From Lysobacter sp. MMG2 (GTDB lineage: Bacteria > Pseudomonadota > Gammaproteobacteria > Xanthomonadales > Xanthomonadaceae), in assembly GCF_016735495.2 (NCBI RefSeq), contig NZ_JAERQY020000001.1, forward strand, positions 310,001-374,000: a stretch of DNA of 64,000 nucleotides, read 5' to 3'. How positions within the stretch are numbered: position 1 is the first letter of the stretch; each line of letters opens with the position of its first letter. Made by a program: the position numbers and the translations under genes. Shown piece after piece: positions 1-64,000 of this stretch. Below the pieces are notes generated by a model. That model saw only the letters and a list, made by a program, of their open reading frames with translations, was not told the DNA's origin and did not search any database.

Positions 1-1
1 G

Positions 2-745
2 GCCTTCTTCATCGCAGCCGAGCTGCGAGGACAGGCCGACACCAACCCCTTCATCAACGTCGGGCGGCTCGTGCAGGACACGACCGCGGGGCGGAAGTCG
101 CTGAACCGGCGGAGTTGGAAGCCTGAAGAAATCCATCAGCTACTTCGCGCGATCCCCGCAACTGACAACGCATGGCCCTTCGCCGCCATCATGGCCTTCA
201 CCGGCATGCGCAACAACGAAGTAGCCGCGCTCCGCTGCGAGCACGTGGACCGTCGCCGTTGGTGCTTCACCGTCGTCAAGTCGAAGACCAAGGCGGGCAC
301 AGGGCGCGTCGTGCCAGTTCACCCGTCTCTGCAGCCGATTGTGAAGCGCCTGCTTGAGACATCCACAGACGGCTGGCTGGTTCCCGGGCTTGAGGCTTCC
401 GGCGTCGACGGCAAGCGTTCGGTGACGATCTCGAAGCACGTCAACCGGATCAAGGAGGACGCGCACCTGCCCGAGGATCTGGACCTCTACTGCCTCCGCC
501 GCACAGTCGTCACCCAGATGAAGCGGGCCGGGGTCGAAACGTTGCTGCGGAATCAGATCATTGGTCACAAGGGAAGGCAGACAGTCGAGGAAGAACACTA
601 CCTCGACCCCGAGACGCTAGAAGCTCGCCGCACCGCCCTCGCCCACATCAGCTATGGGGCGAAGGTCGATGCCCTTATGGCCGAACGTTCCCCTGCCTTC
701 GCGTTCGTCCTGCCACCCAAGCGCAAGTTGAAGCGCACGAAATAG
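2..745 (+). CDS. Tyrosine recombinase / phage integrase, 5'-truncated by window edge
   Basis: C-terminal catalytic part of a tyrosine recombinase that would cut and rejoin att DNA through a phosphotyrosine. The frame is open from base 2, so the start and the DNA-binding N-terminal domains lie outside the window; 247 residues are visible. Seen: box I arginine in TGMRNNEVAAL, a basic beta-hairpin KSKTKAG, box II as YCLRRT (family usually HxLRRT, so the His is Tyr here), then IIGHKG and the likely nucleophile Tyr in EEHYLDPE. The protein ends in a lysine-rich tail. If element A is organised like element B, this is its integrase and the intact tRNA should lie a short way upstream. It could instead be an internal recombinase. 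Confidence 0.85.
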   Translation, partial: AFFIAAELRGQADTNPFINVGRLVQDTTAGRKSLNRRSWKPEEIHQLLRAIPATDNAWPFAAIMAFTGMRNNEVAALRCEHVDRRRWCFTVVKSKTKAGTGRVVPVHPSLQPIVKRLLETSTDGWLVPGLEASGVDGKRSVTISKHVNRIKEDAHLPEDLDLYCLRRTVVTQMKRAGVETLLRNQIIGHKGRQTVEEEHYLDPETLEARRTALAHISYGAKVDALMAERSPAFAFVLPPKRKLKRTK

Positions 746-1156
746 TGCGGCTCTGCACGGTCTGTATCGCCATGTGCGACAGGCCCGGCCGATCCTGTGG
801 TTCCTCGCCACTGGAGCACCGCTCGATGAACAGCACCTCTGATTCTGACCCTCATGGGCATCTGAGCGCATCTTCCGACATGTCCCACATCGCCCCTGCA
901 GGCCTCGCTTGGGGGCACACAGCCAACAGCGGCTCGGGTCAGTCAGAAGAGTGGGCAGCGAGAGAGCGAGCACGTAGAGCCGGCAGGCACCGACGCGAGT
1001 GGTGGCTTACTCCACACCCGATGGACCGACCGAAGGATTGCTCCACGGGATAGACCGAAGTCCACCGGCTATCACGCCTCAGGGCCTTCTGGACTCGGTG
1101 TCGACGAAGAGGCGGAGCCTGCTACCTTCCATGCACCGCCTACGCCAGGACCGCAC
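746..1156. other. Intergenic stretch, no supported gene
   Basis: About 410 bases between the recombinase and the next gene. A GTG-initiated frame overlapping the recombinase stop (745-1053) has no recognisable domain and an arginine- and serine-rich composition typical of out-of-frame GC-rich DNA. I see no convincing hairpin with a T-run and no RNA gene. Confidence 0.5.
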
Positions 1157-1732
1157 ATGGCCGCTGAATCCTCGACCGCCGAAGTGTGGAACGTCTTCGT
1201 GACAGCTGCCAGCGCCGTCGCTGTCTTCTACCTGGGCTGGAAGGCGAATCAACTAGGCCAATCAGCAAACGCCATCGAGAAGCAGACACAGGAAAGAGCG
1301 GATAGCGCCGAGCGTCGCGAGGGCCATGTCCTGCTGATCACCCTGCAGCCTGAGATAGATAACACGCTCAAGAAGGCGCAGCTTCTGTACGACCAAGAAG
1401 CGAATGAGCTTGCGCCGACCTTCTACGCTGCCCATCAAAATGTTCGCAGCAGTCTAGCGATGGCGCTGGCTGGAATGCAGCTAAGCGCCGTGGAGAAGAA
1501 CATGGCTCGACTGCATGTTCCCGGCTCGCCGCTTGCCGAGGCGATCGCCAAGGCCGCTGGCCTGCATCGGCTTGCGCTACTCGAAGCGAATCACGCATCG
1601 CACCCAGACAACGCGACACTCATGAGCAACGACCAGCGCGAGGAAGCCCACTTAACTATCACGCGCGCCCTGCTGGGCATGGTCGACAACCTAAGCAAGG
1701 CGTCGCTTGCCGCACGTTCGGCGCTGCAATAG
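1157..1732 (+). CDS. Hypothetical single-pass membrane protein
   Basis: 191 residues, family not recognised. Residues about 11-32 (VFVTAASAVAVFYLGWKA) form one hydrophobic segment next to a short N-terminus. After it comes a charged, helix-forming region (residues 33-60, QSANAIEKQTQERADSAERR) that looks like coiled coil, then a mostly helical Ala/Leu-rich domain. This layout suggests an inner-membrane anchored protein with a cytoplasmic helical domain. Codon use is less extreme than in the core genes further right, in keeping with mobile DNA. It stands alone between the recombinase and an opposite-strand gene. Function unknown. Confidence 0.6.
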   Translation: MAAESSTAEVWNVFVTAASAVAVFYLGWKANQLGQSANAIEKQTQERADSAERREGHVLLITLQPEIDNTLKKAQLLYDQEANELAPTFYAAHQNVRSSLAMALAGMQLSAVEKNMARLHVPGSPLAEAIAKAAGLHRLALLEANHASHPDNATLMSNDQREEAHLTITRALLGMVDNLSKASLAARSALQ

Positions 1733-1798
1733 GTACCGAGGCTACTTCCTCCACCGCTCGGCGGATCTAGCGGGCACCTCCGGGCACCCGCGACGAGG

Positions 1799-2842
1799 CT
1801 ACAACCTATCGAAGCTCGGCTTCGGAGCAATGATCTTGGGCTGCTGCGCCTTGATATGCAGCCAGTCCGGCGCGTTCACCCCGACCAGCTTCGTCTGCAC
1901 TCCGACGAGGTCTTGTTGAGCCGCCTCATCCAGCGCGCCTTCGATGTCCATCACCGTTGCCGTTGGATACTTCTCCAACTGATGCTGTACGCGCTGCCCT
2001 TTCGCGCTTGGCTTCGTGTAGTACGGCGGAGGCTCTTGCTTACCCAATGTGCACATGGCACGCCCCACCGCTAAGTACGCATCGTTGTAGAGCCCTGTGA
2101 ACCCATTCGGATCAGCCAACGTCACGAGCCACAGGCCGTGCTTCTTGTCGAACGAAATGCCGGGCTTGTGCCCGGTGACGGTGGACTCTGGAACAATGCC
2201 GATCTTGAGGCCGCGCCCACCTTCGAGCAGGGCATAGTTCGACTTGACAGTTGCTGCCAAGTACCGCTCATTGCCCGCGCCAGTCAGAAACAGATCCGTC
2301 TTCCAGATCTTCTTGATGCGGTCGGTCAGTTCGAGTTCGGCAGCCTCTCCCTTCGCCGCCTTGGCTACCCATGTGTCGAACTTGTACGGTCGACCAGATC
2401 CGTCCGGCAAGAGATAGGGCGTATGCCCGGCGGCCTTGATCGTCGCCTCAAGAAATCCGAGGTACTTAGCACGTTCGTAACCGAACAGCAGGGACTCTGG
2501 CGTGGAGCCCGTGATCGCTTTCGATGCGCGGCGGATGCCATCGTGCACAAGCTCACACACGCGCGGCTCAGCGCCGGTGATCGCCTCGTGCACGGCCCAC
2601 TCGAACCCGTCCCCTCGCATCCCCTTGTCGCGATCAAGTCTCACGACCTTGGCAAGCTGCCGCATCGTGACGTCCTTGAGGGGCGAGTTGAGGTCCGTCA
2701 GGTCCTCGGCCGACAACGAGTCCAACAGCGCGCGAACAATAGACCGCGCAACCGCATACAAGGCCCGGCCGTACTCATCGATCGGAGCGGTCTGCTGGAT
2801 GAAAGTGATCTTGGCCAAGCGCTTCCCCTGTGCGTCCTGCAT
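1799..2842 (-). CDS. Hypothetical protein with PD-(D/E)XK-like nuclease motifs
   Basis: 347 residues. The middle of the protein has the layout of a restriction-endonuclease-like fold: GFEWAVHEAI (helix with a Glu), then WKTDLFL followed about 15 residues later by LAATVKSN, then a Gly-rich stretch GGRGLKIGIVPE. The K-x-D ... (S/T)-x-K-S pattern is common in type II enzymes where the second acid is replaced. The C-terminal part is mixed and has no motif I know. No methyltransferase is nearby, so it is not a classic restriction-modification pair. It is divergent from the serine recombinase gene, with about 330 bases between them. A nuclease in defence or element maintenance is possible; the family call is inference from motifs. 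Confidence 0.5.
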   Translation of the reverse strand: MQDAQGKRLAKITFIQQTAPIDEYGRALYAVARSIVRALLDSLSAEDLTDLNSPLKDVTMRQLAKVVRLDRDKGMRGDGFEWAVHEAITGAEPRVCELVHDGIRRASKAITGSTPESLLFGYERAKYLGFLEATIKAAGHTPYLLPDGSGRPYKFDTWVAKAAKGEAAELELTDRIKKIWKTDLFLTGAGNERYLAATVKSNYALLEGGRGLKIGIVPESTVTGHKPGISFDKKHGLWLVTLADPNGFTGLYNDAYLAVGRAMCTLGKQEPPPYYTKPSAKGQRVQHQLEKYPTATVMDIEGALDEAAQQDLVGVQTKLVGVNAPDWLHIKAQQPKIIAPKPSFDRL

Positions 2843-3170
2843 AGCTGACGCGCGATGTTCCCGTTACGACGTTGAGCCCGTCAATGGGTATGTCCTGAGG
2901 TAACGCGGGGAGCCGAGGATTTGCTGCAAAAATCTTCGGGCGGGTTTCATGAAAAGGAACCTGGCAGCTCCCCCCTCCCGGGGGGGCGACTGTTTCAGCG
3001 CCCAGCCTCGAGGCGGATTCTGTGGCAGACCGCACCACGTGACGCGCAGCACTTCCGACGACAGGCATGAAGAAGACGCGCCTCGGGTGCCCGCCTGAGA
3101 CCAACGAAGGTTGACCGAAATCTGCGGCGATCGTAATGTCCGGCCTAACGTCCATTGCTCCGGTTCGTAC
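2843..3170. promoter_or_regulatory. Divergent intergenic region with a GC-rich palindrome
   Basis: About 330 bases between two divergent genes, so promoters for both should be here. It contains a strong palindrome near 2975-2993 (CCCCCCTCCCGGGGGGG). Serine resolvases often bind sites upstream of their own gene; I could not identify a clear res-type dyad. Confidence 0.35.
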
Positions 3171-3890
3171 ATGCCTCCACGCTTCGTCGCCTACTTCCGC
3201 GTGTCCACCGCTGCTCAGGGCCAATCCGGCCTCGGCCTCGATGCCCAGAGATCAGCCTGCGAAGCGGCCGTTGCTGCTACCGGAGGGGTTCTTCTGGATT
3301 CCTTCGAGGAAGTCGGTAGCCGCGGCGATGACAACCGCCCTGCTCTCGCCCGAGCCATAGCGTTTGCCAAGCTCACGCGGGCGACACTGATCGCTGCGCG
3401 ACTGGATCGGTTTGGCGAGGGGCACGCGATCCTGGCAGCGCTTGAGAAGTCTGGGGTGGAGTTCGCAGGCGCGGACGGGCTCCATGACTCCGACCTCGTC
3501 AGAGCGATCAAGGCGGCCGTATCGAAGGAGGAACGTCAGAAGATCAAGGCGCGCACCGTGGCGGCACTTGCGGCGAAGCGAGAAGCGCTTGCAGCCCTGA
3601 ACGTGACAGACGGAGGAGACCGGCGACTGGGTAATCCGAACGGGGCAGCAGCACTCCGCCGAGCCGGCAAGGGCAACGTCGCCTCGAACTCGGTCCAGAT
3701 CGCTGCGGCAGAGGCTTTCGCCCTCTCCGTACGGCCGTTTCTCGCTCCTCTAGAAGGGCTGTCGATGGCGAAGCAAGCCGCCGCTCTCAACGACAGAGGC
3801 ATCCTGACGCGGGCGGGGGGACGCTGGTACGCTGCATCGGTTAAGTCCGTACGTGATCGACTTGCATCGTTGGGCACTGCGTCACCCTGA
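3171..3890 (+). CDS. Small serine recombinase (resolvase/invertase family)
   Basis: Site-specific serine recombinase, 239 residues from the ATG at 3171. I prefer this start because MPPRFVAYFRVST begins directly with the resolvase fold; an upstream in-frame ATG at 3111 would add 20 unconserved residues. Seen: catalytic Ser in YFRVSTAAQ, the GLGLDAQ loop, an arginine pair in IAARLDRF, and the long E helix with EERQKIKARTVAALAAKR. The C-terminal about 90 residues (helix-turn-helix with AALNDRGILTRAGGRW) contact DNA. The usual DRLSRN signature is shortened to LDRFGEG, so activity may be altered. The next gene starts 18 bases downstream on the same strand and is probably co-transcribed. Confidence 0.85.
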   Translation: MPPRFVAYFRVSTAAQGQSGLGLDAQRSACEAAVAATGGVLLDSFEEVGSRGDDNRPALARAIAFAKLTRATLIAARLDRFGEGHAILAALEKSGVEFAGADGLHDSDLVRAIKAAVSKEERQKIKARTVAALAAKREALAALNVTDGGDRRLGNPNGAAALRRAGKGNVASNSVQIAAAEAFALSVRPFLAPLEGLSMAKQAAALNDRGILTRAGGRWYAASVKSVRDRLASLGTASP

Positions 3891-3908
3891 TCTTCTTTCG
3901 TTCCTCTT

Positions 3909-5045
3909 ATGTCCTCCCGTACCAGTACGATCACCGAAACCGCCTACATCCGCCTGCGCGGCTGGGGCTTCTCCCAAGTACGCGCGGCAACCTTGTGCAA
4001 GTCCGAGGCCGAACTTCAGGCCACTGGCGCTCTTGGCAAGCAGGCTCGCGCACGGCTTGAGGCCACAGTTCGCGGACAAGCTGCAGCGGGCACCGTCGAG
4101 GCTCGACCCAACAACTACGGTGCGGATGCGCTGGGCCAAGTTCGTTTCAACTACCTGAGCGACGCCACCCTTCGGCACTACGCAGGCGTCGGTCCGGCCA
4201 CGTCAGAAGTCGAGAAGTACGTCTCGCGAGCCGCGAAGGAGAAGGTAGGCGCCAAGGCGGCGTACCAGCGCGCGCTCCACTGCTCAGAACTCGGCAGCAG
4301 CGAGGCTCGTCAAAACGCCCCGTCGGTGCCGCCTCGAGCGAAGGCTACGTTGGCCGAGCATGCAAGGCTCGCGGATCTGTCCTTCGAGCACTCCGTGCGC
4401 CTTCGCGAAACCGTGGGGCCACGTCAGCTACCCCTCGGGGTGCTCCTGACGGACGCCTACCAAGCGAAGCTTGAGACCCTGTGGGATCGGCGCCACGTCA
4501 AGGCGCGCGCGATCTTCGAGAAGGAGAACTCGACTGAGATTTCCCCAACGGCACGCGCCCGCCTGTTGGAGAGGGCTTATAGGAGGGTCTTGGTGGACGA
4601 GTACAAGCTCGATCCTCGACAGCGCCAGCGCCGGGCCAGCGAAATCGCGAAGAGGACTGACCACTACGCAGGAGACCCCAGATGGCGCGCCCACTGCACG
4701 ACCCCAGAACTCCGGGGGTCGCGCTCGGAGCTGCCTGACCCAGACAAGGTAACGGCGAAGGTGAAGGGGAAACCGGGTCGCCCACGGAAGAAGGACGAGC
4801 GGCCATCAACAAACGCTCGCCCCCATGAGGCCCACACGCAGGTTCACCCGCTCCTTGCCGAGGAGTTCGTACCCACGGAGTTCGACATGGACGACTACAG
4901 CGCCATCAGCGGTCTCGCCGAAGAGGAGGAAGGCGATAACGAAGAAGACGAAGTCAATGCAGCGTCAGCGCCCGACTTCGACATCTTCGACCACATGTCG
5001 GTGGCTGAGTTCGAGGCGTTCTACAGCGAACATGAGTCCGACTGA
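3909..5045 (+). CDS. Hypothetical AT-hook protein with acidic C-terminus
   Basis: 378 residues, family not recognised. The first about 200 residues are helical and basic, starting ITETAYIRLRGWGFSQ. Residues about 285-297 carry an AT-hook-like core, KGKPGRPRKKDE, which binds the minor groove of AT-rich DNA. A strongly acidic run follows near residue 335 (AEEEEGDNEEDEV), and the tail is rich in Asp, Glu and Phe. Basic DNA binder plus acidic tail resembles nucleoid or accessory factors. It starts 18 bases after the serine recombinase stop, so a role as partner of that recombinase is plausible but inferred. Confidence 0.55.
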   Translation: MSSRTSTITETAYIRLRGWGFSQVRAATLCKSEAELQATGALGKQARARLEATVRGQAAAGTVEARPNNYGADALGQVRFNYLSDATLRHYAGVGPATSEVEKYVSRAAKEKVGAKAAYQRALHCSELGSSEARQNAPSVPPRAKATLAEHARLADLSFEHSVRLRETVGPRQLPLGVLLTDAYQAKLETLWDRRHVKARAIFEKENSTEISPTARARLLERAYRRVLVDEYKLDPRQRQRRASEIAKRTDHYAGDPRWRAHCTTPELRGSRSELPDPDKVTAKVKGKPGRPRKKDERPSTNARPHEAHTQVHPLLAEEFVPTEFDMDDYSAISGLAEEEEGDNEEDEVNAASAPDFDIFDHMSVAEFEAFYSEHESD

Positions 5046-5492
5046 CAGGCGTAGCGCTGGAAGCACTGGGGACTATTGACAGAAAAATGATTCCTCGCTC
5101 AGCCGCTTTACAGCAAGCTCTCCGAAGCTGAACCCCTTATAGATGAAGGCAAAGCACTGAAGCTTTCCCCCGAGGGTAACCACAGGTGCGCGCAATGCGC
5201 CCCTTCAGACGGGACCTTTCCCGGACTGACCAGACCCAAGTTCAACAACTTCGGCAGGCCGTCGCCGTAGCCAGTGGGACACCGCTGGAAGACGCATCCA
5301 CCACTGGTCAACGCGACCTCCTCCCAGAGCGCTGGCACGCAGCGTCGACCATCCGTGCACCATTCAACTAAGTGCGGCACATGCCCTGCCTCGGGGCGGC
5401 GCCCTCCTGATTGCCCTCCAGCAAGACGCCGACGTCTACCTCCCTCCGTGGTCTCCGTCTCTTGGGGAGGCCTCACCCTGTCCAAGGATTCC
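5046..5492. other. Intergenic stretch, no supported gene
   Basis: About 450 bases. Open frames exist but have no recognisable domain and no plausible ribosome site. A possible promoter for the downstream zinc-knuckle gene must lie here; I see no clear -35/-10 pair. Confidence 0.4.
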
Positions 5493-6185
5493 ATGACCGC
5501 GTCCCTCAAGCTCTACCCTAAGGCTCCCCGCGCCCACGTCTACGCAGGCAAGTGCTGTTCGGTCGTTGGCTGCGAGCGTCAGCCCCGCAGCTTTCATTCT
5601 ATGTGTTCGATGCACGCACTCCGTCTTCGTCGCCAACGCTGCCCTGTGTCCGTGTGGCCGACTAGGCAGGTCTTCACAGAATGGAGGTCGGTGGCCCGAT
5701 GGGGGCTGCACGAGCGCGGTCTTATTGGTACACCCGCCGCTAAGGCGTGCGCTGCCTGGCTTGAACGGGTCGCGAAGGAAACTTGTGGGGCGCCCCCGAA
5801 GCTGCAGTACCACCTCGACAGGCTGTCGATGGCCGGCGTGAGGGGCGAGGACCTTCTCGAAAGAACCCTCACCGTCTACCTGCTCCGATGGCATGCATTC
5901 GAAGGTTCGAAGATGCATGGCGAGGCCACGTTCCGCGCCTATCTCGGCAACGTGTTTGTCCGCACGGCCCGTCTCGAGAAGAAGGCGCCTGACTGGATCA
6001 CCGGCAAGTCGCGGGGTGTCCATCGCCCAAGCGGGACGACGCTGGAGGAGCTGGGCTCAGCGATCAATAGCAAGGCAGGTCCAGTGTTGCTGACGCTCGC
6101 GAATCGCATCCGGGAGCTTCAGCTCGAAGCTCAGGACGGGGAAACTGAGTTGGTCCGGGTTCTGCGAGAAAACCCCTTGCCCTGA
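5493..6185 (+). CDS. Hypothetical protein with N-terminal Cys/His zinc knuckle
   Basis: 230 residues from the ATG at 5493, chosen because AAGGA lies just upstream (5484-5488) and the conserved-looking part begins there; the same frame is open further upstream. Residues about 20-45 show a Cys/His cluster (KCCSVVGCERQPRSF ... MCSMHALRLRR) of the type seen in phage HNH-associated proteins that bind one zinc. The remainder is helical without a nuclease motif I can see, and ends LVRVLRENPLP. Likely a DNA-binding protein of the mobile element. Exact role unknown. Confidence 0.55.
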   Translation: MTASLKLYPKAPRAHVYAGKCCSVVGCERQPRSFHSMCSMHALRLRRQRCPVSVWPTRQVFTEWRSVARWGLHERGLIGTPAAKACAAWLERVAKETCGAPPKLQYHLDRLSMAGVRGEDLLERTLTVYLLRWHAFEGSKMHGEATFRAYLGNVFVRTARLEKKAPDWITGKSRGVHRPSGTTLEELGSAINSKAGPVLLTLANRIRELQLEAQDGETELVRVLRENPLP

Positions 6186-6282
6186 ACCGGTGCTGCCTCA
6201 TGCGAACCCGTGGTGCTCCTCAGGCTGACGTGCGACTGTCGCCCGCAAGACCGGAGGGGCGAAGCCGCCCCTCCGTCAGGCG

Positions 6283-6678
6283 TTACACCAGCCCAGGAAG
6301 AATGAAGGCGAACGTAGCCCCGACAAGCACACAGGCGAAGGCTACCCACCACAGCGCGATGCTGGCCTTGCGAAGTCGTGCGCAAGAACGAGCCAGCCTC
6401 GGATCTGATGGACACGGTAGTCGTCGCGCCCGCCACAACAGCACGCCAGACAATCCGAGCATCGCCGCTGCTGCGCCGAACACCCCCGCCTTGTGTTCGG
6501 ACAGCCAGACCAACTGAGGCACTGCAGCAACCAATCCAGCCAGTGCTGCACCGGCACCCAACGCGACCATGACCGCGGGTAGAACGCAGCAGACGAGGGT
6601 GCCGCTGCTTGCGATCAACGTCAGGAGCGAGACTCCGAGATTGCGTCTGAGCGGCGCTTCCGCGTTGGCCTCAGTCAT
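6283..6678 (-). CDS. MerT-like inner-membrane metal transport protein
   Basis: 131 residues from the ATG at 6678, which overlaps the 3' end of the upstream MerP-like gene; a longer frame starts at 6705. Three hydrophobic segments. The first carries a cysteine pair (SGTLVCCVLPAVMVALG), as in MerT, where the pair takes the metal from periplasmic MerP. A second cysteine pair sits in the loop before the last helix (RLPCPSDPRLARSCAR), again as in MerT. No mercuric reductase gene is visible, so the substrate may not be mercury. Last gene of a four-gene minus-strand group. Confidence 0.65.
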   Translation of the reverse strand: MTEANAEAPLRRNLGVSLLTLIASSGTLVCCVLPAVMVALGAGAALAGLVAAVPQLVWLSEHKAGVFGAAAAMLGLSGVLLWRARRLPCPSDPRLARSCARLRKASIALWWVAFACVLVGATFAFILPGLV

Positions 6679-7015
6679 GGCCCTTGACCCGTTGGCGAAT
6701 CGCATCGAGCGACTCGTCGGTGCGGCGGATAGCCACGACGGTGTAGCCCGAGTCCGTTATCGCCTTGCGCAGGGCAGCATCATCGATGTCCGTTCCATCC
6801 TTGAGGTGCACTGCCACGATGCGGTGCTCCAGACTGACGAAGACGCCCTCCGTCGCTGGGAAGGTCTTGAGAGACTTCTCGATGCCCTGAGCGCAGAACG
6901 CACACACCAATCCGTTCACGTCCATCTCAACGGTCGTCGCGGACGCTAGGGAAGCGGCCGCCAGCAGGACGGCCGCGAGAAGAAGCTTGACGGGATTTGT
7001 CTTGAAGGAGTTCAT
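6671..7015 (-). CDS. Periplasmic heavy-metal-associated (MerP-like) protein
   Basis: 114 residues. A signal peptide covers about residues 1-26 (KLLLAAVLLAAASLASA). An HMA ferredoxin-like domain follows, with the metal motif GLVCAFCAQG (CxxC) and a conserved ending (AITDSGYTVV). The CxxC cysteines would bind a soft metal in the periplasm and pass it to the membrane partner. The gene overlaps the MerT-like gene by 8 bases, so the two are translated together, as in merTP, although here P precedes T. The upstream barrel gene ends 8 bases before this start. Confidence 0.8.
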   Translation of the reverse strand: MNSFKTNPVKLLLAAVLLAAASLASATTVEMDVNGLVCAFCAQGIEKSLKTFPATEGVFVSLEHRIVAVHLKDGTDIDDAALRKAITDSGYTVVAIRRTDESLDAIRQRVKGHD

Positions 7016-7023
7016 GGGGAGTC

Positions 7024-7677
7024 TCAGAAGTTAAACATGGCCATGGCTTGGAGCTTGCCGTCTGTCGTAGCACCGATCTCAACCCACGTGCCGCCCTTGA
7101 AGAATCGGACGAGGAACGCTGTTTCGGTCCCGTCGAACAGTCCTCCGGTGTAACGGCGGCCTTGTACGACAAGCCAGGTCGCGAGCGTGTTGTAGTCGTG
7201 CTTGTAAGGCGCCCAGCCAAGCTGAAGCGTGTCGATGCGATGGGAGAAGTGGTCGCTTTCCTGCAAGTCCGAACGGAATGCCCCATACACGCGCCGGGTT
7301 TCGTAGTCGGCCTGGAAACCTACGTTGCGCGCGAGGTCGCTACCTTCGAAGTCGCTTCCCGTTGCGCGCCCGAGGCCGCCCCAGACGAATACGTTGGCTT
7401 GGGCGGCAGGCATGTTCCAGCGCTTGGCAAGCAGGTTCCCGCGCAGGTAGGTGATGTGCCGCTGCTTGCTCCCATCCTCGCTGTCGAGTTCGAGCCAGCC
7501 CCCGCCCACCGAGTACCAGTAGCGAGGGGCATAGAACAGCTGAGCCTCGTTCATGGTGCCAGCGCCGTACTCGACCATGAGGGTCGTGCCCTTGGCGAAT
7601 GCAATCGGCTTGGCTGTTGCCACCATAGGCAACAGCGCGAGCAGCATCAGGGCCGCCCGCTGTATGTGTATGTTCAT
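7024..7677 (-). CDS. Putative outer-membrane beta-barrel protein in metal operon
   Basis: 217 residues from the ATG at 7677 (MNIHIQRAALMLL); an upstream in-frame start at 7704 would add residues that are not signal-peptide-like. A cleavable signal peptide ends near VATAKP. The mature part alternates aromatic and polar residues in short strands (FYAPRYWYSVGGGWLEL, YETRRVYGAFRSDL). It ends in Phe (AMAMFNF), the usual BAM recognition signature of outer-membrane barrels. Its length would fit an 8- to 10-strand barrel. Neighbours handle metals, so it may be a small metal or metallophore pore; that is inference. Confidence 0.6.
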   Translation of the reverse strand: MNIHIQRAALMLLALLPMVATAKPIAFAKGTTLMVEYGAGTMNEAQLFYAPRYWYSVGGGWLELDSEDGSKQRHITYLRGNLLAKRWNMPAAQANVFVWGGLGRATGSDFEGSDLARNVGFQADYETRRVYGAFRSDLQESDHFSHRIDTLQLGWAPYKHDYNTLATWLVVQGRRYTGGLFDGTETAFLVRFFKGGTWVEIGATTDGKLQAMAMFNF

Positions 7678-7747
7678 GGCAGTTTCTTCGTAATCGCCGC
7701 GCACGGCGGCGCAGGGCGCGAATGCGCCCGCTCTTGCTGTGAAGAGA

Positions 7748-8119
7748 TCAGGCGATGGGTGGCCTGAAGGGCGCTTCGATCACGCCCGTGAGAACGGGCG
7801 GTTGCCGCCACAGCCCTACATCGACGGCAACAGGAATGGCGGCAACCACGCGGGGCAGCTCCGGAAGGAGACCGGTCGCCAGACACGCCGATAGGTCGCA
7901 GGTGCGCGAAACACAGCAGTCGCAGGGCTTCTGCTTCGCGGATGCATTCATGGCGCCGCAGGGATCGTCTGAGTGCTCTACGAACTCCGCCGAGGCTGGG
8001 CTTCCGGCCGCCTGCATCGCGTCGGTGAGCAACCGAGCCGGCGCCATGAGGCCTGGAACGGCCAGGAACGCCATCAGCAGCAGGTGCAAGACAATGCGAT
8101 AGGGCGGACGCCGCGTCAT
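7748..8119 (-). CDS. CopL-like cysteine-rich metal-associated protein
   Basis: 123 residues from the ATG at 8119; the longer frame to 8359 overlaps the divergent efflux gene and is not credible. A hydrophobic N-terminal segment (YRIVLHLLLMAFLAVPGLMAP) is a signal or anchor. Then comes a cysteine cluster (DPCGAMNASAKQKPCDCCVSRTCDLSAC) and a C-terminus ending RPPIA, like CopL-family proteins found beside copper resistance genes in Xanthomonas. Probably periplasmic metal binding. First gene of the minus-strand group; about 100 bases separate it from the divergent CDF gene, so both promoters are in 8120-8221. Confidence 0.5.
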   Translation of the reverse strand: MTRRPPYRIVLHLLLMAFLAVPGLMAPARLLTDAMQAAGSPASAEFVEHSDDPCGAMNASAKQKPCDCCVSRTCDLSACLATGLLPELPRVVAAIPVAVDVGLWRQPPVLTGVIEAPFRPPIA

Positions 8120-8221
8120 GCCCCCTAGTGTAGTCCTTCTTCTGGCGTGTCCACGGGCCTGTTCAGCAGTCCGCGCACAGTATTCTGTCCGCTCGGTTAC
8201 GCGAACCAGGTAAGGCCCGAA

Positions 8222-8839
8222 ATGAGTGAGTGCTGCGGGTGCGGGAGCACGATGGATGTGGCTGCGATGCAGGCCAAGCAGCGTCGCGTGCTCAAGACCG
8301 TGCTTATCATCAACCTTGCGACCTTCGTGATGATGGTCGGGGCGGCTTGGTACAGCCATTCCTCCTCGCTGCTGTCCGGAGGACTGGACAATCTCGGCGA
8401 CGCGCTTACGTATGCGCTCAGCCTTGCGGTCATCGGTGCGAGTACCCGGGCCAAGGCACAGGTGTCCCTCTTCAAGGGTGCCCTGATCCTCGTGGCCGCA
8501 ATCGCTGTCGGTGCGCAGATCCTCTGGCGTCTCGCGAATCCCGCAGTTCCTCTGTTCGAGGGCATGGGCGTTGCCGCGCTTCTTAACCTCGGGGCCAACC
8601 TCGTGTGCCTCAAGTTCCTTGCGCCCTACCGCAACGATGATGTGAACCTTGCTTCTGCTTGGGAATGCGCGCGTAACGACATCTTCGAGGGCTTCGCCGT
8701 GCTGGGTGCCGCGGTCCTCGTCGGCATCTTCGGAGCTGGTTGGCCAGATCTCGTGATCGCTGCCGCCCTGTTGATCCTGTTCCTCCGTTCTGCCATCCGA
8801 GTTTTCGGCGCTTCCTTCCAGTCAATGCGAACGGCGTAG
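8222..8839 (+). CDS. Cation diffusion facilitator (CDF) family efflux protein
   Basis: 205 residues from the ATG at 8222 (MSECCGCGST); 8147 is a possible but less likely start. Six hydrophobic segments fit the CDF fold. Metal-site residues appear in TM2 (SGGLDNLGDALTY, with two Asp four residues apart) and in TM5 (ARNDIFEG, with the second Asp replaced by Glu). The large C-terminal cytoplasmic domain of typical CzcD proteins is absent; the protein ends soon after TM6. An N-terminal cysteine motif (ECCGCG) may be an extra metal site. Exports a divalent cation from the cytoplasm; substrate unknown. Divergent from the CopL-like gene. Confidence 0.75.
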   Translation: MSECCGCGSTMDVAAMQAKQRRVLKTVLIINLATFVMMVGAAWYSHSSSLLSGGLDNLGDALTYALSLAVIGASTRAKAQVSLFKGALILVAAIAVGAQILWRLANPAVPLFEGMGVAALLNLGANLVCLKFLAPYRNDDVNLASAWECARNDIFEGFAVLGAAVLVGIFGAGWPDLVIAAALLILFLRSAIRVFGASFQSMRTA

Positions 8840-9089
8840 GAGTGCTCAGCGCTCGCAGCGGCGAGCATCTGTCTCGTTGGGGAGGCCCTTCGGTTCGCTG
8901 ACGGGTCACGACGCCCTCGCTTGACACCCCATCTACCAACTTCAACACTGTAATCACCTGTCCGCCCATCGGCGGCAGGTTGCTTGCGTCCTGCGCAGCG
9001 GTACTGCCCGATCGGCTTCTGGCTGTCGGGTTCCCATCGGATCTTCTTTCGAAGTCCGGGGGTTCCCTACAACCACCAGAGAGCCATCC

Positions 9090-9509
9090 ATGGCAAACCT
9101 CAAGACTTCTCGTCGACGCTCGTTCGAAGACCAGTGCGCTCGCTGCACCTACTGTGCCGCCCTGATGTGGCTTGACCACCCTGAGGAGTTCGCAGCGCGA
9201 TTCGGCGTAAGGCCTCGGGCTGTGCGCAACTTCATGGCTACGGCAGAGCATCTGACCGCCAGGTCGGATGGAGGCGGCAACGACCCACGAAACATTGAGG
9301 CCGCCTGCTGGACCTGCAATCACCGTCGCCACGCACGGAAGGGCCACTCGCCCACGTTGCATCAGTACAGGTCGCGGGTGCGGAAGCTCAACGCTCGCGG
9401 GACTTGGCATCCGTCATGGGCATACGACGTTGGCATTGCATCTAGGCATCAGCCATCACCTATGCATGCACTCATGCCGCACGCATCCGCTGTCGGCGAG
9501 GTGACCTAA
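9090..9509 (+). CDS. HNH endonuclease
   Basis: 139 residues. A small HNH nuclease: a CTYC pair near residue 19 and then the ordered motif AEHLTARSDGGGND, NIEAACWTCN, HRRHARKG. Here the first His is in EHLTAR, the Asn in RNIEAA, and the last His in NHRRH, with CWTC completing the zinc site. Such proteins are phage- or element-borne nicking or homing nucleases, or packaging helpers. It is the last gene of element A, 94 bases from the att repeat. An upstream TTGACA near 8923-8928 is the only promoter hint. Confidence 0.8.
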   Translation: MANLKTSRRRSFEDQCARCTYCAALMWLDHPEEFAARFGVRPRAVRNFMATAEHLTARSDGGGNDPRNIEAACWTCNHRRHARKGHSPTLHQYRSRVRKLNARGTWHPSWAYDVGIASRHQPSPMHALMPHASAVGEVT

Positions 9510-9558
9510 CATCCCGCCCCACAGGTGACCTAACAACCCCTGAGGCGAACCACCTAAC
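9504..9558. repeat. Three ACCTAAC boxes at 24-bp period beside the att site
   Basis: ACCTAAC occurs at 9504-9510, 9528-9534 and 9552-9558, exactly 24 bp apart. The first two lie in a longer 13-bp match (AGGTGACCTAACA). The array ends 44 bp left of the tRNA-derived repeat at 9603. Regular boxes next to an att core are typical of integrase arm-type or excisionase sites, so this is probably the right arm of element A. Confidence 0.55.
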
Positions 9559-9602
9559 CCATTGATTCATCGATGCTTACTGCGATAGATGAAGCTGGCG
9601 GC

Positions 9603-9624
9603 TCGAGTCCCACTTCCGGCACCA
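9603..9624 (+). repeat. att site: tRNA-Leu-like 3' end, left copy (junction of elements A and B)
   Basis: A 22-bp sequence beginning TCGAGTCCCAC and ending TTCCGGCACCA, identical at 29879-29900. It reads as a T-loop, T-stem 3' strand, acceptor 3' strand and CCA of a tRNA-Leu type. The bases to the left do not form the matching T-stem, so this is not a whole tRNA. Confidence 0.85.
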
Positions 9625-9667
9625 CAGGACGGTTTCAGGGGGTACCGCAAAACCCCAGCCGTCAAAT

Positions 9668-9692
9668 AAAACCCCACAATTCGTGGGGTTTT
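9668..9692 (+). terminator. Rho-independent terminator just inside element B
   Basis: Perfect 10-bp hairpin AAAACCCCAC / GTGGGGTTTT with a 5-base loop, followed by TTCTGTTTTA. It lies 44 bp after the att CCA. When element B sat directly at the tRNA it would have served as the new tRNA terminator, replacing the original now found at 29909. Confidence 0.75.
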
Positions 9693-9737
9693 CTGTTTTA
9701 TGTGGGTCCACAAGCTACCATCGCGTCTCAACGCTGG

Positions 9738-9785
9738 GGGGGTAGTTTTGGGGGTATCCCCCTCCCCGAGCCGAAGTTGGGGGTA
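9738..9785. repeat. GGGGGTA boxes upstream of int (possible arm-type sites)
   Basis: GGGGGTA occurs at 9738-9744, 9750-9756 and 9779-9785. The same heptamer is at 29817-29823, with a GGGGTA at 29806-29811, near the other end of element B. Matching boxes at both ends fit integrase arm binding. The third box also provides the G-rich ribosome site for int. Confidence 0.4.
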
Positions 9786-9788
9786 TCG

Positions 9789-10973
9789 ATGTCGACTGAA
9801 AAATTGACCGTCGCAAGGATCAAGACCGCCTCGCCGGGCAAGCACTTCGACGGCGGCGGGTTGCATCTGGACGTACGGCTCAACGGCGCGCGCTACTGGC
9901 GCTTGAAGTATCGCCACGGCGGGCGCGAACGGCTGATGGCGTTGGGCGTGTACCCCGAGGTCTCGCTCGCCGAGGCGCGATTGCGCCGCGACGATGCCCG
10001 GCGCGCGCTGCGCGACGGCCGCGATCCGATGGTTGACCGCCAGCAGGCCAAGATCGCCGAACGAGCTGCTGTGATCACCTTCGGCCTGGTCTCGGACGAG
10101 TGGATCGACCGCCAGCGCGATTCACTCGCTCCCGTCACTCTGGCGAAACTCGAGTGGCTGTTCGGTCTCGTGCCCGACCTACGCGCGGTACCCATCGCCG
10201 AACTAACCCCGGCGCGCGTACTGGCAACGGTGCGCAAGATCGAAGCACGCGGGCACCTGGAAACGGCACACCGTCTGAAAGCCAAGATTGGACAGGTGTG
10301 TCGCTACGCGGTCGCCACCGGTCGTGCCGAGCGTGACCCGACGGCCGACCTGCGCGGCGCCCTCAAGTCGAAGAGCACACGCAGCCACGCGGCCATTACC
10401 ACCCCTCGCGAGGTTGCTGAACTGCTGCGCGCGTGCTGGGGATATACAGGTCAGCCCGTCACACTAGCCGCGCTGAAATTGTCGGCTTATCTGTTTCAGC
10501 GCCCTGGCGAACTGCGAGCAATGCGCTGGCAGGAGTTGGACATCGACGCGGCGGCGTGGCGACTGCCAGCCACGCGCATGAAAATGAGGCGCGAGCATTT
10601 GGTGCCGCTGCCGCCGCAAGCCGTTGTGATCCTGCGCGAGTTGCACTCAATAACCGGTGGCGGCCCATACGTCTTCCCTTCGCTGCGCGGCCAATCTCGC
10701 CCCATGTCCGAGAACACACTCAACGCGGCCCTGCGCGCGCTGGGATTCGACGGCGACCGGCACGTTGTACACGGATTCCGGAGTACCGCCAGCAGCCTGC
10801 TGCACGAACTCGGCTGGGACAGCGCCGTGATCGAATTGCAGCTCGCACACGTCGACAAGAATCAGGTCCGCGGCGTCTACAACCGTGCCGACCGTCTGCC
10901 CGAGCGCACGCGGATGATGGGCGCTTGGGCTGACCATTGCGACCTGCTACGCACCGGGGGCAAGCGCCCATGA
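9789..10973 (+). CDS. int: P4-type tyrosine integrase of element B
   Basis: 394 residues from the ATG at 9789 (MSTEKLTVARIKTA); a frame open upstream to 9573 overlaps the att site and is not used. An N-terminal DUF4102-type arm-binding domain (about 1-90; KYRHGGRERLMALGVYPEV) is followed by a core-binding domain and the catalytic domain. Catalytic residues seen: Arg in FQRPGELRAMRW, HGFRSTA (HxxR), and LAHVDKN...VYNRA with the nucleophile Tyr. Placement directly after the tRNA 3' repeat is standard for P4-like islands and shows which end is tRNA-proximal. Its stop overlaps the next start (ATGA). Confidence 0.93.
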   Translation: MSTEKLTVARIKTASPGKHFDGGGLHLDVRLNGARYWRLKYRHGGRERLMALGVYPEVSLAEARLRRDDARRALRDGRDPMVDRQQAKIAERAAVITFGLVSDEWIDRQRDSLAPVTLAKLEWLFGLVPDLRAVPIAELTPARVLATVRKIEARGHLETAHRLKAKIGQVCRYAVATGRAERDPTADLRGALKSKSTRSHAAITTPREVAELLRACWGYTGQPVTLAALKLSAYLFQRPGELRAMRWQELDIDAAAWRLPATRMKMRREHLVPLPPQAVVILRELHSITGGGPYVFPSLRGQSRPMSENTLNAALRALGFDGDRHVVHGFRSTASSLLHELGWDSAVIELQLAHVDKNQVRGVYNRADRLPERTRMMGAWADHCDLLRTGGKRP

Positions 10974-11479
10974 GTACTCGAAATGCCAGGAAGCCGGACA
11001 AAAAGGTGCGTCCGCCACTGATCGTCAAGCGAGAGGTTAGCGGCTGGATTGACGAGGACCGAAAACCGCCGATCGAAACACTAGACCATGGCGAGTGGCT
11101 CGCGCAGGAGTTATTAAGTGCCGCGCGTGCCTATTGCAGTGACAAGCCGCATGAACGCGCGCATGGGGAAAGGCAGCTTCGCCAGGCTGCCACGTTCATC
11201 GCCGGCCTGGACGCGGCAGCCTACTTCAAGCACATGGACACCAGAGGTGAGCGCGCGAAGAAAAAGGACCGGGAAGCTGTGATTGCAGCCATGGTGCGAC
11301 ATCGCAGGAATCCGTTGAACACGCTGAAGAGCTTCATCCGCAGGCAGGAGGAGAGCGGCAACCTCGAGGTGAACGAGCTGGACGACGGCAACAAGAAGTA
11401 CATCTTCTACGACTACCAAGTCGCCAGCCTTGATACCCAATGGGCCGAGGCAGGCAGGAGACTAGAGGCCAAGGGCTGA
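10970..11479 (+). CDS. Hypothetical protein translationally coupled to int
   Basis: 169 residues from the ATG at 10970, which overlaps the int stop codon (ATGA); an earlier in-frame start at 10937 lies inside int. It is strongly charged and helical, with a lysine/arginine cluster near residue 95 (RGERAKKKDREAV). It ends with an aromatic strand (NKKYIFYDYQ). No known domain. Tight coupling suggests an accessory role in integration, excision or element control, such as a recombination directionality helper; this is inference only. Confidence 0.65.
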   Translation: MSTRNARKPDKKVRPPLIVKREVSGWIDEDRKPPIETLDHGEWLAQELLSAARAYCSDKPHERAHGERQLRQAATFIAGLDAAAYFKHMDTRGERAKKKDREAVIAAMVRHRRNPLNTLKSFIRRQEESGNLEVNELDDGNKKYIFYDYQVASLDTQWAEAGRRLEAKG

Positions 11480-11573
11480 GTCATGGCCCACAGAACACCT
11501 TACGTTCTTCGATTAGGTATCTAACCGTAGGAGCAGGGCTAACCATGGCGGCACCCCTCACGAGGTGCCAAAC

Positions 11574-11852
11574 ATGTCCGCCACGTCCCCCTCCCGTCTG
11601 CTGCGCTTCGCCGAGGTGAAGCATCGCACGGGCCTATCCCGAACCTCGCTGTTTCGCGCCATCCGCGCCGGCCACTTCCCCGCCCCTATCGCCTTGTCGT
11701 TGGGTGAACGCAGCCGCTGCGTGGCCTGGCCGGAATCGAGCGTGGACGCTTGGATCGCATCGCGGATCAAGGTCGCGACGCCGGAGCCCATCGCCCCCGC
11801 CAGGCGCAGTCGAAGCGGGCGGCGGAAATCTCCGACAGCAGGGGAGACGTGA
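11574..11852 (+). CDS. AlpA-family regulator / excisionase
   Basis: 92 residues from the ATG at 11574 (a GTG at 11565 is in frame). The sequence LLRFAEVKHRTGLSRTSLFR is an AlpA-type winged helix-turn-helix; RAGHFPAPIALSLGERS and WPESSVDAWIASR complete the domain, and the C-terminus is basic. AlpA-like proteins in P4-type islands switch on the integrase or act as excisionase. The DUF3987 gene begins 1 base after its stop, so they form one operon. Confidence 0.85.
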   Translation: MSATSPSRLLRFAEVKHRTGLSRTSLFRAIRAGHFPAPIALSLGERSRCVAWPESSVDAWIASRIKVATPEPIAPARRSRSGRRKSPTAGET

Positions 11853-11853
11853 G

Positions 11854-13416
11854 ATGACGATCGAATGGCGCAAGGAGTTGGAATTGCGCGCGCTGGTCGA
11901 CGGCGACGTAGTCGCGGAGGAAGCTTGGCGCGCAACCGCACCGCCCTCCCCCGCCCGTTCGCTGGGAGCGCCCGAGCCGCTCCGCCGCGAGATGCCCGGC
12001 CCCGAGCCATTTCCACTACTTGCACTCGGCGAAGTGCTGGAGCCCGCGGCACGCGCGCTCAGAGAGACGGTCCAAGCACCTGATGCTGTAATCGCAGGAG
12101 CTTTGCTGGCGGCAGCTTCGCTCGCAGTGCAGGGGCTGGCGGACGTGGAGGCGCCCGACGGTCGCCGAATCCCGCTGTCGCTTTGGCTGATCTCTATTTC
12201 CGAATCCGGCGAGCGCAAAAGTTCGGCAGATCGCGAGGCAATGCGCGGTATTGATGATTACGAGCGCATGCTAGAACGCGAGTATGCACATGCCGATCGT
12301 CGGCACGCTGCCGAGATGGCCGAGTGGGAGGCTCGATGCTCTGTTGCAAAGAACCGCACCAAGGGTGCCGGGCTTGCTGCCGAGTTGCTGCAGCTCGGCG
12401 ATAAGCCGCAGGCGCCCTCGCCGCCGTATCGTCGCGTGGCCGACTTCACCGCAGAAGGCCTCTTTCGGTTGTTGAACGCAGGCGTGCCAAGCGTCGGAGT
12501 GTTCTCTGATGAGGCCGCACTGGTATTCGGCGGTCACGGCATGTCACAGGAAAGCGTGATGCGCACCGCAGGCACCTTATGCAAGTTGTGGGATCACGGC
12601 GCATTGGATCGCGTGCGCTCAGGTGACGGTGCCTTACGCCTACGTGGGCGTCGGTTAGCGCTGCACTTGATGGCCCAACCCGTGATCGCAGGACGCGCAC
12701 TGTCCGATCCAGTATTGCTGGGGCAAGGCTTCCTCGCTCGGTGTTTGCTGGCGCAGCCTCTTGGCACTGCCGGGACGCGCATGTACGTCGATGCTCCGAT
12801 CGAATCTCATCCGGCCATGGTGCGGCTCCGCGCCATCTTGCTTGCGAGGCTCCAGGCGCCGTTCTCCTTTAGCACTGATGATCCACACGCACTGGCACCG
12901 CCTGCGGTGTTGTTGAGTTCAAGGGCGTTCGCCATCTGGCGCACGTTTCATGACGTGATCGAGCGAGGCATGCTCCCAGAAGGTCAGTTCGCCGACGTGC
13001 GCCCTTGGGGCAGCAAAGCCGCCGAGCAAGCACTTCGTCTGGCGGGTGTACTGCGCTTGATGACCGATCAGAACGCGGCGACCCTGGACGAGCTCAGCGT
13101 AGGCCGGGGCTGCCAGATCGCCCTGTGGTACCTCTGCGAGGTTCAACGCATCCTCGCCAGCACGCGCGTCTCGCAGGATGTACAGGACGCCGAAGCGATC
13201 CTCGCTTGGGCACAGGCGCGGGGTGACGCTGTGGTGACAGTCCGCGCGCTGCTGCAGTACGGCCCCGGCCGACTGCGTGATCGAAACCGGATCACTGTTG
13301 CCTTGGCGCGACTGACAGAGGCCGGTCACGTCGTACGACTCGGGGGCGCCGAACTGGCGGCTACGCGCGCCCGTCGCGCTTGGCGGCTTGTGCTTCCGGA
13401 GGAGAGCGGCGCGTGA
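11854..13416 (+). CDS. DUF3987 (YfjI-like) ATPase of P4-type element
   Basis: 520 residues from the ATG at 11854, supported by GGGGAG upstream and the neighbouring AlpA stop; the frame is open further upstream but overlaps alpA. The central domain belongs to the DUF3987 family. A Walker-A-like loop is seen in SISESGERKSSADR (about residue 115), with a possible Walker B in VGVFSDEAALVFG. These proteins stand where P4-like islands carry a primase-helicase and may help island replication. The C-terminus (RDRNRITVALARLTEAGHV) looks like a winged helix. Stop and next start overlap (GTGA). Confidence 0.8.
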   Translation: MTIEWRKELELRALVDGDVVAEEAWRATAPPSPARSLGAPEPLRREMPGPEPFPLLALGEVLEPAARALRETVQAPDAVIAGALLAAASLAVQGLADVEAPDGRRIPLSLWLISISESGERKSSADREAMRGIDDYERMLEREYAHADRRHAAEMAEWEARCSVAKNRTKGAGLAAELLQLGDKPQAPSPPYRRVADFTAEGLFRLLNAGVPSVGVFSDEAALVFGGHGMSQESVMRTAGTLCKLWDHGALDRVRSGDGALRLRGRRLALHLMAQPVIAGRALSDPVLLGQGFLARCLLAQPLGTAGTRMYVDAPIESHPAMVRLRAILLARLQAPFSFSTDDPHALAPPAVLLSSRAFAIWRTFHDVIERGMLPEGQFADVRPWGSKAAEQALRLAGVLRLMTDQNAATLDELSVGRGCQIALWYLCEVQRILASTRVSQDVQDAEAILAWAQARGDAVVTVRALLQYGPGRLRDRNRITVALARLTEAGHVVRLGGAELAATRARRAWRLVLPEESGA

Positions 13417-13706
13417 GCCTGCAGCACCTTCGCGAGATGCTGGCCAAAATCGTTCTCGCAGGTGCTACACCTGCTACTCCACGCGGCACTTGTAGCAAGA
13501 GTAGCAGTCGTAGCAGCCCCGCCTCCGCTGAAACGAAGGCACGCCCAATCCTGCACTTCCGCCTGCCCAGTCACACTTCCAACGAAGTTGCCACGGCGCT
13601 CGGCCGCCCCGGTCAGACCCCCGCCGAACTTGCCGCCAGCTTACGCGAGCGCTGGCCGGCGGTTCGAATTCTTAGGACACCACACCGGACCCTCCGCCCG
13701 CGCTAG
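13413..13706 (+). CDS. Small hypothetical protein after DUF3987 gene
   Basis: 97 residues starting with a GTG at 13413 that overlaps the TGA of the preceding gene. The first about 45 residues are rich in Ser, Thr, Ala and Lys (TPRGTCSKSSSRSS); the rest (FRLPSHTSNEVATALG) is more ordered. No domain recognised. A small protein in this position is common in YfjI-type islands. Function unknown. Confidence 0.5.
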   Translation: MSLQHLREMLAKIVLAGATPATPRGTCSKSSSRSSPASAETKARPILHFRLPSHTSNEVATALGRPGQTPAELAASLRERWPAVRILRTPHRTLRPR

Positions 13707-14289
13707 CCGCGGGCGGCACACAGCCGCGCGCTGCGCCGTTCCAATGGCGTCCCCCGGCGGGGGGCGACTCCGCCAATTCACAGCAACCTACCCCACCGGA
13801 CGGGGGGCACGCTTCCGCATTCCCGCAGGTAAATGCTGGGGGGGGTCGGAGAAGCGTCGGCGTGACTTAAAGCCGTATGACGGCAGGGGCTCCTCCCTAG
13901 CCGAAGCAAGGAACTGCTCGGGGAGCGCCGGTTTTTACTCCAAGCCGAGTCGGGTTCGGTGGATCAGTCGCAGCGCCCTGCCCTCAGCCCCGTCGCCCGC
14001 GGCGTAGAACACCTCCACCTGCTACGCGAGCACGCATATCGGCCACGCCTGTCGGGGGGGGCGAAGACGACTCCCTAGCGGTGAGCTGTGCAGACCACGG
14101 TGACGACATCGGTTTTGCACCGATGGCTGGCGCATCCGCGTAAAGGCGGCGCGGGCATCCGCCACCCGCGAGACCAGTGAGGCGGGCCGCCAGGAGTTGT
14201 AAGCCGAGCGGGCGCCCGAATGGCCACGCTTGAAACCGTGATAGACGCCCCAATCCCGGCGAAAGGGGCCAACAAGAGTGGGGATCAGG
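13707..14289. other. Intergenic region upstream of CBASS operon
   Basis: About 580 bases without a convincing gene. It has two runs of eight or nine G (near 13839 and 14055) and a small perfect hairpin at 14107-14125 (CATCGGT / ACCGATG). The CBASS promoter must lie here or the operon is read from upstream; no clear -35/-10 pair was found. Confidence 0.45.
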
Positions 14290-15381
14290 ATGAAGCCTTT
14301 TCGTGTGTTGTGCCTGGATGGCGGGGGCATGCGCGGCGTGTACCAGGCGGCGTATTTGAACTTGTTCGCTCATCGGGTAACCGGTGCGCAGCAGGCACCA
14401 CTTGATGTCGGCCGCTGCTTCGATTTGATCGTCGGCACGAGTACCGGTGCGATCGTGGCCTGCGCCTTGGCCAAGGGCGCGCCGCTCGCCGAGGTCGAGC
14501 AGTTGTACGAACGGCATGGGCCGCAGATCTTCCCCTACCAGCTTGCTCGCAGCTACTGGGGGCTGGGGGCGCTCGTGCGAGGCTTCGGCTTGGGCACGCG
14601 CCGGGGCGAAGCCGCGCTGCGGCACGCGCTGGAGGACGCGCTGGGCGACACCACCTTCCTGCAGGTCCAGCAGCAGCGGGGCATTCGCTTGGCCGTGACC
14701 GCCGTCGACATGGCGCGCCACGCGTCGGTCGTTTTCAAGACCCGGCACCTTGAGCGGTTGAACGGCCGAGATGACCAGCGAACCCTTGTCGATGCCTGCA
14801 TGGCTTCGAGTGCCGCGCCCATCTTGCGCGCGCTTGCAGAACTCACCGAGCCGGTCAGCGGCGCGAAAGTCGTCTATACCGACGGCGGACTGTGGGCGAA
14901 CAACCCCGGCACGATCGGCGCTGTGGAGGCGCACGAGATCCTGTCCACAAGCGGGGAGGTCGAGCGTCCCATCCATTTGTTCATGCTCGGATCGTTGCCG
15001 GTGCAAGGCGGAGAGGAGCTTTCGCCCAAGTCGCGCTACCGCGGCGCCGTCGGTTGGCGCGGTGGATTACGCGTGGTCGAAACCAGTTTGAACGCGCAAG
15101 CGGTTGGCTACGACTACCTCAGCGGAAAGGTTGCGTCGCTGCGTGGGGAGGGCAACTTTGCCTACCGACTCCCGGCGCAGTGTCCATCCCAGAAACTGCT
15201 GGGCTACCTCAAGAACATGGACGATGCCCGACCGGTTGTCCTCAACGCACTGCGACGTCAGGCCGCGTCGGATGTCGACAACGCTTGGGCGGCATCGCAA
15301 GACCCAACGTCGAAGCTGGCGCAATTTCGTGCGGCTTTCGCGGACGGCTACAAAACGCAAATGGAGGAGCAAGGTGCATGA
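14290..15381 (+). CDS. capV: CapV patatin-like phospholipase, CBASS effector
   Basis: Membrane-degrading effector of a CBASS anti-phage system, activated by a cyclic dinucleotide. 363 residues from the ATG at 14290; an in-frame GTG at 14278 is possible. Patatin motifs: oxyanion hole DGGGMRG (residues 10-16), nucleophile elbow GTSTG with Ser51, and the DGG box with Asp198. It has no signal peptide or membrane segment, as expected for a cytoplasmic phospholipase. First of four overlapping genes; its stop overlaps the CD-NTase start (ATGA). The order capV-dncV-cap2-cap3 equals that of the V. cholerae El Tor system. Confidence 0.93.
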   Translation: MKPFRVLCLDGGGMRGVYQAAYLNLFAHRVTGAQQAPLDVGRCFDLIVGTSTGAIVACALAKGAPLAEVEQLYERHGPQIFPYQLARSYWGLGALVRGFGLGTRRGEAALRHALEDALGDTTFLQVQQQRGIRLAVTAVDMARHASVVFKTRHLERLNGRDDQRTLVDACMASSAAPILRALAELTEPVSGAKVVYTDGGLWANNPGTIGAVEAHEILSTSGEVERPIHLFMLGSLPVQGGEELSPKSRYRGAVGWRGGLRVVETSLNAQAVGYDYLSGKVASLRGEGNFAYRLPAQCPSQKLLGYLKNMDDARPVVLNALRRQAASDVDNAWAASQDPTSKLAQFRAAFADGYKTQMEEQGA

Positions 15382-16439
15382 GTACACTCGATTGCAGCGA
15401 TGAGATCGGCAAGTACCACGACGATAAGGTCACGCTTCGCGAGAATGACCGGCGAGACATGCGCGAGCGGCGTGACAACGGCCGTACCCGCTTGGAGAGG
15501 GGCCTGACCGAGGCCGAACACCCGCAGCCCAAGATGGTTTGCTCGCAAGGCTCCTATCAGATGCGGACGATGGTGCAGGACGACGATTGCGACTACGACA
15601 TCGACGACGGCGTCTACTTTCGCCCGGAAGATCTACGAGATGCCGAGGGTCGCGACCTGAGCCCGCGCCAGGCCCGTCAGCGTGTCTGCGATGCCCTAAC
15701 TCGGGACCAGCGTTTCGCGAGCCCTGCGGAAGTGCACGACAACTGCGTGCGCCAGGAGTACCAGGCGGGGTACCACATCGACATGCCGGTCTATCGCGTG
15801 CGCCTCGAAAAGGACGAGGGCGGGAGCGAACGCGAAGTCTACGAACTCGCCAGCGGGGATACCTGGCAGGTGTCGGACGCGCGCGCGGTAACCAAATGGT
15901 TCAAGGACGCCGTGCATGACCTCAACGGCGACGATGGACAAGATGGTCTGCAGATGCGTCGGGTGGTGCGCCTGACCAAGATGTTCGCGCGCAGCCGAGG
16001 AGAGTGGAAGGCTGAAACCACTAGCGGTATCACGCTCAGCAAGCTGGTGGTCGACGAGTTCCGCCCGTCTGCCGACCGCGACGACGTGGCACTGCGCGAC
16101 ACCTGGAGCGCCATCGCGGCGCGACTGCAGGGTTCGAGCGCCGTCGACCACCCTGTGAACCCCGCGCCGCTCGCCAAAGCGGGGAACGAGAAGGTGGCCT
16201 TCTTCCACGACAAGCTGGCCGAAGCGCTGGTGACGTTGGAGGTGCTGGACGAAGACGACTGCACGCGAAATGAAGCCCGCGCCGCATGGGACACCGTCTT
16301 CAACAAGACTCACTTCAGCAAGCTGCCGGACCCACGCGAGCCTGAAGGCGGCAAACGGGCGTTCTTCGTCGCCACCGAGAGCAAGTCGGACCGACGCGAT
16401 GACGGCAACGGTCGCTACGGCGCGGGTGCAAGCCGCTGA
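15378..16439 (+). CDS. CD-NTase (DncV-like cyclic dinucleotide synthase), CBASS
   Basis: Makes the second messenger that activates CapV on phage infection. 353 residues; start overlaps the capV stop. The nucleotidyltransferase core shows the GS motif (CSQGSYQM, residues 55-62), the paired acids in DYDIDDG (Asp74 and Asp76), and a third Asp in GYHIDMPVYR (Asp135), as in DncV. By similarity to DncV beside a CapV the product should be 3'3'-cGAMP; this is inference. The flexible C-terminus ends GAGASR and is the expected site where Cap2 links the enzyme to a target. Confidence 0.93.
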   Translation: MSTLDCSDEIGKYHDDKVTLRENDRRDMRERRDNGRTRLERGLTEAEHPQPKMVCSQGSYQMRTMVQDDDCDYDIDDGVYFRPEDLRDAEGRDLSPRQARQRVCDALTRDQRFASPAEVHDNCVRQEYQAGYHIDMPVYRVRLEKDEGGSEREVYELASGDTWQVSDARAVTKWFKDAVHDLNGDDGQDGLQMRRVVRLTKMFARSRGEWKAETTSGITLSKLVVDEFRPSADRDDVALRDTWSAIAARLQGSSAVDHPVNPAPLAKAGNEKVAFFHDKLAEALVTLEVLDEDDCTRNEARAAWDTVFNKTHFSKLPDPREPEGGKRAFFVATESKSDRRDDGNGRYGAGASR

Positions 16440-16519
16440 ACTTCCTGAGCGCACCCGCCCAGGCGATCGAAGCCGAGCTGGCCGCCGTCCGTCCTGACGG
16501 ATGGCGGCGAGCGCGGCCG

Positions 16520-18139
16520 ATGGAGTACGCAACGTTGCCTCGGCGCGGTGCTTGGGATGCCGCATGGCGGGTAGATCTGCCGCGGCACCGGTTGGCGCAT
16601 CACGGGGTTGATCACGTCTACCTAGTGCTGGATATCGACTTTCCGCGTTCCGAACCACGGATCATTGCGCCGCAAGCAGCGGCGATTGGAGCCCCGGCGT
16701 GGCCACACGTGGAGAAAGGCGGCGTGCTGTGCCTGTCAGCGACCCGCTTTTCGGCGCCGGCCGGGCAGCGGGCGCTGACCGTGCTGCAGGACGCACTTGA
16801 CGTTCTGGACCTGGATGATGCGGGCCGTGTCGCCGAGTTCCGTCGCGAACTTGCCGCGTACTGGTCGCAGCGCGTCGGTTCGGGAGCGGACACCGGACTG
16901 GCGCTGCTGCGGGCTGAGCCGGTAGATCGTGACATTTTCTACCATCGCGGCCCTGGAGCGCGCATCGTCTTCGCCGACACTGAAGACGAGCTTGAGCGGT
17001 GGCTGAAAAACCGCGGCGTCGAGTGCCGCCGGCCGCTTCCGCAAACGCGCTTGGCGTGGCCCGCCGGGCTCAGGGGCCCTGATACTTTCCCAAAAACCGG
17101 GCGCGACGTGATCGACATGGTCGGCCCGGCGCACCTGGACGGCAAGTTTCCCGCCGGCGGCGAGTTTCCCGTCGTGCTCGGCGCGATGGTCGACGAGGCT
17201 CCTATTTTTGTTGGTACCGTTTTACGCGGTGCGCCACAGAAGATGGTGATGAAGGGATTCCGGCCGTCGCGCCCGCGCCCTCAATGGCTGGTGGCCGACC
17301 TCTTTCGCGCCCGTGAGATCCACGCGATTAGCATCGAGCGCCTTGATGCAGCATGGATCCACGGGCGTGACGCCAATTCCGCGCTCGGACAGATGCAGGC
17401 GGCATCGGTGGCGATCGTAGGCTGCGGCGCACTCGGCGGCTTTCTGGCGCGTGGTCTGGTGCAGGCGGGGGTCGGCTCACTCGTGCTGGTGGATCACGAC
17501 TCCGTCAAGGCCGCCAACCTCGGTCGCCACGTCCTGGGCGCCGAGTGGCTCGGGCGCTCCAAGGCGAACGCGTTGGCCGAACAGCTCGCCCGCGATTTCC
17601 CCCACGCGAAACGGGCAACCGCGCATCATGCTCGCTTCCAGGACCTCTCCTCGGCGCAGTTGCAGGGACTGGCAGACTGCGATGTCGTGGTGCTCGCCGG
17701 AGTGGATCTGCCTGCCGAACTGGCGGTGGACCGCTGGAGTGCCACCCTGGAGCATGCGCCGGTTCGGGTGTGGACCTGGACGGAAGAGTTCGCCCTGGCT
17801 GGCCAAGCGATCTCCTTGTTTGGCACCGATTCCTTGGAGCCGGGGTTGGACGCGGACGGACGCTTCATCAAGCGCGCGACCTCCCGTTGGGATCCGCGCA
17901 CTACCACGCTGGGCGAGGCAGGATGCGGCACGTCGTTCCAACCCTATGACGCGGCGGACATGATGCACACGGTATTGATGGGCCAACGCTTGGTGGCCGA
18001 CGTCCTTCTGGGTAAGGTCGGGGCGTCCTTGCGCCGAACCTGGTTTGGTGATCGGGAGGCCGTGGTCGCGCAGGGCGGCGAACCCAGCGTCGAGTTCGAT
18101 CGCAGTTTCACTGAGAAAACCTACGCATGGCCGCCGTGA
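16520..18139 (+). CDS. cap2: Cap2 E2-E1 fusion, CBASS type II
   Basis: Ubiquitin-transfer-like enzyme that conjugates the CD-NTase C-terminus and primes it. 539 residues from the ATG at 16520. An N-terminal E2-like domain has its Cys at residue 71 (EKGGVLCLSATRF). The C-terminal E1/ThiF domain has GCGALGG (about 301-307), VDHDSVKAANLGRH for ATP, and the E1 Cys469 in GEAGCGTSFQPY. The frame continues upstream to 16403 without ATG, GTG or TTG. The translation there (AIEAELAAVRPDGWRRARP) resembles the first E2 helix, so the true start may be a CTG at 16436 overlapping the CD-NTase stop. Confidence 0.9.
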   Translation: MEYATLPRRGAWDAAWRVDLPRHRLAHHGVDHVYLVLDIDFPRSEPRIIAPQAAAIGAPAWPHVEKGGVLCLSATRFSAPAGQRALTVLQDALDVLDLDDAGRVAEFRRELAAYWSQRVGSGADTGLALLRAEPVDRDIFYHRGPGARIVFADTEDELERWLKNRGVECRRPLPQTRLAWPAGLRGPDTFPKTGRDVIDMVGPAHLDGKFPAGGEFPVVLGAMVDEAPIFVGTVLRGAPQKMVMKGFRPSRPRPQWLVADLFRAREIHAISIERLDAAWIHGRDANSALGQMQAASVAIVGCGALGGFLARGLVQAGVGSLVLVDHDSVKAANLGRHVLGAEWLGRSKANALAEQLARDFPHAKRATAHHARFQDLSSAQLQGLADCDVVVLAGVDLPAELAVDRWSATLEHAPVRVWTWTEEFALAGQAISLFGTDSLEPGLDADGRFIKRATSRWDPRTTTLGEAGCGTSFQPYDAADMMHTVLMGQRLVADVLLGKVGASLRRTWFGDREAVVAQGGEPSVEFDRSFTEKTYAWPP

Positions 18140-18648
18140 TCTCAGAGGACACACTCGTTGCGCAACTGCCAGAGGCCGCCGAGATCATCGTGCTGCGGCC
18201 AGGAGTGCTGGCCCATCTAGCGCGTTACCAGCAACGCCACTGGTGGCAGCGGGAAGCGGGCGGACAACTATTTGCTACGCTGACGAACACCTGCCTGGAC
18301 GTCTCGCTTGCGACCGGTCCCTACCGCGGTGACTTGCGCTCCCGCTTCGGCTACCGGTCCACCCCGGCCTCGGCGCAGCGGGAAATCGAGCGGCAACGCG
18401 ATCGGGGGCTCTACTACTGCGGCGACTGGCACACACACCCGCAACCGCACCCGCGGGCCTCACCGGAGGACCTCGACACCATCGTGCGGCTGCAGGCGCG
18501 TTCCGATCTGCGCCTAGCTTCGGTGCTCATGGTGATCCAAGGCACCGCAGTGGGCGTCGCGGGTGTGGCGGTCTACGTGTGCTGCGACGGACGCACGCTG
18601 CAATGCGCGGTGGAATCCGCGGCACCCGAAGTCCTGCCGTGCCCCTGA
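18127..18648 (+). CDS. cap3: Cap3 JAMM/JAB peptidase, CBASS type II
   Basis: Metal-dependent isopeptidase that removes CD-NTase conjugates made by Cap2. 173 residues. The JAMM site is complete: Glu43 in REAGGQLFA, and WHTHPQPHPRASPEDLD with His102, His104, Ser112 and Asp115 in HxHx7SxxD spacing. The start lies inside cap2 (13-base overlap), so all four CBASS genes are translationally coupled. Nothing else of the operon follows; 344 bases later the opposite-strand metabolic genes begin. Confidence 0.93.
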   Translation: MAAVISEDTLVAQLPEAAEIIVLRPGVLAHLARYQQRHWWQREAGGQLFATLTNTCLDVSLATGPYRGDLRSRFGYRSTPASAQREIERQRDRGLYYCGDWHTHPQPHPRASPEDLDTIVRLQARSDLRLASVLMVIQGTAVGVAGVAVYVCCDGRTLQCAVESAAPEVLPCP

Positions 18649-18992
18649 GGCGCATTCGCGAGTACCCGCAGGGCAATGAAGCCGTCTTCGATGTCCCGAG
18701 TAAACTTTGAATGCCCCCTCGCTTCACCCCCTGTTACAGGGGGGAGATTCGGGGGATACATGAAACGAACGATCGTAGAGAGGGTTCTTCGGACCCATCC
18801 CTCTTCGGGGCGCTTCCGGGTGACCGCTTTCGGCCAGAAGCGGACGCCCAAGGACAGATAGGAGGACCAAGAGCGTTCGGGGAAGGCCGGAAGGGTCTCA
18901 AGTTGGACGTTCCTAGGTGCCCGCTGAGGCTCGCGACGGCCACAGACGCGTGGATCATGGGGCCGTCTCGTTAGCACGGGACATGATAACCG
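18649..18992. other. Junction region between CBASS and metabolic cargo, with a short dispersed repeat
   Basis: About 340 bases without a supported gene. It includes a hairpin (CCCCCTGTTACAGGGGGG near 18729) and a short repeat TCGGCCAGAAGCGGACG at 18831-18847. A related copy in inverted orientation is at 18999-19016, and another with one change is near 29737-29757. It looks like a scar where cargo modules were joined. Confidence 0.45.
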
Positions 18993-20486
18993 TCAGGCGA
19001 ACGTCCGCTTCTGACCGAGCCGAGCATCGTTGACGACCTGATCCCTCGCCGGAATGCAATCAAGACATAGCTCGGGCAGAGCCGCACTCAGGGCCAGTCG
19101 CTGCTGCAGTTGCCGAAGCGCCGTCCTGAGTCCCTCTTCCACCACCGGATGGTAGAAGGCGCTGTCGAGCATCTGCTGGACCGTGTCTCCGCGTTGGACG
19201 CTCCAAGCCAAGAGGTGTCCAATGTGCTCCGCGGACGGGCCGATCATTTCGGCGCCCAGGAAGCGGCCCGTTCCCGCTTCGCCGTACACCCGAATCGCGC
19301 CACGGTTCTTCAGCATCACGCGGCTGCGGCCCTGGTCGTCAAACGAAGCTTCTCCCACCATGAATTCCATGCCGGACGCCACGAGCTCCGCATGGGTTTG
19401 CCCCGCGAGCATGATCTGCGGATCCGAGAACACGATCGACAGCGGCGCGCGACGGGGCCGTATGCGTACATGCGGATAACGGCCGGCATTGTCACCGGCA
19501 ATGCGACCGTCGTCCGAAGCCTCGTGCAGGATCTGCCGATCCTCCGCGACGTCGCCGGCGAGGAAGATGTGCGACCGATCGATCTGCCCAGTCCTCCGGT
19601 CTACCGTCGGGATGCCGGACGCATCGAGGGCGATGCCCGCATTCTCCAGTCCGAGGCTGCCCACGTTGGCACGACGACCGATGGCGACCAGGACGCAATC
19701 AAAGGTGTCCACCACGCCGCTACCATCGGCCATCGTGGCGCGCACCTGCACCCGGCCGGACGAGTCCAATCGTGGCACCAGGTCGCGCACCGGCGACACG
19801 ACATCCAGCTCCGCTCCCAGCGTTGAACGTGCGACGGCTTGCAGCGCCGGGTCGGTCAAGGGTCCGAGACGATCGCTACGACCGAAGAGCCTCACGCGCA
19901 CGCCCAGACGGTGCAATGCCTGGGCGATCTCCAGCCCGATGACGCCGGTGCCGACCACGGCAATGGACGCTGGCAAGGTCTTCCATGCGAACACGTCGTC
20001 GTTCACGAGCAGTTTGTCGCCGAGCGCCTCGCGCCATCCCGGCGGCACGGCGGGACTGGAGCCCGTGGCGATGACGATGCGATCGGCCACCACCATGGTG
20101 TCGGAACCGACCAGGAGTTCGTGCGGCGAGAGGAAGCGCGCGAAGCCGTCCAGTCGATGCGCTTCGGGCCAGCGATGGACGGCGCCGACCACGAAACCGA
20201 CGAAGCGGTCTCGCTCGCGCCGGACGCGGTCCATTACTTCGACTCCGTCGATGCGAGATGGGCCAGCGTGCACGCCGAAGGCGGCCGCGCCCTGCACCGC
20301 GTGCGCCGCGTCCGCCGCGCTGATGAGCAGCTTACTCGGCATGCACCCGACGCGGGCACACGTCGTGCCGTAGTGGCTTCCTTCTATGACCACTAGGTTG
20401 GTGGTGTGCTCGGAGGCGGTGCGATACGCACTCATGCCGGCACTTCCGGCACCCAGGATCGCGATGTCTGTCTTGAGGGTCTTCAT
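18993..20486 (-). CDS. lpd: Dihydrolipoamide dehydrogenase (E3)
   Basis: FAD enzyme that reoxidises lipoyl groups of 2-oxoacid dehydrogenases with NAD+. 497 residues. Seen: FAD loop ILGAGSAGMSAY near residue 10, redox pair GTTCARVGCMPSK (CxxxxC), NAD loop VVGTGVIGLEIAQ, second FAD motif IFLAGDVAE, and the C-terminal His-Glu pair in YHPVVEEGLRTAL. After that the protein runs on about 45 residues beyond the usual end and finishes RLGQKRTFA, which is the translated dispersed repeat. Divergent from aceE with one AhpD-like gene between. An extra copy on a mobile element; the housekeeping lpd should be elsewhere. Confidence 0.9.
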   Translation of the reverse strand: MKTLKTDIAILGAGSAGMSAYRTASEHTTNLVVIEGSHYGTTCARVGCMPSKLLISAADAAHAVQGAAAFGVHAGPSRIDGVEVMDRVRRERDRFVGFVVGAVHRWPEAHRLDGFARFLSPHELLVGSDTMVVADRIVIATGSSPAVPPGWREALGDKLLVNDDVFAWKTLPASIAVVGTGVIGLEIAQALHRLGVRVRLFGRSDRLGPLTDPALQAVARSTLGAELDVVSPVRDLVPRLDSSGRVQVRATMADGSGVVDTFDCVLVAIGRRANVGSLGLENAGIALDASGIPTVDRRTGQIDRSHIFLAGDVAEDRQILHEASDDGRIAGDNAGRYPHVRIRPRRAPLSIVFSDPQIMLAGQTHAELVASGMEFMVGEASFDDQGRSRVMLKNRGAIRVYGEAGTGRFLGAEMIGPSAEHIGHLLAWSVQRGDTVQQMLDSAFYHPVVEEGLRTALRQLQQRLALSAALPELCLDCIPARDQVVNDARLGQKRTFA

Positions 20487-20566
20487 GGTCTTGCTCTTTG
20501 ATGAAGTTCGCGCATCTGACTCTCAACGAGCAAGCGCAATGTGTTTGCCCATGGACTCACAGCGAG

Positions 20567-21007
20567 TCACATTACGGAGACCGAGCGGAATGCCATTTCC
20601 AGCCGGTTCCAAGCGTTGACCGTATTGATGGCCACCGTCAGGTCCGCGCGTTGTCGCTCGTCGAAGTGCCTGGACAGCCGTTCGTAGTCGGAGTCCGGCG
20701 CGCCGGTGTCCGAGATGCGGGTCAGCGCCTCGGTCCAGGCAAGTGCAGCACGCTCCTCCTCCGTGAAGAAGGGCGACTCGCGCCATACGGCCACGGCATG
20801 CAGGCGGCGATCCCTTTCGCCCTGCCGGCGCGCATCCGTGCTGTACACGTCGACGCAGTAGGCGCAACCGTTGAGCTGCGATGCGCGCAGCTTCACGAGT
20901 TCAAGCAGGCTGCTTTTCAGGGAGAGCTTGTTGACGGCGGCCTGCATGGCGATCATCGCTTTGGCGGCATCGGGCGAGGCTTTGTAGAAGTCGAGACGAG
21001 ATTGCAT
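20567..21007 (-). CDS. AhpD-like / carboxymuconolactone decarboxylase family protein
   Basis: 146 residues from the ATG at 21007 (MQSRLDFYK); the frame reaches 21130. The alkyl-hydroperoxidase-D fold signature is NGCAYCVDVYSTDARRQGE, then WRESPFFTEEERAALAWTEAL. The CxxC is intact, but the His that normally follows (CxxCxxxH, as in CVDMH) is Tyr here, which removes the usual proton-relay residue. In AhpD the CxxC takes electrons from a lipoyl domain and Lpd, which makes the adjacent lpd gene meaningful. It is 80 bases upstream of lpd on the same strand. Confidence 0.85.
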   Translation of the reverse strand: MQSRLDFYKASPDAAKAMIAMQAAVNKLSLKSSLLELVKLRASQLNGCAYCVDVYSTDARRQGERDRRLHAVAVWRESPFFTEEERAALAWTEALTRISDTGAPDSDYERLSRHFDERQRADLTVAINTVNAWNRLEMAFRSVSVM

Positions 21008-21614
21008 TGGATGTATCCATTGATGTGTGGCGTAAGCGTAGGCGCGCGTTTCGCACGGGAAGGGAGCCAATTCCTGACATGTTCGGAGGCCATGCCAGAA
21101 GCAGTGTGTCGAGATGTATAGACGGCGCATTAGCTACGCTCCGTTACAAGCCAGTGAATGTGGCGACGCGTCCACGGGCGTTGCTCGCTCCGGAACTGTG
21201 CTTGCTTCATCCGCAGCCCATTAGGGAAGCCACGAGCCTTCCGGGGCCCACGAGCCTGCTATCGCACACGCAAGAGCGATCTGCCTGCCTGACTGCGCCA
21301 CTTCAGGCGATAGCCCCTATGCCGGGCACCGAGGGTCTGCCCGGCAGCCGCCGGATACTTGCAGTCGGCTCGATCGCGTTCGCTCTATGCCCCACGAATC
21401 GGACAAATCTGACCCTGATCTTGGCGAGATGGCTGCGCTTTGCATGCAACTCGGTGCAAGTTATGCGCGCAGCTACCGTTCGTCGGGAATGTGGGAAACG
21501 TCCACGCCAACGCGCGTGCCGCGCAACATGCTCCGTTTCACCCGCATGCCTACCGCGAATCCACCCGGGACCACATGACTGCAATCACGTCAGTCCATGT
21601 GCAAGGCCACGTCC
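21008..21614. promoter_or_regulatory. Divergent promoter region of the lpd and aceE groups
   Basis: About 600 bases between the divergent AhpD-like and aceE genes. No regulator gene and no recognisable operator were found. Short open frames (for example 21387-21578) have no known domain. Confidence 0.35.
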
Positions 21615-24314
21615 ATGTCCGCTCCCTCCGACCACGCATACGTTCCGCATGACGCCGATCCGACCGAGACCCGCGAATGGCTGGACGCGCTCGGTGCCGT
21701 CCTCCATCACGACGGAGCCGATCGTGCCTCATACCTCGTTTCGCAGCTCAATTCGCACGCGCGACGCTCCGGCGGGATCGTCGACTTCAACACCACGACG
21801 GATTACGTCAACACCATTCCGGTGGGCCAGCAGGCGCTAAGCCCGGGAGATCCGAAGCTGGAGAAGCGCATCCGCGACATCATCCGATGGAACGCGATGG
21901 CGATGGTCGTGCGCGCGAACCGAAAGCCCGGCGAACTGGGTGGACACCTGGCGAGCTTCGCCTCCTCGGCGGTGCTGTATGAAACCGGGTTCAACCATTT
22001 CTGGCGCGCGCCGAGCGATGCGCACCCGGGTGATCTGATCTTCACCCAAGGCCACTCCAGTCCTGGGATCTACGCGCGCTCGTTCCTGGAAGGGCGCTTT
22101 GACGAAGCGCAGCTCGACCTGTTCCGCATGGAAGTCGAGGGCAAGGGCCGCGGGCTTTCCTCCTATCCGCATCCCTGGTTGATGCCCGAGTACTGGCAGG
22201 TGGCCACGGTGTCCATGGGGCTGGGACCGCTGCAGGCGATCTACCAGGCGCACTTCTGGCGCTATCTGGAGCAGCGCGGGCTGATGCCCGCCTCCGACCG
22301 CAAGGTGTGGGCGTTGCTGGGCGACGGCGAGATCGATGAACCCGAGACCGTGGGCGCACTGGCGCTGGCCGCGCGCGAGCGACTGGACAACCTCGTTTTC
22401 GTCATCAACTGCAATCTGCAGCGGCTCGACGGCCCCGTCCGTGGCAACGGCAAGATCATCCAGGAAGTCGAAGGCGTGTTCCGCGGCGCCGGATGGAACG
22501 TCATCAAGACGATCTGGGGCAGCCGCTGGGATCCACTGCTGGCGAAGGACACCGACGGCGAACTGCGCCGCATCATGATGGAGACCGTCGACGGCGAGTA
22601 CCAGGCTTACAAGACGCTGGGCGGCGCGTACACGCGCGAACACTTCTTCGGCAAGAGCGAATCCACGCGCGCCCTGGTGGAAGGCATGTCTGACCACGAT
22701 ATCGAGATGCTTAACCGCGGCGGCCACGATCCGGTCAAGGTGTACGCGGCCTACGATGCCGCCGTGCGTACGAAGGGCCAGCCCACCGTCATCCTCGCCA
22801 AGTCCATCAAGGGCTACGGCCTGGGCGACCAGTACCAGTCGCAGAACGCCAACCATAACAAGAAGAAGATCGACCTCGAAGCGCTCAAGTACATGCGCGA
22901 CCGCCTCTCCATTCCGATCCCCGACGACCGTCTCGACGAGGTTCCCTATTTCCACCCCGGGCCGGACTCGCACGAAGTGCGGTACCTGCAGGAGCACCGC
23001 GCGGCCCTGGGTGGCACCCTTCCGCGCCGCCGCCCACGCTCCAGTGTGGAGCTGACGGCGCCGCCGCTCTCGGCCTTCGACGCGCTGCTGCAGTCGAGCG
23101 GCGAGCGCGAGATCAGCACGACCATGGCGATGGTGCGTGCGGTGAACCTGCTGCTGCGCGACAAGGAGATCGGCCCACGGGTGGTGCCGGTGATCGCCGA
23201 CGAAGCGCGCACGTTCGGCATGGAGGGCCTGTTCCGGCAGGTAGGCATCTATGCGCCATTCGGGCAGAGGTATACACCCAACGATTCGTCGCAGTTGGTC
23301 TACTACCGCGAGGCCGCCGATGGCCAGGTGCTGCAGGAGGGCATCAGCGAAGCCGGTGGCATCAGCTCGTGGATAGCAGCCGGAACCAGCTACAGCGTCA
23401 ACGACGTGCCGATGCTGCCATTCTTCTTCTACTACGCAATGTTCGGCTTCCAGCGCGTGGGCGACCTCGCCTGGGCGGCCGCCGACATGCGCGCGCGTGG
23501 CTTCCTCGTCGGAGGCACCGCCGGTCGCACGACGATCAACGGCGAAGGCCTGCAGCACGAGGACGGCCATTCGCACCTGATGTCCGGCGCCATTCCGAAC
23601 GTGGTGTCGTACGACCCCACGTTCGCCTACGAGGTGGCCGTCATCGTCCGCGAAGGCGTGCGCCGCATGCTGCAGGAGCAGGAAGACGTCTACTTCTACC
23701 TGACGGTGATGAACGAGGCATACGCACATCCCGCCATGCCCGAGGGCTCCGAGGAAGGGATCCTGCGCGGCATGTACCTGCTGGCGCCAGCGACGGAACT
23801 TCCTGCCGACGCACCGCGCGTGCAGCTCCTGGGCGCGGGCACGATTCTTCGCGAGGCGATCGCGGCGGCGGAGATGCTGCGCAAGGACTTCGGCGTGGCG
23901 GCCGATGTCTGGTCTTGCCCGAGCTTCTCCGAGCTGCGCCGGGACGGCTTCCATGCCGAACGCTGGAACCGCCTGCACCCCGGCGAGCCGGAGCGCGTAC
24001 CCTACGTCACCTCGCTGCTCAACGAGCATCCGGGACCGGTGATCGCCGCCACCGACTACGTGCGCGGCCTCGCCGACCAGATTCGCGCGTTCATCCCGCA
24101 AGGCCGGCGCTACACGGTGCTTGGCACCGACGGCTTCGGCCGCAGTGATACCCGCTGGAACCTGCGCGCCTACTTCGAAGTGGACCGCCGCTGGATCGCC
24201 CATGCGGCCGTGCTGTCCCTGGCCCGCGATGGCGTGCTGCCGACGTCCGCGGTCGCCAAGGCTGCCGACCTTTACGGCATCGACGCGGACAAGGCCGAGC
24301 CCGCGCTCGGCTAG
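21615..24314 (+). CDS. aceE: Pyruvate dehydrogenase E1 component, homodimeric type
   Basis: Thiamine-diphosphate enzyme that decarboxylates pyruvate and acetylates the lipoyl group of E2. 899 residues from the ATG at 21615 (an ATG at 21597 is also in frame); family length is about 890. Seen: SYPHPWLMPEYWQ, the TPP motif GDGEIDEPETVG followed by NCNLQRLDGPVRGNGK, the transketolase-like part with FGMEGLFRQVG, and GEGLQHEDGHSH. No E2 (aceF) gene is present, so this E1 would have to work with the chromosomal E2 or another lipoyl protein. The nuoF copy starts 11 bases after its stop. Confidence 0.92.
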   Translation: MSAPSDHAYVPHDADPTETREWLDALGAVLHHDGADRASYLVSQLNSHARRSGGIVDFNTTTDYVNTIPVGQQALSPGDPKLEKRIRDIIRWNAMAMVVRANRKPGELGGHLASFASSAVLYETGFNHFWRAPSDAHPGDLIFTQGHSSPGIYARSFLEGRFDEAQLDLFRMEVEGKGRGLSSYPHPWLMPEYWQVATVSMGLGPLQAIYQAHFWRYLEQRGLMPASDRKVWALLGDGEIDEPETVGALALAARERLDNLVFVINCNLQRLDGPVRGNGKIIQEVEGVFRGAGWNVIKTIWGSRWDPLLAKDTDGELRRIMMETVDGEYQAYKTLGGAYTREHFFGKSESTRALVEGMSDHDIEMLNRGGHDPVKVYAAYDAAVRTKGQPTVILAKSIKGYGLGDQYQSQNANHNKKKIDLEALKYMRDRLSIPIPDDRLDEVPYFHPGPDSHEVRYLQEHRAALGGTLPRRRPRSSVELTAPPLSAFDALLQSSGEREISTTMAMVRAVNLLLRDKEIGPRVVPVIADEARTFGMEGLFRQVGIYAPFGQRYTPNDSSQLVYYREAADGQVLQEGISEAGGISSWIAAGTSYSVNDVPMLPFFFYYAMFGFQRVGDLAWAAADMRARGFLVGGTAGRTTINGEGLQHEDGHSHLMSGAIPNVVSYDPTFAYEVAVIVREGVRRMLQEQEDVYFYLTVMNEAYAHPAMPEGSEEGILRGMYLLAPATELPADAPRVQLLGAGTILREAIAAAEMLRKDFGVAADVWSCPSFSELRRDGFHAERWNRLHPGEPERVPYVTSLLNEHPGPVIAATDYVRGLADQIRAFIPQGRRYTVLGTDGFGRSDTRWNLRAYFEVDRRWIAHAAVLSLARDGVLPTSAVAKAADLYGIDADKAEPALG

Positions 24315-24325
24315 GGGCGACCACC

Positions 24326-25648
24326 ATGCCCTCCGATACCGCCCAGCAGTCGGTGATGCCCCATCAGGTGTCGTACACGACGCACGCGTTCGATCAGCCA
24401 TGGACCATGCAAAGCTACGAGCGCGTGGGCGGCTGGAAGGCGTGGCGGGAGATCGTGGCCCAGAGACCCGACCCGCGTGAACTCATCGAGCAGATAAAAG
24501 CCAGCGCGTTGCGTGGCCGCGGCGGTGCGGGCTTCGGTACGGGCCTGAAGCTCTCCTTCATGCCGCACGGCGAACCGGGTCAGAAGTACGTGCTCTGCAA
24601 CTCCGACGAAGCCGAGCCGGGCACCTGCAAGGACCGCGAACTGCTGCGCTACAACCCGCACGCGGTGCTTGAGGGCATGGCGATCGCCGCCTACTGCGCC
24701 GGCGCTACCGTGGCGTACAACTTCCTGCGCGGTGAGTTCCACCACGAGCCGTACGAGCGGATCGAGCATGCGACCCGGGAGGCGAGTGATGCGGGGCTGC
24801 TCGGCGAGAACATCCTGGGCAGCGGCATCGAGGTAACCATCCACAACGTCCTGGGTGCAGGCGCGTACATCGCCGGCGAGGAGACTGGCCTGATGGAAGC
24901 GCTGGAAGGAAAGAAGGCCCTTCCCCGATATAAGCCACCTTTCCCGGCGGTGTTCGGTCTTTACGGCCAGCCCACGACGATCTGCAACACCGAAACCTTT
25001 GCCTCCCTGCCATCGATCATGCTCAAGGGTGCGCAATGGTTCCTGGATATCGGCAAGCCGAACAACGGCGGCCCGAAGATCTTCTCCGTGAGCGGGCACG
25101 TGTCGCGCCCCGGGAACTACGAGGTGCCGCTGGGATTGCCGTTTCGCGAGTTGCTCGCACTCGCGGGTGGCATGCGCAAGGGACGCGCGCTCAAGGCGGT
25201 TATCCCGGGCGGCACGACGATGAAGGTGATCCCGGGCGATCGCATGCTGGACATCGCCATGGATTTCGATTCGCTGCGAATGGCCGGGTCGGGGCTAGGA
25301 TCAGGCGCCGTGATCGTCATGGACGACACCACATGCATGGTGCGCACCTGTCATCGCATATCGCGCTTCTACATGTCCGAGTCCTGCGGACAATGCACGC
25401 CGTGCCGTGAAGGCACGGGGTGGATGTACCGGCTGCTGGATCGCATCGTCACCGGCAACGGCACGCAGGGAGACCTGGACCGCCTGGCGGAAGTGTCACG
25501 GAACATCGAAGGGCACACGATCTGCGCCTTCGGCGAAGCAGCCGCGTGGCCGGTGCAGGGATTCCTGCAGCACTTCTGGCCGGAATTCGAGTATTTCATT
25601 GAACATGGGCGTTCGTTCGTTGAGGCTAGTCGCGGACACCCTTCCTAG
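24326..25648 (+). CDS. nuoF: NuoF-like NADH-binding subunit, extra copy on mobile element
   Basis: FMN and 4Fe-4S flavoprotein that takes electrons from NADH in complex I. 440 residues, normal for NuoF. Seen: RGRGGAGFGTGLK (FMN/NADH), NSDEAEPGTCKDR, GAGAYIAGEETGLMEALEG, and the cluster cysteines in SCGQCTPCREG plus TICAFGEA. The usual CGEET is AGEET here. None of the other Nuo subunits, in particular NuoE or NuoG, is nearby, so it may be a replacement subunit or an independent NADH oxidoreductase. It is the second gene of the aceE operon. Confidence 0.88.
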   Translation: MPSDTAQQSVMPHQVSYTTHAFDQPWTMQSYERVGGWKAWREIVAQRPDPRELIEQIKASALRGRGGAGFGTGLKLSFMPHGEPGQKYVLCNSDEAEPGTCKDRELLRYNPHAVLEGMAIAAYCAGATVAYNFLRGEFHHEPYERIEHATREASDAGLLGENILGSGIEVTIHNVLGAGAYIAGEETGLMEALEGKKALPRYKPPFPAVFGLYGQPTTICNTETFASLPSIMLKGAQWFLDIGKPNNGGPKIFSVSGHVSRPGNYEVPLGLPFRELLALAGGMRKGRALKAVIPGGTTMKVIPGDRMLDIAMDFDSLRMAGSGLGSGAVIVMDDTTCMVRTCHRISRFYMSESCGQCTPCREGTGWMYRLLDRIVTGNGTQGDLDRLAEVSRNIEGHTICAFGEAAAWPVQGFLQHFWPEFEYFIEHGRSFVEASRGHPS

Positions 25649-25736
25649 TCCCCCACGGGCATTGTCGTGATGGGGCCCTGCCGGAACACCAGCCGAGACC
25701 CTCATTTCCCGATGGCCCTCTCACCGGAGTGCAGCG

Positions 25737-26309
25737 ATGAGCACGTACAGCGTTGGCTACTTTGTCGGAAGCCTGGCCAAGGGTTCAATCAATCGCAAGC
25801 TGTCCAAGGCACTGATCAAGCTCGCACCGCCAGAGCTGGTGCTGCAGGAGATTCCGATCCGGGACCTCCCCCTGTACAACCATGACCACGATGCGAACTA
25901 CCCCGAGGTCGCGCAGCGCCTCAAGCAGGCCATCGCTGGCGTGGACGCGGTGCTGTTCGTCACTCCCGAGTACAACCGGTCGATTCCCGGGGCGCTGAAG
26001 AATGCGATCGACTGGGCGAGCCGCCCATGGGGCCAGAACTCGTTCGCGCGAAAGCCCTCGGGCGTGGTGGGGACATCGCCGGGCGCAATCGGAACTGCGG
26101 TGGCGCAGCAGCACCTGCGTAGCGTGCTGTGCTTCTGCAACTCGCCACTGATGAACACGGTCGAGGCATACATTCAGTTCACACCGGGTCTGATCGATGA
26201 CGACGGAGTCGTCAACAACGATGAAACGGCTGAGTTCCTTCGCAGCTACATGCAGGAGTACTCCGCCTTCGTGCAGCGCGTCCTGACGGTGTTGCCACGC
26301 GCAAGCTGA
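25737..26309 (+). CDS. NAD(P)H-dependent FMN reductase (ChrR/YieF family)
   Basis: Flavodoxin-like reductase for quinones, chromate or other electrophiles. 190 residues. The FMN phosphate loop is GSLAKGSINRKL near residue 11, and the flavin-contact motif is TPEYNRSIPGALKNAIDW. A C-terminal extension QEYSAFVQRVLT follows. It fits the detoxification or redox theme of the cargo. About 90 bases separate it from nuoF and all genes run the same way, so one operon is likely. Confidence 0.87.
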   Translation: MSTYSVGYFVGSLAKGSINRKLSKALIKLAPPELVLQEIPIRDLPLYNHDHDANYPEVAQRLKQAIAGVDAVLFVTPEYNRSIPGALKNAIDWASRPWGQNSFARKPSGVVGTSPGAIGTAVAQQHLRSVLCFCNSPLMNTVEAYIQFTPGLIDDDGVVNNDETAEFLRSYMQEYSAFVQRVLTVLPRAS

Positions 26310-26494
26310 AGGATGGCGCCGGCGGTACTGGTCGCGGCCGGGTGCGGGATTGTAGCGGCGTGTATCTGCGGCGTGCTTCGCGATGATCTGGTACGAGTTC
26401 GCGCGGGTGGCCACCGAATTAAGTTCGAATTGGCATCCTCGAGCGAGCGATCGCGCGTGCAGGATGGGCTCACGCAATCACATGCCCCTCCGCC

Positions 26495-26881
26495 ATGCAC
26501 TTCCGCATTTCTCCCATGCAACCCTCGGCCGACGCCGTCAGCACCATGCGCTCCATGGAGGACGTGGTCGAGGCCATCGCCCTCGATAGCGTGCTGGTCA
26601 AGCTCCTGAGAAGTCGCCTCTCTCCGCGACCCGACGCGGGTCGCGCACAGCCCTTTCCCGCATCACATGTTCGCCCGCTGCTCAGTGAGCGCGAGCGTGC
26701 GGCACTGGACTGGGCCGATGTGCTGACGTTCGGAGAACCCGCCGACGTGCTGGAGGCGGAGTACACGAGGCTTCGCAGGCACTTCGACGAAGACGAGATT
26801 TCGGAGTTGACCGTCGCGATCGTCGCCTTGAATGAATGGCGTCGGGCAGCACTGCAACTGGAACCGCACATGCTGCTGTAG
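26495..26881 (+). CDS. AhpD-like protein lacking the CxxC region
   Basis: 128 residues (an ATG at 26516 may be the true start). The second half is clearly AhpD-like: LLSERERAALDWADVL, then RRHFDEDEISELTVAIVALNEW. The part that should hold GCAYCxDxH is replaced by SPRPDAGRAQPFPASHVRP, so no peroxidatic cysteines remain. Either the gene has lost its active site by an internal replacement, or it has a structural role. It lies between the FMN reductase and aldehyde dehydrogenase genes. Confidence 0.6.
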   Translation: MHFRISPMQPSADAVSTMRSMEDVVEAIALDSVLVKLLRSRLSPRPDAGRAQPFPASHVRPLLSERERAALDWADVLTFGEPADVLEAEYTRLRRHFDEDEISELTVAIVALNEWRRAALQLEPHMLL

Positions 26882-27002
26882 CTGGCCTCGACACCGACCA
26901 GACCTGCTCGATCGTCCACTTACCACGGTCCACGACTCCGCACATACGCACGGCCTCGCGATGGCGGGGTCGCTGGACCACCATTTTCTTCGGTACCACA
27001 CC

Positions 27003-28445
27003 ATGACCAACACACCAGCGCTTCACTGGATCGACGGCGAATGGCGCGACTCGCATCCGCACCGCCCCTCTGTAAACCCGGCGAACCAGGAGATCATCGG
27101 CCAGTACGCCGATGCGGGAGCGGGAGAGGTCCAGGACGCGATCGACGCGGCACGACGCGCGTTCGAACGCTCCGCGTGGCCGCACGACAAGGCACTGCGA
27201 TCGAAGGGTCTGCATGAGCTGGCCGACGCGTTCGAGCAACATGCCGAGGAGTTGATCGAGCTGCTCTCGCTTGAGAACGGCAAGGTGAAGCCCGAGGCGC
27301 GCCTCGAGGTATCGATGGTGCCTTCGAAGCTGCGCTACTACGCCTCGCTGGCGATGACCAGCGAAGGTCGCGCCGTCGAGCCACGCCCGGGCGCGCTCTC
27401 CGTCGTGTTGCGTCAGCCGATCGGTGTTGCGGGCATCATCGTGCCGTGGAATGCGCCCGTTGTGCTGATGGTACGTTCGCTGGCGCCGGCACTCGCGGCG
27501 GGCACGACGGCCGTGATCAAAATGCCGGCCCAGACCGCGCAGACGAATGCGCTGGTGGCCTGGATCATGAGCCAGGCGTCCTCCATTCCTCGGGGTGTCA
27601 TCAACCTGTTCACCGAATCCGGAGCGGACGGAGCGCGGCGGCTCGTCGAGTCACCGGACGTTCCGGTACTAAGCTTTACCGGAAGCACGTCTACCGGGCG
27701 CGCAATATCCGAGGCCGGCGCGAAGCGCCTCAAGCGCCTGGGCCTGGAACTCGGCGGGAAGACGCCCATGGTGGTGTTCGACGATGCCGATCCGTCCAAG
27801 GTGGCACCTGTCCTCGCGAAGGCAGTGACCACATTCGCTGGACAGTTCTGTATGACAGGATCGCGTGTGCTCGTACAGCGTGGAGTCGCCGACGAACTGC
27901 GGAAACGACTTGGCCTGGCGATATCGTCCGTGAAAGTCGGCCCGGCGTCGGATGCCTCCAGCGCCATGGGGCCGTTGATCGACAAGGAGAACGTCGAGCG
28001 TGTCGATCGCGCAGTGCGCAAGGCGATCGATGCCGGCGCCTTTGCGCTCGTTCGCGGTGGACCGGCTTCGGAGGGCGCGTTGGCGGCTGGGGCGTTCTAC
28101 CGCCCGACCCTGCTGGAGATCGATGATTCCTCCATGGAAATCGCGCAACAGGAGACGTTCGGCCCCGTGATGACGTTCCAGGTATTCGATTCGGAAGATG
28201 AGGCGCTGTCGCTTGCAAACGACAGTGAGTACGGCCTCGCGGCTAGCGTATGGACGCACGATCTGGATCGTGCACTGCGAGTTGCGGGTCGCTTGGATGT
28301 AGGGACCGTCTGGATCAACAACTGGGCCGTCGTGCATGACGAGACGGAAGAAGGTGGCTTCAAGCAATCCGGACGAGGACGCCTTAACGGGCCCGCTGCG
28401 CTTGAGGACTTCATGGAGTACAAACACGTGGCTTTAGCGCGTTGA
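27003..28445 (+). CDS. Aldehyde dehydrogenase (NAD(P)+)
   Basis: Oxidises an aldehyde to the acid. 480 residues from the ATG at 27003; the longer frame to 26832 overlaps the preceding gene. Seen: cofactor and catalytic Asn region VPWNAPVVLMVRSLAPALAAG, KMPAQT, SFTGSTSTGR, catalytic Glu in LELGGKTP, nucleophile Cys in FAGQFCMTGSR, and ETFGPVMTFQVF near the end. Closest by eye to the betaine- and gamma-aminobutyraldehyde dehydrogenase group; substrate not determinable. Part of the plus-strand cargo operon. Confidence 0.9.
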   Translation: MTNTPALHWIDGEWRDSHPHRPSVNPANQEIIGQYADAGAGEVQDAIDAARRAFERSAWPHDKALRSKGLHELADAFEQHAEELIELLSLENGKVKPEARLEVSMVPSKLRYYASLAMTSEGRAVEPRPGALSVVLRQPIGVAGIIVPWNAPVVLMVRSLAPALAAGTTAVIKMPAQTAQTNALVAWIMSQASSIPRGVINLFTESGADGARRLVESPDVPVLSFTGSTSTGRAISEAGAKRLKRLGLELGGKTPMVVFDDADPSKVAPVLAKAVTTFAGQFCMTGSRVLVQRGVADELRKRLGLAISSVKVGPASDASSAMGPLIDKENVERVDRAVRKAIDAGAFALVRGGPASEGALAAGAFYRPTLLEIDDSSMEIAQQETFGPVMTFQVFDSEDEALSLANDSEYGLAASVWTHDLDRALRVAGRLDVGTVWINNWAVVHDETEEGGFKQSGRGRLNGPAALEDFMEYKHVALAR

Positions 28446-28554
28446 TCGCGAACTGGGCAGGAGTTACGGACCCCCACCGTGCGAAGGAGTCGATTCGATC
28501 ATCGGCTCTCGGCTTCATCGCAGCAGACGCCGCGGCGTCAGGAGCGACACACCC

Positions 28555-29472
28555 ATGAAGATTTTCGTAGCGGGCGCCACCGGCGCCCTGGGCCTGCCGC
28601 TGGTGCGCGTGTTATGCGCGCTGGGTCACGACGTGACCGGCATGACCCGCGACGGCCCCGGCGTGCACCGCCTGCGCGAACTGGGCGCTGCCGTTTCCCT
28701 CGCCGACGCATTCGACGCGCTTGCCGTGCGCGATGCGATCGAAGCAGCGAGCCCAGACGCGATCATCGACCAGCTCACTTGGCTGCCCGCCGATCCCGCC
28801 GATCTCATCCGCTCGATGCCCAACGACACGCGCCTGCAACGCGAAGGCCGCGCCCACCTGCTCGCCGCCGCGCGCGCAGCGGGCGTTCGCCGCTACGTGA
28901 TGCAGTCGCGCGGATTCTACCTGGAGGCGCCGCAGAGGCGACTCGCCGACGAGAACGCCGGCCTGCGCCACGATGCGCCCGGCGTCGTCGGCGAAAGCGC
29001 GCGTGCGATCGGCGAGTACGAGCAGCACGTATTGCAGGCACCGTCGATCGACGGAGTGATCCTGCGCTACGGTTTCTTCCACGGGCCCGGCACGTGGTAT
29101 GCCCCCGATGGCGCTATCGCCGCGCAGGTGCGTGACGGCCTCGCGGGCATCATCGGGGAAGGCGACGCGGTGTGGTCCTTCGTCCACATCGACGACGCGG
29201 TCGCGGCGACCGTCGCGTCGCTCACGGCGGAGCCGGGTGTCTACAACGTCGTGGACGACCATCCGTTGCCTGTCGCACAGTGGTTGCCGGCGTTCGCGCG
29301 CTGGATCGATGCGCCGCCACCGCCGCGGATCGGCGTGGAGGAGGCGCTGCGGAGTGCGGGCGAGGAAGCAGTCTATTACCACACGCAATTGACCGGCGCG
29401 TCCAACCGTCGCGCGCGCGACAAGCTGGGGTTCTCACCGCGACCGCAGCCGTGGATCGCCGTGGAGCGATGA
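28555..29472 (+). CDS. NAD(P)-dependent epimerase/reductase (extended SDR-like)
   Basis: 305 residues. The Rossmann loop is FVAGATGALGLPLVRVL at the N-terminus. The usual YxxxK is not obvious; GEYEQHVLQ occupies the position, so it may be an atypical SDR of the NmrA/epimerase type. A substrate-side pattern ILRYGFFHGPGTWY and SFVHIDDAV are typical of the NAD-dependent epimerase family. About 110 bases follow the aldehyde dehydrogenase gene. It is the last gene of element B before its right att site. Confidence 0.85.
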   Translation: MKIFVAGATGALGLPLVRVLCALGHDVTGMTRDGPGVHRLRELGAAVSLADAFDALAVRDAIEAASPDAIIDQLTWLPADPADLIRSMPNDTRLQREGRAHLLAAARAAGVRRYVMQSRGFYLEAPQRRLADENAGLRHDAPGVVGESARAIGEYEQHVLQAPSIDGVILRYGFFHGPGTWYAPDGAIAAQVRDGLAGIIGEGDAVWSFVHIDDAVAATVASLTAEPGVYNVVDDHPLPVAQWLPAFARWIDAPPPPRIGVEEALRSAGEEAVYYHTQLTGASNRRARDKLGFSPRPQPWIAVER

Positions 29473-29878
29473 GGTCAGGCACGCCCGGCGCGAAGTGATC
29501 GTGACGAGCGACGGGCAGCCCCCAACCGTTCCGTCCTCCGTCACGACCGGTGCGGCGCCCAACGGGCCCGAGGGGCGGCCGCACGTTCGATGTGTCGAAG
29601 CGGCCAGACTCCAGCAATACCCAGCCCGAGCACGAGCACGACTAAGGCAATCGGCATGCCTGCGATGAGGCCCGGTCATCGCCGGTTTTGCTCCCTGGTG
29701 CCGCGGTCGAATCGCTGCCCTCCCCGTCCGCCATCGGCCAGAAGCGGATGTTCGCCAACGCCTGAGCGGGACGGAGCCGGCCCGTGTCACCTTCCTCACC
29801 CACATGGGGTACCTGTGGGGGTACAAGAATTGATCACGCATGCAATAGCCCAATAATTTCCGGTGCATTCAGAATTCT
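29473..29878. other. Right end of element B, no supported gene
   Basis: About 400 bases. It contains a variant of the dispersed repeat (TCGGCCAGAAGCGGATG near 29737) and possible arm sites GGGGTA (29806) and GGGGGTA (29817). On the minus strand a tiny frame below 29657 would encode a hydrophobic peptide of under 40 residues, which may be a remnant. Confidence 0.4.
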
Positions 29879-29900
29879 TCGAGTCCCACTTCCGGCACCA
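29879..29900 (+). repeat. att site: tRNA-Leu-like 3' end, right copy (element B / chromosome)
   Basis: Identical over 22 bp to 9603-9624, from TCGAGTCCC to the CCA. The bases before it do not complete a T-stem, so it is a 3' fragment left at the far end of the insertion. It marks the border with the core genome. Confidence 0.85.
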
Positions 29901-29908
29901 GGATTTCG

Positions 29909-29937
29909 AAAGGCCAGGTCTTACGACCTGGCCTTTT
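29909..29937 (+). terminator. Rho-independent terminator, probably the original tRNA terminator
   Basis: Twelve-bp hairpin AAAGGCCAGGTC / GACCTGGCCTTT with a TTAC loop, followed by TCGTTTTCTT. It begins 8 bp after the CCA of the right att copy, the normal place for a tRNA terminator. Confidence 0.8.
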
Positions 29938-30092
29938 CGTTTTCTTCGGGTCGGCAGGCAGCATCCGATCGCCGTTCGCATCTCACACCACACTAACGAA
30001 CCGCGCGACATTGTTCGCAGGCCCGGCGCCTGCGTGCCCGGTATCGCACCAATCGCCGTCCACCGTTTCCCGAAAACGCGAGGCCGCATCCG

Positions 30093-30581
30093 ATGAGTGC
30101 CGTCGATCCCACCCCTCCCCCGCTTCCTGCGGAACTCGCCGCGCAGATCCAGGACAAGCCCGATGCGGCCACGTCGTCGACGACCTTGTCGATGTACCGC
30201 ACGCGGCTGTCGGTATATCGCACGCAGGTGTCGAACCTGCGCTCGCACCTGGCCAACGAACGCACGCATCTGAGCTACCTGCGCACGACGGTGTCGCTGG
30301 TGGGCTTCGGCATCACGCTCAATCGCTTCAGCATTTACCTCATCCAGCAAGGCAAGGCGCCGGAGGGCACCCGGCCGCTGCTGGAGAACAGCGGGCAGGC
30401 CGGCATCGGGATGGTGGTGCTGGGGCTGATCCTGCTGGTGTGGTCGATCTACCGCTACTGGCGCGTCGGGGAAGACATCGAGAAAGGCCAGTACGTGGCG
30501 CGCCAGAAGGGCACGATCGTCGCCAGCTTTGGCCTGCTCGTCATGGGCGGGCTGACGGCCGTGTGGTTGTTCCTGTTCTGA
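30093..30581 (+). CDS. DUF202 (YidH-like) membrane protein
   Basis: 162 residues. A proline-rich and polar N-terminus is followed by a charged helix with heptad pattern (SMYRTRLSVYRTQVSNLRSHL). Then comes the DUF202 core LANERTHLSYLRTTVSLVGFGI and three membrane segments ending LLVMGGLTAVWLFLF. The N-terminal repeat of YRT(R/Q) looks like a short coiled coil. Inner membrane, function unknown in the family. Ten bases before marC, so likely co-transcribed. First core gene after the island. Confidence 0.85.
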   Translation: MSAVDPTPPPLPAELAAQIQDKPDAATSSTTLSMYRTRLSVYRTQVSNLRSHLANERTHLSYLRTTVSLVGFGITLNRFSIYLIQQGKAPEGTRPLLENSGQAGIGMVVLGLILLVWSIYRYWRVGEDIEKGQYVARQKGTIVASFGLLVMGGLTAVWLFLF

Positions 30582-30591
30582 GGTTTCGACC

Positions 30592-31263
30592 ATGCCCATC
30601 GAACTGCTCACGTTCCTGCAGACCGCCCCGGCCGTCGCCGCGTCGCACACCTACACGTTGAGTGCATCGAAGGTCTTCCTGTTCTTCTTCATCATGCTGG
30701 GACCGTTGAAACTGATCGGCCCGTTCTTCATGCAGACCCGCGCGCTCCCGCCGGCGCAGGCGCGGGCGATAGCGTGGAAAGTGTTCGCGATCTCGGTGGC
30801 GGCGGTGCTGGTGGCCGCCTTCCTGGGCGCGTCACTGCTGCGGAAATGGCAGATCGCGCCGACCGTGATGCAACTCGCCGCCGGGCTGGTGTTCCTGCTG
30901 GTGGCATTGCAGATGGTCTTGTCGCAATACGAGCCGCCGACGCCACCCGCCGACGCGCCGCCGGAGCCGCAATTGATGCGCCTGGTGTTCCCCATCGCGG
31001 TCACGCCTTACGGCGTGGCTACCGTGATCGTGCTGATGGCGATCAGCGCGGACATGCAGCGTTCGGTGTCCGTGCTCGGGCTGGCGATCGCGGTGATGGC
31101 GCTGAACCTGCTGGCGATGCTGTTCGCACGCACCGTGATGCGCGGCTTCGGCCCGCTCGTGTTGCAGATCCTCGGCGCGGTGCTGGGCATCCTGCAGGTC
31201 GCGCTGGCGCTGCAGTTCATCGTGATGTCGCTGGGGCAGATGGGATTGCGCATCGTGACCTGA
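30592..31263 (+). CDS. MarC family integral membrane protein
   Basis: 223 residues, a normal length for MarC/UPF0056. About six hydrophobic segments. Family-type motifs include FFIMLGPLKLIGPFF near residue 35 and FPIAVTPYGVATVIVLM near residue 130. GAGG upstream gives a good ribosome site. The substrate is unknown despite the old multiple-antibiotic-resistance name. Pairs with the DUF202 gene. Confidence 0.88.
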   Translation: MPIELLTFLQTAPAVAASHTYTLSASKVFLFFFIMLGPLKLIGPFFMQTRALPPAQARAIAWKVFAISVAAVLVAAFLGASLLRKWQIAPTVMQLAAGLVFLLVALQMVLSQYEPPTPPADAPPEPQLMRLVFPIAVTPYGVATVIVLMAISADMQRSVSVLGLAIAVMALNLLAMLFARTVMRGFGPLVLQILGAVLGILQVALALQFIVMSLGQMGLRIVT

Positions 31264-31335
31264 CGGCGCGATGCGCGATCTCAACCGGCGAGACGCCGAT
31301 ACCGGATCGTGTCGGCCGCCCCAGGGGAGCCGATC

Positions 31336-31560
31336 ATGCCGAACGAGACCTTCAGCGCCTACGACGACGCCGGCAATCGCTACACCGTCCATGTGCGCCG
31401 CACCTACATCGACACGCGCAGCGCGGCGGGGCAGCGGCGCGTGGAAGGACTGCGTTCGTATCACCTCAGCGACGGCGGCGCGGTGGACCGCATCGATGCG
31501 GACTGCTTCGCCATCGTCGCCAACGGCGTCGCGCTGCGGCTGCACCGACAGGGTGTCTGA
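31336..31560 (+). CDS. Small conserved hypothetical protein
   Basis: 74 residues from the ATG at 31336, preceded by AGGGGAG; a longer frame starts at 31309. It has an acidic and aromatic start (NETFSAYDDAGNRYTVHV) and ends in a hydrophobic strand. The pattern YHLSDGGAVDRIDADCFAI gives a small beta-rich fold. I recall similar short proteins in Xanthomonadaceae but know no function. Confidence 0.65.
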   Translation: MPNETFSAYDDAGNRYTVHVRRTYIDTRSAAGQRRVEGLRSYHLSDGGAVDRIDADCFAIVANGVALRLHRQGV

Positions 31561-31569
31561 CCGACCGCC

Positions 31570-32079
31570 TCACACGCCGGCGTTCGTCACCCGGCGATAG
31601 CGCACTTCCACGGCTCGCGCCGCTTCGCCCTGGGGCGAGATGTTGGTCATGGTGATGATGAGCTGGTCGGGATCGGGCTGTTCGATCTCGGTGCGCCAGT
31701 CCCAGCGCGGACCGCCCTGCCCGTCGCCGTAGCTACCCAGCACGTTGAAATGCTCCGCCGTCGCCGGGCCGGTGGAGAACATGATGCTGGTTCCGGTGCC
31801 GAAGCTTTCCACCCACGCGGACTCGTAGGCGTTGTCGTCCAGGTGCAGGCCGTAGAGGGCCAGCCCTTCGATCGGCTCTTCGTCGAAACGCGTGCGGTAT
31901 TCGTGCAGCAGGAAGCGGCCATCGAGAACGCCGCGGATCGTGCCGCGCTGCGGCGCCTCGCATGCGACGTGGTCGGGCTGGAACCACAGGCGGAACGTCC
32001 CTTCCCATTCGCCGATCATCCCCGCCATGCGGCGGTGGGCACCGTTGGCGATGGAGGCTTCGAATTCCTTCTTTCCCAT
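31570..32079 (-). CDS. DUF1579 family protein
   Basis: 169 residues from the ATG at 32079 (MGKKEFEASI). DUF1579 hallmarks: MIGEWEGTFRLWF near the start, GRFLLHEYRTRFD, and YESAWVESFGTGTSIMFSTG. No signal peptide. Probably a lipocalin-like beta-barrel binding an unknown small ligand. It converges on the small gene at 31336. The next minus-strand gene is 36 bases upstream. Confidence 0.8.
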   Translation of the reverse strand: MGKKEFEASIANGAHRRMAGMIGEWEGTFRLWFQPDHVACEAPQRGTIRGVLDGRFLLHEYRTRFDEEPIEGLALYGLHLDDNAYESAWVESFGTGTSIMFSTGPATAEHFNVLGSYGDGQGGPRWDWRTEIEQPDPDQLIITMTNISPQGEAARAVEVRYRRVTNAGV

Positions 32080-32115
32080 GTCGTGCTCCCGGTTGGGCGG
32101 GAGCACGCCCGCCGC

Positions 32116-32322
32116 TCAGGGCAGCAGCGTACCGAACACGACGCGGGAGCGCTCGTCGTAGATGCGCAGCCACAAGGCCTGCTGGCTTTTTTCGGCGCAG
32201 CGTTTGGCCTGCGGCAACACCGCAGCCAGCGCGGCTTCTGCGCTGGTGTAGTCAGCGGACGCTTCGGCAATCTGCTGTTGCATCAGGCCGCCGTCGTGGC
32301 GAGATAGTTCGACGCGGTACAT
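32116..32322 (-). CDS. Small hypothetical protein
   Basis: 68 residues, mostly helix with two short strands: MYRVELSRHDGG, a central Ala-rich helix, then LWLRIYDERSRVVFGTLL. A GGAG lies upstream on the minus strand. No family recognised; strand edges resemble a ferredoxin-like mini-domain. Likely in one unit with the DUF1579 gene. Confidence 0.55.
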   Translation of the reverse strand: MYRVELSRHDGGLMQQQIAEASADYTSAEAALAAVLPQAKRCAEKSQQALWLRIYDERSRVVFGTLLP

Positions 32323-32515
32323 GAGGGGCTCCTCCCGGCTGGGGGACGTCCTGTGGGACGTGGGGGGACGGATTCATAGGCTGCCTAGGTTTTCTGCCCG
32401 TCACAGTCAGCGCGGGCACTACGGCTTTGTAGGACTATCCCTACACTGCTCCAGCCGGGTCAGCTGAACCCGGTGATGATTCCTCTTGTCGATTTCTCCG
32501 TATGTGGCTGATTGC

Positions 32516-33304
32516 ATGTGCCTGATCGCCCTCTCCTGGAAGCACCATCCCCGCTATCGGCTCGCCCTCATCGCCAATCGCGACGAGGCGCATGCCCGCC
32601 CGACGTCGCCGGCGGGCGCCGACCCGGACGATTCGACCGTCTACGGCGGCCGCGACCTGCTGGCCGGCGGCGGCTGGCTGATGGCGTCCACGCACGGGCG
32701 TCTGGCCGCCGTCACCAACGTGCGGGCCGGTCCGCCGGAGGGCACGATGCCGCGCTCGCGTGGAGCGCTGGTGCGCGGGTTCGCCGCCGGCCGCGCCAGC
32801 GCACAGGAGGCCCTCGCCTCCATCGCCCCGCACGCCGCCGAGTACGGCCGCTTCAACACCCTGGCCTATGACGGCCAGGAGCTCGCTTTCGCCAGCAATT
32901 ACCCGGCCTTTCAGACCCACGCTGTCGCCCCCGGCCTGCACGCCATGTCCAATGGCGCGTTCGATGCGCCGTGGCCGAAGAGCGGGCACGCGACCCGCGC
33001 GCTGGAGCGCTGGCTCGCCAGCCCCGCCGCGCTCGACGGCGCCACCGACGACGCGGCCCTGTCCCCGTTGTTCGACGCCCTCGCCGACACCACGGCCGCA
33101 CCGGACGACACGCTGCCCGACACCGGCGTCGGGCTCGAGCTGGAACGCCTGCTCTCCCCGCCGTTCGTGCGCGGCGAGCGTTACGGCACGCGCTGCAGTT
33201 CCGTGGTGCTGATCGAGGACGCGCGCATCACGTTCGTCGAACAGGGCTTCGGCCCGGACGGTGTGCGCCTGGGACGCACGCGCGCGACCTTCCCCATCGC
33301 CTGA
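32516..33304 (+). CDS. TANGO2 / NRDE family protein
   Basis: 262 residues from the ATG at 32516, chosen because mature NRDE proteins begin Met-Cys and Cys2 is the proposed N-terminal nucleophile (MCLIALSWK). Family name motif seen as ANRDEAHARP near residue 22; further GGRDLLAGGGWLM, and RYGTRCSSVVLI in the C-terminal half. Human TANGO2 affects acyl-CoA and heme handling; the bacterial role is unclear. Cytoplasmic, no signal. Monocistronic in appearance. Confidence 0.88.
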   Translation: MCLIALSWKHHPRYRLALIANRDEAHARPTSPAGADPDDSTVYGGRDLLAGGGWLMASTHGRLAAVTNVRAGPPEGTMPRSRGALVRGFAAGRASAQEALASIAPHAAEYGRFNTLAYDGQELAFASNYPAFQTHAVAPGLHAMSNGAFDAPWPKSGHATRALERWLASPAALDGATDDAALSPLFDALADTTAAPDDTLPDTGVGLELERLLSPPFVRGERYGTRCSSVVLIEDARITFVEQGFGPDGVRLGRTRATFPIA

Positions 33305-33413
33305 ACACGCCAGCGGTCCATCGGCGGCACGCTGCGATGCACGGACGTGCTATCCGCCGGAAAGCGGCGCGCCTACCATGGCGCCACCGCCCCCACGGCG
33401 CCATGGATCGTCC

Positions 33414-34331
33414 ATGGACACCCTCCTCCACCTGATCGCCGTCTACGGCCTGCTGGTCGTCTTCGTCAGCGTGCTGCTCGACCAGGGCGGCATCCCGGTG
33501 CCGGCGTATCCGCCCATCATCCTCACCGCCGCCCTCGCCACCGACCAGGGCAAGAGCGTGTGGCCGATCGTGCTCGTGGCCGCGCTCGCCGCGGTGCTCG
33601 CGGACTGGCTCTGGTACGTCGGCGGACGCCGCCTCGGCGCGAAACTGCTGCGCCTGATGTGCCGGCTGTCGCTATCGCCGGACTCGTGCGTGCTGATGAC
33701 GCGCGGCATCTACGGTCGATGGGGACCGCCGTCGCTGATCGTCGCCAAGTTCATCCCGGGTTTCGCCGCCGTGGCGACCACGCTCGCCGGCGAGACCGGT
33801 ACCCGCCCGGGCCGCTTCCTGTTGTTCGACGGCATCGGCGCCTTGTTGTGGGCGGGCGTGGCGGTCGCGCTCGGCGCAGTATTCCACGAGGCGGTCAACA
33901 GCGTGCTCGAACAACTCGAAGCGCTGGGCCGCATGACGGTGCCGGTGGTGCTCGCGCTGATCGCCGCGTTCGTGCTGTGGAAGTACTGGCGACGGGCGAT
34001 GTTCCAGCGTCAGCTGCGCATGGCCAGGATCACGCCGTCGGAGCTGAAGCAGCTCATGGACGGTGAATCGCCTCCGCTGATCCTCGACGTGCGCCCCGAA
34101 CCGCAGCGCGCACTCACCGGTTGGATCCCGGGCGCGGTGTTCGTGCAGACGGTCGCCGACGCCACGTTGATGCCGCGCGAGGAAGTGATCGTCTATTGCG
34201 ACTGCCCGAGCGAGGCGTCGGCCGCCGTGCTGGCGCGCGCGCTCAACAAGCGCGGCTTCAAACGCGTGCGGCCGCTGGCGGGTGGTTTCAGCGCGTGGAA
34301 GAGCGACGGGAACCTCGTCGCGTTCGACTGA
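33414..34331 (+). CDS. DedA (VTT) membrane protein fused to rhodanese domain
   Basis: 305 residues from the ATG at 33414; the frame is open upstream but the membrane protein begins here. Residues 1-200 are a DedA/SNARE-associated VTT domain with GGIPVPAYPPIILTAALA and FIPGFAAVATTLAGE. Residues about 205-305 form a rhodanese domain: LILDVRPEPQRALTGWIPGA, catalytic Cys in VIVYCDCPSEASA, and LAGGFSAW. DedA proteins flip polyprenyl phosphate or phospholipids; the rhodanese may handle sulfane sulfur at the inner face. I recall this fusion elsewhere in Xanthomonadaceae. Confidence 0.9.
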   Translation: MDTLLHLIAVYGLLVVFVSVLLDQGGIPVPAYPPIILTAALATDQGKSVWPIVLVAALAAVLADWLWYVGGRRLGAKLLRLMCRLSLSPDSCVLMTRGIYGRWGPPSLIVAKFIPGFAAVATTLAGETGTRPGRFLLFDGIGALLWAGVAVALGAVFHEAVNSVLEQLEALGRMTVPVVLALIAAFVLWKYWRRAMFQRQLRMARITPSELKQLMDGESPPLILDVRPEPQRALTGWIPGAVFVQTVADATLMPREEVIVYCDCPSEASAAVLARALNKRGFKRVRPLAGGFSAWKSDGNLVAFD

Positions 34332-34335
34332 ACCC

Positions 34336-34797
34336 TCAGGACGCCGACCAGGGCCACCAACCCCGTCCCGTGCTGGCGTAGCGATCGGCCGCGCGCTCGA
34401 AGCGGTTACGCACGCTGATGCCGCCCGACAGCAGGTACAGCGGCAGGAACAACGGGCCCAGCGCGAGGTATTGGTAGACATGCGCGCGTTCGTGATCGGC
34501 CAGCACGATCGGCGGTTCATCGCCATGGCCGGCCCGGTGCGCGTAGGTGACGCAGGGCGAATCCAGGTCGTCGCCGGTGTGCAGGATCACGTTGCCGAAG
34601 GTGATCGCCCCACCCGGCCCCCAGGGCCAGCGGTGGAAGACCAGCGCCATCTCGCGTCCGCGCCAGTGCGCATGCGCGCCGAACGCCAGTCCGAGCGCGC
34701 CGAGCAGCAGCCCGACCAGCGTATTGGGCAACGTCCACAGCGCGCCCAGCGCGATGAGCACTCGATGGAGCATGGGCAATCGTCGAAGCATCGGCAT
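34336..34797 (-). CDS. Hypothetical membrane protein with HExxH-like motif
   Basis: 153 residues. A hydrophobic N-terminal third (LIALGALWTLPNTLVGLLLG) is followed by a polar central part. Then comes LADHERAHVYQYL (His102, Glu103, His106), an HExxH pattern as in zinc peptidases, leading into another hydrophobic stretch GPLFLPLYLLSG. A later RFERAADRYAS could supply a third ligand as in M48/M56-like proteins. It converges on the DedA-rhodanese gene. A peptidase role is inference from motif only. Confidence 0.65.
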   Translation of the reverse strand: MPMLRRLPMLHRVLIALGALWTLPNTLVGLLLGALGLAFGAHAHWRGREMALVFHRWPWGPGGAITFGNVILHTGDDLDSPCVTYAHRAGHGDEPPIVLADHERAHVYQYLALGPLFLPLYLLSGGISVRNRFERAADRYASTGRGWWPWSAS

Positions 34798-34848
34798 GCG
34801 CGCAGCCTAGCGCATCGCCTGCGTCTCCCCGGACGCGAACGATCGGAC

Positions 34849-35046
34849 TCAGTCGCCCTCGGGAATGAGCAGCCAGAGGATCAGGTAGACGAGGATGCCG
34901 GGGAACGCGGCCGATGCGATGGACACGAGCACGTACAGCGCACGCAGCAGCGTGGAGTTCCAGCCGAAGCGGCGGGCGAAGCCGCCGATGACGCCGGCGA
35001 CCATGCGGTCGTGACGGGAGCGGTAGAGCGTGCGCGTGGCGTTCAT
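34849..35046 (-). CDS. PspC domain protein
   Basis: 65 residues from the ATG at 35046; the longer frame overlaps the DUF5329 gene. A single PspC domain: MVAGVIGGFARRFGWN, then a membrane helix LYVLVSIASAAFPGILVYLILWLLIPE. PspC proteins act in membrane stress response, but this one stands without pspA or pspB. Its start is 48 bases from the stop of the DUF5329 gene on the same strand. Confidence 0.85.
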   Translation of the reverse strand: MNATRTLYRSRHDRMVAGVIGGFARRFGWNSTLLRALYVLVSIASAAFPGILVYLILWLLIPEGD

Positions 35047-35093
35047 GGCGGCGCGTCCGGTGGCTGGATGCGCCGCCAGTCTAGCGCCCGGCG

Positions 35094-35477
35094 TCAGGGC
35101 GTCGCGTGACGAATCGCCGACAGCCGCGCGCCCAGCCACTGCGCCGACGGCACGGTGCCCTGGCCGGGGCAGCGCACGGCGTACGCCCGGCCGCTCATGC
35201 TGCTCTGGGTGCCGGCGCGTTCGATGAACTGCTCGGCGGTGGCGACCATGTCGCGCTTGCGCAGGTAGTCGTACTTGCGCTGCAGGTGCGCGCGCGCCTC
35301 GCCGGCCGGGTACCACGTGCCGTTGCGCTGGAACTCGCAGCCGGAGCGGCCCAGTGAGTCGATGAGCTGGCCGATCTCGCGCTGCGCCTGCGGCGGCGGA
35401 GCGGCCCAACCGGACATCGCGCCCAGCGCGAATACGAGACCCACCAGCGATGCCTGCAGTGCTCGCGACGCGTTCAT
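35094..35477 (-). CDS. DUF5329 periplasmic protein
   Basis: 127 residues from the ATG at 35477. A signal peptide ends near SGWAAPPP. The mature part has the DUF5329 pattern: EIGQLIDSLGRSGCEFQRNGTWY, then HLQRKYDYLRKRDMVATAEQFIERAGTQSSMSGRAY and a second Cys in VRCPGQG. The two cysteines may form a disulfide. Function unknown. The SGNH lipoprotein gene ends 4 bases upstream, so they are one operon. Confidence 0.8.
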   Translation of the reverse strand: MNASRALQASLVGLVFALGAMSGWAAPPPQAQREIGQLIDSLGRSGCEFQRNGTWYPAGEARAHLQRKYDYLRKRDMVATAEQFIERAGTQSSMSGRAYAVRCPGQGTVPSAQWLGARLSAIRHATP

Positions 35478-35481
35478 GGCA

Positions 35482-36180
35482 TCACTGTAGTCCGGCCAGC
35501 CACGGCCGCACGACGCCGGCCCAGATCGCGTAGCCGCTGGCATTCATGTGCAGCCGGTCCTCCACGAACAGTTCCGCACGCGGCTGCCCCTGCGCGTCGA
35601 GCATCGGCAGGTAGACGTCGAGGTAATCCACGCCCGGCGCTTTCTGCGCGTACTCGCGCACGAGCGCATTGGCCTCGCGGATCTGCGGCAGCGTGGCTGC
35701 GCGCGACGGACTGGGCTTGATCGCCACGAAGCCGATCGTCACGTTCGGCAACTGCGCATGCACCTTCTCGACGAAGGCGGCGAAATCGTCGCGCACCTGC
35801 TGCGGGGTGCGGCCTTCCTGCAGGTCGTTGTCGCCGGCGTAGAACACCACGGCCCTGGGCTGGTACGGCGTGACGATGCGATCGGCGTAGTAGGTCGAAT
35901 CGCGCACGCGCGAACCGCCGAAGCCGCGGTTGATGGTGGCCACGCCGGGGAAGTCGTCCGGCATCGTCTCCCACATCCGGATCGACGAGCTGCCCACGAA
36001 CACCACGCCGCCCGGCCGGCGCCGCACTACGCTGTCGGCCTGTTCGAAGGCGACGATGTCGGCTTCCCACTGCGAGGAGTCGGCGACGGGAACCGCGGCC
36101 GACGGGACGCTGTCGATCGGTTTGTGCGAAGCGCAGGCACCGAGCAGGGCCACGCAGAGAATCAGGGCAATTCGGGTCAC
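35482..36180 (-). CDS. SGNH/GDSL hydrolase lipoprotein
   Basis: 232 residues from the GTG at 36180, chosen because AAGGA lies 8 bases upstream and it yields a compact lipoprotein signal VTRIALILCVALLGAC; an ATG at 36216 is the alternative. Lipobox LLGAC gives Cys at about residue 16. Hydrolase blocks: block I VFVGSSSIRMWE (nucleophile Ser), block III GDNDLQEG, block V DRLHMNASGY (His). An esterase acting on acyl or acetyl groups at the outer or inner membrane face. Precedes the DUF5329 gene. Confidence 0.85.
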   Translation of the reverse strand: MTRIALILCVALLGACASHKPIDSVPSAAVPVADSSQWEADIVAFEQADSVVRRRPGGVVFVGSSSIRMWETMPDDFPGVATINRGFGGSRVRDSTYYADRIVTPYQPRAVVFYAGDNDLQEGRTPQQVRDDFAAFVEKVHAQLPNVTIGFVAIKPSPSRAATLPQIREANALVREYAQKAPGVDYLDVYLPMLDAQGQPRAELFVEDRLHMNASGYAIWAGVVRPWLAGLQ

Positions 36181-36384
36181 GGGACGCGTCCTTCGAGAAT
36201 CGCGCAAGTCTGACATGCGCGATGTCGAAACCATCTCGTCGGATGCGCGGAAGCAGACCTTCGTCACGCGGCGTGGACGGGTGCGCTTCAGGTGGCGATA
36301 GGAACACGTCATGCCGCCGACGGCGCGTGTGTCGTCGACTGCGCGCGGGCGTCCCGCCTGCGCGGGACTCACGGCTTTTGCGCC

Positions 36385-37461
36385 CTACTTCGCCCGCTGC
36401 GCCAACCAGTCGTGGATCGCCTGTGGCACTTCGCGCTGCGCGCGGCTCGACACGTAGATGCCGATGTGGCCGCCACGGAACGACAGCTCGCTGTAGTCGT
36501 CGGTGCCGGTCAGTCCTTCCAGTGCCTTCGACGATGCCGGCGGCACGAGGTGGTCCTGTTCGGCGTAGATGTTGAGGATCGGCACCTCGATCTGGCGCAG
36601 GTCCACCGCGCGCCCGCCGATGTCGATGCCGCCCTTGATGAAACCGTTGCCCTGGTAGAACTGCTTGATGAACTGGCGGAACGCTTCGCCGGCCTGGTCG
36701 GGCGAATCGAAGATCCACTTCTCCATGCGCAGGAAATCCTCCAGCGCCTTCGGATCGTCCAGCACGTCCACCATGCCCACGTACTTCTGCACGAACAGCC
36801 GCCACGGCTTGAGCGTGAGGTAGCACCAGTTCATGACATCCGCCGGCACGTTGCCCAGCGTGTCGACGAACAGATCCACGTCCAGCCCGCGCGTCCAGTT
36901 GCCCAGCATGTTGTCGCTGGTGTGGAAGTCCACCGGCGTGACCATCGTGATGAGGTTGCGCAGCTTGTGCGGATTGAGCGCGGCGTAGCACAGCGAGAAC
37001 GCGCCGCCCTGGCAGATGCCCAGCACGTTCACTGCGTCCATGCGGTACTCGCGGCGCAGGTGATCCACCGCGCCGCCGATGTAGCGCTGGATGTAATCCT
37101 CCAGCTCGAGATAGCGATCGGAGCGGTCCGGATAGCCCCAGTCGAGCACGTACACGTCCTCGCCGCGTTCGAGCAGGCCGCGCACGATCGACTTGTCGTT
37201 CTGAAGGTCCACCATGTACGGCCGGTTCACCAGCGCGTAGACGATCAGCAGCGGAACGCGCGCGGTCGGCGCACGGTCGCCGCGGAAGCGGTACAGCGCG
37301 ACCTTGCCGTCGCGCCAGACTTCCTCGCGCGCGGTCGCGCCGTAGTCGATGTCGTGCACCTGGTGCAGCGTGTCCAGGCCGGCGCGCAGCTTGGCCTGGA
37401 AGCGGAGCGATTCCTGCGCCAGCGTGTCGGGCGTGAAGCCCAGTGGACCGAATCCGTCCAT
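36385..37461 (-). CDS. phaC: Class III poly(3-hydroxyalkanoate) synthase subunit PhaC
   Basis: Polymerises 3-hydroxybutyryl-CoA to PHB. 358 residues, as expected for class III (about 355-360). Alpha/beta hydrolase fold with the lipase-like box LGICQGGAF holding the catalytic Cys; further VYVLDWGYPDRSD, PVDFHTSDNML, and catalytic His in RGGHIGIYV. The start overlaps the phaE stop by one base, so PhaE and PhaC are made together. Acts on the surface of cytoplasmic granules. Confidence 0.95.
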   Translation of the reverse strand: MDGFGPLGFTPDTLAQESLRFQAKLRAGLDTLHQVHDIDYGATAREEVWRDGKVALYRFRGDRAPTARVPLLIVYALVNRPYMVDLQNDKSIVRGLLERGEDVYVLDWGYPDRSDRYLELEDYIQRYIGGAVDHLRREYRMDAVNVLGICQGGAFSLCYAALNPHKLRNLITMVTPVDFHTSDNMLGNWTRGLDVDLFVDTLGNVPADVMNWCYLTLKPWRLFVQKYVGMVDVLDDPKALEDFLRMEKWIFDSPDQAGEAFRQFIKQFYQGNGFIKGGIDIGGRAVDLRQIEVPILNIYAEQDHLVPPASSKALEGLTGTDDYSELSFRGGHIGIYVSSRAQREVPQAIHDWLAQRAK

Positions 37462-38513
37462 CAGCGCGCCCTCCCCGTCTTGCCGGCGGTCTTGGCAGCG
37501 GTCTTCTTCACCGCCTTCTTCGCAGGCTTCGTCGCCGCCGATGCCTTGCGCGGTGCGGCCGGTCGCGGCGGCGGTTCGGCAGGCGCGGCGCGTGGGGCGC
37601 GCGGCGCTTCCTCCGACGGCCCGCGCGCGTGCAGCGCATCGCGCAGTCGACGCAGCTCGCGTTCCAGCTCCACGATCTTGCGATGCGCCGAATCCACTTC
37701 CGTCCGCGTGGGCATGCCGAACTGCGTGCTCAGCTGCTCGACTTCCTTCTGCATCCGGCCGCGCAGCGTCATCTGTGCGTTGACCAGCGCGGCGTAGGCG
37801 TCACGGAAGCGCGGCGACAACGCGATGTCCGCATACGCCTCCTCGGCGGCGTCGATCCACAGGTCGAACAGCGCACGCACGGAGTCCAGCTGCTTGCCCG
37901 GCGCGCTGCGCTCCTCCAGCTTTCGCTCGAAGCGCGTGAAGGCGTCCTGCCCGGCCTCGGCCAGCAGCGTCTGGTAGGCCTGGCTCTGCGATTGCATGTC
38001 CATCTGCGCCTGGGCGATATGCTGCCAGCGCTCCTGGTGCTCGCGTGCGAAACCGAACGCGGGCAGATCCAGCCACGAGCGCCCTTCGCGCCGCATCGAC
38101 TGCAGCCACGGTGCGAACGCCTCGAACCATTTCGACGGATCGGTCTGCGCACTGCCCGGCATGCTGGCGAACATCTGCGCGAACGGGTTGGCGCCGTCGC
38201 CGCCCAGCGCCTGTTTCCACGCCGATGCGATATCCGCCGCATTCGCCTGGCGCCCGGCGAACTGCGCCGCCAGCTGCTGCATCTGCCCGAACCAGCCCTG
38301 CGCCTGCGCGTTGAAGCGCGACACGGCCTCGTCGCCCTGCGGCAGGCCACCGCGCGCGAACTGCGACCACCAGCCGATCGCTTCGTTCCAGCCCGGCATC
38401 GCCGTACCGGAGGACTGGGGCTGCGTCGCACGCAGGGCATCGCCCCACGCGCTCCAGTAACGCCGGCCCCACGCTTCAAGATCGTCCACGCCCTGCATCG
38501 CCATCACCGCCAT
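37461..38513 (-). CDS. phaE: Class III PHA synthase subunit PhaE with basic C-terminal tail
   Basis: Partner of PhaC that activates it. About 350 residues; start uncertain among 38555, 38513, 38504 and 38498. PhaE features: early WGRRYWSAWGDALR, Trp/Gln-rich helices, and a coiled-coil region (RKIVELERELRRLRDAL). The last about 45 residues are Ala/Lys/Pro-rich and strongly basic (KPAKKAVKKTAAKTAGKTG), like histone-H1-type tails, which is not part of the PhaE core. Such a tail could bind DNA. phaE precedes phaC and overlaps it. Confidence 0.9.
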   Translation of the reverse strand: MAVMAMQGVDDLEAWGRRYWSAWGDALRATQPQSSGTAMPGWNEAIGWWSQFARGGLPQGDEAVSRFNAQAQGWFGQMQQLAAQFAGRQANAADIASAWKQALGGDGANPFAQMFASMPGSAQTDPSKWFEAFAPWLQSMRREGRSWLDLPAFGFAREHQERWQHIAQAQMDMQSQSQAYQTLLAEAGQDAFTRFERKLEERSAPGKQLDSVRALFDLWIDAAEEAYADIALSPRFRDAYAALVNAQMTLRGRMQKEVEQLSTQFGMPTRTEVDSAHRKIVELERELRRLRDALHARGPSEEAPRAPRAAPAEPPPRPAAPRKASAATKPAKKAVKKTAAKTAGKTGRAR

Positions 38514-38577
38514 CGGGGAAGACGGCGATGGTATCAATGCCGCGACCACGCCCATGTGACAGGCGCCGCGGCGGCGC

Positions 38578-39195
38578 TCAGGGCTTGGGAATGCGCAGCG
38601 TCTTGCTGATCATCAGCGAGCCCGACAGCGCGAACATCAGCACCAGCGGATGGAACTGCCACGGTCCCAGCTGGACCATGCCCAGCCACAGGTTGTCGCC
38701 GATCGCGCCTTGCGAGGCGGCGACGGCCAGCACGATCACCAGCGCCAGGCTGGTCGGGATCGGCGTGCCCTCGAAGTACTTCACCTTGTCGTCGCCGCCG
38801 GACAGCGCCTCGGCGGTGACGTTGTAGCGCGCCAGGCGGCTCACGCCGCAGCCGACGAAGTAGCTCAGCACGATCCAGTCCCAGCCGCCCTGCAGGCCGC
38901 AGGCATAGGCCAGGGCCGCGGGCGCGACGCCGAAGGAGATCACGTCGGCCAGCGAATCCAGCTCGCGCCCGAGCGTGGACGCCGACTTGCGCCAGCGCGC
39001 CACGCGTCCGTCCAGCGCGTCGAAGATGAAGGCCAGCGGGATAAGCGCCATGCCGATGAGCAGGTCGTTCACCACCCCGTCCTGCAGGAAGCGCATCGCG
39101 GCGAAGATCGCGCCGGTGCCGCAGAAGGCGTTGGCCAGCGTGAACCAGTCGGCGAGGTGGAACTCGCGCAACATCGAGAAATGGCGACGCGGCAT
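38578..39195 (-). CDS. pssA: CDP-diacylglycerol-serine O-phosphatidyltransferase
   Basis: Makes phosphatidylserine, precursor of phosphatidylethanolamine. 205 residues from the ATG at 39195; the frame is open to 39471 but runs through repeat DNA. The CDP-alcohol phosphotransferase motif is complete: DALDGRVARW, then STLGRELDSLADVISFGVAP (DGxxAR-x8-GxxxDxxxD). About six membrane segments. The following gene upstream on this strand is the oligomer hydrolase, separated by REP-like DNA. Confidence 0.92.
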   Translation of the reverse strand: MPRRHFSMLREFHLADWFTLANAFCGTGAIFAAMRFLQDGVVNDLLIGMALIPLAFIFDALDGRVARWRKSASTLGRELDSLADVISFGVAPAALAYACGLQGGWDWIVLSYFVGCGVSRLARYNVTAEALSGGDDKVKYFEGTPIPTSLALVIVLAVAASQGAIGDNLWLGMVQLGPWQFHPLVLMFALSGSLMISKTLRIPKP

Positions 39196-39301
39196 GCGGC
39201 GCTCCGTGTGCGGGAAGCCCCCAGCGTGCCGCAACGGGTGTGAAGCCAGCAAGAGGCAAAAGGATAAGCACGGGGCTTTCAGACAAAAGCTCCCTCTCAG
39301 G

Positions 39302-39483
39302 CCAGAGCCCCTCTCCCGCTTGCGGGAAAGGGCTTGGGTGAGGGCAACGAAGTCGTTGCACAGGGCAGCGAGTGCCTTACAGCACCGCGCAGCCATCGCG
39401 TGAGGCTCCGCCTCCCTCATCCACCCCCGGATCACGTCCCGGGCAGGCTCTTCGGGCCCCTTCTCCCGCAAGCGGGAGAAGGG
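39302..39483. repeat. REP-like inverted repeats between pssA and oligomer hydrolase
   Basis: Two related hairpins: CCCTCTCCCGC / GCGGGAAAGGG around 39308-39332 and CCCTTCTCCCGC / GCGGGAGAAGGG at 39458-39483. The second lies right after the stop of the minus-strand oligomer hydrolase gene and may stop its transcript. A similar pair is near 45900-46050. Confidence 0.7.
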
Positions 39484-41301
39484 TCAATCGCGCGGCATCG
39501 CCAGATCCGACGCCTGCAACGCCTTCCCCGCCCCGCGCGGCGTCGTTTCGATCACCGCGTCGCTCGGCAACGTACCGCCACCGTCCAGGTGCGCGCTCAC
39601 CCGATCCAGCGCCGCATACACGTAAGGCAGCAGCGGCACGTAGCGCGCGCCGTAGTCCGGCAATCCCAGGAACGCGTCGAAATGCTGCGCGTTGCGCACC
39701 TGCCAGTAGCGCACGTCGCGACCGGCGGCCTGGGCCGCGCGCACGTACGGCACGCTGCTGAAGGCGGGCGGGATCAGGCCGTCGTCGGTGCCGTGGATGA
39801 CCACCATCGGCACACCATCGCGCGGCAGGCCCGCGCGCGTTTCCGCCACGCCCTGCTTCACCCGCCGGGCGTTGTCGTCGTCGCCGGTCCACAGCCCGCG
39901 CAGGCATTGCAGCGTGGTGAGTGGCGAGGTCGGGTTGGGTTCCACGATGTTCACGCCCGCGCCGGGCGGTATGCCGCTGGCGTCCGACCACCAGGCCGCG
40001 CGTTCGGCCGCGGTGGCGGCGCGCGGGCTGAAATTGGCATCGAGCGCGCTGTAGCGGTTGCCGCACGGCAGTTCGCCGAAACCGTAGCGACCGTAGGCCG
40101 ACGCATAGGTCACCGCCACCGCGCGCCACAGATCGAAGCCGACCGACAGCGCACCGGCGCGCAGGGCCTGGTCGGTCCAGCCGGCGGCTTTCATCGCTTC
40201 GTACGCCGAGCGCGCCTGCGCCGCGGTGTCGTCGCCCTGGATCGCGCCGCTCGCCTTCAACGCCGCGCAGCGCTGCGCCCACAGCGGCGCGACCTGCGCC
40301 GACAACGGCGGCTGCGGCAGGTTCTGCAGGTGGAGCAGCGCGCAGGGCATCAGCAGCGCCGCCTGCGTCGTGTAGTCGTACAGCGGACGCGCGCCTTCGA
40401 CGTACACGTTCGGCTCGCCCGCCACCACGGCGTCGAGCCAGTCGCCGTCCAGTTCCGCCGCGCGCAGCACCGCGCCGCCGCCGTTGGACAGTCCCACCGC
40501 GATCACCCGCGTATTGCCGAAATCGAACGGCGCGGACTGCGGAAATGCCGCGTCCAGCGATTGCAGCGCGAATTGCGCCGCCTGCTTTACGTGGCGGCCC
40601 CAATCGGCCTCGGGGTTGTCTTTGGAATGCGCATGCTTGAAGGCCACGCCGGACGACGCCGTGGTCACCGGCTCGAACGCCAGGCCTTCGCCGCGCGCAA
40701 CGACCGTGCCGTCCGCACGCACGCCCTGCCCCGCATCCAGGTCGAAGTAGTCCGTGCCCGCGCCCTTGTCGGTGTACGCCACCGCGCAACCCTTCGGCAG
40801 GCCCCAGGCGCCGGCCACGGCAATCGCGCCGTAGATGCCGCGCGAACCCGACGAAGCCGTGACCACCACGCAGCGCTTGCCCGCATCGAATGCATCGGGA
40901 ATCTGCACCAGCACGCGGTGCGGCTGGCTCGCACCGGCGACAGTGGCGAACGCGCTGAACTCACGGCCCGGCACCGCGGCGACGCTGCCGTAGAGCTCGC
41001 CATAACCGCCGCCCGGCGCGAGGTCGGCGATGCCGCGCCAGTTGGCCCACAGCGCACGACGGCGCAGTTCGGCCGGCGTGGGATGTTCGGCATCGGCGAA
41101 CGCGGGCGGCGTGATCGCACGCAACCCCGCCAGCCCGAGCCCGCCGGTGAGCAGGTCGTCGTTGCCGCGATGTTCGGTCGTGCGCGATTGCGAGAACACC
41201 GGCGCAGCCTCCTTCGCGGTGCGTGGACGGGATGTGGCACAGGCGGCCAGCGCGAGCGCGGCCCCGGCGACGACGGCGATGCGGACGCAGGTCGGGTTCA
41301 T
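39484..41301 (-). CDS. D-(-)-3-hydroxybutyrate oligomer hydrolase
   Basis: Cleaves short PHB oligomers to 3-hydroxybutyrate. 605 residues. N-terminal lipoprotein-like signal (VVAGAALALAACATS) suggests export and anchoring. Family pattern: RALWANWRGIADLAPGGGYG, then catalytic Ser in VIAVGLSNGGGAVL, and the C-terminal HGTDDGLIPPAF with the charge-relay Asp and AQHFDAFLGLPDY with His. It complements phaC-phaE and the GntP-type permease nearby. Confidence 0.9.
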   Translation of the reverse strand: MNPTCVRIAVVAGAALALAACATSRPRTAKEAAPVFSQSRTTEHRGNDDLLTGGLGLAGLRAITPPAFADAEHPTPAELRRRALWANWRGIADLAPGGGYGELYGSVAAVPGREFSAFATVAGASQPHRVLVQIPDAFDAGKRCVVVTASSGSRGIYGAIAVAGAWGLPKGCAVAYTDKGAGTDYFDLDAGQGVRADGTVVARGEGLAFEPVTTASSGVAFKHAHSKDNPEADWGRHVKQAAQFALQSLDAAFPQSAPFDFGNTRVIAVGLSNGGGAVLRAAELDGDWLDAVVAGEPNVYVEGARPLYDYTTQAALLMPCALLHLQNLPQPPLSAQVAPLWAQRCAALKASGAIQGDDTAAQARSAYEAMKAAGWTDQALRAGALSVGFDLWRAVAVTYASAYGRYGFGELPCGNRYSALDANFSPRAATAAERAAWWSDASGIPPGAGVNIVEPNPTSPLTTLQCLRGLWTGDDDNARRVKQGVAETRAGLPRDGVPMVVIHGTDDGLIPPAFSSVPYVRAAQAAGRDVRYWQVRNAQHFDAFLGLPDYGARYVPLLPYVYAALDRVSAHLDGGGTLPSDAVIETTPRGAGKALQASDLAMPRD

Positions 41302-41396
41302 GCGGCGAGCCTAGCAAGGCCCTGCGCCACGCCCATCGTACTTTCGTACCAGCACGGCGCCGCCCCGGATGCGCGCACGCTTGCTAGGCTGGTGCC

Positions 41397-42062
41397 ATGC
41401 CGACCCTGCTGATCGCCGACGACCACCCGCTGTTCCGCGCCGCGCTGCGGCAGGCGGCGATGGAGGCCGTGGCGGAGGCGGAGATCCAGGAAGCCGGCAG
41501 CCTCGATGCGGTGCTCGCCGCGCTGGAGGCCGACGGCGGCATCGACCTGGTCCTGCTCGACCTGCACATGCCGGGCAATCACGGCCTGGCCGGGCTGGCG
41601 GCGATCCGCGCGCAGTACCCCGGCGTGGCGGTGGTGGTGGTGTCGGCCAACGACGACCCGCGCGTGGTGCGTCGCGCGCTCGACCACGGCGCCGCCGGCT
41701 ACCTGCCCAAGAGCGCCGGCCTGGACGAACTGCGCGACGCCATCCGCGCCGTGCTCGCCTGCGAGCAATGGCTGCCCGCGTCGCTGCGTGCGGCGGTGGC
41801 GCGCATGCAGAGCGACAGCGGCGACGCCGACCTCGCCGCGCGCCTGGCGAGCCTGTCGCCGCAACAGTTCCGCGTGCTCACGCTGGTGGCGCAGGGCCTG
41901 CTCAACAAGCAGATCGCCGACCGCCTGGACGTGCAGGAACGCACGGTGAAGGCGCACCTGTCGGCGATCTTCGAACGTCTGGGCGTGCGCAACCGCACGC
42001 AGGCCAGTGTCGTGCTGCGCGAACTGGAACTGGCTGATCCGGCGCGGCAGTTGGCGTCCTGA
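41397..42062 (+). CDS. LuxR-family response regulator (CrbR-like)
   Basis: 221 residues. Receiver domain: IADDHPLFR, phosphoacceptor Asp in VLLDLHMPGNHG, Lys in YLPKSAG. C-terminal LuxR helix-turn-helix: LSPQQFRVLTLVAQGLLNKQIADRL, TVKAHLSAIFERLGV. It lies opposite a SLC5-type hybrid kinase gene (42466-45825), the arrangement of the CrbS/CrbR acetate-switch pair that turns on acetyl-CoA synthetase. The CrbR assignment is by context and family; no acs gene is in the window. Confidence 0.85.
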   Translation: MPTLLIADDHPLFRAALRQAAMEAVAEAEIQEAGSLDAVLAALEADGGIDLVLLDLHMPGNHGLAGLAAIRAQYPGVAVVVVSANDDPRVVRRALDHGAAGYLPKSAGLDELRDAIRAVLACEQWLPASLRAAVARMQSDSGDADLAARLASLSPQQFRVLTLVAQGLLNKQIADRLDVQERTVKAHLSAIFERLGVRNRTQASVVLRELELADPARQLAS

Positions 42063-42091
42063 TTTTCAGTCCGTTGCAGCCCCTCTATCGC

Positions 42092-42298
42092 CGTCATCCC
42101 GGCGAAGGCCGGGACCCAGGCTGTCACGTCATCCGCTCCATCTCGTCATTCCAGCGAAAGCTGGAATCCATATGGCTGTTCGAGGCCGGGTAAGCAGATG
42201 GACAGGCAAGAGCAACATGGATCCCAGCTTTCGCTGGGATGACGGAATGGAAGTCTTCACGCGTGACGGCCTGGGTCCCGGCCTTCGCCGGGATGACG
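42092..42298. repeat. Nested long inverted repeats (possible MITE)
   Basis: Outer arms 42092-42120 and 42270-42298 are exact 29-bp reverse complements (core CCCGGCGAAGGCCGGG). Inside, arms 42144-42170 and 42218-42244 match with two changes in 27 (core CCAGCGAAAGCTGG). Together they form a two-level cruciform of about 205 bp. The motif family GTCATCCC...GGGATGAC recurs at 48544 and 53465. Confidence 0.8.
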
Positions 42299-42373
42299 GA
42301 TTGCGAGAATGTCGGTTCGAGACGTTGAGGGACGCCCCGCCTCACGACAACTCCAACTCCCGCGCCGCCAGCA

Positions 42374-42459
42374 CGTAGCCCGGGTAAGCGCAGCGCACCC
42401 GGGTTTCGACCCGTGAGCCGATCTGGAAACCCGGGTGCGCTGCGCTTACCCGGGCTACG
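42374..42459. repeat. Perfect 34-bp inverted repeat
   Basis: Arms 42374-42407 and 42426-42459 are exact reverse complements, starting CGTAGCCCGGGTAAGC, with an 18-base loop. The unit sits 6 bases from the stop of the hybrid kinase gene and may end its transcript. A diverged copy is at 50089-50187 next to the Pat-like gene. Confidence 0.85.
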
Positions 42460-42465
42460 AATGCG

Positions 42466-45400
42466 TCAGGACAACTCGAGCTCCCGCGCCACCAGCGCAC
42501 GGTCGAGCACCGACTTCAACGCCAGCGGTTTCACAGGTTTGGCGAGCAGCGACAACCCCGCTTCATGCACGGCGCGGCGCACGTCCTCGCCACGATCGGC
42601 GCTGAGGATCAGCGTCGGACGCGCGCCGAACTGCGACGCCAACCGCTGCGTCAGCAGTACGCCGGTATCGCCGTCGTCGAGGTGGTAGTCGAACAGCCAC
42701 AACGCAGCCGGCGCGCGATGCAGCGCGGCCTCCGCTTCCACGCCGTCGAGCGCGGTGACCACGTCATAGCCCCAGCGTTGCAGCACGGTCGCCAGCGCGT
42801 CCATCGCCAACGGATCGTTGTCGACCAGCAGCACGCGCAGCGGCCCGTCTTCGCGCATCGCCACGGCGTGCGACGCGGCGGCTGGACGCGCTGCCTGCGC
42901 GACGCGCACCGCGAACACCGTGCCCGCGCCGATCCGGCTGCGCAGCGACAGCGGTGCGTCGAGCAGTTGCGCGATGCGCTCGGCGATCGACAGGCCCAGC
43001 CCCAATCCCTGCCCCGGCGCGTCTTCGCCGCGACGGAATTCCTCGAAGATCGCCGCCCGCTGGTCGTCCGCGATGCCGGGCCCGGTGTCGTGCACTTCGA
43101 CGCGCAACCCGTCGCCGTCACGGCGCACGCCCAGCAGCACACTGCCGCGCGGCGTGTAACGCACGGCGTTGGCGAGGAAGTTCTGCAGCACGCGGCGCAG
43201 CAGCTGCGGATCGCTGTGCGTCCAGCCGCGCGTGCCGACGAAGCGGAACGCCAACCCACGCGCAGCGGAGATCGCGCGGAACTCCGAAGCCAGCGGCTCC
43301 AGCACGTCGGCCAGCGGGAAGGCGCGCGGCTGCGGCACCAGGCCGCCGGCTTCCAGTCGCGACATGTCGAGCAGGCCGGTCAGCAGGTCGTTGGTGGAAT
43401 CCAGCGCGCCGCCAATCTGCGCCACGGTTTCGCGCTGGCGCGCGTCGTGCACCTGCTGGCCCAGCGCATCGGCGAACAACTGCGCGGCGTGCAGCGGCTG
43501 CATCAGGTCGTGGCCGATGGCGGCGAGGAAGCGGCTCTTGGCTTCGTTCGCACGTTCGGCCTCGCGCTTGGCGACTTCCAGATCCGCGGTGCGCTCCACG
43601 ACGCGCTGCTCCAGCGTCTCGTTCGCCATGATCAGACCGGCCTCGGCGCGGCGGAACGCGGTGACGTCGGTGAAGGTGGCGACGAAGCCACCGCCCGGCA
43701 TCGGGTTGCCGCGGATCTCGACGATGCTGCCGTCGGGCAGCACGCGCTCGGACAGGTGCAGCGTGCCGGCGCGCATGAAGGCCAGGCGGCGTTCCAGTGC
43801 GCGTTCCAGCTCGCGTTCGCTCCAGGCGCGTGCGGGCAGGCGCTGCAATGCCCAGCGCGAGAGTTCGGCGATCGGGCGCCCCACCTGCAGCAGCTCCGGC
43901 GGGAAATCGAACAGCTCGGCGTAGCGGCGATTCCACGCGACCAGGCGCAGGTCGGCATCAACCACGCTGATGCCCTGGCTCATGTTCTGCAATGCGGCTT
44001 CGAGCACGCGCTGGTTGAAGCGCAGGTCGGCCGAGGCTTCGCCGACGATCGCCGCGACCGTGTCCAGGTCGTGCCCGGTGGCGCGTCGCGCCGCGTCGAG
44101 CAGCACACGCGCCGACGCCGAACCCAACACCGCAGCCAGTTCGCGCTCGATGCGCGCTTCGATGGGCGCCGGCACCGGGCCCTCGCCCGGGCCGTCTTCC
44201 AGCAGCTGCGTCACGCGCTCGCGCGGCAGGAAGCGCAGGCCGGCGTCGCGCAACGTGCGCACGTCCAGGCCGCGATGCGCGCGACGCGGCGCCTCGCGCC
44301 GCCACAACGCCGCCACCACCGTCGCCAGCGTGCCGACGAACAGGCTCGCACCGACCGCGCGCCCCAGGCGACTCCAGCCCGTCAGCCCGAACAGGCCGTC
44401 GGGCGCGAGCCAGCCCATGCCGAACGGCCCGGCGTCGATCCACGCCGGCGGCGTGCCGCGCGCTTCGAAGGTCATCGGCAGCAACAGCACCCACGCCCAC
44501 GCCGCGAAACCCGCCACGATCCCGATCACTGCCGCGCGCGCCGGCGTCTGCGGTCGCCACACCGCGAAGCACAGCACCGGCGCCAGCGTCGCCAGCGCCG
44601 AGAACGACACCGCGCCCACGTCGGCCAGCGCGTCGCTGCCCGCGAGCAGGCGGCTGTACGCCCACGCCAGCAGCATGATCGCCACGATGCCGCAGCGACG
44701 CAGCGCGATCACGCTTCCGCGCAGATCGCTGCCGTCGTTGCGCGACCACGCACCGCGCAGCAGGCCGGGCGCGAACCAGTGGTTGCCGATCATCAGGCTG
44801 AGCGTGAGCGTGCTCACCACCACCATGCCGGTCGCCGCGCTGAGGCCGCCGAGGAAGGCGAACAGCGCCAGGCCTTCCTGCCCCTGCGACAGCGGCAGTG
44901 CCAGCACGTACAGGTCCGACGGCACGCCGGTCCCGGCCAGCAAGGCCTGCCCCGCCGTCGCCAGCGGCAGCACCGGCAGCGCGATCAGCACCAGGTACAG
45001 CGGAAACTGCCAACGCGCCGTGCGCACGTCGCGCTCGTCGCGGCACTCGACCACGCCGACGTGGAACTGGTGCGGCAGGATGAACATCGCCAGCGCGCCC
45101 AGCAGCACCAGCGGTGCGAAGCCATCGGCCGCGCGCGGCGGCGGCGGCGCGGTCGCGCCCTGCGGCAGCTCGCCCAGGCCGAACCAGACGAACGCGCCCA
45201 GCGCCAGCATCGCGGCGAGCTTGAACACCGATTCGAACGCCATCGCCAGCACCAGGCCGCGGTTGTGCTCGGCAGCGCTCGCGCGGCGCGTGCCGAACAG
45301 CATCGCGAACAACGCCATCGCCAGCGCGACGTACAGCGCGCTGTCCTGCCACGCCGGCGCGGCGGCGCCCTCGGCGGTGCGCGTGGTGAGCATGGCGAAA

Positions 45401-45825
45401 CTCATCGCCACGGCTTTCAGTTGCAGCGCGATGTACGGGATCAGGCCCAGCGCGGCGATCAGCGTCACCGTCGCCGCCAGCCACGCGTCCTTGCCCAGGC
45501 GCGTGGCGATGAGGTCGGCGAGCGAGGTCGCATTCGTCTCGCGCGACAGGCGCACGAGCTTCACCATGAAGGCGATCGCCAGTCCGTACAGCAGGATCGC
45601 GCCCAGGAAGGTCGGCGGCAGCGGCCAGCCGTAGCGCGCGGCCTGCGTCACGGTGCCGTAGAAGGTCCACGAGGTGCAGTGCACCGCCAGCGAGAGCGCA
45701 TACACATGGCGCCATTGCCGCGCCAGCACGGTCGGCCGGCGCTCGGCGTACAACGCCGTGCCGAACATCAGCGCCAGCCACGCCAGGCTGGCGAGGGCGA
45801 CGGTGGTGAAGCTCAGCATGGGCAC
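42466..45825 (-). CDS. SLC5-type hybrid sensor histidine kinase (CrbS-like)
   Basis: 1119 residues. Residues about 1-500 form a sodium/solute-symporter-like domain with about 13 membrane helices (LARQWRHVYALSLAVHCTSWTFYGT). A PAS region (GISVVDADLRLVAWNRRYAELFDFP) and a coiled linker follow. HisKA has its phospho-His in AAIGHDLMQPLHAAQLF; then HATPase (NFLANAVRYT, DTGPGI, GLGLGLSIA). A C-terminal receiver has VLLVDNDPLAMDALATVL and Asp in WLFDYHLDDGDTG. This is the CrbS layout. Likely senses acetate or a related solute and signals through the LuxR regulator at 41397. Confidence 0.9.
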   Translation of the reverse strand: MPMLSFTTVALASLAWLALMFGTALYAERRPTVLARQWRHVYALSLAVHCTSWTFYGTVTQAARYGWPLPPTFLGAILLYGLAIAFMVKLVRLSRETNATSLADLIATRLGKDAWLAATVTLIAALGLIPYIALQLKAVAMSFAMLTTRTAEGAAAPAWQDSALYVALAMALFAMLFGTRRASAAEHNRGLVLAMAFESVFKLAAMLALGAFVWFGLGELPQGATAPPPPRAADGFAPLVLLGALAMFILPHQFHVGVVECRDERDVRTARWQFPLYLVLIALPVLPLATAGQALLAGTGVPSDLYVLALPLSQGQEGLALFAFLGGLSAATGMVVVSTLTLSLMIGNHWFAPGLLRGAWSRNDGSDLRGSVIALRRCGIVAIMLLAWAYSRLLAGSDALADVGAVSFSALATLAPVLCFAVWRPQTPARAAVIGIVAGFAAWAWVLLLPMTFEARGTPPAWIDAGPFGMGWLAPDGLFGLTGWSRLGRAVGASLFVGTLATVVAALWRREAPRRAHRGLDVRTLRDAGLRFLPRERVTQLLEDGPGEGPVPAPIEARIERELAAVLGSASARVLLDAARRATGHDLDTVAAIVGEASADLRFNQRVLEAALQNMSQGISVVDADLRLVAWNRRYAELFDFPPELLQVGRPIAELSRWALQRLPARAWSERELERALERRLAFMRAGTLHLSERVLPDGSIVEIRGNPMPGGGFVATFTDVTAFRRAEAGLIMANETLEQRVVERTADLEVAKREAERANEAKSRFLAAIGHDLMQPLHAAQLFADALGQQVHDARQRETVAQIGGALDSTNDLLTGLLDMSRLEAGGLVPQPRAFPLADVLEPLASEFRAISAARGLAFRFVGTRGWTHSDPQLLRRVLQNFLANAVRYTPRGSVLLGVRRDGDGLRVEVHDTGPGIADDQRAAIFEEFRRGEDAPGQGLGLGLSIAERIAQLLDAPLSLRSRIGAGTVFAVRVAQAARPAAASHAVAMREDGPLRVLLVDNDPLAMDALATVLQRWGYDVVTALDGVEAEAALHRAPAALWLFDYHLDDGDTGVLLTQRLASQFGARPTLILSADRGEDVRRAVHEAGLSLLAKPVKPLALKSVLDRALVARELELS

Positions 45826-45892
45826 GCGGTTCGGCTCATGGCTGCAGGATAGCGAAAGCGGCGCGCATTCGATTTCTTCGCCCGCCCTCTCA

Positions 45893-46055
45893 GAAGATCT
45901 GGAGCCCCTCTACCACCGGGAGAGGGGTTGGGGTGAGGGGCAACGGAGTGTCAAGGGACAACCCGCAGTGCAGTAATGCACTGACGGTAAAGACCGTGAC
46001 GCTTCGTTTCCCCTCATCCGCCTTCGGGCACCTTCTCCCGGAGGGAGAAGGGAAA
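45893..46055. repeat. REP-like inverted repeats
   Basis: CCCCTCTACCACCGGGAGAGGGG near 45904 and CCTTCTCCCGGAGGGAGAAGG near 46030 resemble the pair at 39302-39483. They fill most of the space between the sensor kinase start and the TonB receptor stop. Confidence 0.65.
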
Positions 46056-46086
46056 AGCAGTTGGCGGAGGAAAGAGCCGGTCCGAC

Positions 46087-48333
46087 TCAGAAGTCGTACC
46101 GCACCGCCAGGCTGTACTGGCGCGGCGCACCATAGAACCCGGTCAGCACGCCCAGCGCGGCGTTCAGGTTGTAGCCCGTGGTGCGGTATTCCTTGTCGGC
46201 CAGGTTGGTGCCCTGCAGCGAGAACGACCAGTTGTCGTCCAGGCGCCAGATCACGCCCGCGTTGATCAGCCCGTAGCCGTCCTGCGTGATCGGCAGCGCG
46301 CCGGTGCGGACGATCTCCGTCGTGGCGACCACATCGTCCTGGTAGCTGTAGCCCACCCGCGCGGAGATGTCCCCGCCGTTCGACAGCGGCGTGCGGAATT
46401 CCACGTTCAGCGCACCGGAGAACTCGGGCGCGTTGGTGAACTCCTGCTCGTCGGCGATGTTCACACCGGCGTAGATGAACTCGTCGTACTTCGCGTCCAG
46501 CCAGGCGACGTTGCCGCTGATCAGCCAGTGCTTGGTCGGCAGCCACTGGTATTCGACTTCCACGCCTTCCACCGTGCCGGAGCCGGCGTTGGTGAAGTCG
46601 CCGAAGAACGCGTCGTTCACACCGTCGCCGTTGCTGTCGTAAGACGTGAACACCGACAGCTGGATGTCTTCGTACTTGTTGTGGAACGCGGCCAGGTTGA
46701 GGAACAGCGTCTGGTCGAGGAAGGCCATCTTGCTGCCGATCTCGTAGCTGTCGACCGACTCGTCGTCGAACGGCTCGGCCGAACGCGGCACTGCCGTGGC
46801 CTGCGCGCGGATGTTGTAGCCGCCCGACTTGAAGCCGCGCGAGGCCAGGCCGTAGATCATGATGTCCGGCGTGATCTGGTAGTCCAGCGAGACCTTCGGC
46901 GAGGTGTTCTCGAAGCCGATGCGCTTGTCGAAGTTGGCCGCGATCGGCGTCGGGTTGTTGGCCGCGCAGCGCACCGCCAGCGTGGAGAAGGTGGCATCGG
47001 TGTAGCAGCGGTTGAGCACGACGGCATGCTTGCGTTCGTCGGTGTAGCGCGCGCCGACGTCGAGCTTGAGCTTGTCGGTCAGGTCGAACGTCCAGTCCGC
47101 GTACAGCGCCCACTGGTCGGTGTAGATCGTGCCCTGCGTGTCGCCGAAGGACGCGTTGAAGAAGTTGTTGAGGACCTGCCCGCCGGCCTGGCCGTCGAAG
47201 AAATACAGGCCGACGACACCGCGGCTGCGACCGCCGCCGTCGTAGTTCACCTGCAACTCGTTGCTGACCTGTTCGTCGCTGTAGAACGCCTTCACGTCGG
47301 CGATCTTGTTGGGCAGCGTGTCGAAGTCGATGTTGGTCTCGGTGTCGGACTCGCGCTTGGCGAGGATGTACTTCACCGCCCAGTCGTCGTTCACGCGCCA
47401 GTTCACCGTGGCCGAAGCGCCCTTCATCTCGGTGTCGTTGACGTTGGGCATGCCGCTGCGGATGTCGTAGCGCGAATCCAGCGGCGCGATGCCCGGCGCG
47501 AAGCGGTTGGGCGCGAGCATCTTTGCGCCGCGCACGCCGGACTGGTCGTCCATCCAGTCGAAGGCGAAATGGATGTCGAGGTTTTCGTTCACGTACGCGC
47601 CGAGCTGGCCGCGCGCGGCGAGGATTTCCTTGTCGCTCACTTCCTGGCCGCTGAACAGGTTGTCGCCGAAACCATCGCGGTTGAGGCTGGCCACGGCCAG
47701 GCGGCCGCGCAGCGCGCCATCGCCCACCGAGCCGCTGGCGGCGGCGCGCACGTCTAGCTGGTTGTAGTTGCCCACCGTCACCGACACCTGGCCGTCCGGC
47801 TCCACGCTCAGGCCGCGCGAGATGTACTTGATCGCGCCGCCGATGGTGTTCTTACCGTACAGCGTGCCCTGCGGGCCGCGCAGCACTTCGATGCGCTCCA
47901 CGTCGAACACGTCCAGCAGCGCGCCCTGCGGACGGGCGATGTAGACATCGTCCATGTAGATGCCCACGCCCGGGTCCACGCCCCACAGCGGATCGGACTG
48001 GCCGACGCCGCGGATGTAGGCGGTGATCGTGCTGGACGAGCCGCGCGCGGCGTAGATGGTGAGGTTGGGCACCTGCGCGTCGAGGTCGCTGAGGTCCTCG
48101 ATGTTGAGCTGGTCCAGCGCGTCGGCGGTGAACGCGGTGACGGCGACCGGCACTTCCTGCAGCGTTTCCTCGCGCTTGCGCGCGGTGACGGTGACGCCGC
48201 CGAGCGTGGTGGCTTCCTCGCCCTGCGCGGCGACGGTTTCCTGCGCATGCACGGTCGGGGCCAGCAGCGCGGCAGTGATGGCCATGCCGATGGCGATGCT
48301 CAATCCGGTGCGGGTGCTCTTTTGCTTGATCAT
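46087..48333 (-). CDS. TonB-dependent outer-membrane receptor
   Basis: 748 residues. Signal peptide (IAIGMAITAALLAPTVHAQ). A plug domain with TonB-box-like start GGVTVTARKREETLQEVPVAVTA, RIEVLRGPQGTLYGKNTIGGAI near residue 150. Then a beta-barrel ending in Phe (QYSLAVRYDF). The plug is of the type seen in large Xanthomonadales and Sphingomonadales receptor families for carbohydrates or organic compounds rather than classic siderophores. Substrate unknown. Divergent from the GntP permease, so co-regulation is possible. Confidence 0.92.
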   Translation of the reverse strand: MIKQKSTRTGLSIAIGMAITAALLAPTVHAQETVAAQGEEATTLGGVTVTARKREETLQEVPVAVTAFTADALDQLNIEDLSDLDAQVPNLTIYAARGSSSTITAYIRGVGQSDPLWGVDPGVGIYMDDVYIARPQGALLDVFDVERIEVLRGPQGTLYGKNTIGGAIKYISRGLSVEPDGQVSVTVGNYNQLDVRAAASGSVGDGALRGRLAVASLNRDGFGDNLFSGQEVSDKEILAARGQLGAYVNENLDIHFAFDWMDDQSGVRGAKMLAPNRFAPGIAPLDSRYDIRSGMPNVNDTEMKGASATVNWRVNDDWAVKYILAKRESDTETNIDFDTLPNKIADVKAFYSDEQVSNELQVNYDGGGRSRGVVGLYFFDGQAGGQVLNNFFNASFGDTQGTIYTDQWALYADWTFDLTDKLKLDVGARYTDERKHAVVLNRCYTDATFSTLAVRCAANNPTPIAANFDKRIGFENTSPKVSLDYQITPDIMIYGLASRGFKSGGYNIRAQATAVPRSAEPFDDESVDSYEIGSKMAFLDQTLFLNLAAFHNKYEDIQLSVFTSYDSNGDGVNDAFFGDFTNAGSGTVEGVEVEYQWLPTKHWLISGNVAWLDAKYDEFIYAGVNIADEQEFTNAPEFSGALNVEFRTPLSNGGDISARVGYSYQDDVVATTEIVRTGALPITQDGYGLINAGVIWRLDDNWSFSLQGTNLADKEYRTTGYNLNAALGVLTGFYGAPRQYSLAVRYDF

Positions 48334-48543
48334 CTCGACGCTCCTCCCCCAACTCGTTCAAGGACGTCCACCGTGTGTTGCCGGCGGACGAAATGGACGA
48401 CGGCCCTCCCCGTCATGGAGGCAAGCCTAGAGCGCAAGGTCCAAAGACCGCTCCTGTACCTTCGGACAATGCCAACGATCGGCGGGGCTGCGGAGACTGG
48501 CCCCGTCTTCCCACTCACCGGGATGACCGCGGGCCTCCAAGCC

Positions 48544-48623
48544 CGTCATTCCCGCGAACGCGGGAATCCAGCGACTTGAACGTCGCGCGAAGGCACTGGA
48601 TCCCCGCGTTCGCGGGGATGACG
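48544..48623. repeat. REP-like inverted repeat in receptor/permease gap
   Basis: Arms at 48544-48571 (CGTCATTCCCGCGAACGCGGG...) and 48596-48623 are reverse complements with few changes. Same family as 42092 and 53465. Confidence 0.75.
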
Positions 48624-48669
48624 GATCGGAAGCGACGACCGCAGTACTCCACTGGCTTCGGGGAACCCA

Positions 48670-50067
48670 ATGGCATTTCTGATCGTGCTGGCCGCGCTGT
48701 GCTTCCTGATGTTCGTGGCCTACCGCGGCTACAGCGTCATCCTGTTCGCGCCGGTGGCCGCGCTGGGCGCGGTGCTGCTGACCGATCCGTCGCTGGTCGC
48801 GCCGATGTTCACCGGCCTGTTCATGGACAAGATGGTCGGCTTCCTGAAGCTGTATTTCCCCGTGTTCCTGCTCGGCGCGGTGTTCGGCAAGCTGATCGAG
48901 CTGTCGGGGTTCTCCAAGTCGATCGTCGCCGCCACGTTGCGCCTGTTCGGCGCCGGCCGGGCCATGTTGTCCATCGTGGTGGTGTGCGCGCTGCTGACCT
49001 ACGGCGGCGTGTCGCTGTTCGTGGTGGTGTTCGCGGTGTACCCGTTCGCAGCGGAGTTGTTCCGCCAGAGCGACATACCCAAGCGCCTGATCCCCGGCAC
49101 CATCGCGCTGGGTGCTTTCACTTTCACCATGGACGCGCTGCCGGGCACGCCGCAGATCCAGAACATCATCCCGACCACGTTCTTCGGCACCAACACCTGG
49201 GCGGCGCCGGTGCTGGGCACGGTGGGCGGTGTGTTCATCCTCATCGTCGGCCTGTTCTACCTGGACTGGCGCCGTCGCGTCGCGCTCGCGCGCGGCGAAG
49301 GCTATGGCACCGGCCTGGTCAACGAACCCGCGCCCTTCACCGGCCAGCAACTCGCGCATCCGCTCATCGCGATCGCGCCGCTGGTGCTGGTGGGCGTGTC
49401 GAACAAACTGCTGACTTCGGCGATCCCGCGCTTCTACGGCGAGAACCACAGCTTCGATCCGGCCGTCATCGGCGGCGCCGCGCCGGTGGTGCAGGAAGTG
49501 TCGAAGATCGCCGCGATCTGGGCCGTGCAGGGCGCGCTGCTGCTGGGCATCCTGGCCGTGCTCGCGTTCGCGTGGAAGCCGGTGATGGCGAGCTTCGTCG
49601 AAGGCAGCCGGTCGGCCATCGGCGGCGCACTGCTGGCCTCGATGAACACCGCATCGGAGTATGGTTTTGGCGCTGTCATCGCCGCCCTGCCCGGCTTTCT
49701 CGTGGTGGCCAACGCACTGGCTGCCATTCCCGATCCGCTGGTGAACCAGGCCGTCACCGTGACCGCGCTGGCGGGCATCACGGGTTCGGCTTCCGGCGGC
49801 ATGAGCATCGCGTTGGCGGCGATGTCGGAAACCTTCATCGCCAATGCGAACGCGGCCGGCATTCCGATGGAAGTCCTGCACCGCGTGGCCGCGATGGCGT
49901 CCGGCGGCATGGACACGCTTCCGCACAACGGCGCGGTGATCACGCTGCTCGCGGTGACCGGCCTCACCCACCGGCAGGCGTACAAGGACATCTTCGCGAT
50001 CACGCTGATCAAGACCACGGCGGTGTTCGTGGTGATCGGAGTGTTCTATGCGACGGGATGGGTGTGA
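48670..50067 (+). CDS. GntP family permease
   Basis: 465 residues with about 12 membrane segments, family-typical length. GntP-type sequences seen: LLTYGGVSLFVVVFAVYPFA, FTMDALPGTPQIQNIIPTTFFGT, and MASGGMDTLPHNGAVITLLAVTG. Members carry gluconate or, in several bacteria, 3-hydroxybutyrate. Since PHB synthase and the oligomer hydrolase are nearby, 3-hydroxybutyrate is the more likely substrate; this is inference. Divergent from the TonB receptor. Confidence 0.88.
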   Translation: MAFLIVLAALCFLMFVAYRGYSVILFAPVAALGAVLLTDPSLVAPMFTGLFMDKMVGFLKLYFPVFLLGAVFGKLIELSGFSKSIVAATLRLFGAGRAMLSIVVVCALLTYGGVSLFVVVFAVYPFAAELFRQSDIPKRLIPGTIALGAFTFTMDALPGTPQIQNIIPTTFFGTNTWAAPVLGTVGGVFILIVGLFYLDWRRRVALARGEGYGTGLVNEPAPFTGQQLAHPLIAIAPLVLVGVSNKLLTSAIPRFYGENHSFDPAVIGGAAPVVQEVSKIAAIWAVQGALLLGILAVLAFAWKPVMASFVEGSRSAIGGALLASMNTASEYGFGAVIAALPGFLVVANALAAIPDPLVNQAVTVTALAGITGSASGGMSIALAAMSETFIANANAAGIPMEVLHRVAAMASGGMDTLPHNGAVITLLAVTGLTHRQAYKDIFAITLIKTTAVFVVIGVFYATGWV

Positions 50068-50088
50068 GGTTATCGGGCCGCGCCAACG

Positions 50089-50187
50089 CGTAGCCCGGGT
50101 AAGCGAAGCGCACCCGGGTTCAACGTCGCCGCACCGTCGATCCGTGACGCGCCCCGGGTGCGGCCTTCGGCCTTACCCGGGCTACAT
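50089..50187. repeat. Diverged copy of the GTAGCCCGGGTAAGC inverted repeat
   Basis: Left arm 50089-50120 and right arm about 50153-50187 share the ends CGTAGCCCGGGTAAG and TTACCCGGGCTACA with the perfect repeat at 42374-42459, but the arms have diverged. It lies between the convergent GntP and Pat-like genes. Confidence 0.75.
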
Positions 50188-50218
50188 GGTTGGATCCCGG
50201 CTTTCGCCGAGATCACCT

Positions 50219-52927
50219 CTAAACGGACTTCACCGCATCCGTGATCGGCAAGGACACCGTCACCAGACTCGGATCGTCCGGATGGGTCACCACCGAGAAC
50301 CCCAGCGCGCGGCACATCTCGATCATCGTGCGGTTCTCCTGCAGCACCTCGCCCTCGATCGAACGCAGGCCGAGCCAGCGCGCGTACTCGATCATGATCT
50401 GCATCAGCCGCCAGCCCAGGCCGTGGCCCTTGAGGTCCGATCGCACCAGGATGCCGTACTCGCCCTTGTCGTAGTTCGCGTCCGCATGCAGGCGCACAGC
50501 GCCGAGCATTTCGCCCGACGCCGGCTCGATGGCGACCAGCGCGATCGAGCGCGCGTAGTCGAGCTGCGTCAGCTGCGCGATGAACTCGTGACTGAAATGG
50601 CGCACCGTCTGGAAGAAGCGCATGCGCAGGTCTTCATCGGAGACGCGGCCGAAGAAGGCGCGGAACATCTCCTCGTCCTCCGGACGCACCGGGCGCACGA
50701 ACGCCGTCGCGCCATCGGACAGGACGATCTCGCGCTCCCACTCCTTCGGATACGGACGGATCGCGAAACGCGGATGGCCCGGCCCCTTGTGCAGCAGGCG
50801 CGAGGGCGACACGCCGATGCGCGCGTCCACCGCGATCAGGCCGTCCTTGTCGGCCAGCAACGGGTTGATGTCGACCTCGCGGATGTCCGGCACGTCGCCG
50901 ACCAGCTGCGCCAGCTTCACCAGCATCAGCGCGACGGCACGCTCGTCGGCGGCGGGCACGTCGCGGTAGGCCTTGAGGATGCGCGAGACGCGCGTGCGCC
51001 CGATCATCTCGTGCGCCAGGCGAAGGTCCAGCGGCGGCAGCGCGAGCGCCTTGTCGTCGATCACTTCCACCGCGGTGCCGCCGCGACCGAACACGATCAC
51101 CGGGCCGAAGGTCTCGTCGTCCACCATGCCGGCGATCAGTTCGCGCGCCTTGGGGCGGGTGATCATCGGATGCACCGTGACGCCTTCGATGCGCGCGTGC
51201 GGACGTGCGTCGCGGGCGCGCGCCAGAATGGACGCGGTGGCCTCGTGCACGGCCTGTTCGCTGAAGAGGTTGAGGCGGACGCCGTCGACGTCGGACTTGT
51301 GGTCGATGTCGGGCGAGAGGATCTTCACCGCGACCTGCAGACCCTCGGCGAGCAGCGGCGCCGCCACGCGCGCGGCTTCGTCCGCATCGCGCGCCCGCGC
51401 GACCGGCGTGATCGGAATGTCGTAGGCGCGCAGCACACGCGTGACTTCGACCGGATCGAGCCAGCGCCGCCCTTGCGCGATCGCGCCTTCGACGATGGCG
51501 CGCGCCGTGGACGTGTCGACGACGAGGTCGTCGGGCAGGCTGGGCGGCGTCTCCATCAGCGTCAGGCGCGCTTCGCGATGGCGCACCAGGTACATGAAGC
51601 CGCGCACGGCGTCGGCTTCGGTCGGGTAGTTGGGAATGCGCGCGGCGTTGAGGCGATCGGCGGCCGCATCGTCCGCGCCGAGCCACACCGCGAACACCGG
51701 TTTGCGCGCGAGATGGCGCGGCAAGGCATCACGCGCCTGCGCAAGCGCGGCGGCGCGGCTGTCCGCACCGATCAGCGCGGTCGGCACGTTGAGCACGAGC
51801 AGCGCGTCGTTGCCCGCATCGGACGCCAGCGCCTGGAACGCGGCCTGGTACGAGGCGTTGTCGACGTCGCCGTAAAAATCCACGGGATTCGTGCCGGGCC
51901 AGGCCATCGAGGCGATCGGGCGCATGGCCTCGCGCGCTTCGTCCGACAGCACCGCTAGCGTGCCGCCCATGTCGAGCAGGCGATCGGCGGCGAGCGCGCC
52001 GGTGCCGCGGCCGTTGGCCATGATCGCCAGTCGTCGGCCCGGCAGCGTCTCGACGCGGCTCAGGGCTTCGGCCGCGGAGAACAGCTCGTTCAAGGCGCGC
52101 ACGCGCAACATGCCGGCGCGGTGGAAGGCCGCCGCGTACACGGCGTCGGGCGATGCCAGTGCGGCGGCGTGCGTGCCAGGCGCGGACGGACGCGGCGCGT
52201 GCCGCCCGGATTTCACCACCACCACCGGCTTCAGGCGCGCGGCGGCGCGCGCGGCGGACATGAACTTGCGCGCATCGCGGATCGATTCGACATAGAGCAG
52301 GATCGCGCGCGAATGGCGATCGCGCGCGAAGTAGTCGAGCAGGTCGGCGAAGTCCACGTCGAGTGCGTCGCCCAGCGCGGCCACCGCGGAGAAGCCGATC
52401 GAACGCCCTGCGCCCCATTCGACCAGCGCGGCGGCAATGGCGGCCGATTGCGAGATCAGGGCGATGTCGCCCGGCGGCGGCGTGTGCGCGGCGAAGCTGG
52501 CGTTGAGCCTCGCGTGCGGCGCGATCACGCCCAGGCTGCTGGGGCCGGCCAGGCGCAGGCCGTGCTCGCGGGCGATCGCCTGCAGTTCCGCCGCGAGCGA
52601 ACCCTCGCCCTGCCCGAGCCCCGTGCTCAGCACGACCGCGGCGGATGCGCCGTGTTCGGCCGCCGCCTTCGCGTACTTGGGGACCATCGCGGCGGGCGTG
52701 GCGATGACGACCAGCTCCGGCACGAACGGCAGGTCCGCCAGTCGCGCCACGGAGGCGACGCCCTCGATCTCGCGGTGGCGCGGGTTCACCAGTCCGATGG
52801 CGCCGGTGAAACCACCGGCCTGCAGATTGCGCAGCACGGCGCGGCCGATGGAACGCTCGCGCGGACTGCCGCCGACCACGGCGACGGAGGCGGGAGCGAA
52901 CAGCGATTCGAGGGAATAGGTGCTCAT
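50219..52927 (-). CDS. Pat-like protein lysine acetyltransferase (NDP-forming acyl-CoA synthetase-like plus GNAT)
   Basis: 902 residues from the ATG at 52927. N-terminal NDP-forming acyl-CoA synthetase region: CoA-binding LFAPASVAVVGGSPRERSIG, then SLGVIAPHARLNASFA, and the ATP-grasp part with VAVKILSPDIDHKSDVDGVRL and VFGRGGTAVEVIDDKALALPPL. C-terminal GNAT domain about 735-902 with VRSDLKGHGLGWRLMQIMIEYA. This is the architecture of Pat/YfiQ, which acetylates and inactivates acetyl-CoA synthetase. It fits the acetate theme with the CrbS/R-like pair. Confidence 0.9.
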   Translation of the reverse strand: MSTYSLESLFAPASVAVVGGSPRERSIGRAVLRNLQAGGFTGAIGLVNPRHREIEGVASVARLADLPFVPELVVIATPAAMVPKYAKAAAEHGASAAVVLSTGLGQGEGSLAAELQAIAREHGLRLAGPSSLGVIAPHARLNASFAAHTPPPGDIALISQSAAIAAALVEWGAGRSIGFSAVAALGDALDVDFADLLDYFARDRHSRAILLYVESIRDARKFMSAARAAARLKPVVVVKSGRHAPRPSAPGTHAAALASPDAVYAAAFHRAGMLRVRALNELFSAAEALSRVETLPGRRLAIMANGRGTGALAADRLLDMGGTLAVLSDEAREAMRPIASMAWPGTNPVDFYGDVDNASYQAAFQALASDAGNDALLVLNVPTALIGADSRAAALAQARDALPRHLARKPVFAVWLGADDAAADRLNAARIPNYPTEADAVRGFMYLVRHREARLTLMETPPSLPDDLVVDTSTARAIVEGAIAQGRRWLDPVEVTRVLRAYDIPITPVARARDADEAARVAAPLLAEGLQVAVKILSPDIDHKSDVDGVRLNLFSEQAVHEATASILARARDARPHARIEGVTVHPMITRPKARELIAGMVDDETFGPVIVFGRGGTAVEVIDDKALALPPLDLRLAHEMIGRTRVSRILKAYRDVPAADERAVALMLVKLAQLVGDVPDIREVDINPLLADKDGLIAVDARIGVSPSRLLHKGPGHPRFAIRPYPKEWEREIVLSDGATAFVRPVRPEDEEMFRAFFGRVSDEDLRMRFFQTVRHFSHEFIAQLTQLDYARSIALVAIEPASGEMLGAVRLHADANYDKGEYGILVRSDLKGHGLGWRLMQIMIEYARWLGLRSIEGEVLQENRTMIEMCRALGFSVVTHPDDPSLVTVSLPITDAVKSV

Positions 52928-53050
52928 CGGGCGTATCGCCAGTCCACCATCATGCACCGCCACCATGCACGCGGCCATGGGGAAGTTTCAAGCTGACATG
53001 CCATCGCACGGGCGCGCAAATGGACTTGGGTTCAACACAGCGAGGTCCAC

Positions 53051-53416
53051 ATGCGACACGACGTCACGATCCGCTTCGAAGGCATGCCCGTATCCGGGGC
53101 ACTGCGCGACACCATCCATCGCCATGCGACGAAGTTGTGGCAGTTCGCACCGCAGTTGCAGTCCTACGATGTCGCGGTGCGTCATGCGGAGCACCGGCAC
53201 CAGCATGGAAACCGGTATGCCGTGCATGTTCACGCAGTGACGTCCGGCGCAACGTTCGAAGCCGGGCGCACACCGCCGAAGGATCATCGCCACGAGGACG
53301 TCTACGTCGCCGTGCACGATGCGTTCGAAGCGATGCGGCGGCAGTTGTCGGAACACGCACGCGGTCGCCGCGAAGGCGTTCGCGATGCGGGAGCGGTCTA
53401 CGCCGAGGTTGTGTAG
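53051..53416 (+). CDS. HPF/RaiA-like ribosome hibernation factor
   Basis: 121 residues; start supported by GAGG upstream. Sigma-54 modulation/HPF-type fold: RFEGMPVSGALRDTIHRHATKLW, then strands VAVRHAEHRHQHGNRYAVHVHAV, and helix YVAVHDAFEAMRRQLSEHARG. His-rich for this family. It would bind the 30S decoding site in stationary phase or act on a related target. Short form, without the dimerisation domain of long HPF. It stands alone, and is not next to rpoN. Confidence 0.8.
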   Translation: MRHDVTIRFEGMPVSGALRDTIHRHATKLWQFAPQLQSYDVAVRHAEHRHQHGNRYAVHVHAVTSGATFEAGRTPPKDHRHEDVYVAVHDAFEAMRRQLSEHARGRREGVRDAGAVYAEVV

Positions 53417-53464
53417 TCCCGTCTTGAGATGGCCCTATCCGCAAGCAACTGCCCTCCGCCCCTG

Positions 53465-53568
53465 CCGTCATTCCCGCGCAGGCGGGAATCCAACTGACCG
53501 CCGTCATTGCGTCCTCCGGAAGGCGTGATGCCCTCACAGTTGGGTCCCCGCCTACGCGGGGACGACGG
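53465..53568. repeat. REP-like inverted repeat upstream of dinB
   Basis: Arms 53465-53496 and 53537-53568 are near-perfect reverse complements (CCGTCATTCCCGCGCAGGCGG...). Same family as the copies at 42092 and 48544. Confidence 0.75.
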
Positions 53569-53648
53569 CATGGGCGCGGATGCGGCAGGACTCGGCGGCA
53601 GGACTCGGCGCCCGATCTAGCCTCCGCCGGGATGACGGGATGCGGGGC

Positions 53649-53674
53649 GCGCGTTAGTATTTTGACTAACGCGC
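53649..53674. promoter_or_regulatory. Palindrome resembling a LexA (SOS) box upstream of dinB
   Basis: Perfect 10-bp dyad GCGCGTTAGT / ACTAACGCGC with a 6-base centre, ending 28 bases before the dinB start. The core TTAG-TATTTT-GACTA fits the TTAGN6TACTA box I recall for Xanthomonas LexA with one mismatch. Location and target gene fit SOS control. Confidence 0.6.
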
Positions 53675-53702
53675 CCCCGAGGCGCCCCATGCGCTGCCGC
53701 CC

Positions 53703-54812
53703 GTGTCCGTTCCGCCCCGCAAGATCGTGCATGTCGACATGGACGCCTTCTACGCGTCCGTCGAGCAGCGGGACGATCCCTCGTTGCGCGGGCGGCCGGT
53801 CGTGGTCGCCTGGCGCGGGGCGCGCTCGGTGGTGTGCGCGGCCAGCTACGAGGCACGCCGCTTCGGGGTGCGCTCGGCGATGCCGGCGATCCGCGCCGAG
53901 CGCCTGTGCCCGCAGGCGGTGTTCGTGCCGCCGGACTTCACGCGTTACAAGGCCGTCTCGCGACAGGTGCGCGAGATCTTCGCCCGCCACACGGACCTCA
54001 TCGAACCGCTCTCGCTCGACGAGGCCTATCTGGACGTGAGCGCGACCAAGACCGGTCTTCCCACCGCCACCGCCACCGCGCAGGCCATCCGCGAGGCCAT
54101 TCGCGAGGAGACGCACCTCACCGCCTCGGCCGGTGTCGCGCCCAACAAGTTCCTGGCCAAGATCGCCTCCGACTGGCGCAAGCCGGACGGGTTGTTCGTG
54201 ATCCGCCCGCATCAGGTCGAAGCCTTCCTCGCGCCGCTGCCCGTCGGCCGCCTGCCGGGCGTGGGCAAGGTCATGGAGCAGAAACTGGAGGAACTGGGCA
54301 TCGCCACCGTCGCCGACCTGCGCGCGCTCGGGGACGCCGAACTGGAATCGCGCTTCGGCCGTTGGGGCCGGCGCCTGCACGAGCTCTCGCTGGGCATCGA
54401 CCACCATCCGGTCGAACCCGAGCGCCCTACCCTGCAGATCTCCTCCGAAGACACCTTCGAGCGCGACCTGCTTCTGGAGGAAGTGGAGGCGCATATCGAG
54501 CGTCTTGCCGGCAAGACCTGGGACGGGTATTCGCGTGAGCTGGAACGCGATCCCGACCGCATCGCGCGCACCATCGTGCTCAAGCTCAAGACGGCCGACT
54601 TCCGCATCCTCACCCGCAGCTTCACGCCACCGGAGCGCCCGGCCAGCGTGGAGCAACTCACGCGCATCGCCTGCGATCTGCGCGCGCGCGTGCCGCTGCC
54701 CGCGGACACGCGCTATCGGCTGGTGGGAGTGGGCCTGTCGGGGTTCATCGATCGCGACGAGGAAAGCGTCGCGCAGAGCGATCTGTTCGAACCCGCCACC
54801 GCGACGCCCTAG
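53703..54812 (+). CDS. dinB: DNA polymerase IV
   Basis: Y-family translesion polymerase. 369 residues starting with a GTG; the nearest upstream ATG is out of frame. Catalytic acids in VHVDMDAFYASVEQ and PLSLDEAYLDVS; further KFLAKIASDWRKPDGLF, and the helix-hairpin-helix near LPGVGKVMEQKL. The C-terminus has QSDLFEPA, a beta-clamp-binding motif. The palindrome at 53649 suggests SOS induction. Its end overlaps by 4 bases the end of the convergent metalloprotease gene. Confidence 0.95.
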   Translation: MSVPPRKIVHVDMDAFYASVEQRDDPSLRGRPVVVAWRGARSVVCAASYEARRFGVRSAMPAIRAERLCPQAVFVPPDFTRYKAVSRQVREIFARHTDLIEPLSLDEAYLDVSATKTGLPTATATAQAIREAIREETHLTASAGVAPNKFLAKIASDWRKPDGLFVIRPHQVEAFLAPLPVGRLPGVGKVMEQKLEELGIATVADLRALGDAELESRFGRWGRRLHELSLGIDHHPVEPERPTLQISSEDTFERDLLLEEVEAHIERLAGKTWDGYSRELERDPDRIARTIVLKLKTADFRILTRSFTPPERPASVEQLTRIACDLRARVPLPADTRYRLVGVGLSGFIDRDEESVAQSDLFEPATATP

Positions 54813-56308
54813 CGACGCTCGTTCAGCCCGTCCTTTTCCAGCGCACGCGCCGCCGATTCCAGCGCGGCGCGCTGTGCGGCGTCGAGGCCGGCGCGTCTCG
54901 CGAAATCGGCGACATCTGCAAACACGCCCTCCTCGCGCCGGCTGAGCAGTGCGCGCTGCGCGATTGCCGCGTCGATGCCCGGCAAGGTGCGCAGTTGCTC
55001 GGCTTCGGCGGTGTTGAGGTTCACCGCTACGTCCTGGGACGGCATGCCCGGCAACTTCACCGGCGTGCGGCCGAGCAGCCACAGGTCCGGTCCGAGCGTG
55101 GCGCGCAGCAGCGCCGGCTGCTGCGCCACGCGCGCCTGCAGCTGCGCCATCTGCGCCCGTGCCGGCTTGAGGCCCGCGATGAACCCGGCCATGTCGCCGA
55201 TGCGTCCGCGCTCGGCCATCGCTTCGGTCGCACGCGGCATGGCGGCATCGGCGGTGGCGCCGTAGGTCGTGTCGAGCACGACGCCGCGCACGCGCGCGCA
55301 GTCGGCGGGCACGTCGGCGCAGTAGTGGTCGACGACATCGAGGAACACCGGCGAATCCGAACGGATCGTCCAGCCATCGGAACGCGCAAGCGTGCGGAAC
55401 AGCTGCGAGTAGCGCGCCACGATCGCCTCGCGCGAGCCCTCGCCCGGCACCAGCCAGCGGTAGAACAGCGTGGCGATCACGCCTTCGGACGACATCATCT
55501 GCTGGCCGTTCTTCAGCCGCGCCATGTCGAAGGCGGTGCTTTCGTTGGCGCGCGACCAGGCTTCCGCGTCGCTGCCGGACGGAACCAGTTGCTGCTGCAC
55601 GAACAGGTTGCGACGCACGCCGTCGATGCGGCCGGCGCGATCGAGATTGCTCAGCCAGAACGGCACGAAGGGCTTCGCGTCCAGGCCCAGCGTCAGGTTC
55701 TCCAGGCGCGGATTGCGCGAGTACCGCCGCACCAGTCCCTGGAAATGCGTGGCGAAGCCTTCGTCGAACGCGGTCGGGTAATCGGTGACGCTCATGCTGC
55801 TGTGCGGCGTGCGCGACCAGCCGTACGGCAGGCCGGGCATCAGCCGACGCAGGAATACATGGCCCATCTCGTGGGTGAAGATTTCCTCGAAGCCGCCATC
55901 GGCCACGATGTCGGCATCGACGACGAGATCGACGAACAATTCGTCAACGAAACGGCGGCGGCCGTTCTCTTCCAGCCAGAAGCCACGGCGCGCGAAGCCG
56001 CCGTCCTCGGCCGAGAGATACAACCACGTCGGCACCCGCGTGCGCGCGCCGGCGATGCGCTGCGCGCTTTCGTCCAACGCCAGCACGGTGGCCACGAAGC
56101 CGTCGCGAGCCTCGCGCTGCACTTGCTCGTAGAGCGCACCAGACGTGACACGCGTGACCACTGGCGCCGGCCGTCCGGCCGGGTCCGCCTGCACCTGTGG
56201 CTGCCCGTCGGCGAGTACGGGCGCGAGTACGCCCAATTCAGCCGCCGCGACCGGGCTCATCGCCAGGGCCAGCAACCCGCCTGCACACCACGCCATCGTC
56301 TTCGACAT
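54809..56308 (-). CDS. Secreted zinc metalloprotease with C-terminal helix-hairpin-helix domain
   Basis: 499 residues from the ATG at 56308; a longer frame to 56404 lacks a signal. Signal peptide ends near VAAAELG. Zinc motif HEMGH in EEIFTHEMGHVFLRRL (His146, Glu147, His150). A downstream FDEGFATHFQ may hold the third ligand, as in gluzincins. Residues about 425-490 form a ComEA-like helix-hairpin-helix module: VNLNTAEAEQLRTLPGID, then RREEGVFADVADF. Such modules bind DNA. A periplasmic or secreted peptidase joined to a DNA-binding domain is unusual. Family not recognised. Confidence 0.75.
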   Translation of the reverse strand: MSKTMAWCAGGLLALAMSPVAAAELGVLAPVLADGQPQVQADPAGRPAPVVTRVTSGALYEQVQREARDGFVATVLALDESAQRIAGARTRVPTWLYLSAEDGGFARRGFWLEENGRRRFVDELFVDLVVDADIVADGGFEEIFTHEMGHVFLRRLMPGLPYGWSRTPHSSMSVTDYPTAFDEGFATHFQGLVRRYSRNPRLENLTLGLDAKPFVPFWLSNLDRAGRIDGVRRNLFVQQQLVPSGSDAEAWSRANESTAFDMARLKNGQQMMSSEGVIATLFYRWLVPGEGSREAIVARYSQLFRTLARSDGWTIRSDSPVFLDVVDHYCADVPADCARVRGVVLDTTYGATADAAMPRATEAMAERGRIGDMAGFIAGLKPARAQMAQLQARVAQQPALLRATLGPDLWLLGRTPVKLPGMPSQDVAVNLNTAEAEQLRTLPGIDAAIAQRALLSRREEGVFADVADFARRAGLDAAQRAALESAARALEKDGLNERR

Positions 56309-56459
56309 CGTCCGATCTCCTCGATCGTACGCAGGATGGCGCACGGACGCAGGGCCGCACGCCTGCCATGCGGCGGCCCACTGCCGACACTTGCCAGCGG
56401 CCACGGTTCGCGCTTGGGCGCCGCGTCATGACGAACGCGACGCGGCGCGGGAGGCGGCC

Positions 56460-58139
56460 TCAGCCGTGGGGCGTGCAGCGGTCGAACAGGTCCAGCGTCG
56501 CGTCGTACTCCGGCGTGCGCACCTGCATCAGGCCGAGCACGGAGTGGAACAGGTTGTCCTGACTCACCGGCTCGTGGCTTTCGCGCTTCATGCAGGCGAT
56601 GTCGATGTCGCGTTCGGCCGCCATGCCGGGGGAGAGCCACATCACCATCGGCACGTGCGTCTGCGTGTCCGGCGCGATCGCGTACGGCACGCCGTGCAGG
56701 TACAGGCCGTTCTCGCCGAGCGATTCGCCGTGGTCGGACACGTAGATCAGCGCGGTGTCGCGCGCGGACTGCTCGGCGAGGAAGCGGATCGTTCGCGCGA
56801 GGAAATCATCGGTGTAGAGCACGGAGTTGTCGTAGGCGTTGACGATCTCATCGCGCGTGCAGTCGCCCAGGTCGGCCGTTTCGCAGGTCGGCGTGAAGCG
56901 GCGAAGACGCGCGGGATAGCGATGCGCGTAGCTGGGCCCGTGGCTGCCCAACTGGTGCAGCACGACCACCATGTCGCCGGGCCGACGCGCAACTTCCTCC
57001 GACAGGCCGTGCAGCATCACTTCGTCGAGGCAACCTTCGGCCGTGCAGGCCGCGGGATCGCGCGCATGCTCGAACGACTGGAACGGCAGCCCCTCGCACA
57101 CGCCCTTGCAGCCGGTCTGGTTGTCGCGCCAGAGCGTGGCGATGCCCGCGTGATCAAGCACGTTCAGCAGCGACTGTGAATGCTCGATGCGGTCCTTGTC
57201 GTAGTGCGCGCGACCATAGGGCGAGAACATGCAGGGCACCGAGACTTCCGTGGCCGAGCCGCAGGACGTCACGTCGGTGAAGTTGATCGGACCGATCGCG
57301 CGCAGCTGCGGCGTGGTCTGGCGCGCATAGCCGTTGAGACCCCAGTTCTGCGCGCGGACTGTTTCGCCCACCACCAGCACCACCAGGCGCGGCTTCGCAC
57401 TGGGCCCGCGACCGACGACGCGCGCGTTCACGCCGATGGGCGCCTTGGGTTCGTGGCGGCGTGCGCCGTCGTGCTGGAGCACGCGCACCAGCGACACGAG
57501 GTAATTGCCTGGCGTGATCAGGTGGCGGACTTCCTTGTGATTGCGCATCAGCGCGGACAGATCCTGGAACGAGACCATCATCGCCCCGCACGCCACCAGC
57601 AACGAAAGCACGATGCAGGACAACCGCACCAGCACGCCGCGCCCCATCGACCGCGGGCGCAGCCGCACGCGCCACACCAGCAGCGTCGGCACGACCCCCA
57701 GCGCCAGCAGGCTCGGCAGCATGCCCAAGGAAAGCAGCTCGCCGGACTCCTTGCCGTCGGTGTGCAGGATGTTGCGCAGCATGTCGGGGTCGAGATAGAC
57801 CGTGTACTGGCTCATGAAGTGCGCCGCCAGCGCGGTCACCGGCAACAGCACGGTCAACACCGGCCGGAACGTCCAGCGATTGAGCAGCAGGCACAGCAGC
57901 AGCATGTTCAGCGCGCCCACCATCAGCACCAGGCTGAGCGCGGTCAGCCAGCCCTTGGGCCCGTGCAGGGTGCCGGTCGCCGCCACCGCGCGGAAGAACG
58001 CGCCGTTGCAGAACACGGTGAAGAACGCGGCCACGAGGAAGGCGAGCCGTTCGACCGTCATCTCCGGTCGCAACGACGACAACCGGCGAAGGCCGCGCAG
58101 CGCCTCGTCGAAGGGACGGTGGCGGACGATCGAGCTCAT
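56460..58139 (-). CDS. eptA: Lipid A phosphoethanolamine transferase
   Basis: Adds phosphoethanolamine to lipid A and lowers polymyxin binding. 559 residues from the ATG at 58139; the frame runs on to 59876 but overlaps the PAP2 gene. Five N-terminal membrane helices (LAFLVAAFFTVFCNG, WLTALSLVLMVGALN), then a periplasmic sulfatase-like domain: VVGETVRAQNWGLNGY with metal Glu259, nucleophile Thr297 in CGSATEVSVPCMFSPYG, and YVSDHGESLGENGLYLHG. Multiple cysteines as in MCR/EptA. The start overlaps the stop of the PAP2 gene by 4 bases. Confidence 0.93.
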   Translation of the reverse strand: MSSIVRHRPFDEALRGLRRLSSLRPEMTVERLAFLVAAFFTVFCNGAFFRAVAATGTLHGPKGWLTALSLVLMVGALNMLLLCLLLNRWTFRPVLTVLLPVTALAAHFMSQYTVYLDPDMLRNILHTDGKESGELLSLGMLPSLLALGVVPTLLVWRVRLRPRSMGRGVLVRLSCIVLSLLVACGAMMVSFQDLSALMRNHKEVRHLITPGNYLVSLVRVLQHDGARRHEPKAPIGVNARVVGRGPSAKPRLVVLVVGETVRAQNWGLNGYARQTTPQLRAIGPINFTDVTSCGSATEVSVPCMFSPYGRAHYDKDRIEHSQSLLNVLDHAGIATLWRDNQTGCKGVCEGLPFQSFEHARDPAACTAEGCLDEVMLHGLSEEVARRPGDMVVVLHQLGSHGPSYAHRYPARLRRFTPTCETADLGDCTRDEIVNAYDNSVLYTDDFLARTIRFLAEQSARDTALIYVSDHGESLGENGLYLHGVPYAIAPDTQTHVPMVMWLSPGMAAERDIDIACMKRESHEPVSQDNLFHSVLGLMQVRTPEYDATLDLFDRCTPHG

Positions 58140-58954
58140 GCCGCCGCTCCCGACTGCGTGCCGAAGCAGGCCGCGAGCCAACGCGCCCGCACCAGGCGCG
58201 GTCGGAACGCCCACCACGTCGCCAGCGACACCGCCCAGCAGATCGCCGCCGTGCCGATGTCGTGCGAGACGAAATGCGCGCCGCGCAGCTGTTGCGCGAT
58301 GCCGAACATCAGACCGGCCGCGAATCCGATCGCCAACCCGGCCCAGCGCCAGCGCGGCCGCACCGCGCCGAAGAAGAAGTACAACGCGAACCACGCATAT
58401 CCACCGCTGGCGTGACCAGCGGGAAAGCACGCGCCGCGCGGCAGGCCGACCGGTCGCACCGTCCACAGTCCGATGTAGGGACGATCGCCGCCGTAGCGCA
58501 GCAGGTCCCATGGGCAGTCCATGTTCGACCAGGACTTGATCCACGCCACGCACAGCATCGACAGCGCAGTGGCGACGAGCAGGTACGCCAGCGGATCGCG
58601 CAGGTGCGACCAGGCGTCGCGTCGTTGCGAAACCACCCACGCCACCAGCAGCGTCAGCCACAGTGCGATGCCAACGTCGCGCCCCGCGCGGTGCGCGATA
58701 CCCTGCGTCAGGAAGGCGTCCCGCAGGACCCAGTGCCCACCCTGCAGCGCGTACAACCGATCGGCCAGCCACTGATCGCCACCGCCTGCCATCGCCAGCG
58801 CCAGCAGCGCGGCGACCAGCAACGCCGGCAGCACCGCATGCGTCCACACCAGACGCGGACCGTCGCCGGGTTGAAGGCTGGGCAAGGCGGAACGCGGGGT
58901 GGGTCGCGGAACCGGCGCGATGCCGGAAGTGCCGAGGGAAAACACGCTGATCAT
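58136..58954 (-). CDS. PAP2 family lipid phosphatase
   Basis: 272 residues from the ATG at 58954 (58966 also possible). Six membrane segments. Phosphatase motifs seen: KSWSNMDCPWDL (first), GACFPAGHASGGYAW (second, PSGH type), and HFVSHDIGTAAICW with His and Asp (third). Next to eptA this is probably an LpxE/LpxT-type enzyme acting on lipid A phosphate or undecaprenyl pyrophosphate. The overlap with eptA shows a single operon. It is divergent from the response regulator gene. Confidence 0.88.
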   Translation of the reverse strand: MISVFSLGTSGIAPVPRPTPRSALPSLQPGDGPRLVWTHAVLPALLVAALLALAMAGGGDQWLADRLYALQGGHWVLRDAFLTQGIAHRAGRDVGIALWLTLLVAWVVSQRRDAWSHLRDPLAYLLVATALSMLCVAWIKSWSNMDCPWDLLRYGGDRPYIGLWTVRPVGLPRGACFPAGHASGGYAWFALYFFFGAVRPRWRWAGLAIGFAAGLMFGIAQQLRGAHFVSHDIGTAAICWAVSLATWWAFRPRLVRARWLAACFGTQSGAAA

Positions 58955-59171
58955 GACTGCACGCATCGAGGGCCGATGGCCGGGAACGGTGCGAATGCTC
59001 GGGGGCGCGTCGTCGGAAACCGGTCGGACTTCGCGGCCACGGCACATCGCCGTTCATGCGTCGTTTCGCGATCAGGGCGCGGCATCGGACTCCGACAGGA
59101 TTCCCACGCGCGAAGGCGCACAATGCCGCCTCGGCGCGCCCGCGCCGTGAATCGCCGAGGACGGATCGCCC

Positions 59172-59879
59172 ATGCGCGTGCTGGTCGTTGAAGACAACCA
59201 CAACCTGGTCGCCAACCTGTTCGAGTACTTCGACGCGCGCGGCTACACGCTCGATGCCGCGCCCGACGGCCCCACCGGGCTGCACCTGGCGATCACGATG
59301 GAATTCGACGTCATCGTGCTGGACTGGATGCTGCCGCGCATGGATGGCCGCGAAGTGCTCAGCCGCCTGCGCGAAGCCGGGCGCGACACGCCGGTGCTGA
59401 TGCTCACCGCGCGCGACGAACTGCCCGACAAGATCGCCGGCTTCCGCGCCGGCGCCGACGACTACCTCACCAAACCCTTCCATCTGCCCGAGCTGGAAGT
59501 GCGGCTGGAGGCACTGGTCGCGCGCGCGCGCGGGCGCGGGCGCAACAAGGTGCTGCAGGTCGGCGACCTGCGCCTGGACACGGGCACGCTGGAGGTCACG
59601 CGCGATGGACGCCTGCTGCACCTCTACCCGGCGTGCCGCAAGCTGCTGGAAACGCTGATGCTGGCCAGTCCGGCGGCGGTCACGCGCGACCGTCTCGAAC
59701 ACGCGCTGTGGGGCGACGACCCGCCCGACGGCGACATGCTCCGCTCGCACATCTACGAACTTCGGCGCAGCGTCGACGGCCCGTTCCCGGTGAAGCTGAT
59801 CCAGACCCTGCCGCGCGTGGGCTATCGCATCGTCGCATCGGCCAGCACCTCCTCCAATGAGCAGGAAGCGCTGCAATGA
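59172..59879 (+). CDS. OmpR-family response regulator (PmrA/QseB-like)
   Basis: 235 residues. Receiver: VVEDNHNLVANLF, phosphoacceptor Asp in VIVLDWMLPRMDG, MLTARDELPDKIAGF, Lys in YLTKPF. C-terminal winged helix: VTRDRLEHALWGDDPPDGDMLRSHIYELRRSV and TLPRVGYRIVA. GAGGA upstream. The stop overlaps the kinase start (ATGA). Divergent from PAP2-eptA, which it likely controls. I see no CTTAAT-type PmrA box in the gap. Confidence 0.9.
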   Translation: MRVLVVEDNHNLVANLFEYFDARGYTLDAAPDGPTGLHLAITMEFDVIVLDWMLPRMDGREVLSRLREAGRDTPVLMLTARDELPDKIAGFRAGADDYLTKPFHLPELEVRLEALVARARGRGRNKVLQVGDLRLDTGTLEVTRDGRLLHLYPACRKLLETLMLASPAAVTRDRLEHALWGDDPPDGDMLRSHIYELRRSVDGPFPVKLIQTLPRVGYRIVASASTSSNEQEALQ

Positions 59880-61147
59880 GCAAGACCCGGTCCGGCCTGC
59901 GCCGGCGCATCCTGCTGGCGTTGTTCGGCTATGTGGTGGTGTTGAGCGTCGCGGTGGTCGTGCACGGTTTCGTGGTCAACGAACACGCCGAACGGCTGGT
60001 CTGGCAGACGCTGCTCGATTCGGAAATGGACCATCTGCTCGAACTGCGCCGACAGGACCCCGGTTACCGCTGGACGAACACGCGCAGCATCGCGCTCTAC
60101 GACGGACGCGATCCGCGCGATGTGCCCGCACCGCTGCGCGGCGTCGCGCCGGGCGTGTACGACGAGATCATCCTCGACGGCGTGGAGCGCGTCGCGCTAG
60201 TGCGCCAAGTCGATGGACGTCCGCTGATCCTCGCCCTGGACATCACCGACCTGGAGGAACGCGAGTTCGACATGGGGCTGACGGTCGTCGGCTCCGCTGT
60301 GACCTTGATCGCGCTGCTCGGCATCGCCATCGCCTGGAGCGTGAACCGCCTCGTCCGCCCCCTTCGCGACATGGCGCAGGCCATCGCGGCACTGCGTCCC
60401 GACCAGTCGGGGCAGCGCATCCACGCGTCGCCGTCGGCGAGCTCCGAGCTGGTGGTGATCGCCGACGCGCTCAACGACTACCTGCAGCGCAATGACCGCT
60501 TCGTCGAACGCGAGCGCGTGTTCATCGACAGCGCCAGCCACGAGCTGCGCACACCCGTGGCGGTGATCGGCGGCGCGGCGGAGAACGCCTTGCAGCAACC
60601 GCACTTGCCCGACGCCGTGCGCGGCCAGCTCATGCGCATCCAGCGCACCACGCGCGAGGTGGAGCAACTGGTCTCGCTGCTGCTGGTGCTGGCGAAGGAT
60701 CCCGCGCGACTGGCGCGTTCGAACGATCGCGTCGAGCTGGATCAGCTGATTCCCGAGATCGTCGAGGACCATCGCCACCTCACGCGCGACAAGGACCTTC
60801 GCCTCGACATCGTCGCCCTGCCCGCGTGTGAGATCCTGGCGCCGCTGCCCATCGTGCAGGCGGCCATCGGCAATCTGCTGCGCAACGCGATCGAGCACAG
60901 CGATCGCGGGCGCATCACGATCCGGCTGGAGACGCCGGCAACGGTGATCATCGACGATCCGGGCCACGGCATGACGCCGGAGGAAATCGCGCAGATCTAT
61001 GCACGCGTCGCGCGCGGCGGCGGACGCGACGGCGGCGGCATCGGCCTGGATCTCATCTCGCGACTGTGCGAACACCTGGGCTGGAAGCTCGACATCGCTT
61101 CGGACGAAGGCCGCGGCACCACGACGACGTTGCGGATGGGGAACTGA
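59876..61147 (+). CDS. Sensor histidine kinase (PmrB-like)
   Basis: 423 residues. Two membrane segments (ILLALFGYVVVLSVAVVVHGF and LTVVGSAVTLIALLGIAIAW) flank a periplasmic domain of about 130 residues. HAMP region follows, HisKA with SASHELRTPVAVIGG, then HATPase: NLLRNAIEHS, IDDPGHGMTPEE, GGIGLDLISRL. The periplasmic loop lacks an obvious ExxE iron motif. Cotranscribed with the regulator. Probably responds to envelope signals and drives lipid A change through eptA. Confidence 0.9.
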   Translation: MSKTRSGLRRRILLALFGYVVVLSVAVVVHGFVVNEHAERLVWQTLLDSEMDHLLELRRQDPGYRWTNTRSIALYDGRDPRDVPAPLRGVAPGVYDEIILDGVERVALVRQVDGRPLILALDITDLEEREFDMGLTVVGSAVTLIALLGIAIAWSVNRLVRPLRDMAQAIAALRPDQSGQRIHASPSASSELVVIADALNDYLQRNDRFVERERVFIDSASHELRTPVAVIGGAAENALQQPHLPDAVRGQLMRIQRTTREVEQLVSLLLVLAKDPARLARSNDRVELDQLIPEIVEDHRHLTRDKDLRLDIVALPACEILAPLPIVQAAIGNLLRNAIEHSDRGRITIRLETPATVIIDDPGHGMTPEEIAQIYARVARGGGRDGGGIGLDLISRLCEHLGWKLDIASDEGRGTTTTLRMGN

Positions 61148-61151
61148 TCTC

Positions 61152-61175
61152 CCTCCCCCTGCTCGCAGGGGGAGG
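61152..61175. terminator. Hairpin between convergent kinase and CMD genes
   Basis: Ten-bp perfect stem CCTCCCCCTG / CAGGGGGAGG with a CTCG loop, 5 bases after the kinase stop and 17 before the end of the convergent CMD gene. No long T-run follows, so it may be a weak bidirectional terminator. Confidence 0.45.
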
Positions 61176-61192
61176 AAGAACTGCCTCGCGGC

Positions 61193-61642
61193 TTAGGCCT
61201 CCGGCAGCGGCTTGCGCAGACCGACGTTGAGCACGTTCCAGGCGCGGATCGCGGCGACGGCGAAGGTCAGCTCGGACAGCTCACGCTCGTCGAAGTGCGC
61301 GCGCACCTGGTCCAGCGCCTCGTCCGGCACCTGCGCGGCACCGATGGCGTTGAGCGTTTCGGCCCAGCCCAGCGCGGCGCGCTCGCGCGCGTCGAACAGC
61401 GGGCTCTCGCGCCACGCGGCCAGCGTGTCGAGCTTGCGCTGGCTTTCGCCCATCTTGCGCAGCAGCACGCAATGCATGTCCAGGCAGTACACGCAGCCGT
61501 TGATCTGCGACACGCGCAGCGAGACCAGCTCGACCAGCTTGCTGCCCAGCGGGCCCTTGTGCAGGCCGGTGCTGAGCTTGAGCAGATGCTGGAAAGCCTC
61601 CGAGGCGTGGACGGTGTAGTCGATATGGGTGGCAGCGTTCAT
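61193..61642 (-). CDS. Carboxymuconolactone decarboxylase/AhpD family protein, ECF41 partner
   Basis: 149 residues. The AhpD-type site is complete: INGCVYCLDMHCVLLRKMGE (CxxC plus His), with WRESPLFDARERAALGWAETL. A third Cys follows the His (MHCVLL). It lies next to the ECF41 sigma gene, and CMD-like proteins are one of the three known ECF41 partner types (COE). An ECF41-type promoter is at 61689-61715, 47 bases upstream of the start. Thiol redox or peroxide role likely; substrate unknown. Confidence 0.92.
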   Translation of the reverse strand: MNAATHIDYTVHASEAFQHLLKLSTGLHKGPLGSKLVELVSLRVSQINGCVYCLDMHCVLLRKMGESQRKLDTLAAWRESPLFDARERAALGWAETLNAIGAAQVPDEALDQVRAHFDERELSELTFAVAAIRAWNVLNVGLRKPLPEA

Positions 61643-61688
61643 GGTCGTCTCTCATGTTGGCGGCCACGACGGCCGCTTCATGTACAAG

Positions 61689-61715
61689 GACGAGCGTGGG
61701 CTCCGTCCTGTGACA
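61689..61715 (-). promoter_or_regulatory. ECF41-type promoter of the CMD gene
   Basis: On the minus strand, TGTCACA (61715-61709), 16 bases, then CGTC (61692-61689). This equals the ECF41 consensus TGTCACA-N16-CGTC as I recall it. The CMD start codon is at 61642, giving a leader of about 40 bases. Confidence 0.85.
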
Positions 61716-61733
61716 ACCCAGGCGAACGATTTC

Positions 61734-62603
61734 CTAGTGCAATGCACGCAGCTTGTCGGGGTTGAGCACCGACAGCACCTGGTCGATGCGGCCTTCGTCA
61801 TCGAGCGAGACGGTGATGATCGAATGCAGCACGCCGTTCTCGAAGCGCAGCAGTGCCGGCTCGCCGTTGACGTGGCCCAGGTGCAGGTCGGCCAGGCCTT
61901 CGGTGCGGCGCGCGACGGCCCAGAAAAGATCCGCGATGCGCTGCGCGCTCTCCAGAGGACGCGCGACCGCCGTGGCCTTGCCGCCACCGTCGGCCACCAT
62001 GCGCGCGTCGGCGCGCAGCAGCGCGACGATGGCGTCGCGATCGCCGTGCTGCATGGCGTGCATGAAGCGTTCGAGCATGCGCCGGTGCATGTCCGGTTCG
62101 ACGCTGAAACGCTGGCGATCGCTTTGCACGCGCGTGCGTGCGCGGCTCACCATCTGCCGGCAGTTCGCCTCGGTGTGTCCGAGCAGTTCGGCGATTTGCG
62201 GGTAGTCGTAATCGAACACGTCCTTGAGCAGGAACGCGGCGCGCTCTTCGGGGCCGAGCTTCTCGAGCACGGCGAGATAGGCCAGCGAAACCTGCCCGGC
62301 GATGTCGGCCTGCTGCTCCGGGCCGGGCGTGTCGTCGATGGTCAACGGCTCCGGCAGCCAGGGGCCCGGGTAGACCTCGCGCTCCTTGCGCGCCTGGCGC
62401 AGGCGGTCGATGCCCAGCCGCGTGGTGGCCGTGACCAGCCACGCCTCCAGGTCGCGGATCTCCGAGCGGTCGGCCTGGTGCCAGCGCAGCCAGGCGTCCT
62501 GGACGACCTCCTCGGCGTCGCTGCGGCTGCCCAGCAGCCGGTACGCCAGCGCGAACAGGCGCGGGCGGTGGGTTTCGAAGGCGGTGTCGGGCGTGGCGGA
62601 CAT
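61734..62603 (-). CDS. ECF41-family RNA polymerase sigma factor (SigJ-like)
   Basis: 289 residues from the ATG at 62603. Sigma region 2: FALAYRLLGSRSDAEEVVQDAWLRW; region 4: LKDVFDYDYPQIAELLGHTEANCRQMVSRAR. A SnoaL-like C-terminal domain follows (about 175-289), which in this group replaces an anti-sigma factor. The diagnostic ECF41 motifs are both present: VADGGGKATA and, near the very end, VLNPDKLRALH. Directs polymerase to the promoters at 61689 and probably 62637. Signal unknown in the family. Confidence 0.93.
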   Translation of the reverse strand: MSATPDTAFETHRPRLFALAYRLLGSRSDAEEVVQDAWLRWHQADRSEIRDLEAWLVTATTRLGIDRLRQARKEREVYPGPWLPEPLTIDDTPGPEQQADIAGQVSLAYLAVLEKLGPEERAAFLLKDVFDYDYPQIAELLGHTEANCRQMVSRARTRVQSDRQRFSVEPDMHRRMLERFMHAMQHGDRDAIVALLRADARMVADGGGKATAVARPLESAQRIADLFWAVARRTEGLADLHLGHVNGEPALLRFENGVLHSIITVSLDDEGRIDQVLSVLNPDKLRALH

Positions 62604-62636
62604 GGGGGAGTAGAATCGGGGAAGCCTACTTTCAAG

Positions 62637-62663
62637 GACGGACGAAGGACGGGATCCGTGACA
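62637..62663 (-). promoter_or_regulatory. ECF41-type promoter upstream of the sigma gene
   Basis: Minus strand TGTCACG (62663-62657), 16 bases, CGTC (62640-62637): one mismatch to the recalled consensus and exact spacing. It lies 33 bases upstream of the sigma start, suggesting autoregulation. Confidence 0.65.
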
Positions 62664-62713
62664 TCCACCGCCCGCTCGAGCGGCGATGCTGGGCCGTCCG
62701 ATGTCCCTGCCCG

Positions 62714-63133
62714 TCAGGGCTCGACCTTCGCCGGATCGGGAAGCTTCAGGTCGAAGCACTGCCTCCCACGCGGGTGCCGCCACTGGCCGCCCACGTCCCG
62801 CTCGGCCGTGTCGCTATCGAACATCGCGCACAGCCGGTAGCGACGGGCGCCCAGCACTTCGTATTCGTACGGCCGCGACGTGAAGGGATCGCGCATCGCC
62901 GGACGCGAGCCGGGGCGAGCCAGCGCGGACAAATTCGGCGGCAGCGCCTCGTTCCGCTCGGCCCAGATTTCGATGTCCACCTTCAGGCTGATCAGGTCGC
63001 GTTCGCGTCGTTCGTCCTGCCGCAACAGCCGCTGCTGCGCCGGCGTTCCGATCGCCACGATCGCCGCGATCACCGCCCCCGCAACCACCACGCCTGCCCC
63101 GACCAGCAGCCAGCGTCCCGCTGCGGCGCTCAT
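62714..63133 (-). CDS. Hypothetical membrane-anchored protein
   Basis: 139 residues. One N-terminal membrane helix (LLVGAGVVVAGAVIAAIVAI), then a charged helix DERRERDLISLKVDIEIWAE. Next come RNEALPPNLSALARPG and an aromatic strand region (PYEYEVLGARRYRLCAMFD). The anchor-helix-beta layout resembles pseudopilins but no prepilin cleavage site is seen. The start overlaps the stop of the next gene (ATGA), so the pair is one operon. Confidence 0.75.
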   Translation of the reverse strand: MSAAAGRWLLVGAGVVVAGAVIAAIVAIGTPAQQRLLRQDERRERDLISLKVDIEIWAERNEALPPNLSALARPGSRPAMRDPFTSRPYEYEVLGARRYRLCAMFDSDTAERDVGGQWRHPRGRQCFDLKLPDPAKVEP

Positions 63134-63768
63134 GCGTCCACCTCTTCGCGACGCAGGTCGTGCAGGTACCAGGCGAACGCGCTGCCGGCGATCACCGCCA
63201 CCACCAGCACCTTCAGCACGAAGCGCGTGCTCAGTTCGCCGCCCAGCAGGTTGAAGACCAGGGTGGTCATGTCGCAGATCAGGACCGTCGCCGCCACGAA
63301 CAACGTCAGGTACGTCAGCCAGCGCCGCACGGGCGAGAGCCGCTTGATCGGATGGCGGGCCACGTCGCGGGCCACGTAGTGGGCGACGTAAGCAAAGACC
63401 GGGAAGGTGATGATAAGCGTCGCGGCGGACCAGCGGATCGAGCTGTCGAGTCGCCAGGCGATGGTGTCGGCCGGATCGGGCCAGGCGCGGTTGATCAGGT
63501 CGAACAGCAGGCTGCCCAGATGCCAGGCCGTGAAATACAGCGCGACGAACATCACCAGGTACAGAAACGCCTCGCGCGCGGAGACCGAGGCGCGCGGTCG
63601 CGGCACCGGCACGACGTAAGGCACGTCGGCGTAGGTGTCGAGCACGCCGCGCGTCTGCTCGTCACGCCATCCCGCCGCCGACAATGCGCGCGCGATGGAC
63701 TCCTTGGATTCCCCGCGCACCAGCGCTTCATGGACGAAGCGTTCCAGTTCCTGCGATCCCGATGCCAT
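63130..63768 (-). CDS. DUF5671 membrane protein
   Basis: 212 residues. A short helical N-terminal region ELERFVHEALVRGESKESIARAL precedes four membrane segments (FLYLVMFVALYFTAWHL, ATLIITFPVFAYVAHYV, WLTYLTLFVAATVLI, VLVVAVIAGSAFAWYL). The DUF5671 family is known from annotation only. Encoded just upstream of and overlapping the hypothetical gene at 62714. Confidence 0.8.
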   Translation of the reverse strand: MASGSQELERFVHEALVRGESKESIARALSAAGWRDEQTRGVLDTYADVPYVVPVPRPRASVSAREAFLYLVMFVALYFTAWHLGSLLFDLINRAWPDPADTIAWRLDSSIRWSAATLIITFPVFAYVAHYVARDVARHPIKRLSPVRRWLTYLTLFVAATVLICDMTTLVFNLLGGELSTRFVLKVLVVAVIAGSAFAWYLHDLRREEVDA

Positions 63769-63861
63769 TGCCTGCCCTTTCCGTGTTGAACGGGGGCAAG
63801 CCTAGCAAGACGCCGGGCGCGCGCGCGAAGACCGGGGCGCCGCGGGAAACCGGACGCAAAG

Positions 63862-63887
63862 AAAAAGCGGGCCGAAGCCCGCTTTTT
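63862..63887 (-). terminator. Rho-independent terminator of pnp
   Basis: Perfect 11-bp stem AAAAAGCGGGC / GCCCGCTTTTT with a four-base loop, 40 bases beyond the pnp stop in its direction. On the minus strand it ends in a T-run. Confidence 0.85.
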
Positions 63888-63926
63888 CAAGATCCGGCGA
63901 TGTCGCCGAAGGGATACGCGCGCGGC

Positions 63927-64000
63927 TTACTCGGCCGACACGCCCTCGCCTTCCTCGACGGCCTTGATCGACAGGCGGATGCGGCCCTGCTTGTCGACTT
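63927..64000 (-). CDS. pnp: Polynucleotide phosphorylase, C-terminal end only
   Basis: The last 24 codons and stop of a gene entering from the right edge. The translation DKQGRIRLSIKAVEEGEGVS followed by AE and the stop (63927-63929) matches the end of the S1 RNA-binding domain of Pnp, a 3'-5' exoribonuclease of the RNA degradosome. Only the tail is visible, so the assignment rests on this short match. Confidence 0.75.
   Translation of the reverse strand, partial: VDKQGRIRLSIKAVEEGEGVSAE

Follow-up and report, generated by a model that had tools for sequence, protein, structure and literature searches.

We suggest that a sigma factor of group ECF41 in Lysobacter sp. MMG2 controls its own gene along with that of its neighbour, a carboxymuconolactone decarboxylase (CMD). 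Both genes lie in the stretch of 64 kb analysed here (the window), and because a matching recognition sequence precedes each of them, the switch probably turns itself on; judged from sequence, autoregulation of the sigma gene is likely. Autoregulation as such is not a new idea and is already known for some relatives. Positions of the features discussed are given in Table 1.

Table 1. Features of the ECF41-CMD locus, in coordinates of the window
Feature	Position	Strand	Basis or remark
Predicted ECF41 promoter of sigma gene, TGTCACG-N16-CGTC	62663-62637	minus	sequence match
Predicted 25-nt leader of sigma mRNA	62604..62628	minus	start taken as 9th nt after CGTC
ECF41 sigma factor gene, 289 aa	61734..62603 (stop codon 61734-61736)	minus	TIGR02957, PRK09636, PDB 5xe7
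Predicted ECF41 promoter of CMD gene, TGTCACA-N16-CGTC	61715-61689	minus	sequence match
Inverted repeat in CMD leader, GCGGCC-GTCGT-GGCCGC	61660..61676	minus	begins at about +5 of predicted mRNA
CMD/AhpD-like gene, 149 aa, CVYC motif, predicted target	61193..61642	minus	PF02627, TIGR00778, PDB 2o4d

Sequence comparison supports well both the ECF41 identity of the sigma factor and the presence of two cognate promoter motifs. The sigma reading frame is uninterrupted and its product scores above the cut-offs of TIGR02957 (336.4 bits, cut-off 323.25) and PRK09636 SigJ (316.1 bits, cut-off 271). Sigma regions 2 and 4 are present and no other (PF04542 at residues 9-73, PF08281 at 108-158), and the linker reads PGPWLPEPL, which contains the WLPEP motif named as an ECF41 feature by Wecke 2012 (PMC3426412). 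Region 4 is followed by an extension of 131 aa, the expectation for the group being about 100 aa of SnoaL-like character. Pfam reports no SnoaL domain in the protein at E 0.001, so the SnoaL-like fold of the extension rests on the match to M. tuberculosis SigJ (PDB 5xe7), which is homologous over residues 7-284 of 289 (E 1.3e-49). The initial annotation found both diagnostic C-terminal motifs; the letters DGGGK and NPDKL are indeed there in the C-terminal part, and we take both to be names of ECF41 extension motifs. The excerpt of Wecke 2012 (PMC3426412) speaks of three motifs in the extension, with no names given in that passage, and the term DGGGK does not occur in the text consulted. The ECF41 proteins of B. 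licheniformis and R. sphaeroides share with the Lysobacter protein the sigma2-sigma4 arrangement, the long C-terminal extension and the WLPEP linker, and their loci share the CMD neighbour and the TGTCACA -35 element at CMD (PMC3426412). In the window, the CMD gene (PF02627), the neighbour expected of an ECF41 gene, adjoins 91 nt downstream, and the expected target promoter TGTCACA-N16-CGTC is recognised by sequence match alone. The nearest named relatives are L. soli (81%) and L. arvi (80%), in a search that may omit records very near the own genome. Inspected for an anti-sigma gene, the surroundings of the pair show a two-component system, a DUF5671 gene and one further gene to which Pfam assigns no family; to our knowledge, obvious anti-sigma factors are lacking for ECF41 sigmas.

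The CMD reading frame is likewise uninterrupted. Its product reaches 73.5 bits against PF02627 (cut-off 23) and 60.3 bits against TIGR00778 (cut-off 27.8), and has four matches in PDB (7xw1, 2ijc, 2gmy and 2o4d, the last being PA0269, E 6.7e-37). Presumably the protein acts as a peroxidase or disulfide reductase. In B. cenocepacia, a CMD gene is induced by hypochlorite (PMC2830190). The CMD stop codon is separated by 45 nt from the end of a plus-strand gene pair for a response regulator and a histidine kinase (59172-61147). A minus-strand gene for an EptA-like phosphoethanolamine transferase (PF08019 and PF00884) lies near this pair, all three genes being within 56460-61147.

Both motifs reported by the initial annotation, TGTCACA-N16-CGTC at the partner gene and TGTCACG-N16-CGTC at the sigma gene, are letter-exact. 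Along the minus strand the order is sigma-gene motif, sigma gene, CMD motif, CMD gene, with 33 nt from the end of the first motif to the sigma ATG and 46 nt from the end of the second to the CMD gene. The pattern TGTCACR-N16-CGTC occurs twice in the window versus 0.19 expected matches, and at least two matches arose in 1 of 100 shuffles of the window. In the entire genome (4.17 Mb) there are three copies of TGTCACA-N16-CGTC and five sites of TGTCACN-N16-CGTC, two of these five being at the ECF41-CMD locus. Position 7 at the sigma promoter is G, not A, and G is common there in relatives (41 of 58 loci with dual motifs). The spacers of the two promoters are little alike (38% in the window); over 58 loci, spacer identity is 46% within loci versus 41% between loci.

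Conservation supports both promoters. We counted a motif as strict when TGTCACN-N16-CGTC was located at most 120 nt upstream of the sigma match or at most 150 nt upstream of CMD. Among 247 genomes drawn from the family, an orthologue was detected at E 1e-90 in 62, spanning 14 of 54 genera, with no match at this threshold in the other 185; one extra locus from the genus (L043) brings the Lysobacteraceae set to 63 loci. The strict sigma-gene motif precedes 61 of the 63, and the two misses agree at 9 of 11 positions. CMD is the neighbour in 62 of 63, the strict CMD motif is present in 60 of these 62 and both motifs in 58. For comparison, random 120-nt windows elsewhere in 143 loci matched in 16 of 35,380 cases. 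Two of the loci (L004 and L039) are from one species and have identical sigma proteins.

As a second set we took the best 80 of 188 loci, namely 13 of Lysobacter/Stenotrophomonas type and 67 others; four of its members (L079, L080, L081, L087) share promoters with members of the first set (L040, L043, L044, L174). Within these best 80, the Lysobacter/Stenotrophomonas-type loci carry the sigma-gene motif in 12 of 13 and the CMD motif in 13 of 13 cases. The 67 distant loci, mostly Burkholderiales by title, have the strict sigma-gene motif in 48 and lack it in 19; 58 of them possess CMD, with the CMD motif in 47 and both motifs in 38. Several of the misses among distant loci are CGTCACA variants. 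Wider searches at E 1e-60, with own and family genomes included, gave matches in 7 of 369 genomes of the class and in 22 of 398 of the phylum. The resulting 21 loci outside the family show the exact sigma-gene motif in five (one of which, L200, has promoters identical to those of L100 in the other set) and agreement at 9 or more of 11 positions in seven. Five out-of-family loci without sigma-gene motif have CMD upstream of sigma, with 10 or 11 of 11 positions of the CMD motif, and these CMD-first loci resemble the published operon layout. Further, no strict sigma-gene motif was detected among 11 other ECF41 loci of the same genus. Because most of the 21 loci from the class and phylum searches are devoid of the sigma-gene motif, the dual promoter is a property of this part of ECF41, not of all. 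Two records deserve mention in their own right. In a record labelled Betaproteobacteria MAG (L118:2941-4384), a cupin gene (PF07883) adjoins the ECF41 sigma gene and both genes have the exact motif; no CMD was found at this locus. A record that bears the title Bacillus subtilis strain SK7B5 (L085) contains a Stenotrophomonas-like ECF41 locus and is probably mislabelled or contaminated.

The initial annotation took the second motif as a hint of autoregulation and considered this untypical of ECF41. The motif is there and conserved, and autoregulation is its best reading. The second statement holds in part: in loci of the same layout (>ECF> >COE>), Wecke 2012 (PMC3426412) found the sigma gene preceded by the motif in 14 of 53, whereas among Lysobacteraceae this is the rule. 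The same study lists the sigma-gene motif in 36 of 55 <ECF< >COE> loci and in 38 of 126 orphan loci, and the motif at both genes in 20% of cases where the sigma gene is upstream. These counts imply ECF41 autoregulation, and the Lysobacter locus is thus a member of that class.

Which sigma factor reads the two promoters can be answered with considerable confidence from the sequence: very probably it is the ECF41 factor encoded between them. In two species, promoters of CMD genes whose -35 element is TGTCACA are activated by ECF41 sigmas (PMC3426412). A quite improbable alternative is that the sigma-gene promoter is read mainly by some other ECF sigma, for example by the second ECF41 of the genome (C6:105762), whose 46% identity makes it a conceivable candidate, all the more as members of group ECF41 are said to share a -35 consensus (PMC3426412). 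This second factor, however, has no strict motif at its own gene, and two genomes (G003 and G011) retain both motifs despite having a single ECF41 match at E 1e-40, a comparison that covers ECF41 matches at this threshold. The second ECF41 gene itself (C6:105744-106625; L005, L006) adjoins a cupin-domain gene. Nearby are a gene of LysR-type appearance and a short segment that is similar to sigma region 4 (41% over 58 aa) and may be what is left of another ECF41 gene.

Two matching promoters in a row raise the question of how the genes are transcribed. Sigma and CMD have the same orientation and a gap of 91 nt, an arrangement of order and orientation shared by 58 of 62 family loci, and one may imagine a single operon in which the sigma promoter drives both genes, with the CMD promoter contributing a minor start inside it. 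We regard this as rather unlikely. The CMD motif is conserved about as well as the sigma-gene motif, and in B. licheniformis the ydfG transcript is of monocistronic size (Wecke 2012, PMC3426412). Moreover, in four of the 62 family loci, all from the same genus (L040, L041, L042 and L043), CMD is convergent with sigma, and all four keep the CMD motif where the gene is inverted. As the sigma promoter cannot read CMD there, the kept motif points to two separately activated units. Sigma and CMD genes are therefore probably in the main two transcription units, not one operon, perhaps with read-through on top of the two promoters. Compared with the collinear locus L044, the four convergent loci have about 0.5 kb inverted in place, while their flanks remain collinear. 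This inversion looks evolutionary; an invertible element was considered and rejected, as none of the 25 longest inverted repeats (of 71 in the region 61000-62800) forms a long near-perfect pair around CMD.

Published systems differ from this organization. For B. licheniformis and R. sphaeroides, the excerpts of PMC3426412 show no separate promoter of the sigma gene, whereas the Lysobacter sigma gene has a motif of its own; for R. sphaeroides a bicistronic operon was proposed. S. meliloti RpoE9 (ECF41) and SMb20029 are alike in that the latter, a CMD gene, is the single target found (PMC6180224, PMC3616915), but CMD is upstream of sigma there, in one likely operon with a single start, in contrast to the Lysobacter order of sigma, then CMD, with two motifs.

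The two promoters, similar as they are, may in many relatives give rise to dissimilar messages. To compare leaders, the first in-frame ATG after the -10 element was taken as start. The sigma ATG lies 8-9 nt after -10 in 51 of 52 family loci from outside Lysobacter and in 40 of 48 distant loci of the best 80 of 188; the remaining distant loci have it at 10 nt (three), 2 nt (two) and 24-64 nt (three). In S. meliloti the ECF41 motif is 9 nt upstream of a start found by RNA-seq (PMC3616915). The sigma ATG would then be at +1 or +2, and we predict from these distances that the sigma mRNA is leaderless in non-Lysobacter relatives, a leaderless mRNA being one with 5' UTR under 5 nt (PMC7563307). Homology to the window sigma begins 3-29 nt after the motif in non-Lysobacter family loci, which leaves little room for a later start codon. 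The assumed start fits the CMD leaders: G occupies the 9th nt after CGTC in 47 of the 60 leaders from the family and in 39 of the 47 remaining ones, in agreement with the G mapped as ECF41 start nucleotide by Wecke 2012 (PMC3426412).

The sigma gene of the window does not belong among the leaderless ones, having its ATG 33 nt after -10; no Shine-Dalgarno sequence was seen by eye in its predicted 25-nt leader. Nine loci of the same genus fall into six (L004, L039-L042, L044) with the sigma ATG at 30-33 nt and three (L043, L045, L046) with ATG at 8 nt. A quick FastTree phylogeny of 140 rows requires 6 changes in the state of the sigma leader over 118 rows, 108 of them with 10 nt or less and 10 with more. 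For CMD, the distance from -10 to the first ATG is 29-49 nt in 40 of the 52 family loci from outside Lysobacter and 34-60 nt in 45 of the 47 other loci; the remaining short values (4-18 nt) may be chance ATGs within the leader. Our literature search found no description of a leaderless ECF41 gene. The leader architecture is thus undescribed as far as we found and may be in print elsewhere, whereas the system itself is of known kind.

We hypothesize that the matching promoters of the ECF41 switch yield messages of two different structures, namely a leaderless sigma mRNA and a leadered target mRNA, the latter beginning with a conserved hairpin in Lysobacteraceae. We propose this tentatively, at slightly less than even chances, for Lysobacteraceae and many betaproteobacterial relatives.

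The hairpin part is based on the inverted repeat of the CMD leader, a further difference from B. licheniformis and R. sphaeroides, whose leaders are 22/23 nt long (PMC3426412). We aligned 66 distinct leaders, from 73 Lysobacteraceae loci with strict CMD motif, by MAFFT without structure; the stem was chosen on the same 66 sequences, and the covariation counts ignore relatedness. In this alignment, 91.5% of cells of the 7-bp stem are paired, 23 stem cells are changed on both sides versus 7.2 in shuffles, and covariation amounts to 0.168 versus 0.097, the last two values being reached by 0 of 500 shuffles. Weaker signals are four stem pairs with double-sided change (reached by 14 of 500 shuffles) and nine further pair types (32 of 500). 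Six slid versions of the stem are all lower in paired cells, doubly changed cells and covariation; slid version -3 equals the real stem in number of pairs with double change. Stems of at least 6 bp are present in 51 of 60 family CMD leaders versus 5 of 60 shuffled, and for 39 of the 66 leaders the fold is better than that of shuffles (p 0.05). The two Rfam matches are both far below gathering score.

The repeat could also be a DNA operator for a repressor instead of an mRNA hairpin, since compensatory changes fit a DNA palindrome as well and the inner GGCC arms hardly vary. The lowest-energy fold of 61684-61630 also uses other pairs than the simple hairpin (z -1.56), and RNAalifold returns a weak, partial stem. 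On the other hand, the outer arm letters vary with pairing mostly kept, the loop varies in length, and 46 of the 51 stems begin 12-13 nt after -10, that is, at +4 or +5 of the predicted mRNA. All in all, we consider an operator somewhat less likely, and a hairpin is our tentative reading of the Lysobacteraceae leaders. Burkholderiales-type CMD leaders have mean z -0.26 with 3 of 46 at p 0.05, and local stems of at least 6 bp in 7 of 47 versus 3 of 47 shuffled; stems of at least 7 Watson-Crick pairs, with no short loop limit, are present in 35% versus 5% of shuffles. As these tests disagree, other hairpins in such leaders were set aside and the hairpin is claimed for Lysobacteraceae only.

The genome scan for further matches, proposed in the initial annotation, yielded three other sites with 16-nt spacing and, in place of a firm regulon member, one lead. 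One site (L032) was rejected since its motif is inside a large ORF, another (L002) since the next ORFs listed for its strand are 270-343 nt away. The third (L003, C6:276873-276899) matches TGTCACA-N16-CGTC exactly and lies 68 nt before a gene that, judged by eye, is similar to the isocitrate lyase/PEP mutase family. The corresponding strict motif is present in 4 of 12 genomes of the genus (the own one, G009, G007 and G008; one locus, L224, could not be oriented). In the window genome the motif and the 3' end of the preceding ORF overlap, and the site therefore counts as no more than a lead. With spacers of 15-17 nt, the pattern has 41 sites in the genome, 28 forward and 13 reverse; these were set aside because a dispersed repeat, mostly of 15-nt spacing, swells the count. 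This GC-rich repeat (window 42122-42147 and elsewhere) consists of short inverted repeats CCCGGCGAAGGCCGGG and ATTCCAGCGAAAGCTGGAAT around TGTCACG-N15-CGTC. At least 17 sites carry the repeat flanks, 15 with spacer 15 and two with spacer 17 (forward strand, 30 sites scanned). As the repeat mimics the ECF41 motif mostly at spacer 15, spacing matters for the genome scan.

The probable course of events is as follows. A signal would relieve the inhibition by the C-terminal SnoaL-like extension and free the sigma core. The released sigma would initiate both transcripts, that of its own gene and that of CMD. Its level would climb by positive feedback, resulting in a sharp rise, and CMD would rise too; with its CxxC motif, CMD could then act on peroxides or disulfides. 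Control by the C-terminal extension was tested in B. licheniformis, and we infer it for Lysobacter, along with promoter activity and feedback.

Taken together, the conserved own promoter would make positive feedback the default in the ECF41 family of Lysobacteraceae. Post-transcriptional or repressor control of CMD, the ECF41 target known best, may work through the compensated repeat of its leader, a concrete candidate element. If the leaderless start of sigma is indeed fixed, it would add a translational layer to ECF41 control. The Lysobacter subgroup that includes the window, with a leadered sigma gene and the predicted CMD hairpin kept, provides a natural test pair. If the two messages are indeed so unlike, feedback and output would be translated and degraded under different rules, for example during ribosome stress.
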